DNA of 20,703 bases from a virus, in IMG/VR virus record IMGVR_UViG_3300030102_002902, positions 1 to 20,703 of that record. One strand, given 5' to 3'. The stretch's first letter is position 1. Each line of letters begins with the position of its first letter. Below the pieces are notes generated by a model. That model made no database searches and was not told the DNA's origin. It saw only the letters and a list, made by a program, of their open reading frames with translations. Below, piece by piece: positions 1 through 20,703 of this stretch. The position numbers were made by a program, and so were the translations under genes.

Positions 1-2
1 GG

Positions 3-3000
3 CATTTGTTGTTGAAAAACTTGTCCATCTTGCTCAATTTCTTCAGTATAAATATATGGCTCATATCTACCATTCTTCTGAACCATAACTTGTGCCATAT
101 TATTTTCATTTGGAAGCATAGTAAGCTTCCAATCAGCATTAAAATTAAGTGGTGATTGACCTTCAAGCTCAACTTCTAATAAAGTTTTTATTGTACTTTT
201 TTTGGATTTTGTAAGTCTGATTTCATCATAAGCATCAAGTGTATCAAGTATAGCTTGCTCAATACCAACATCCATTTTTCTTATTTCTTCTTTAGTAAAT
301 CTAAGACTTCTAGCTTTAGCTACAGATCCGCTAAGTGTTGGGCCTAGCATTCTGTCATCTTTGCCATAAGATATTTCTATAAATTTATTTAACCTAGCTG
401 TAAGCATATCTTCACTTCTCATACTTGGAAGAAGTGCATAAGATATATTAGTTAAAAGTTTTTGAGTTTTAACATCTGCTTCAGCAAAATTAGTTCTTAA
501 AAAAGCTTTTACATCTTTTCCTATTACATTCTTAAACTCTTCTGGAAATGATTTTTCCATCTGAGATGCTTCACCAGCTATCCTTACAAGAGAAAGACCA
601 AAAGAACTTGAGCCACCAGCATTACGCAACACTTCATAGTCAACATAAGCAGCACCCAATATTGCTTTAGCACTGTCGCTTAATTGGTGTGGCATATTTT
701 TATTATTTAAAAGATTGTATCCAGTACCTACTGCGCCACCTTGAGTAAGTTTAGAATAAATATCAAAAAGGTTTTGTTGTCCCTCGGTTGTTTGTGGTGG
801 GTTAGTTGCGCTCATTTCTAAGAAATCAACAACCTCTTTAGGAATAAGACCTGAGTTAAGAATAGGATCTAACTCTTTCATATATTCAGTAGGAACAAGT
901 TTACCTCCTTTAAACTCAAAGAAAGCACCACCTTTAGTAGAAAAATAATTAACAGGATTTGAAGCACCATCACCTAGAAGCGGATTTAATATTTGTTCAG
1001 AGTAAACATTAATATCTTCTTTACCAGCAGAAGACCCAAGAGTTGTAGCTCTATCTATATTTCTAGCTATGGTTTCTCTTCTGTTAAATTTTTTTCTAAG
1101 ACTTCGAGCATAACTTTTAAATCCCTCGATAACAGGATCTATGTTTATATCAGTGTCTCTTATTCTTCCTAAAATTTCTAAAGCAGCAGCTTCAGCCTCA
1201 CCAGCAAACCTTTCCATAAACTCTATAGCATCACCAGTTCTTAAAGCTTGTTCTATTTCTGTAAGTTGGTCTTCAGAAAATCCTCTACCATTTGTTCCCT
1301 TTGAAATAGCATTAAATAAAAGAGGCTCTATCTTATCAGCTATAGCTTTATTTAATGCAGGAAGTTTATCTTCTTTTACCTGTGGTTCTAATTTACTAAA
1401 TGCATCTAATGCATCACTCGATAGTTTCTTTAATTCTTCTGCATCACCAGAAAAATTATAGTCTTTTAAATTTAAAATAGCATTAGAATAATTATCTAAT
1501 AAATTACTTCGTTGAGTATCTTCTTTACGCTTTATTGCTTTTTCCAACAAAGCTTGCGCTGGATTAAGCAATGTATTTAAGGTTGATGGGTCAAGATCTA
1601 TACTATCTTTAGTAGAGTTTATTTTATTAATTAAACTTTTAGTTTCTGTTATAACATCAGGATCATCTTTATTTAAAATAAACTTCATTTCTAATGCTTG
1701 TATTTCAGATGTTAAAGATAACTGTGTATTTTGTTTATGTTCTTTTTTAATATATTCATCTTTTTTATAACCAACATCTTTAGCTTTTTGTCTAAGTTGT
1801 GCTAACTTTTTATGTTGATCGTTTGAAAGAAAATCAGTGTTGATTGCGGCATCAAGCTTTCCCATAACTTCAGCTGCTTCATCAAACTTTTTCTGATCGA
1901 GTAACGACTCAAACATAGTTTCATATTTACCAAATGCATTTGCATTAGTTATTTCTGCTTCAATTTTTTTCTTATCAAATGCTTGTCTGTGCGCTTCCTG
2001 ATTAGCTTCAGCAATCATTTTTTCCTGATTTATAAGAGTTGCTTCTTGTGCAGATAATCTAGATTGATTTTCTTTTTCTATTTTTATTCTATTGTCATTA
2101 TAGTTCTTAAGATTTTTAAATATATTATTTCTAACATCTTGCGGAATATTTGCTTTATGCAATTCTTGAACAGCTATAACAAGCTCACTAAGAGAAGATG
2201 TATAAAGACGTTTAGTATCATCATCTATAGCAGCTGGAAGATAGTCTTCTAAAGAAGGTATTTGATTAGAAGCTAATGCTTGACCTAACTCATTAACTAA
2301 ATTTTCATCATAAACAGATGGAGGAATATCTTCTATAATTTGCTGTAAAGATCTTCTAATAAAGTCTTCAGCTTCATCAAGTACATCACTATTTAAATCA
2401 GGATTGCTAGAAAGTGTTTTGTTTTGTGTTTTATAATTATCAATAGAAATATCCAAAGAAGTAAGAGGAAACTCACTAGCTGCTAACTCTTCATTAGTAT
2501 TATCATTTTTTTGTTTTAAAGTAATATAAAGTTCATCATTTGCTTGATCTACAGCTGCCTTGTCTATTGACTGATACATATCAATATTACCAGAATACAT
2601 TTCACGCAACGAACCAACATCTAAATTATCAAACTGTCTAACAATTTTAATAACCTGATTTTTTATATTTTCATTTTCAATTATTGAAGCTGCATTTACA
2701 TTTCCTAATGCAAATTCTATTGCTTCTTTTTGATCAAGATCTACGTTTCTTGTTAACTCTGATAGTTTAGAGATTTCATAAAAAGCAGATATTTTTTGTC
2801 TTCTTACTCTATTGTTTGAATGTTCAGTTATATTATTAGTAACTTGAAAAGCTAAGTTTTCAGCATCAACAACCTTTTGAAGCTGTTCTTCATATTTAGC
2901 CAATCCCTCTTTACCATAATAAAGCCCCCCTCTCATCTCAGAATTAAAAGTTTCAAGCTCTACTACATAATTTAATTTAGCGTCTTGTTTAACTTGCTCT

Positions 3001-3515
3001 ATTCTGCGTTTTTCAGCAGCTACTTCTAAATCAAACTTTCTTTCAGCTATCTCTTCAGATGCTGCATTAAATACAGTTTGCTTAAACCTACCTTCAGCTG
3101 CGCCAAATTTAGCCTCAATAAAACCTTTCATCTGAGAATTGTAAGCTTCTGGATCTGGAAACTTTAAAGCAAACTCTCTAGATTTGTTTCTTATATCTTT
3201 AGAAACTATTTGATCGTATTTTTGATTAGTAATATTTAAGAATACTTCTCTTCTTATTCTTCCATATTCTTCTGGTACTTTTAATGCTAAAGGTTTTCCC
3301 TCATCATCAAACGTAGTATATGCCTGAGAGTTTATTGCATAAGCAGCATTCTCAGCTTCTTCTCTTCCTTTAGCTATTGCATCTCGCATTGTATGCTGTC
3401 TGAATGTTTCAGCAACTTCAGAAACAGCATTCCAAACATTTTCACTACCATCATCAAAAGATCTTACACCTATTGGTGATAGTGTAACCTGTCTTTTATG
3501 TTTAATAAAACTCAT
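3..3515 (-). CDS. Large internal virion protein, N-terminal 1171 residues (cut by window edge)
   Basis: Reading leftward from ATG at 3515 the frame stays open to the window edge, so at least 1171 residues are present and the C-terminus is missing. The protein is highly charged and almost entirely helix-like, with long heptad-rich stretches and no signal peptide or obvious membrane segment. I see no lytic transglycosylase motif in the visible part. In T7-like phages the last structural genes encode very large internal core proteins (gp15, gp16) that are ejected to form a channel across the host envelope, and position plus size fit that role. The gene starts one base after the stop of the small internal virion protein and is probably co-transcribed with it. 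The function is inferred from synteny, length and helical character, not from a recognised domain. A tail fibre is unlikely given the lack of beta-rich repeats. Confidence 0.72.
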   Translation of the reverse strand, partial: MSFIKHKRQVTLSPIGVRSFDDGSENVWNAVSEVAETFRQHTMRDAIAKGREEAENAAYAINSQAYTTFDDEGKPLALKVPEEYGRIRREVFLNITNQKYDQIVSKDIRNKSREFALKFPDPEAYNSQMKGFIEAKFGAAEGRFKQTVFNAASEEIAERKFDLEVAAEKRRIEQVKQDAKLNYVVELETFNSEMRGGLYYGKEGLAKYEEQLQKVVDAENLAFQVTNNITEHSNNRVRRQKISAFYEISKLSELTRNVDLDQKEAIEFALGNVNAASIIENENIKNQVIKIVRQFDNLDVGSLREMYSGNIDMYQSIDKAAVDQANDELYITLKQKNDNTNEELAASEFPLTSLDISIDNYKTQNKTLSSNPDLNSDVLDEAEDFIRRSLQQIIEDIPPSVYDENLVNELGQALASNQIPSLEDYLPAAIDDDTKRLYTSSLSELVIAVQELHKANIPQDVRNNIFKNLKNYNDNRIKIEKENQSRLSAQEATLINQEKMIAEANQEAHRQAFDKKKIEAEITNANAFGKYETMFESLLDQKKFDEAAEVMGKLDAAINTDFLSNDQHKKLAQLRQKAKDVGYKKDEYIKKEHKQNTQLSLTSEIQALEMKFILNKDDPDVITETKSLINKINSTKDSIDLDPSTLNTLLNPAQALLEKAIKRKEDTQRSNLLDNYSNAILNLKDYNFSGDAEELKKLSSDALDAFSKLEPQVKEDKLPALNKAIADKIEPLLFNAISKGTNGRGFSEDQLTEIEQALRTGDAIEFMERFAGEAEAAALEILGRIRDTDINIDPVIEGFKSYARSLRKKFNRRETIARNIDRATTLGSSAGKEDINVYSEQILNPLLGDGASNPVNYFSTKGGAFFEFKGGKLVPTEYMKELDPILNSGLIPKEVVDFLEMSATNPPQTTEGQQNLFDIYSKLTQGGAVGTGYNLLNNKNMPHQLSDSAKAILGAAYVDYEVLRNAGGSSSFGLSLVRIAGEASQMEKSFPEEFKNVIGKDVKAFLRTNFAEADVKTQKLLTNISYALLPSMRSEDMLTARLNKFIEISYGKDDRMLGPTLSGSVAKARSLRFTKEEIRKMDVGIEQAILDTLDAYDEIRLTKSKKSTIKTLLEVELEGQSPLNFNADWKLTMLPNENNMAQVMVQKNGRYEPYIYTEEIEQDGQVFQQQM

Positions 3516-3516
3516 A

Positions 3517-3945
3517 TTACACTGCCTTAAAATCCATATAGGCATTACCCATAGTGCCTATTGCTTTAAACAAAGCTGCTCTCCTAGTGTTAGACGCTTT
3601 TTCATATTGAATTAAAGAAGCCACAGTTCGACTACTCTTTTCTAAAGAAGCTTGGGTTTGCATCATTGCTATGTTTGAACCAAATGCATCAGCTTGTGCT
3701 TCTTCAAAAGCAGCAACATTCATTGTTTTCTCACCTTCTTGGAAAGAAAACATAGCATCATTAACATTAGAAGCTGCTTCGTATTGCAATTGTAAAAGGT
3801 TTTGTTCTTGAACAGCTTGCGCTTGGGAAATAATATTTTCTATTTCCATTTGCTTTGCTTGGTTTTCTTGCTGTCTTGCAGCAGCTCTACCAGCAGACAA
3901 AGTGCCTAGTGCGCTTATTGCTCCGAATATAAGTGGTAGTGCCAT
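3517..3945 (-). CDS. Small internal virion protein (T7 gp14-like)
   Basis: This 142-residue protein begins with a short hydrophobic, glycine/alanine-rich segment (LPLIFGAISALGTLSAG, residues 3-19) and continues as an alanine- and glutamine-rich helical body. That architecture, one N-terminal membrane-active helix followed by coiled coil, is typical of the internal virion protein B / gp14 group that sits in the portal core and enters the envelope first during DNA ejection. The start overlaps the stop of tail tubular B as TAATG, and the giant internal virion gene follows after one base, matching the T7 order of nozzle then internal core proteins. I rely on architecture and gene order; the sequence match to T7 gp14 itself would be weak. 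Confidence 0.7.
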   Translation of the reverse strand: MALPLIFGAISALGTLSAGRAAARQQENQAKQMEIENIISQAQAVQEQNLLQLQYEAASNVNDAMFSFQEGEKTMNVAAFEEAQADAFGSNIAMMQTQASLEKSSRTVASLIQYEKASNTRRAALFKAIGTMGNAYMDFKAV

Positions 3946-6188
3946 TAGAATATTAACTCCGCTACTAATCCATTCACTTGCAAATCAAGTGGTGCATCTT
4001 GTGTTATTGTTACTTGTGGATCTCGACTATAACCAAGCAATCTAAATTCTTTCCTACCTGTTACTGGTGTTAGTTGTTGTGATAAATCATCTGTAACATT
4101 TCTTACTAGTAAATTAGTATCATTAACTTTTACTGACAATGTATCAGTTAAATCTAAAAATACAGCACTAATCCCTCTTGGTATACCAGTAACAGGTCCA
4201 TTGCCTAATGTTGCGTCAATAGGATTTGTTTTTAATTCAATATCAAACTTCTTACCTATTTCAGCAAAACTTAAAGAAGAATCAACAGATGATACATTTA
4301 CATTGCCACCTGATACAGTAAACTCACCAATAAAATTATTGCCATGAATAACATTAACAACAGCACCATTGTTATAGTCAGCTGAAACATTAAAAACGCC
4401 ATTGCTTCCATTATAAACTTTAGCCATATCAGTATTAAACAATCTATTAAACTCACATAAAACTATCTTTTTTGTTCCATCTCCCAAATCATATTCAACA
4501 TTAGCAAAGACTCGATCATCGATGGTAACGCATGAATGAAAAATACCATCAGTTGTAAACTCTACCCAGCCAGCCCTTTGCTCTGCTCTATTAGAATTAA
4601 ACACAGCCATTGTTCCATCATTATTCAAAACAAAAATATAATTCTCTGCTCTTGATAAAGCACCATACAATGCGTTCATTTCTATTGGTGTTTTAATTAA
4701 ATGCGAAGCTGTTGTTGATATAGGGTTTGCAACATAAGCATCTTCACCATCAGCAAAAATATATTCTCTAGCAATCTGACCGCCCTTTTGAATAAATAGT
4801 GTAGCACCATCAATAAGTTGCGGTCTAATAAAACCAGATCCAAAAGGAGTTTGTTTCTTTAGCTGTGCATTGGTCGGAGTCAATGGTTGATTTTGAAATG
4901 ATGGTATATACATTTCAGCAGATGCAGCAAAGATTTGTAAATCACGATTAGATACAACATGGCGAATTTGTTGAACCTCACCAACAGCAGCTGTTAAATG
5001 TATTGAGTCATTATCTTCAGACTTGCCAATGTCAAAATTAAAATATCTTCCTGATTTGCTAAACCATATTGAGTCAGGTTGTGCTAATGTACCAGCAAAA
5101 ACTAATCTGTTTTCATGAAATGTAACAGCAGCTGGAAACCCTCGAAGACTAGAATAAGACTGCTCATCCCAAGTTGTTATTGGAGCATGAGTAGAATAAC
5201 TGGGTGTCCCACCTCCCAGTTCAGAACTCGTTGCAGAACCACCAGCTGTTACTGTAAAAACATCATCACTAATAACTTCTGCTACAGTTCTAGAACCATT
5301 TATATTTCCTACAGCAATACCACCAACAGTACCAGAATCTGATATAGTAATTGCATTACCAACAGATAAACCATGACTAACAAATGTTATTTCAATTTTG
5401 TTTGAGCCTTCATTAGTTCTTACTGAGTTTGGCGTTAATTTTACCTTTAGCTCATCAAGAATATTACCAGTAGCTGTAGTAGAGTTTGTTACACCAGTAA
5501 TTTCTATTTCACTTTTGTTATATCTTATTGTTGTTCCAATATGCTTAGAGGGAGATGATGTATCCCAATAACCAGTGCTTGTAGTTAAAGTAACGCCATT
5601 ACCAGTAGTTGCACTAACATCAAGTGTCATTGTTGGTGTCTGAAACGGATAAAATGGTTGGTAAACTACAGTTGCATCTGACTTCTGATCAAATGCAAAT
5701 GTTTCTACTTGAAAAGTTGTTAAGCTAGTTCTTACTAATTGTCTTGGCATAAATAGTTGATGTGCAATAAACATAACATCGCCAGCTTGTGCAAAAGTAT
5801 ATTCATGCAAAAAATCATGATCAAAAGGTAAAGCAGCTGAAGCAATGTCTGAAGTGATTGTTTGAATTAAAGAAACATCACCAGTGCTAGGGCTTATTTG
5901 AAATATTCTTACTTTAGCATTTTCAAGAGAAATAATGTATTGCTCATCATCAGAAAATATAAATGGCAATAATCTACACTGTTGAGTTTTAGCTGTATTG
6001 ATTGTTGTATCATATTGATAGATAGCTTCTAAACCAGCACGTTTTAACAAACCACCTTCAGATCTAAGTAAAAAGTTTTTAACTCTTTGTGCAGACTGAT
6101 TGTATACTTGTATATCAGTTCTTGATGTTAATGACGGACTTACTTCCCCAAACTGAAAGTTAGTTAATGGTACTCGTATTTTTTCCAT
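3945..6188 (-). CDS. Tail tubular protein B (tail nozzle)
   Basis: This 747-residue protein has the N-terminal signature of podovirus tail nozzle proteins: FQFGEVSPSLTSRTD near residues 11-25, then NFLLRSEGGLLKRAGLE near 38-53, as in T7 gp12 relatives. These form the hexameric nozzle below the adaptor ring through which DNA leaves. The family core resumes at RGFPAAVTFHENRLVFAGT (349-367) and PDSIWFSKSGRYFNF (371-385). Between them, about residues 255-335, lies a beta-rich insert (ITFVSHGLSVGNAITIS, TVGGIAVGNINGSRTV, FTVTAGGSAT) that resembles the FCCH-like/Ig-like modules often found in phage tail proteins. The gene joins both neighbours by TAATG overlaps, indicating translational coupling with tail tubular A upstream. 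Confidence 0.9.
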   Translation of the reverse strand: MEKIRVPLTNFQFGEVSPSLTSRTDIQVYNQSAQRVKNFLLRSEGGLLKRAGLEAIYQYDTTINTAKTQQCRLLPFIFSDDEQYIISLENAKVRIFQISPSTGDVSLIQTITSDIASAALPFDHDFLHEYTFAQAGDVMFIAHQLFMPRQLVRTSLTTFQVETFAFDQKSDATVVYQPFYPFQTPTMTLDVSATTGNGVTLTTSTGYWDTSSPSKHIGTTIRYNKSEIEITGVTNSTTATGNILDELKVKLTPNSVRTNEGSNKIEITFVSHGLSVGNAITISDSGTVGGIAVGNINGSRTVAEVISDDVFTVTAGGSATSSELGGGTPSYSTHAPITTWDEQSYSSLRGFPAAVTFHENRLVFAGTLAQPDSIWFSKSGRYFNFDIGKSEDNDSIHLTAAVGEVQQIRHVVSNRDLQIFAASAEMYIPSFQNQPLTPTNAQLKKQTPFGSGFIRPQLIDGATLFIQKGGQIAREYIFADGEDAYVANPISTTASHLIKTPIEMNALYGALSRAENYIFVLNNDGTMAVFNSNRAEQRAGWVEFTTDGIFHSCVTIDDRVFANVEYDLGDGTKKIVLCEFNRLFNTDMAKVYNGSNGVFNVSADYNNGAVVNVIHGNNFIGEFTVSGGNVNVSSVDSSLSFAEIGKKFDIELKTNPIDATLGNGPVTGIPRGISAVFLDLTDTLSVKVNDTNLLVRNVTDDLSQQLTPVTGRKEFRLLGYSRDPQVTITQDAPLDLQVNGLVAELIF

Positions 6189-6781
6189 TATGTTCGCCTG
6201 TTAGTAATAAACCTATTAGTGGAAAACTTTCTTGTTGTTTGTTGTTGAGAGTCTAAGGTTCTAGCTTTTGCCATAGATGATTGAGCTTGCGCTCCCATCA
6301 ACTGAGCAAGACCTTGATCTCTAGCAAGGCTAACAGCAAAAACTGTTGCGATCTCATATTCTACAGCAACTGTAAAATAAGAAGGCCAAAACTGCTCATT
6401 TACTCTAAATGTAAAATCAAGAACCAAAACAGCTGTTGGATCTACATCACAAAATATTTTATCATTATATACCTGATACTCAATAGGATTGTCATTTTGA
6501 GTAACTGAATGTGTCATTAACCAATCGCTAGGAAGTTGATAAGCAGCATCATATCTTCCAGTAGGAGCATCAGATAATCTATTTAAAACAACTTGATTTG
6601 TTGCAAATCTCCATCTGGAATTAACAAGAGAAGATCTAGCTATATCTTCATACATATTTGTAGCAACCAATGCTTCATTTGTATTATCTCCAAAAGAAGC
6701 AATAGGCTCTGCGCCTATAAGTATTAAAGCTCTACTACATACATCTATTGGTGAATTGGATGCTGTGCTTGAAACTGCCAT
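6188..6781 (-). CDS. Tail tubular protein A (head-tail adaptor)
   Basis: This 197-residue protein matches the gp11/tail tubular A family in length and motif order. SPIDVCSRALILIGAEPIASF (residues 10-30) is the conserved N-terminal helix, SSLVNSRWRFATNQVVLNRL follows near 50-69, then AYQLPSDW near 80-87 and an Ala/Gln-rich C-terminal helix with DSQQQTTRKF. These proteins form the ring between portal and nozzle. The ATG at 6781 is preceded by GAGG seven bases upstream. It is the first gene after the hairpin terminator downstream of the capsid genes, so its transcription is probably reduced relative to the capsid genes. The family call is secure; the ring stoichiometry is taken from T7. Confidence 0.9.
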   Translation of the reverse strand: MAVSSTASNSPIDVCSRALILIGAEPIASFGDNTNEALVATNMYEDIARSSLVNSRWRFATNQVVLNRLSDAPTGRYDAAYQLPSDWLMTHSVTQNDNPIEYQVYNDKIFCDVDPTAVLVLDFTFRVNEQFWPSYFTVAVEYEIATVFAVSLARDQGLAQLMGAQAQSSMAKARTLDSQQQTTRKFSTNRFITNRRT

Positions 6782-6792
6782 ACTAAATCCTC

Positions 6793-6820
6793 AAAGAAAG
6801 GTGGGGCCGAAGCCCCAACC
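6793..6820 (-). terminator. Intrinsic terminator between capsid and tail genes
   Basis: On the minus strand a GGGGC stem closed by a TTCG tetraloop and GCCCC (6803-6816) is extended through one bulge by GG/CC pairs, and is followed by TTTCTTT. It lies just after the stop codon of the 89-residue gene and ahead of tail tubular A. A UUCG loop on a GC stem with a T-rich tail is a classic intrinsic terminator, probably a leaky one here because essential tail genes follow without an evident new promoter. Confidence 0.75.
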
Positions 6821-6822
6821 TA

Positions 6823-7092
6823 TTAGTCACTATCAGTTGCTGTAACAGTTAAGCCATCGGTTACGTCAATAGCGGTTGCCGAAACATCCTTTGCGTAAAC
6901 GAGGCTAACAGCTGGTGTGCCACCTGTTGATGTAACAGCAATAATAACGTCCAAAGAACGAACCATGCCGATTGCATCATTAAAGTAGCCAGCAGTGTTT
7001 ACATCACCGATTGCATCTGTTGTGGTGTAGTGCCAAAGATTGACACCAGATCCACCAGATAAACGAGTTAGTCCACTTGCACTATAAGCCAT
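6823..7092 (-). CDS. Small capsid-associated protein, probable head decoration protein
   Basis: This 89-residue protein begins MAYSASGLTRLSGGSGVNLWHYTTTDA and ends with a Thr/Val-rich acidic tail (VTDGLTVTATDSD). I recognise the pattern, an N-terminal GLxRLxGxSGxxLWxYTTTDA followed by a beta-rich stretch, as a common small protein encoded directly after the major capsid gene in many tailed phages. Its composition suggests a small beta-sandwich. Position between the capsid gene (12-base gap) and a terminator means it is made at a similar level to capsid, as expected for a decoration or cementing protein. The role is inferred from position and composition; no biochemical motif is visible. Confidence 0.68.
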   Translation of the reverse strand: MAYSASGLTRLSGGSGVNLWHYTTTDAIGDVNTAGYFNDAIGMVRSLDVIIAVTSTGGTPAVSLVYAKDVSATAIDVTDGLTVTATDSD

Positions 7093-7104
7093 TTTCCAAC
7101 CCTC

Positions 7105-7914
7105 CTAGTTATTATCTAGCAGTTCGTATATACCATTGTCATCAATGACAACAGAACCCATTGACATCATTGATGTCGCTAGGTGCGATACTTTTTCTGC
7201 TATATAGTTTACTTCGGTTTGAACATCAGAGTTCACACCAATGCCAACTGCTCTCATGTGATAAAGAAAGTTCTTACCACCAGCTACAGCTGAAGTTGAA
7301 AAGATCTTGAAGCCCAAGAACTCTTTCATTGTCATACCACCAGCAAACGGTAGGTTTTGTGGTCCGACAAAATCACTTGAAGCAAACTCTGTAATATTAA
7401 ACAAATCTGCAAAACCAGCTGGGGACATTGCAAGATAACGCTGTCCATCTTCTGGAATGCTTGCTGTGCCAAATGTTTCAAATGCTGATAGCAAATCTGC
7501 TTTGCTTACAGCTGAACCACCAGCACCCAACTGAGTTGAGTTAGCACCAGCATCCATAGCTGTTGTAATGATTTCATCAGTTTTACGCCCCAATGCAGCA
7601 GCAGCACTCTCGGCAATAGCCTGACGCTCGTTGATATTTGTTTTCAACTCATCAAGTTTGTCGATGTACTCAGCAGCATAAAAGTCAGCCATTGTTACTT
7701 CCACATTAGTATGTGCAAGTTCCATTGGTGTGACATTACCGTTGCGTGATTTAGTTGACGCTGTTCCAGTTCCTATCTTCTGGAATCGAGCGACATTGCC
7801 TGACACATTCGTAGAACGAATGGTATTACGCAGTTTAGAACCCATGCGCTGGTATGCAAGATGCACATCGGTTTCGAACTGCTTAATAAAGGCTTGGTCT
7901 ATTGTATTAGCCAA
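7105..7914 (-). CDS. Major capsid protein
   Basis: This 269-residue protein sits after the scaffold and before the decoration-type gene, the expected place for the coat subunit. It has the profile of the short HK97-fold capsid proteins found in marine podoviruses: FETDVHLAYQRMGSKLRNTIR near residues 13-33, the ELAHTNVEVTMADFYAAEYIDKLDELK region near 65-91, an alanine-rich spine helix (ERQAIAESAAAALGRKTDEII, about 96-116) and a C-terminal beta-rich domain with FLGFKIFSTSAV near 199-210. The ATG at 7914 has a strong TAGGAG eight bases upstream. The upstream 78-base gap is the longest within this part of the structural block and provides this gene with its own leader. Confidence 0.85.
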   Translation of the reverse strand: MANTIDQAFIKQFETDVHLAYQRMGSKLRNTIRSTNVSGNVARFQKIGTGTASTKSRNGNVTPMELAHTNVEVTMADFYAAEYIDKLDELKTNINERQAIAESAAAALGRKTDEIITTAMDAGANSTQLGAGGSAVSKADLLSAFETFGTASIPEDGQRYLAMSPAGFADLFNITEFASSDFVGPQNLPFAGGMTMKEFLGFKIFSTSAVAGGKNFLYHMRAVGIGVNSDVQTEVNYIAEKVSHLATSMMSMGSVVIDDNGIYELLDNN

Positions 7915-7992
7915 TTTTAAGTCTCCTAAGTTAAGTTACGGCATCTTGGGTGTCCGATCTACATCATCAACGAAGGTGTCCAAATGGGCTTC

Positions 7993-8532
7993 TCAGTGTA
8001 TTACGGGCCTTGATAATTTATGTGAAACACAATTTTGACTCGGATTGCAACGCACAAAATCAACATATGTAATATTTTTCCAGTCGCTAAACCCCACAGG
8101 CTCGAAGCCTAACCACACTGCCCAGTTCAACATTGACTCATATTCTTTTGCTATTTGCATAGATAAATCAGGATATGACTGATCTAAAAATGATATTAAC
8201 ATCTTCGATCCACGTGCTAATCCCTTAAAGTTTTTCGTAATGTGTTTTGTAAATAAAGCAAAGAGTTGTGGTGGCTCTTCAGAAAAAAACACACCACTTG
8301 CTACCATAATGTTCCAATCTTTATCTCTTACAATATAAACTTCAGAATCTTTTTGGAGATCTTTTAAAGCTTCGAGAACAGTAGTATAACCAAGATTTGA
8401 CAACTCTCTTTGAGTTTCTTTATGCAATATAGGTAACATTTCTGCTATGTGATGTTCGTAAAAAGGAGTCATATAATACGACCCACTTTGTAATATCTTT
8501 ACTTCATCCATATAATTTTTTGTAACCTTCAT
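7993..8532 (-). CDS. GNAT-like protein of the phage virion gene cluster
   Basis: This protein of up to 179 residues has features of the acetyltransferase (GNAT) fold: a helical N-terminus (FYEHHIAEMLPILHKET), a strand pair around VYIVRDKDWNIMVASGVFF, then a FTKHITKNFKGLARGSKMLISFLDQ segment and a late AVWLGFEPVGF that resembles the xxLGF-xP ending of the fold. T7-type phages encode a similar GNAT-like protein, gp13, needed for internal core assembly, so a structural-assembly role is possible. The clear catalytic acetyl-CoA loop (Q/RxxGxG/A) is not convincing here. Two starts are possible, ATG 8532 (overlapping scaffold by 29 bases) and ATG 8511 (8-base overlap); neither has a good ribosome site. 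Its place between scaffold and capsid is unusual. Confidence 0.6.
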   Translation of the reverse strand: MKVTKNYMDEVKILQSGSYYMTPFYEHHIAEMLPILHKETQRELSNLGYTTVLEALKDLQKDSEVYIVRDKDWNIMVASGVFFSEEPPQLFALFTKHITKNFKGLARGSKMLISFLDQSYPDLSMQIAKEYESMLNWAVWLGFEPVGFSDWKNITYVDFVRCNPSQNCVSHKLSRPVIH

Positions 8533-9220
8533 TTACTTGATTAACAAAATTGTTATCTCTCTTAGCTGGGTTCCAATATCTTTCATCTCTCTGCATTTCC
8601 TCAAGTTCTACCTCATTAAAGTTTGAAGCAATAGAGCTTTGATCAATTACACTAGGAGATTTTAAATGCTCCATAATCGTTTCTATTGCAATAACCCCTT
8701 CACTAATTTCCATCATTCTTTCTATAGCTGGCAATGCTTCTTCTGGAAAAAAATCATTAGCAAAAAGATTTACTGCGTCTATTCTAGCATCAGCATTCTC
8801 GCCTAATCGTTTAGCTTCCTCCTCAATGCCTACTTCTTCTGGCAAAGTGGACATATACATTTCAATACCTTTTTTAAATTCATCATGAGTATATCCATTA
8901 GAGTGACAATGTTCTGCCCATTCTTTTAGTAAATCACTCTCAATAGCTTCTTCATGATCAATAATATCAGGCAATTCATATTCACCAGCAGAAGAAGGAA
9001 CACCCTCAGAAGCCTCTGCATTAAGCTCTTCCATTAAACGATCACGAACATCATCTTCTTTTTCTCCAAGTTTTGTTGATAAGGCTGTATATGACTTTGC
9101 CATATCTTCTGGAGAATTAAATTTTTCTGGTAACCATTCTGGTCGATCAGACACTTCTTCAGTAGTTACCTCTTCTGTTGCTTCACTTTCTGTTGATTCA
9201 CTTACTTGATTTTCTTCCAT
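8504..9220 (-). CDS. Capsid assembly scaffold protein
   Basis: This 238-residue protein is strongly acidic, especially in its first 25 residues (ESTESEATEEVTTEEVSD), and largely helical. The sequence RPEWLPEKFNSPEDMAKSYTALSTKLGEKEDD (about 26-57) is the typical N-terminal signature of podovirus scaffold proteins, and the short basic C-terminal helix (FVNQVNEGYKKLYG) fits the capsid-binding end of this class. It acts inside the procapsid and leaves before DNA packaging. ATG 9220 follows AAGGTG eight bases upstream and overlaps the upstream Bbp19-like gene by 23 bases. Portal, then scaffold, then capsid is the classic order, here interrupted by one small gene before and one after the scaffold. 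Confidence 0.85.
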   Translation of the reverse strand: MEENQVSESTESEATEEVTTEEVSDRPEWLPEKFNSPEDMAKSYTALSTKLGEKEDDVRDRLMEELNAEASEGVPSSAGEYELPDIIDHEEAIESDLLKEWAEHCHSNGYTHDEFKKGIEMYMSTLPEEVGIEEEAKRLGENADARIDAVNLFANDFFPEEALPAIERMMEISEGVIAIETIMEHLKSPSVIDQSSIASNFNEVELEEMQRDERYWNPAKRDNNFVNQVNEGYKKLYG

Positions 9221-9476
9221 TATCTTTCACCTTATGTGCATGGTTCATACGAGCTTCGATCAAACCAACTAAATATCGTTGACCTTCCATATGACGCAGT
9301 TCTTCCGTAGTTACATTTGGGCCATTTACCATTTCAATAGTAATTGATCTTAAATACTGCAAGACTGATTGTCCTGTCGCAGAGCCAAACAATGTGGCTA
9401 CATTCTTGCTAATTTCTTGATCTTTTTCTTGTGGACGCTGTATCCCATCAACTCCCACATTAATTTTCTTAGTCAA
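9198..9476 (-). CDS. Bbp19-like small virion-cluster protein, TTG start
   Basis: The core of this 92-residue protein (NVATLFGSATGQSVLQYLRSITIE, about 25-48, then GQRYLVGLIEARMNHAH, about 66-82) resembles the Bbp19 family named after Bordetella phage BPP-1: a Phe followed by GQxVLxxLR, then GxRxLVxxI. These small proteins are often next to the portal gene; their function is not established. The frame starts with TTG at 9476, with GGAG six bases upstream inside the end of the portal gene. A nearby ATG at 9480 is in a frame that stops after three codons, which favours TTG. Confidence 0.65.
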   Translation of the reverse strand: MTKKINVGVDGIQRPQEKDQEISKNVATLFGSATGQSVLQYLRSITIEMVNGPNVTTEELRHMEGQRYLVGLIEARMNHAHKVKDNGRKSSK

Positions 9477-9479
9477 GCA

Positions 9480-11018
9480 TTACTCCATAGGTTGTGGTGC
9501 TTGCGCCTGACCTTGCTGCATTTGCTTCATTAAATCAACTATTTCTTTTCTTTCGTCAGCATCTCTTACTAAATTATCAGGAACACCAAACTTCTTAGCT
9601 AAATATGCAGCTGTTTCTTCAGAGTTAATTAATACTTGCATCATGTCTGGACCAAAAGCTCCTTGAGCTAACTCTAAAAATCTAGAAACAGATGTTATAT
9701 CAGCATTAGCTTGAGCTTGTGCTAATGGAGATACAGACTTAATTTTTACCTCTCTACCATTAAGAACAGGTACTTCGATGCGACCTTGTTTCTTTAATAT
9801 ATGAATAACTCTTTGCAAAACAGGTTGAACAAGTTCTACTTGCAATCTTCCAAAAGCAGATCCAATGCGCCTAGATAAATCAGCCATACGTTCTGCAACC
9901 TCAGTAGCAGAAGCTGGCGTTCTATTTGGATCTCCAAGCATATCATTATACAAAGCTCGTTTAATATTATTACGCATATCACCAAGAACAAGTTGCGCTA
10001 CATCAAAACTACCAGCAGCATTTATTGGCTGCAAACCAGCAGATCCCATAGCTTTAGGAATTATAGTCCCTGGAACAAGATTAATTGTGTCAGGGTTTAC
10101 AACGCCATCATCTTCCATTTGGTAAATGCCAGAGATAGCCATTTGTGCATTCTCAAGTATTAACTCAACAGTAAGATTGGTTGTTTTGATTGCGCTTAAT
10201 GCATTGAATAGTGGGCCTCGACCATAAACTTCACCAGCACATTTAGACCAACGAAAACAAATAAAAGGATTAGAACCTACACCCTTCATGCTTTCAGTCA
10301 TAATTAAAGACTTAGTTGTTAAACAAATAGCGTAATGTAGAAAAGCTTCTTCATTTGTTTTAGAATAATCACGGCAAACTATTTCTAATACTGTTGTTGT
10401 GTTGTCAGATCTTTGATTTATTAACTGCTGAAGCTGATCATTAAATGTACCTTTTGGATATAGTAAAGGTAATTGATCATAGCGTATTTGTTTTCTTTCT
10501 CTAAAAACATGATCTATTCGATCATCAGGCCCAGTGTCTAGTATGACATGAGGTAACGGTATTGCGGAAAAACGTATAGGATTTATAGCATCGCCTTCTT
10601 CGCATACTAAGACACCAGTACCAACTGCTAAGTCCATAAAGGATTCATGAACTTCTTGTGCAAAATTTGAGTTTTGTATTATCTCAAATACATATTCTGT
10701 TACTTCTTCAAGGTCATTATTAATACCATCCCTTTGTGCTTTAGGAACTTCTGACCCACTTGTTAAGTCTGCCCATCTAGCAAAGTTAGGAACAAGACCA
10801 GATTGTAATCTTGATGCAAATTCTTGAACGCCTACAACAGCAGTTTCATCAAAGATCTTATCATCTCTTCTTTGACCAGACACCTCATAGTAGAATGATT
10901 CACGTTGTGGCAGCGCAAACTCATAACACTCTTCGAAAACATCAACAAAGTTTGTGCGTTTTGCTTTAGCCTTTTCATATCTTTTAAGATATTCTTTTGC
11001 TACTGGGTTTTCTATCAT
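9480..11018 (-). CDS. Portal (head-to-tail connector) protein
   Basis: This 512-residue protein matches the podovirus head-tail connector family (Head_tail_con). It opens with a helical segment including KRYEKAKAKRTNFVDVFEECYEFALP, then FDETAVVGVQEFASRLQSGLVPNFARWADL (about 56-85), the family's diagnostic block. HVFRERKQIRYDQL lies near 186-199, and the C-terminal crown region contains TPASATEVAERMADLSRRIGSAFGRLQVELVQPVLQR near 365-402. The extreme C-terminus is Gln/Pro-rich (KQMQQGQAQAPQPME). Twelve copies are expected to form the ring at the capsid vertex that serves as motor channel and tail docking site. Length fits the family, and the neighbours (coiled-coil protein and terminase before, scaffold after) agree. 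Confidence 0.93.
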   Translation of the reverse strand: MIENPVAKEYLKRYEKAKAKRTNFVDVFEECYEFALPQRESFYYEVSGQRRDDKIFDETAVVGVQEFASRLQSGLVPNFARWADLTSGSEVPKAQRDGINNDLEEVTEYVFEIIQNSNFAQEVHESFMDLAVGTGVLVCEEGDAINPIRFSAIPLPHVILDTGPDDRIDHVFRERKQIRYDQLPLLYPKGTFNDQLQQLINQRSDNTTTVLEIVCRDYSKTNEEAFLHYAICLTTKSLIMTESMKGVGSNPFICFRWSKCAGEVYGRGPLFNALSAIKTTNLTVELILENAQMAISGIYQMEDDGVVNPDTINLVPGTIIPKAMGSAGLQPINAAGSFDVAQLVLGDMRNNIKRALYNDMLGDPNRTPASATEVAERMADLSRRIGSAFGRLQVELVQPVLQRVIHILKKQGRIEVPVLNGREVKIKSVSPLAQAQANADITSVSRFLELAQGAFGPDMMQVLINSEETAAYLAKKFGVPDNLVRDADERKEIVDLMKQMQQGQAQAPQPME

Positions 11019-11020
11019 TG

Positions 11021-11392
11021 CTAAAACCTACTATAATATCCCATTCCACTACCTGACGAAGTAAATAAACTTCTGCGACCAGACTTACCTTTTCCAAGAT
11101 TGGATCTTGTAACAGGTTTGTTTTTATTAATACTTGCAGCAGAACCCATAGTGGCTTCAACACCAGTTCCTGTTCTAACACTACCAGATAACTCTGATTG
11201 CCTTTGTGATTTTAATTCTTGTTGACGCAGTTTTTCTTCCGCATCTTGAGCAGCAAGTCTTTCCTTTTCAAGTTCTTCTTCTCTTAGTTTTTGTTTCTCA
11301 AGTTCAGCTGCTTCTTTAGCAGCAGCAGCTTCAGCCTCTTGTTTCTTTTGCTCTTCTGTAATTTGAGCTTGTCTATTACTTCTACCGCACAT
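11021..11392 (-). CDS. Coiled-coil protein upstream of portal
   Basis: This 123-residue protein starts MCGRSNRQAQ, continues as a charged Ala/Glu/Lys/Gln coiled coil (about 12-68, many EEQKKQEAEAA-type repeats) and ends in a short conserved-looking tail, NLGKGKSGRRSLFTSSGSGMGYYSRF, rich in Gly, Ser and aromatics. Proteins with the same MCxxS start and GRRSLLTSS-type tail are common beside terminase and portal genes in short-tailed phages, where they are annotated as hypothetical or virion-associated. A clear ribosome site (AAAGGAG, seven bases before ATG 11392) supports the start. Its role is unknown; the placement suggests head completion or packaging. Confidence 0.75.
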   Translation of the reverse strand: MCGRSNRQAQITEEQKKQEAEAAAAKEAAELEKQKLREEELEKERLAAQDAEEKLRQQELKSQRQSELSGSVRTGTGVEATMGSAASINKNKPVTRSNLGKGKSGRRSLFTSSGSGMGYYSRF

Positions 11393-11450
11393 AATAAATC
11401 TCCTTTACATTTTCCTCAAAGCAGAGAAAAACACTTTTGGCAACGCACAA

Positions 11451-12974
11451 TTACATTCTTGCCCAAAGTCCTTGCCTTCTATTTCTTGATGGTTTTTTAT
11501 TAAAAACATCAAAGTTTCTTTTAGCTACAATAGGTTTAGCTGGTTTTTGACTGTTGAGTAAAGCTCTACCTTCACCAGCACCTAACATCATATATTGTAA
11601 AGCATCATGAATATGAGAGTACATATTCTTATCAGGCTTATCTGCATAACGCTCACCAGATACTTCCATACGTTTATACTGATACCCACCCTCAAAACCT
11701 TTAATAAGTTGTTGACATCTTCGATCAATAATAAATGCTGGCTTGCCCTCAATCATCTTAGTTAGCTGGGAAGAGACAGCCTCCAATCGAAGATCTACAG
11801 AGTTTGAAGGGGCTGGGAATGCCCTCAAACCAGCACCACGCAAAATATGAAACGGAGTCGATTCATCTGTCTGCGCTCTAAAATCCCCAGCGGGATCGCC
11901 GTATATATACACCTCAGATGCTTGAGAAAATCGGGAGGATATTTCCTCACGCAATACTTCAGCAAACCTAACAATCCCCATATCAAAAGCCACTATCTCC
12001 GACTGGACGAGCCAGCGACCTCTGATCTTTTGCCCAAGCGTAGCCGCTGGGGTAAGCCCAAAGTCCAAGCCAACATATAGCGGTGCGCCAGCCGCGACTG
12101 CTATTTCTTCTTTGGCTATGTGTACTTCTGCTGCGAACATTGGGTATATCGGCTTTCCGTCTTGGATAGTGCCAAGCCTATTCATAACATAGACATCAAT
12201 CCAGCTTTTTGTTTTACCTCTTATTAAATTGTCATAATAGTTAGCAAGCATATGTTTTTTGTTTTCAGCAGTATTGTTCGGCTTATAATCTACCACTTCA
12301 CCATCTTCATCACGCTCTTCAAGCATTGCAGAAGGCTGTGTGAAGAACTGCCAGTTATCAGGTTTTACTAACATCTTAGCTTGTTCTCTTGGGATATGAT
12401 CAGGGATTGGAACTTCGCCAGACATAATAGGCCACCAGTGATCTTCTTCTGGTGCATTTGTATCTGCTATTACACCTGTCCAGTTTGGACCACCATCACG
12501 CATAGAAGGGTATCGACCAACACGCATGGTACAAGCATCAATGATAGACTTAGGAATTTCCCTTGCTTCATTTATCCATATACCTGTTAATTCTAATGAT
12601 AAAAGTTTCTTAACATCCTCTGGTCTATCTAATGCTAAGAAAAGAACCTCAAGTTCTACTTCACCCTTTTTAATGTTGTGGGTGTAGGGGACTGACCAAG
12701 TAAACTTTCCCCATTCATTTTCTGGGAACCAATCAAGCCATGTTTTAATAGTTGTAGTTCGTAGCTGTGGGTTTGTGTTTCGTATAATAGCCCATCTTGA
12801 TTTTCGCTTTCCATCTGGGGCTTTCTTTTGTTCCAAAGCTCTACGAAATACTTCAACGCAACACCCTACCGATTTGCCAGATCCTACTGGTCCTCGAATG
12901 CCACGAAAGAAAGTATTATCCTTCATAAAGCTTTTAAGGATCTCTCCGTCTGGCTTGTATTTAAAATTGACCAC
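11451..12974 (-). CDS. terL: Large terminase subunit (packaging ATPase/nuclease)
   Basis: This 507-residue protein has the two-domain terminase layout. The ATPase has a Walker A loop GPVGSGKSVG (residues 28-37), an arginine-bearing strand RWAIIRNTNPQLRTTTI (60-76) and a Walker B-like LTGIWINEAREIP (129-141), where Asn-Glu replaces the usual Asp-Glu pair. The RNase H-like nuclease supplies LYVGLDFGLTP (D304), YIYGDPAGDF (D360) and HIHDALQYMMLG (D457). It pumps DNA into the procapsid through the portal and cuts the concatemer. It starts with GTG at 12974, whose first base pair overlaps the upstream TAG stop (TAGTG), so its translation is coupled to the small upstream gene. Confidence 0.95.
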   Translation of the reverse strand: MVNFKYKPDGEILKSFMKDNTFFRGIRGPVGSGKSVGCCVEVFRRALEQKKAPDGKRKSRWAIIRNTNPQLRTTTIKTWLDWFPENEWGKFTWSVPYTHNIKKGEVELEVLFLALDRPEDVKKLLSLELTGIWINEAREIPKSIIDACTMRVGRYPSMRDGGPNWTGVIADTNAPEEDHWWPIMSGEVPIPDHIPREQAKMLVKPDNWQFFTQPSAMLEERDEDGEVVDYKPNNTAENKKHMLANYYDNLIRGKTKSWIDVYVMNRLGTIQDGKPIYPMFAAEVHIAKEEIAVAAGAPLYVGLDFGLTPAATLGQKIRGRWLVQSEIVAFDMGIVRFAEVLREEISSRFSQASEVYIYGDPAGDFRAQTDESTPFHILRGAGLRAFPAPSNSVDLRLEAVSSQLTKMIEGKPAFIIDRRCQQLIKGFEGGYQYKRMEVSGERYADKPDKNMYSHIHDALQYMMLGAGEGRALLNSQKPAKPIVAKRNFDVFNKKPSRNRRQGLWARM

Positions 12975-13174
12975 TAGCGCAGCCCCTTGTCAACTCCAGA
13001 CTTAATCATTTTCTCAACGACCTCTGGACCAATGTTTTCTATAACATTGTCTATCATCTTGTTAGTAACAAAAGATTTACCATGTTTACGATCAAAATGT
13101 TGAAAGTGTACCTTCTTAACAATTCTTCGAAGCATAGTAAGCTCTTCTGTCTTCAAGGTATTTACAAAGCTCAC
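12974..13174 (-). CDS. Small conserved phage protein preceding large terminase
   Basis: This 66-residue basic protein has a core TEELTMLRRIVKKVHFQHFDRKHGKSFVTNKMIDNVIENIGPEVVEKMIKSGVDKGLR. I recognise the pattern (MLRxIVKKVHxxHF, then IGPEVxEKxxKxGVDxGL at the end) from unannotated proteins directly in front of terL in uncultured short-tailed phages. It looks like a small all-helical protein. The start is GTG at 13174, overlapping the upstream TGA stop as GTGA, and its own stop overlaps the terL start. Tight coupling to terL suggests a packaging-related function, but nothing in the sequence proves this. Confidence 0.7.
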   Translation of the reverse strand: MSFVNTLKTEELTMLRRIVKKVHFQHFDRKHGKSFVTNKMIDNVIENIGPEVVEKMIKSGVDKGLR

Positions 13175-13404
13175 TGTTCGTAAGCCTCATTAACATCTGG
13201 TGTAGAAGGATCGTCTGCTTTTAAAGTACCATTTTTATTTCTAGCACGTTTTTTCTTTGGTGTTGCTTTAGATTTAACTGTAAGTTCTACCCACTCTAAC
13301 CTTCGAGAATCTAAAGTTCTTGTTTTCCCTGTGTATGTATTACCAATTAGCTCATGAGTTTCTCCCTCATAAACCTCACCAGTGTTTGCTATTATCCAGC
13401 CCAT
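13171..13404 (-). CDS. Small conserved phage protein of the packaging cluster
   Basis: This 77-residue protein has two parts. The N-terminal half (MGWIIANTGEVYEGETHELIGNTYTGKTRTLDSRRLEWV) looks beta-rich. After a basic linker (KSKATPKKKRARNK) comes NGTLKADDPSTPDVNEAYEQ, a variant of the RARDxxGxFxxDDPxTPDVNEAWE peptide that recurs at the end of many small phage proteins. That recurring peptide may be a docking motif, which is my inference. ATG 13404 follows TAGGAG with good spacing. The function is unknown. Confidence 0.7.
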   Translation of the reverse strand: MGWIIANTGEVYEGETHELIGNTYTGKTRTLDSRRLEWVELTVKSKATPKKKRARNKNGTLKADDPSTPDVNEAYEQ

Positions 13405-13406
13405 AA

Positions 13407-13643
13407 TTAACTCCTATATTGTTTTACTTTCCTAGCAATCTTTTTCGGTTGAGCCACAAACTGCTTACCCTTTGCCTTACCCTTTCGTTTAGCTCTGGTT
13501 GTAGCTGCATATTCAGCATCACTAAGAGCAGCAATAGCCGCGCTAGGTAAGTACCGTTCACCTGTTTCACTAGACTTTTTGCCAGACTTGGTGCGCCACT
13601 TTTGTTTACCCCAGTTAAATAATGACTTTTGTGACTTCTTCAC
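13407..13643 (-). CDS. DUF5872-like small basic protein
   Basis: This 78-residue, strongly basic protein reads KSLFNWGKQKWRTKSGKKSSETGERYLPSAAIAALSDAEYAATTRAKRKGKAKGKQFVAQPKKIARKVKQYR. The motif order NWxKQKWRTKSGKxS, then TGERYLPxxAIxALxxAEYAATTxxKRK, then GKQFxxQPKKIAxK is what I know as the DUF5872 pattern, present in cyanophage and marine phage proteins of unknown function. The basic charge implies nucleic acid contact. The start overlaps the stop of the next small gene as ATGA. Confidence 0.72.
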   Translation of the reverse strand: MKKSQKSLFNWGKQKWRTKSGKKSSETGERYLPSAAIAALSDAEYAATTRAKRKGKAKGKQFVAQPKKIARKVKQYRS

Positions 13644-13807
13644 CTGTAGCCACCACCTTTAGCTTTATACTGTTTAGCAAGCAACTGCGCTTTTCGAGCA
13701 GACCATTGACCAGCAGCTGTGCCTTGAATAGCTCTTGCTTTAATTCTTTGAAACAAAGTTTTTCTCATTTTAGGTTTTGTATAATTACCAGCTGCATTAA
13801 CCGCCAT
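13640..13807 (-). CDS. Small basic conserved phage protein
   Basis: From ATG 13807 this is a 55-residue protein: VNAAGNYTKPKMRKTLFQRIKARAIQGTAAGQWSARKAQLLAKQYKAKGGGYR. The motifs NxAGNYTKPxMRKxLF and GQWSARKAQxLAKQYKAKGGGYR recur in small proteins of many short-tailed phages, so this is a real gene despite its size. An upstream in-frame ATG at 13822 would add five residues, but the conserved sequence begins at MAVNAAGN and GAGAAG lies just before 13807. Its stop overlaps the following gene as ATGA. It is highly basic and Gly-rich at the end; its function is unknown. Confidence 0.72.
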   Translation of the reverse strand: MAVNAAGNYTKPKMRKTLFQRIKARAIQGTAAGQWSARKAQLLAKQYKAKGGGYR

Positions 13808-14087
13808 CTTTACTCTTCTCAAATATTAATTGCTGAACTTTTATTAAATCATTTGTTAACTTTTGATATGTTGGATTCTTCATAAGTTTATTTTCTCTTG
13901 CATCGAGGAGCGCATTCATTGTCTTACCAACCGCTTTCTTAAAAAGACTTTTATCTTTGTATGCAAACCTATCACCATCAGCACCAGCTTTTTCAGCAAC
14001 ACCAATACCAGAAGCATCTTCCATAATCTTAATGCGCTTCTTTAATGTTGAAGCTTTCTTTCTTAAATCAGAAAGACTTTCTGACAT
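13797..14087 (-). CDS. Unknown helical protein of the small-gene cluster
   Basis: This 96-residue protein is predicted helical from sequence: a heptad-like LSDLRKKASTLKKRIKIME at the start, a short glycine/alanine segment (GIGVAEKAGADGDRF), and a second helix pair around FKKAVGKTMNALLDAREN and TYQKLTNDLIKVQQLIFEKS. A helical hairpin or small bundle is likely. The start overlaps the upstream stop as TAATG, and its end overlaps the next gene by 11 bases. I do not recognise a named family. Confidence 0.65.
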   Translation of the reverse strand: MSESLSDLRKKASTLKKRIKIMEDASGIGVAEKAGADGDRFAYKDKSLFKKAVGKTMNALLDARENKLMKNPTYQKLTNDLIKVQQLIFEKSKDGG

Positions 14088-14260
14088 TAAGTACCAACTT
14101 TCTTTTGAGCCAACTTATGAGCAGCACCAAACGTAGAACCTTTAAGCATTGCTTGTCTCATAACATTCATATGCTTAGGAGTGTGATGTTTTTTGTGACG
14201 CTTCATAGTTTCTTCTTGACGGTCAGTTAATTTAAACAAACTCTTTTTCTTCTTAGCCAT
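14087..14260 (-). CDS. Small histidine- and lysine-rich conserved phage protein
   Basis: This 57-residue protein reads from ATG 14260 to a TAA overlapping the next start (TAATG). Its core is LTDRQEETMKRHKKHHTPKHMNVMRQAMLKG followed by STFGAAHKLAQKKVG. Proteins with the same LTxRQxETxxxHxxHHTxKHMxxMRxxMxxGxTFxxAHxxAxKxVG pattern are frequent in the same place in related phages. The spacing of six histidines could bind metal, but there is no supporting cysteine pattern. The gene is below the size that automated callers easily accept; the two overlap junctions and conserved pattern make it credible. Confidence 0.72.
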   Translation of the reverse strand: MAKKKKSLFKLTDRQEETMKRHKKHHTPKHMNVMRQAMLKGSTFGAAHKLAQKKVGT

Positions 14261-14261
14261 C

Positions 14262-14414
14262 TTAGTAAGAACTACCAGAAGAGCCGCCAGATTTAGCTTT
14301 AAGTATTTTTCTTTTCAATGCTGGGGGCAATGTCTTTTGTTTTCCCTTTAGCATTGATTTCTTTTTCTTAGGTCTTCCAACCTTGTCACCGTATGTTCCT
14401 TTTCCCATTGGCAT
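14262..14414 (-). CDS. Very small basic protein with MGKGTYGxKVGRPKKK motif
   Basis: This 50-residue protein begins PMGKGTYGDKVGRPKKKK, continues LPPALKRKILKAK, and ends in a Gly/Ser tail. The opening motif is a recurrent one in tiny proteins between the terminase genes of short-tailed phages. The GRPKKK part resembles an AT-hook core (GRP flanked by lysines), so minor-groove DNA contact is plausible but unproven. ATG 14414 overlaps the TAA of the upstream gene (TAATG), and the following gene starts two bases after its own stop. Confidence 0.7.
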   Translation of the reverse strand: MPMGKGTYGDKVGRPKKKKSMLKGKQKTLPPALKRKILKAKSGGSSGSSY

Positions 14415-14719
14415 TATGCTTTTCCTTTCTTAGCTTTGTTTCTTCGACTTATCGCTCTGGCCTTTGCCTTTGCGTCCGACTTGCTTGATGCTCCCCACGC
14501 TTTTAGGCTGAGAAGAAGACGCGTTGGTTTTCCCTTGCTGTCTCTTTCTGGTCCCTTTGCTCCCCCCATCCTTGCTAGGAAGCTTGCTCTTCGAGGATTG
14601 TCTCCGCTTTTTACTGGGGCTTTTAGTGTTCCCCCCTTGTAACTTGCTCGACCCTTTGCGTTTAGACCGCCCTTGGGATTCTTTCCCTCTTTCCTTTGCC
14701 AAGCTGGAGTTTTCGCCAT
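14414..14719 (-). CDS. DUF6321-like basic protein
   Basis: This 101-residue protein starts MAKTPAWQRKEGKNPKGGLNAKGRASYKGGTLKAPVK and continues through PRRASFLARMGGAKGPERDSKGKPTRLLLSLKAWG. The block WQRxEGKNPxGGLNxKGRxSY followed by NPRRxSFxARMxGxxGP and a C-terminal LxxWG is the DUF6321 pattern, known from many marine phages with no assigned function. The C-terminal 25 residues are Lys/Ala/Arg-rich and probably disordered. The GC-rich, stop-poor sequence leaves other frames open here, including an alternative minus-strand frame (14430-14747), but the conserved motifs identify this frame as the main product. Confidence 0.8.
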   Translation of the reverse strand: MAKTPAWQRKEGKNPKGGLNAKGRASYKGGTLKAPVKSGDNPRRASFLARMGGAKGPERDSKGKPTRLLLSLKAWGASSKSDAKAKARAISRRNKAKKGKA

Positions 14720-14747
14720 TCCACAATCTCTTTAACCAGTTAAACAT
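14430..14747 (-). CDS. Possible overlapping gene in a second minus-strand frame
   Basis: A 105-codon frame from ATG 14747 covers nearly all of the DUF6321-like gene in another frame. In its favour, AAGGG lies seven bases before the ATG, in the first 5' position after a gap, and the N-terminus MFNWLKRLWNGENSSL looks like a real amphipathic phage-protein start. Against it, the remaining residues are low-complexity Ser/Lys/Gln/Arg sequence, as expected from reading a basic gene out of frame, and plus-strand frames are also open here. A short upstream peptide that feeds ribosomes to ATG 14719 is an alternative. Confidence 0.25.
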   Translation of the reverse strand: MFNWLKRLWNGENSSLAKERGKESQGRSKRKGSSKLQGGNTKSPSKKRRQSSKSKLPSKDGGSKGTRKRQQGKTNASSSQPKSVGSIKQVGRKGKGQSDKSKKQS

Positions 14748-14825
14748 AAATTCACCCTTACACTAAAAATATATTTTTACAAACACACAAAATACTTTGT
14801 TGGAAAAAAATGTGAGTAGAAGACC

Positions 14826-14898
14826 TAGCAACGTTTCGGGTCTCTGGTTTTTGCCCCACCCCTAGCTCCTGTTGCTATGCACCTGCAAGGAACGTTCC
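14826..14898. repeat. Inverted repeat and palindrome between terS and the small-gene cluster
   Basis: The gap 14748-14906 holds no convincing gene. It contains a perfect 7-bp inverted repeat, TAGCAAC (14826-14832) and GTTGCTA (14871-14877), with 38 bases between the arms, and just beyond it a perfect 10-base palindrome GGAACGTTCC (14889-14898). An A-run at 14802-14809 reads as seven or eight T on the transcribed strand but is not adjacent to a strong stem. The arrangement could be an operator, a processing site or part of the packaging site beside terS. Confidence 0.45.
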
Positions 14899-14906
14899 AG
14901 CAAAAG

Positions 14907-15284
14907 CTACGTCAAGTCAATGGATATGTGTATGTCCCCAGCGACCTGTACTTGGGATCGATCGATCGGTTTAAATCCAGCACGGTCAAGGATATCCTTA
15001 GACGCCTCTAGTTGGACATACTCACTTTTTGCTCCAACCGCTAGTCTCATTACCCTTGCAGCTGCAACCGTAGCATTCATACCTAACTGATCACTAACAC
15101 ATTGCATCATGTACTGTTGCACATGAGGTTGCTTTAAAGCCTTGCTAGCAGTCACTCTACCAGACTCACCTTCTGCATAACCAGCTTCTTTAGCAGCCTC
15201 AGTGATAGAGCAACCTTTTGCTACGAGTGTATCAACCAGAGCAGTCTGTTTTGGTGTTAATCTCTTGTTAATTATATCTGACAT
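14907..15284 (-). CDS. terS: Probable small terminase subunit
   Basis: This 125-residue protein begins INKRLTPKQTALVDTLVAKGCSITEAAKEAGYAEG, the typical N-terminal helix-turn-helix of Terminase_2-type small subunits: LTPKQxxFVxxxVxxGxxxxxAAxxAGY. It then has TASKALKQPHVQQYM (about 46-60), a family hallmark with the xxLxxPxVxxYI pattern, and an AVGAKSEYVQLEASKDILDRAGFKP block (about 87-111), also common in this family. It would recognise phage DNA and load TerL. ATG 15284 follows GAAGGAAC. It is the first gene of the leftward late block, adjoining the structured intergenic region, which is where a packaging site would be expected. Confidence 0.8.
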   Translation of the reverse strand: MSDIINKRLTPKQTALVDTLVAKGCSITEAAKEAGYAEGESGRVTASKALKQPHVQQYMMQCVSDQLGMNATVAAARVMRLAVGAKSEYVQLEASKDILDRAGFKPIDRSQVQVAGDIHISIDLT

Positions 15285-15300
15285 AGTGTTCCTTCAGTAG

Positions 15301-15323
15301 CCCCCCTCTCCCTCTCTCCCCCC
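15301..15323. repeat. Pure pyrimidine tract (purine-rich on the transcribed strand)
   Basis: Twenty-three consecutive C/T bases lie directly before the terS ribosome site. On the minus strand they read as G6, AGAGA, G3, AGA, G6, almost mirror-symmetric. Such a tract can in principle form a G-quadruplex or a triplex, or simply act as an untranslated purine-rich leader. In a window this AT-rich it stands out. Confidence 0.6.
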
Positions 15324-15354
15324 ATTACGACACCAAAACAGGTAGCTCTGTCAA
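15324..15354 (-). promoter_or_regulatory. Candidate leftward promoter for the late block
   Basis: On the minus strand a perfect TTGACA (15354-15349) is followed after 19 bases by CGTAAT (15329-15324), four of six matching the -10 consensus. The start site would fall in or just before the purine tract, giving a leader of roughly 30-40 bases before terS. The long spacer is the weak point. It is the only sigma70-type candidate I find for this direction. Confidence 0.35.
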
Positions 15355-15486
15355 GCCGTGACGTAGCGTAACAATAGTAGTTACGTGGGGTCATTTGGTC
15401 AATTAGGTGATTGACACCTAATTTACCAAGTGTCCGCACACTCTACACTCCCTAAGGAGTGCTTGACACGATGATCCCTTCGATGG

Positions 15487-15599
15487 GTCTATCCCATCTA
15501 TATCTAGCTTGGGCGGCTCGATGGGCTGACGACCTTGCTTAGGCAAGGCTCGCTTGTCCCATCGGCCACCGTAGTAAGCTACAGTGTCAGGGGATAGAC
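15487..15599 (+). ncRNA. Candidate branched RNA domain within the structured region
   Basis: A 9-bp perfect closing helix (15487-15495 with 15591-15599) surrounds a long stem-loop and a small hairpin. The long stem pairs GG (15512-15513), GGC (15515-15517) and CGATGGG (15519-15525) with CCCATCG (15558-15564), GCC (15565-15567) and CC (15569-15570), leaving one mismatch and one bulge, and carries an inner CCTTGC/GCAAGG hairpin (15533-15548, loop TTAG). GTAG/CTAC (15571-15582) follows. A competing local hairpin GATGGG/CCCATC (15482-15498) shares bases with the closing helix, so two alternative folds are possible. The strand is a guess. Confidence 0.45.
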
Positions 15600-15661
15600 A
15601 CACTCAGTGATCATTGTATCTATTCATTACACACAATCTTACAATGATAACTTCCAGTTGG

Positions 15662-15780
15662 GCTTACGAATCAGCTTTATGCAAGGACGATCCGTTCGTT
15701 ACGTCATATGAAATGACGTGACGAGCCGTTCGCCAGCGCAGCTGGTCTTAGCGATCCTTGCATAAATCAGATTCGCTAGC
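15662..15780. repeat. 26-nt inverted repeat enclosing two hairpins
   Basis: The left arm (15662-15687) and right arm (15755-15780) match at 22 of 26 positions, with the core TTTATGCAAGGA identical in both (left arm forward, right arm reversed). Inside, GTTCGTTACGTCAT (15694-15707) pairs with ATGACGTGACGAGC (15713-15726) over 14 positions, two of them G-T, and CCAGC/GCTGG (15733-15745) forms a second hairpin. Together this gives a cross-shaped fold just upstream of the first early gene. Confidence 0.65.
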
Positions 15781-15782
15781 CT

Positions 15783-15831
15783 TGATCATCCTTATGCATA
15801 CAAGAATGTGCATACTGTAACAGATATACAT
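15783..15831 (+). promoter_or_regulatory. Repeat-rich upstream region of the first early gene
   Basis: Just before the ribosome site of the gene at 15846 lie the palindromes TGATCA (15783-15788) and TATGCATA (15793-15800) and a direct repeat of TGCATAC (15795-15801 and 15809-15815), spaced 14 bases apart. TG-TG-CATACT and TATACA are the closest -10-like strings, but no -35 match sits at a normal distance. The pattern looks like an operator or iteron cluster over an early promoter, possibly one needing an activator. Confidence 0.35.
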
Positions 15832-15845
15832 AAGGAGAAAAAGAA

Positions 15846-16394
15846 ATGGATATCGAAACAATTTCAAACGAAATCGTAGTAGCAATCAAGCAATTAACAG
15901 CACCGTTCGAGAAATGGGATAATGAAGACAAGCAGTTCGCAGAGAGTGATAGTATGAGCTATGTCAGAAAGATATTGCTTGAGAAGCTGCTCGATGGGAC
16001 ATTTTACCTACACATCGGTAAGACAGGTGACAGTTCCGAGTCTTACGCTGCAAGCATGAAGCGTAAGGCCGAGGCAGCTTACCGATACAGAGATGGCACA
16101 GAGATCAGCAACAACCTGATCCGAGGCGCAGCTGGTGAAGCACAAGCAGCGAATCAGAAGCACGAGTACCTAGAGACTCTATATGCTGATCTCCAAGCCT
16201 TGTATCTACAAGAGACAGGTCAACACTACATACCTTATAACTCGCCAGTTGGATACAACTTCGGTACTCAGAATGTAGTTCCGAATACGTCCATACCTCA
16301 GGACGCAGAACAGATGTTAGCCGCACTCGGTATCCAAACTGACTCAGCTAACATAGTAGAAGAACCTAAGAAGCAGAAGAAGAAAGCTTCCTAA
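15846..16394 (+). CDS. First early protein, unknown function
   Basis: This 182-residue protein is the first gene of the rightward block. It starts at ATG 15846 after AAGGAG and an A-rich spacer. It is soluble, acidic to neutral and mainly helical in the first 130 residues (ETISNEIVVAIKQLTAPFEKW; SYVRKILLEKLLDGTFYLHIG; a YAASMKRKAEAAYRYR segment; KHEYLETLYADLQALYLQET). A Pro/Asn-rich linker follows, and the C-terminus is very basic (EEPKKQKKKAS). I do not recognise the family. A strong terminator directly behind it makes it a separate transcription unit, so it is likely made early and at high level, as host-takeover or regulatory proteins often are. That role is inference. Confidence 0.8.
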   Translation: MDIETISNEIVVAIKQLTAPFEKWDNEDKQFAESDSMSYVRKILLEKLLDGTFYLHIGKTGDSSESYAASMKRKAEAAYRYRDGTEISNNLIRGAAGEAQAANQKHEYLETLYADLQALYLQETGQHYIPYNSPVGYNFGTQNVVPNTSIPQDAEQMLAALGIQTDSANIVEEPKKQKKKAS

Positions 16395-16399
16395 CTACC

Positions 16400-16432
16400 A
16401 AGGGTAGAGTCACACGGCTCTACCCTTTTTTT
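16400..16432 (+). terminator. Strong intrinsic terminator after the first early gene
   Basis: GGGTAGAG (16402-16409) and CTCTACCC (16418-16425) form a perfect 8-bp stem with an 8-base loop, extended by two A-T pairs, and the right arm runs straight into seven T. This is a textbook rho-independent terminator five bases after the stop codon. Confidence 0.93.
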
Positions 16433-16449
16433 ACGTTAGTAAAAATAGT

Positions 16450-16585
16450 GCGCCATGCTATTCTTCGCAAGCTCAGGCATGGTCGCAGTCGGATAATGCA
16501 CCTTCGGTTGGGGGTGTTATGTGTGGGTTTTGCCCCTGACTTTGTGGCAAAATCAAAATCTTACAGATCAATGAAAGGTAAACAA
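16450..16585 (+). other. Structured leader between terminator and second early unit
   Basis: Between the terminator and the gene at 16586 three stems occur in a row: CCATGC/GCATGG (16453-16458, 16477-16482), CACC/GGTG (16499-16502, 16513-16516) and TTTTGCC/GGCAAAA (16528-16534, 16546-16552). Its base composition is more GC-rich than the next gene. An in-frame ATG at 16448 would extend that gene through all three stems, but I see no ribosome site for it. No clear sigma70 promoter is visible although one is expected after so strong a terminator. Confidence 0.45.
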
Positions 16586-16963
16586 ATGGAAATAACATAT
16601 AATGAAACTGATTATCCTGATACAACAAGTAATCAGTTTATGGCTCAAGGTGGATTTATTCCACTTTGGATAATCGAATGGAATTTACGCAAAGCAATGG
16701 GGGTTAATGTTACTCTTTTCGATCACCTTCATACTCAATACGAAGCTCGTGCTGGTATGGGTATCAAAGGTAGAGAAATGGGTGGTAAAATAAATGATGA
16801 AGGTATCTATGAATATCCTGAAGATCCACCTTTGCAACCTTATATGACATGGGAAACTGAAGAAGGTACAGTTTACTTTTATCCTTATTCAATAATGGGT
16901 ATTCCATTACGAAGACCAAGTATTACTACTGGTCAAACACATTATGTAGCGAGGATGGACTAA
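16586..16963 (+). CDS. Unknown early protein
   Basis: I place the start at ATG 16586, giving 125 residues, because AAAGG lies nine bases upstream; an upstream ATG at 16571 and one at 16448 are in frame but poorly supported. The sequence (EITYNETDYPDTTSNQFMAQ, GGFIPLWIIEWNLRKAMGVNVTLFDHLHTQYEARAGMGIKG, then GIYEYPEDPPLQPYMTWETEEGTVYFYPYSIMGIPLRRP) is compact, rich in Tyr/Trp/Pro, with a hydrophobic segment FIPLWIIEW near residues 24-32 that is too short to span a membrane. I recognise no domain. Its stop overlaps the next start (TAATG). Confidence 0.72.
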   Translation: MEITYNETDYPDTTSNQFMAQGGFIPLWIIEWNLRKAMGVNVTLFDHLHTQYEARAGMGIKGREMGGKINDEGIYEYPEDPPLQPYMTWETEEGTVYFYPYSIMGIPLRRPSITTGQTHYVARMD

Positions 16964-17253
16964 TGTTTGATTTAGATAAACAAGCAGCAACTGCCAAGCA
17001 GTTGTGGAAACTTAACTTCTTAGCTGACCAAGCTTTCAAGCTACAGATTGAAGCTGAAGTTAAAGAGCATGGTGAAATGATTTCGAAAGCAAAAGATGCT
17101 GCTTTCACTGTCACATTACCATTGAGTAAACAACAAGCCAGCACTTGGATTCAGCTTTTGAATGAACGTGTTGCTGGTTTGGAGTCTGTAATTGAAAGTC
17201 TCGATAGAGATAGAAAGGCAGACATTATTATGAAAGGAAAGACTGATGGCTGA
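16963..17253 (+). CDS. Unknown helical early protein with two KQ-type repeats
   Basis: This 96-residue protein contains two short similar blocks, ATAKQLWKLNFLAD (residues 9-22) and LSKQQASTWIQLLNE (about 54-68), each of the (S/T)xKQxxxLxxL type seen in several phage and bacterial nucleic-acid-related proteins. The middle is charged helix (EAEVKEHGEMISKAKDAA) and the end is basic. The repeated block might contact DNA or RNA; this is inference from a weak pattern. The start overlaps the upstream stop by one base, and its last bases overlap the next gene by eight. Confidence 0.7.
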   Translation: MFDLDKQAATAKQLWKLNFLADQAFKLQIEAEVKEHGEMISKAKDAAFTVTLPLSKQQASTWIQLLNERVAGLESVIESLDRDRKADIIMKGKTDG

Positions 17254-17473
17254 CAGATCAACGCCAAGGTTTACTCGAAGAGACTTCGAGTTTCTTGCAG
17301 ATAAAGTTGCACCTCATCTTCATTGGGCTACTGCTATTGAAGCAATAGCCGACGAGCTTGCTCGTACCAATAAAAGATTTGATCGTGACAAATGGACAAA
17401 TCGTGCTTACAAAAATTGGGAAGCACACGCAAAGATAGGTAGAGATAAATTTGATGACGAAATTCCCTACTAA
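17246..17473 (+). CDS. Small early protein ending in an SSB-like tip (DDEIPY)
   Basis: This 75-residue protein has FTRRDFEFLADKVAPHLHWATAIEAIADELARTNKRFDRDKWTNRAYKNWEAH as its core. The order TRxDFxxxAD, then helix, then NxRFDRDKWxxxxxxxWE is common in tiny early or replication-region phage proteins of unknown function. The last residues, KFDDEIPY, resemble the C-terminal tip of bacterial SSB (acidic residues, then Ile-Pro-Phe), the peptide that recruits repair and replication enzymes. It may therefore compete for, or borrow, SSB partners; this is inference. The next gene begins inside its end. Confidence 0.72.
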   Translation: MADRSTPRFTRRDFEFLADKVAPHLHWATAIEAIADELARTNKRFDRDKWTNRAYKNWEAHAKIGRDKFDDEIPY

Positions 17474-17633
17474 AAAGTGTAATGAATGTGATGGGAATGG
17501 GTACACTGAGTCTGATGTACCCAGACCCCACGGATTTGACAGAGATATAGGATGTATAGATAGTGCTTCTCAAATTTGTGAAAAATGCCAGGGGCTTGGT
17601 ATTATTAGTGATGAAGAGGACATAGATTTCTAA
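17454..17633 (+). CDS. DnaJ-type zinc finger protein with acidic C-terminus
   Basis: From ATG 17454 this is a 59-residue protein with two DnaJ-type zinc knuckles, CNECDGNG (9-16) and CEKCQGLG (42-49), the CxxCxGxG pattern expected for one zinc site made of two halves. It has no J domain, so it is not a chaperone partner in the usual sense; single DnaJ-like knuckle pairs are common in small phage proteins. A TTG one codon upstream could also start it. It overlaps the preceding gene by 20 bases and has no clear ribosome site, so translation is probably coupled. The terminus SDEEDIDF is acidic and aromatic, a loose variant of an SSB tip. Confidence 0.75.
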   Translation: MTKFPTKKCNECDGNGYTESDVPRPHGFDRDIGCIDSASQICEKCQGLGIISDEEDIDF

Positions 17634-17888
17634 TTGCCTAACACAAGACTGTCTCACAATTACAATGAGATGATTACAATGCTTATTGAAGCGAGGCATG
17701 AACAAAGATTAAGCCAGCCACAGCTGGCAAATATTATAGGCTGTACCGAATCATTGATTCATAAATGGGAGCAGCACAAGAGAGTACCGTCTGGTTTTTT
17801 TCTTATGTGTTGGTTGGAAGCATTAGGTTATGACATCGAAGTCAAGAAAAAAGTCAGTAACAATAACGTGCGTCAGTTGCGAAATTAA
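17634..17888 (+). CDS. XRE-type helix-turn-helix regulator
   Basis: This protein of up to 84 residues contains MLIEARHEQRLSQPQLANIIGCTESLIHKWEQHKRVPSGFFLMCWLEALGYDIEV, a Cro/CI-type helix-turn-helix: LSQPQLANIIGC is the second helix and turn, ESLIHKWEQHKRVP is the recognition helix and following turn. It probably binds an operator and acts as an early regulator. The frame begins with TTG directly after the previous stop (TAATTG), with AGAGG 14 bases before; ATG at 17670 is an alternative start that would keep the whole domain. Its last 59 bases overlap the zinc-ribbon gene in another frame. Confidence 0.82.
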   Translation: MPNTRLSHNYNEMITMLIEARHEQRLSQPQLANIIGCTESLIHKWEQHKRVPSGFFLMCWLEALGYDIEVKKKVSNNNVRQLRN

Positions 17889-18150
17889 AACGGAATGGTT
17901 TGTTGCTATACTTAAAAATAATAGTGGTAGATCCACACAAAAGCACTGGTATGTTTGTCTAAATTGCTATGAGGAGGACAGATGGCAAACCGTAACAAGA
18001 ACAAAGGAACATACCACGAAAAGTGGTTTGTCGATTGGCTCAATAAAATTAAAACGCAAATCAAAGCGAAACGTCAGCCCCTCTCAGGAAGCTTGGGAGG
18101 AGAGTATGCTGGCGACATCAAGCTCGAAATCAAAGGACTTGAAATGGTAG
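17830..18150 (+). CDS. Zinc-ribbon protein overlapping the nuclease gene
   Basis: A 106-codon frame whose first half has a clear four-cysteine zinc-ribbon: CVSC (14-17) and CLNC (43-46), with EWFVAI and KHWYVC strands between, as in small zinc-ribbon folds. The second half (from about residue 51) is Ser/Lys/Thr-rich and is read through the first 169 bases of the nuclease gene in another frame, so it may carry little function. It fills the gap between the XRE gene and the nuclease, and contains the nuclease's ribosome site. There is no good ribosome site of its own; translation may be coupled to the XRE gene. Confidence 0.5.
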   Translation: MTSKSRKKSVTITCVSCEIKTEWFVAILKNNSGRSTQKHWYVCLNCYEEDRWQTVTRTKEHTTKSGLSIGSIKLKRKSKRNVSPSQEAWEESMLATSSSKSKDLKW

Positions 18151-18350
18151 GTGAGGTAAAGTATCGTGATACAGCATCCTTCCCTAGCCCATTTAAAGTA
18201 TTAGAGGGCAGAGATATTGCATTCTATAAAAGACGGAGAGGAACTCCGCAAACGCTAGTCATTATGACTGGTGAAACATTTCAACAATTAATGGAGAACG
18301 ACCATGATACAAACAGAATCACAGAACAGAATGATCAGGCAGTTTCTTGA
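17982..18350 (+). CDS. PD-(D/E)XK nuclease, Holliday-junction-resolvase-like
   Basis: This 122-residue protein starts at ATG 17982 after a strong GAGGAGG. The N-terminus KNKGTYHEKWFVDWL (residues 7-20) supplies the Glu (E13) typical of the first helix, GGEYAGDIKLEIKGLEMVGEVKYRD (39-63) gives D45 and the E58-V-K60 pair of the PD-(D/E)XK core, and a later LVIMTGETF strand-helix (92-100) closes the small alpha/beta fold. Archaeal Hjc and several phage resolvases share this layout, and the neighbouring recombination genes fit resolution or trimming of branched DNA. A different role such as host DNA cleavage cannot be excluded. It overlaps the downstream gene by 47 bases. Confidence 0.78.
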   Translation: MANRNKNKGTYHEKWFVDWLNKIKTQIKAKRQPLSGSLGGEYAGDIKLEIKGLEMVGEVKYRDTASFPSPFKVLEGRDIAFYKRRRGTPQTLVIMTGETFQQLMENDHDTNRITEQNDQAVS

Positions 18351-18513
18351 AGATGGAAACTCAATAACTGGTTTAGATGCCCTTAATAAGTTTGGGTGTA
18401 TGTGTTTACCAAGAAGAATTTGTGACATCAAAGAGAAAGGTGTTGCAGTTGAAAGCCAATGGATCAAGTTGGAAAATGGTAAACGTATCAAAGAATACTG
18501 GATTGCTCAATGA
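18304..18513 (+). CDS. Small winged helix-turn-helix protein (HTH_39-like)
   Basis: This 69-residue protein reads NRMIRQFLEDGNSITGLDALNKFGCMCLPRRICDIKEKGVAVESQWIKLENGKRIKEYWI. The order QFLxxGxSITxLDALxxFGCxxLxxRIxDIKxxGxxIxxxxxxxxNGKxxxEYxL is a known small phage winged-helix family (HTH_39). It is probably a DNA-binding protein acting on transcription or replication. ATG 18304 is preceded by TGGAGAA. It overlaps the nuclease by 47 bases, and the next gene starts on its stop (ATGA), so the three genes form a coupled set. Confidence 0.78.
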   Translation: MIQTESQNRMIRQFLEDGNSITGLDALNKFGCMCLPRRICDIKEKGVAVESQWIKLENGKRIKEYWIAQ

Positions 18514-18875
18514 AATCATTCAAACGTGCTGTAAGCAGTGATGTGTGGTCGCAAAGTTTGAACCGCTCATCGCGTGAAATCTATGCTGAAGATCGTCAAA
18601 AACAAAGAGAGGCCAGCAAAGGCTGGTCGCCTGATACTCTCAAGATTATGGCTCAACGTATCAAAGATCGAGACTCAGTTGGTCATAATTATTTATGGGG
18701 TAGAGAAGCTATTGAAATGATTGACAAAAATCTACTCAGTGAAGCTGATCTAGATCCACATCGAACAGCATACGCTAGGCTGCTTCGCCACACATATAGC
18801 GAACAAGCAGCCGAAGCTATGCTAAAACAGCTTGTCGATCAGCATGATAAAATAAAAAATGACGTAACGTCATAA
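18510..18875 (+). CDS. Unknown early protein
   Basis: This 121-residue helical protein has KSFKRAVSSDVWSQSLNRSSREIYAEDRQKQREASKGWSPDTLKIMAQRI at the start, a central GHNYLWGREAIEMIDKNLLSEADLDPHRTAYARLLRHTYSEQAAEAMLKQ, and a polar end. I recognise no family. It is translationally coupled to the HTH gene by ATGA. Its last codons contain a near-palindrome of the ATGACGT half-site that also occurs in the structured divergent region, so the 3' end of this gene may double as a regulatory site. A weak hairpin follows. Confidence 0.75.
   Translation: MKSFKRAVSSDVWSQSLNRSSREIYAEDRQKQREASKGWSPDTLKIMAQRIKDRDSVGHNYLWGREAIEMIDKNLLSEADLDPHRTAYARLLRHTYSEQAAEAMLKQLVDQHDKIKNDVTS
18859..18873. promoter_or_regulatory. 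ATGACGT inverted half-sites before the recombination genes
   Basis: ATGACGT and ACGTCAT flank a single A, making a 15-base near-palindrome inside the end of the gene at 18510. The same heptamers occur, turned the other way round, at 15701-15707 and 15713-15719. A dimeric regulator could recognise this sequence. Confidence 0.4.
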
Positions 18876-18882
18876 AGCAAAA

Positions 18883-18909
18883 CCCTACCCATTGTGGTAG
18901 GGTATTTAA
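18883..18909 (+). terminator. Hairpin with weak T-rich tail before the recombination genes
   Basis: CCCTACC (18883-18889) and GGTAGGG (18896-18902) form a perfect 7-bp stem with loop CATTGT, followed by TATTTAAAT. The tail is short of T, so termination is probably partial. Its stem is related in sequence to the stronger terminator at 16402-16425 (GGGTAG/CTACCC). Confidence 0.6.
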
Positions 18910-18931
18910 ATAAAAAAAAGGAGAACGTAAC

Positions 18932-19708
18932 ATGGAACGTAAAGGTTTCATTGGTGGCAGTGACTGCACCAAAATTATGGAAGGTCAATGGTTAGATCTT
19001 TGGAATATCAAAACAGGTAATGAAGAACCAGAGTGTTTACTACGCAATTTACCTGTCCAGTTAGGTAGCTTTACAGAAAACTTTAATCTTAAATGGTTTG
19101 CTTTGCACGAAGCAAAAGCTGTTGTTGCACATCAACGTCAGTTTACTGGGACTGTTGGAACAGTGCCAGTTAAAGCTACGATTGATGGTGCTATTCAAGG
19201 TGAAAGAAATATTATTGAAGCCAAGCATACTAATAGCTTTTACAACATGGACAAGATGTTAGATAGATATATGCCGCAGCTACAGTTGTACTGTCACATG
19301 GCAAAAGCAGAGGGTGTATACTTATCTGTTATATTTGGGAACAGCAGTTGGGAATGTATTCATGTTAAGTACAACGAAGAGTATTTCAATTCTATGTGGG
19401 CAGTGGTGTCAGACTTCTGGGGTTACGTTGTACGCAATGAAAAGCCTGTTGATGTTGGACAAACAGAACTCCCAAGAACATCGATTACATTGGATCAAAT
19501 GGAAACACGCGATGCGTCACTCGACAACGCCTTTGTTGACGCAGCCGTTACCTACATACATGGATATGAACAGAACAAAGTCTTCAAGAATGCTGAGAAA
19601 GATCTCAAGCAAATGGTCAGTGATAACGAACGAGAAGTTTATTGCGACCAACTCACCGTCAAGCGTGACAAGCGCGGACATCTTAGAATAAAAAGGAGAA
19701 CGAAATGA
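18932..19708 (+). CDS. YqaJ-family (lambda Exo-like) recombination exonuclease
   Basis: This 258-residue protein carries the YqaJ signature: FIGGSDCTKIM (residues 6-16), G45 with E49 in QLGSFTENF, VKATIDGAI with D85, IIEAKHTN with E96 and K98 (the ExK pair) and YMPQLQLYCHM (113-123), whose Gln closes the site. D85, E96 and K98 are the expected metal-binding and catalytic residues. Such enzymes chew one strand from duplex ends to expose DNA for an annealing protein, which is encoded next. The start, ATG 18932, follows AAAGGAG after an A-run. The gene overlaps its successor by ATGA. Length is slightly below lambda-type Exo with extra C-terminal basic residues. Confidence 0.9.
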   Translation: MERKGFIGGSDCTKIMEGQWLDLWNIKTGNEEPECLLRNLPVQLGSFTENFNLKWFALHEAKAVVAHQRQFTGTVGTVPVKATIDGAIQGERNIIEAKHTNSFYNMDKMLDRYMPQLQLYCHMAKAEGVYLSVIFGNSSWECIHVKYNEEYFNSMWAVVSDFWGYVVRNEKPVDVGQTELPRTSITLDQMETRDASLDNAFVDAAVTYIHGYEQNKVFKNAEKDLKQMVSDNEREVYCDQLTVKRDKRGHLRIKRRTK

Positions 19709-20163
19709 CTACTAAATCTAAGGTTAATATTATCAAACAACTCATGGCTGCACGTGCAGACATACAGCCCATTAAGAAGAGTGGCACAAACCCACACTTC
19801 AAAAGCAAATACGCTACGCTCGAAGGCGTTATTGAAGCAGTCACCGAACCATTAGAAAAGCATGGCTTCCTGTTGATGCATCGCACAATATCAAACGAGC
19901 ATGGCAAGTCTATCACAACAGAACTTGTGCATGAGAGTGGCGAAAGTTTTGTAACAGCTATACCTCTAGTGCTTGCAAAGAATGATATGCAAGGGTTGGG
20001 TAGTGCTATCACATATGCTAGACGCTATGGGATTATGTCTATTCTAAATCTTCCAGCTGAAGATGATGATGGCAATGAGGCATCAAAGCAGCAAAAACCA
20101 AAGCTTGCACCTGTTGATGCACCAGCACCAGAAACAAAACTCAGTAGTAATACTGATTGGTAA
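19705..20163 (+). CDS. ERF-family single-strand annealing protein
   Basis: This 152-residue protein has the ERF pattern: DIQPIKKSGTNPHFKSKYATLEGVIEAVTEPLEKHGFLL (residues 20-58) and DMQGLGSAITYARRYGIMSILNLPAEDDDGN (94-124), both diagnostic blocks. ERF proteins form rings that bind and anneal single-stranded DNA, and pair with the exonuclease encoded just upstream in phage recombination. It is short for the family and ends in a Pro/Ala-rich tail (APVDAPAPETKLSSNTDW) without a folded C-terminal domain. The ATGA overlap with the exonuclease and its AAGGAG signal couple the two proteins. Confidence 0.93.
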   Translation: MTTKSKVNIIKQLMAARADIQPIKKSGTNPHFKSKYATLEGVIEAVTEPLEKHGFLLMHRTISNEHGKSITTELVHESGESFVTAIPLVLAKNDMQGLGSAITYARRYGIMSILNLPAEDDDGNEASKQQKPKLAPVDAPAPETKLSSNTDW

Positions 20164-20230
20164 TTCTTAGGGATCAATATCCTTTATTGAGTCAGACCTT
20201 ATCGAGGGGGAGGTTCCCTAAGAACCCCTC
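20164..20230 (+). promoter_or_regulatory. Leader with mutually exclusive stems before the SSB-like gene
   Basis: TTCTTAGGGA (20164-20173) and TCCCTAAGAA (20215-20224) are a perfect 10-bp inverted repeat with 41 bases between. The right arm also lies inside two other possible stems: GGTTC/GAACC (20212-20216, 20222-20226, loop CCTAA) and GAGGGG/CCCCTC (20204-20209, 20225-20230). These alternatives cannot form together with the long pairing, as in attenuators or autoregulated leaders. No T-run follows, so control of translation or RNA stability is likelier than termination. Confidence 0.5.
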
Positions 20231-20259
20231 ACCACAACTAAATAAAAGGAGTCAGAAGC

Positions 20260-20685
20260 TTGACAGACTATGATAATACAAACAGCGGTGTTGCATTCCC
20301 ACCGTTCGAAGACATGAATATGATATTGCAAGGCAAAGTAAATGTGGAGGGTCGTGATTCTAAGTGCGTAGTAGTGCGTAGAGTTACACAGTCTGGCATG
20401 GAAATCATGGAAGTGTACGAAAAAGTTGGCGTAATGTTTAAGAACGATAACGCTAAAGAAAATGCACCAGACTATACTGGTAAAATATATGACACAGCAG
20501 ACAAGCAGCTGCCTTGGACTGCACCATACACAGACAAACGACTGGCAGCATGGAGAAGAATCAAAGAGTCAGACGATCAGGGCAAACAAGGCAAGCCTTA
20601 CATGACCTTTGTTATTTCTGAACCACAAAATAAAAATGACGCACATCCAAATAATGACTTGAAAGAGGATGATATACCGTTTTAA
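20260..20685 (+). CDS. SSB-like protein with DDIPF C-terminal tip, TTG start
   Basis: This 141-residue protein begins with TTG at 20260, nine bases after AAGGAG. Its core GVMFKNDNAKENAPDYTGKIYD (about 57-78) and the later GKPYMTFVISEPQ (about 116-128) match a small widespread family with the GxLFKNxxKxxxxPDYxGxxxx...GKxYxxxxIS layout, probably an OB-like barrel. The C-terminus LKEDDIPF is almost the SSB tip (DDDIPF), which binds recombination and replication partners. With the exonuclease and annealing protein upstream, a phage single-strand binding protein is the natural reading, although it lacks the usual N-terminal SSB sequence and could instead be an accessory protein. Confidence 0.7.
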   Translation: MTDYDNTNSGVAFPPFEDMNMILQGKVNVEGRDSKCVVVRRVTQSGMEIMEVYEKVGVMFKNDNAKENAPDYTGKIYDTADKQLPWTAPYTDKRLAAWRRIKESDDQGKQGKPYMTFVISEPQNKNDAHPNNDLKEDDIPF

Positions 20686-20686
20686 T

Positions 20687-20703
20687 TGGAGACACGTTCT
20701 CCA
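20687..20703 (+). terminator. Hairpin at the right edge (incomplete)
   Basis: TGGAGA (20687-20692) and TCTCCA (20698-20703) form a perfect 6-bp stem with loop CACGT directly after the stop of the SSB-like gene. The window ends at the stem, so whether a T-run follows is not visible. Confidence 0.4.

Follow-up and report, generated by a model that had tools for sequence, protein, structure and literature searches.

Comparison of a viral DNA window (the whole 20,703-nucleotide stretch analysed, positions 1 to 20,703 of IMG/VR record IMGVR_UViG_3300030102_002902) with its relatives shows that the minus strand of positions 15360–15784 encodes a predicted structured RNA, which runs leftward like the late genes, and that a putative DNA site separate from this RNA lies at 15301–15416, directly ahead of the small terminase gene terS. 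The RNA, of about 400 bases, is to judge from its sequence previously undescribed and constitutes a new RNA family within the scope of Rfam 15. The first-pass annotation had placed a single folded element at 15360–15780. Its folded region stands, and the single element gives way to a larger arrangement with two predicted parts, the structured RNA at ~15360–15784 and the DNA site at ~15301–15416. Only a few long structured RNAs are known from phages, and most of them have no known function. The RNA described here combines strong comparative support, a fixed place in the genome and co-occurrence with an orphan early protein, and it was found in about 60 viral contigs, flanked there by terS and by a homologue of the first early gene. 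The phages that carry it form a widespread uncultured marine group, in which the RNA lies between the early and late genes and keeps its shape while its sequence changes. The element offers a defined and testable entry to the start of late transcription or of replication in marine phages without recognisable replication genes, and the neighbouring DNA site, with its twin G-runs and TTGACA motifs, is a further target in its own right, probably one for terminase.

Gene context, folding strength and relatives

The region is flanked by terS (14907–15284, minus strand; PF03592, Terminase_2, E = 1.4e-9; PHROG 2538), the first late gene, and by the first early gene (15846–16394, plus strand), which encodes an orphan protein of 182 aa with a lysine-rich tail and co-occurs with the RNA. 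The large terminase gene terL was assigned to 11451–12974 via similarity to annotated terminases. Within 15360–15780, the list of open reading frames holds no credible gene, the sole frame of at least 60 aa being a 61-aa GTG frame (15418–15603, minus strand), and there are at least six inverted repeats (27, 25, 27, 20, 13 and 12 nt). The minimum free energy (MFE) of this stretch is -175.6 kcal/mol on the plus strand and -174.5 kcal/mol on the minus strand, whereas shuffled controls average -117 and -118 (z = -9.2 and -9.1), and none of 100 shuffles was equally low. Energies so far below those of shuffled controls on both strands bear out the earlier description of a gene-free, densely folded region. 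Within the window itself neither strand has a clear lead, and two of the modules described below, M1 and M4, even fold slightly better on the plus strand; it is through relatives that the minus strand is identified as the probable functional one.

At gathering thresholds Rfam gave no match for the window, a permissive search (E ≤ 5) returned only chance-level matches below the cut-off, and two complete relatives and three further loci gave no Rfam match either. As far as Rfam 15 goes, this agrees with the initial remark that the region belongs to no known RNA class. GOLLD and ROOL are phage-encoded large structured RNAs of unknown function (PMC12286853). The present RNA resembles GOLLD, ROOL and OLE in being large and structured, but differs from them in having no Rfam match, in lying always between terS and the early gene, and in the absence of a tRNA gene from the window.

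A terS search yielded 80 relatives, and a search with a 16-mer from the RNA (GCCCAACUGGAAGUUA, 15648–15663, minus strand) yielded 73 contigs, some of them through chance. Where the contig is long enough, every true relative has terS at one flank and, at the opposite flank, an early-gene homologue 174–285 nt from the 16-mer; one of them (L119) is nearly identical to the window. Most relatives show strong folding z-scores. Three (L005, L065 and L073) have the G-run/TTGACA site and little structure there, so the RNA appears dispensable in part of the group. No match was found in the phage collection at the DNA level, and a terS protein search of that collection found pelagiphage EXVC031P Hodr alone, which is also nearest via terL and is the closest isolate. 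The context of the 16-mer is absent from the bacterial genomes of the collection, and no prophage or host was therefore identified; a literature search on Hodr or on this RNA found nothing.

Covariation, strand and modules of the RNA

Module M1 (15661–15784, minus strand; covariance model R1), which is likely to be the 5′ end of the RNA, is predicted to form a three-way junction closed by a long stem, P1, with GGC..GCC ends. Two hairpins belong to the junction, a small one (CCAGC-nnn-GCUGG) and a large one with the consensus CGUnACGUCAU-CUUGU-AUGACGUnACG. Among 27 distinct sequences 95.3% of cells are paired, and in an alignment fitted to the structure 26 of 44 pairs have changed on both sides with pairing kept and covariation reaches 0.515, compared with 0.176 in shuffles (0/500) and at most 0.057 in slid controls. 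Changes on both sides were also seen in 11 of 23 pairs in a plain MAFFT alignment made without the covariance model, and in 13 of 44 pairs in a MAFFT subset. Stems are thus kept in homologues despite changed sequence, and together with the covariation and the G.U bias given below this strongly supports the non-coding RNA that had been among the first suggestions for the region.

The same relatives point to one strand. A covariance model built from 14 relatives, whose E-values are rough, assigned 39 of the 40 anchored loci to the minus strand. The RNAalifold consensus energy was -43.4 on the minus strand versus -21.0 on the plus strand, and the minus-strand MFE lay below that of the plus strand in all 39 distinct relatives, to which base composition partly contributes. 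We also counted wobbles in a strand-neutral manner, with G.U pairs forbidden during folding and neither strand favoured. The ratio of G.U to A.C was 16:0 in M1, 6:1 in M2, 3:0 in M5 and 1:1 in M4, and 33 relatives without the 16-mer, several of which have large hairpins of similar shape, show the same bias (39:9 and 49:17). Since the helices carry G.U in place of A.C, the functional strand is most readily taken to be the minus strand, and this bias led us to reject, for M1 and M2, the idea that the structure belongs to a plus-strand leader of the early gene. In one relative without the 16-mer (L195), an M1-like junction was judged visually, with a model score of just 13.8 bits.

The wobble counts also bear on two readings in which the folded molecule would be DNA. 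A cruciform or palindromic duplex, with equal strands and forming part of a single packaging or origin site, would agree with the near-equal folding of both strands in the window alone and with M4, a hairpin that favours neither strand and shares positions with the DNA site. However, the wobble pairs are strand-biased and M1 keeps its pairing and not its sequence; we regard this reading, already disfavoured for M1 and M2, as highly improbable. Alternatively, the minus strand could fold as single-stranded DNA and serve as an origin or priming site, given that DNA also tolerates G.T, in which case the wobble bias would identify the strand and not the molecule. Tolerance of G.U along extended helices that contain 1x1 mismatches, a loop that is conserved and a linker that is both invariant and unpaired are nevertheless usual traits of folded RNA, and several modules spread across ~400 nt exceed the needs of known single-stranded priming sites, which makes a DNA structure of this kind very unlikely.

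Leftward of P1, all on the minus strand, the RNA continues through a mostly unpaired segment into four further modules. The 16-mer contributes the GCC that closes P1 and is otherwise unpaired in the model. It is identical across all aligned relatives selected with it, an invariance that comes partly from the selection of relatives through terS, the 16-mer or the early protein, and it also occurs in relatives found independently via terS and via the early protein. The adjoining linker (15606–15647; anchor-to-M2, alignment A1) is conserved and mostly unpaired, contains AAGAUUGUGUGU and shows no clear folding excess (z about -1). Module M2 (15465–15622) is a long-range branched stem (z = -7.7 on the minus strand) with the tip hairpin CGAGCCUUGCCUAAGCAAGGUCG at 15530–15552, and other lineages show a similar architecture with a different sequence. 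It is followed by hairpin M3 (15445–15462; CACUCC-UUAG-GGAGUG) and by hairpin M4 (15385–15440; z = -5.2 on the minus and -7.7 on the plus strand), the loop DNA of which doubles as an inverted copy of TTGACA. Hairpin M5 (15367–15385; CGUAAC-n7-GUUACG) reads CGUCAC/GUGACG in relatives, a compensatory change in the alignment.

A conserved DNA site directly ahead of terS

The DNA site at 15301–15416 is conserved in sequence, not in structure, and lies mostly outside 15360–15780. It comprises, on the minus strand, twin G-runs (GGGGGGAGAGAGGGAGAGGGGGG, 15301–15323) directly ahead of the terS start codon, the motif TTGACA (15349–15354) 25 nt before the G-runs, and the inverted copy TGTCAA (15411–15416), which reads TTGACA on the plus strand. 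In 112 loci the two G-runs are always of equal length (6/6 in 66 loci and 7/7 in 46, mixed never), with a spacer of 6–11 nt; TTGACA lies 24–25 nt ahead of them in 77 of 81 distinct loci, and 56 of these 81 have the inverted copy, all of these being counts that include related lineages and amount to a handful of independent events. Apart from a few outliers, the inverted copy is 51, 60–62, 71 or 80–82 bp from TTGACA, spacings that correspond to whole helical turns in different lineages. The site is retained in L005 and L065, where structure is weak, with L073 carrying a variant, and its persistence there makes it independent of the RNA. Some loci have a second TTGACA 11 bp further on.

This arrangement looks like a terminase recognition site (cos/pac) or a regulatory site. 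In lambda cosN-cosB and in headful pac sites, a short conserved stretch of DNA upstream of terS carries repeated binding motifs at helical spacing. A conserved DNA site adjoining terS, with phased repeats, is likewise present at 15301–15416, and the likeness extends to its position just ahead of terS; it differs in its twin equal G-runs, its lack of rotational symmetry and the location of its motifs beyond the G-runs relative to terS. The packaging site suggested by the first-pass annotation may fit this sequence-conserved, helix-phased neighbour, a mostly different stretch from the one that was named. Two relatives are assemblies with overlapping ends, as in circular or permuted genomes. Contig ends near the G-runs were considered as physical ends and dropped, their positions varying among contigs, and TTGACA as an ordinary late promoter was rejected for want of a -10 element at a fixed distance. 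A 21-nt inverted repeat (86%; 15237–15257 and 15330–15350) would span the start codon and base-pair the leader of terS with codons of that gene.

An RNA near packaging genes also invites comparison with the pRNA of phi29, which keeps its structure as its sequence diverges and is encoded near packaging genes. The present RNA shares both properties. It differs in that these phages have terS as well as terL and in having no Rfam match. To our knowledge phi29-type motors lack TerS, and an RNA ring in place of TerS is not what is found here, with terS present at 14907–15284.

Possible roles of the RNA

As to function, our tentative first choice is that the RNA is a cis-acting, antitermination-type leader of the ~26-kb late operon. 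In such a scheme the RNA would start at the 5′ end of M1 (~15784), beside the leader of the early gene, and form the 5′ leader of the late transcript. The folded leader would act in cis on host RNA polymerase, in the antitermination manner of the HK022 put RNAs, and would let a single-strand operon of ~26 kb be read through, with the early orphan protein as a possible partner and the twin G-run/TTGACA site as a putative terminase recognition (cos/pac) site crossed by late transcription. The put RNAs are about 70 nt long, consist of two stem-loops, are located in early leaders and act in cis without a phage protein. The proposed likeness is that of a cis-acting structured RNA that starts a long phage operon and acts on host RNA polymerase without help from a phage protein; compared by description, put RNAs are ~70-nt elements of early leaders, whereas this RNA is a multi-module structure of ~400 nt on the late strand.

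Several observations are consistent with a late-operon leader. The RNA is on the terS strand and always between terS and the early gene, and in complete relatives the late region occupies a single strand over ~26 kb. No terminator was found between the RNA and terS within 14850–16000 of the window, and relatives do not share one at a constant position. Among the early proteins scanned, no antiterminator reached curated cut-offs. Terminator-like hairpins with U-runs occur inside the minus-strand RNA in L120 and in four further relatives (L086, L108, L121 and L133), and another lies in the late operon at 6817–6802; if the RNA is a leader, all of these hairpins would need readthrough. In L086, L108, L121 and L133, M1 carries an insert.

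Other observations weigh against the leader. The late region is not enriched in terminator-like sites relative to shuffles. No sigma-70 promoter is recognisable on the minus strand ahead of M1, so the 5′ end of the RNA is a guess, and the TTGACA near 15354 may belong to a distinct late promoter, in which case the late message would not include the RNA. The RNA is also not needed throughout the group, as L005, L065 and L073 indicate. A 60-aa zinc-finger protein (17451–17633, plus strand) weakly matches phage Q antiterminators in their zinc-binding part and could act as a protein antiterminator. A search for a phage RNA polymerase was uninformative, with no match in control genomes either.

The early protein brings in a second reading, a structured RNA that acts in trans from its own short transcript, possibly as a ribonucleoprotein with the first early protein, in counter-defence, host take-over or regulation. 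All 10 genomes that have the RNA encode the protein, and none of the 9 that lack the RNA do. A search with the protein found 56 loci, from only two of which (L195 and L173) the 16-mer is missing; L195 has the M1-like fold and L173 is a contig cut off upstream, so that 55 of the 56 have either the 16-mer or an M1-like fold. Several relatives whose RNA is similar in shape only also encode weak homologues of the protein. The invariance of the largely unpaired 16-mer in the linker and the lysine-rich tail of the protein would suit such a partnership. The two genes are adjacent, however, and linkage alone can explain their co-occurrence. Moreover, no 3′ end or terminator divides the RNA from terS in the window, and no fold or family assigns the protein a function (no Pfam or PHROG match for the window's protein; predicted fold with pLDDT 75, no informative PDB match and uncharacterised viral matches). 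We consider action in trans possible but doubtful.

The early genes bear on a third reading, in which the RNA would be a preprimer resembling ColE1 RNA II: a structured RNA of ~490 nt ending at the G-runs would stay paired with the C-run template in a persistent R-loop, and it would prime replication without a phage initiator. The nameable early genes are recombination genes, no polymerase, primase or initiator was recognised among them, and DnaB is absent from 19 genomes of the group. The promoter of ColE1 RNA II lies 550 bp upstream of an origin that works without an initiator (PMC5043065), and the length of our RNA and its distance to the G-runs are similar; both are structured RNAs of roughly 500 nt upstream of a G/C-run, in a replicon without an obvious initiator. 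The GC-skew minimum falls at the RNA, but coincides with the switch of coding strand. Against a preprimer, the G-run site is retained where the upstream region is barely structured, the helix-phased TTGACA pair better fits a protein–DNA site, and several uncharacterised early proteins could be initiators. A difference from ColE1 is that the G-runs here go together with terS and with helically phased TTGACA motifs. We judge a preprimer unlikely. A wider version, in which a late-ward RNA primes initiator-free phage replication at a G-run R-loop beside the packaging gene and so couples origin, packaging site and late transcription in a 500-bp element, is in our view quite unlikely.

Beside the proposed start of the late-operon leader, the leader of the early gene has a predicted structure of its own. 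On the plus strand, UCCUUAU..AUAAGGA (15789–15837; inverted repeat I12) can pair over the ribosome-binding site, and the pairing is kept with changed letters in several relatives, which suggests that translation of the early gene is under control. Beyond terS, two overlapping minus-strand frames of 101 and 105 aa (14414–14719 and 14430–14747) run in different registers and have homologous frames in G001 and L195.
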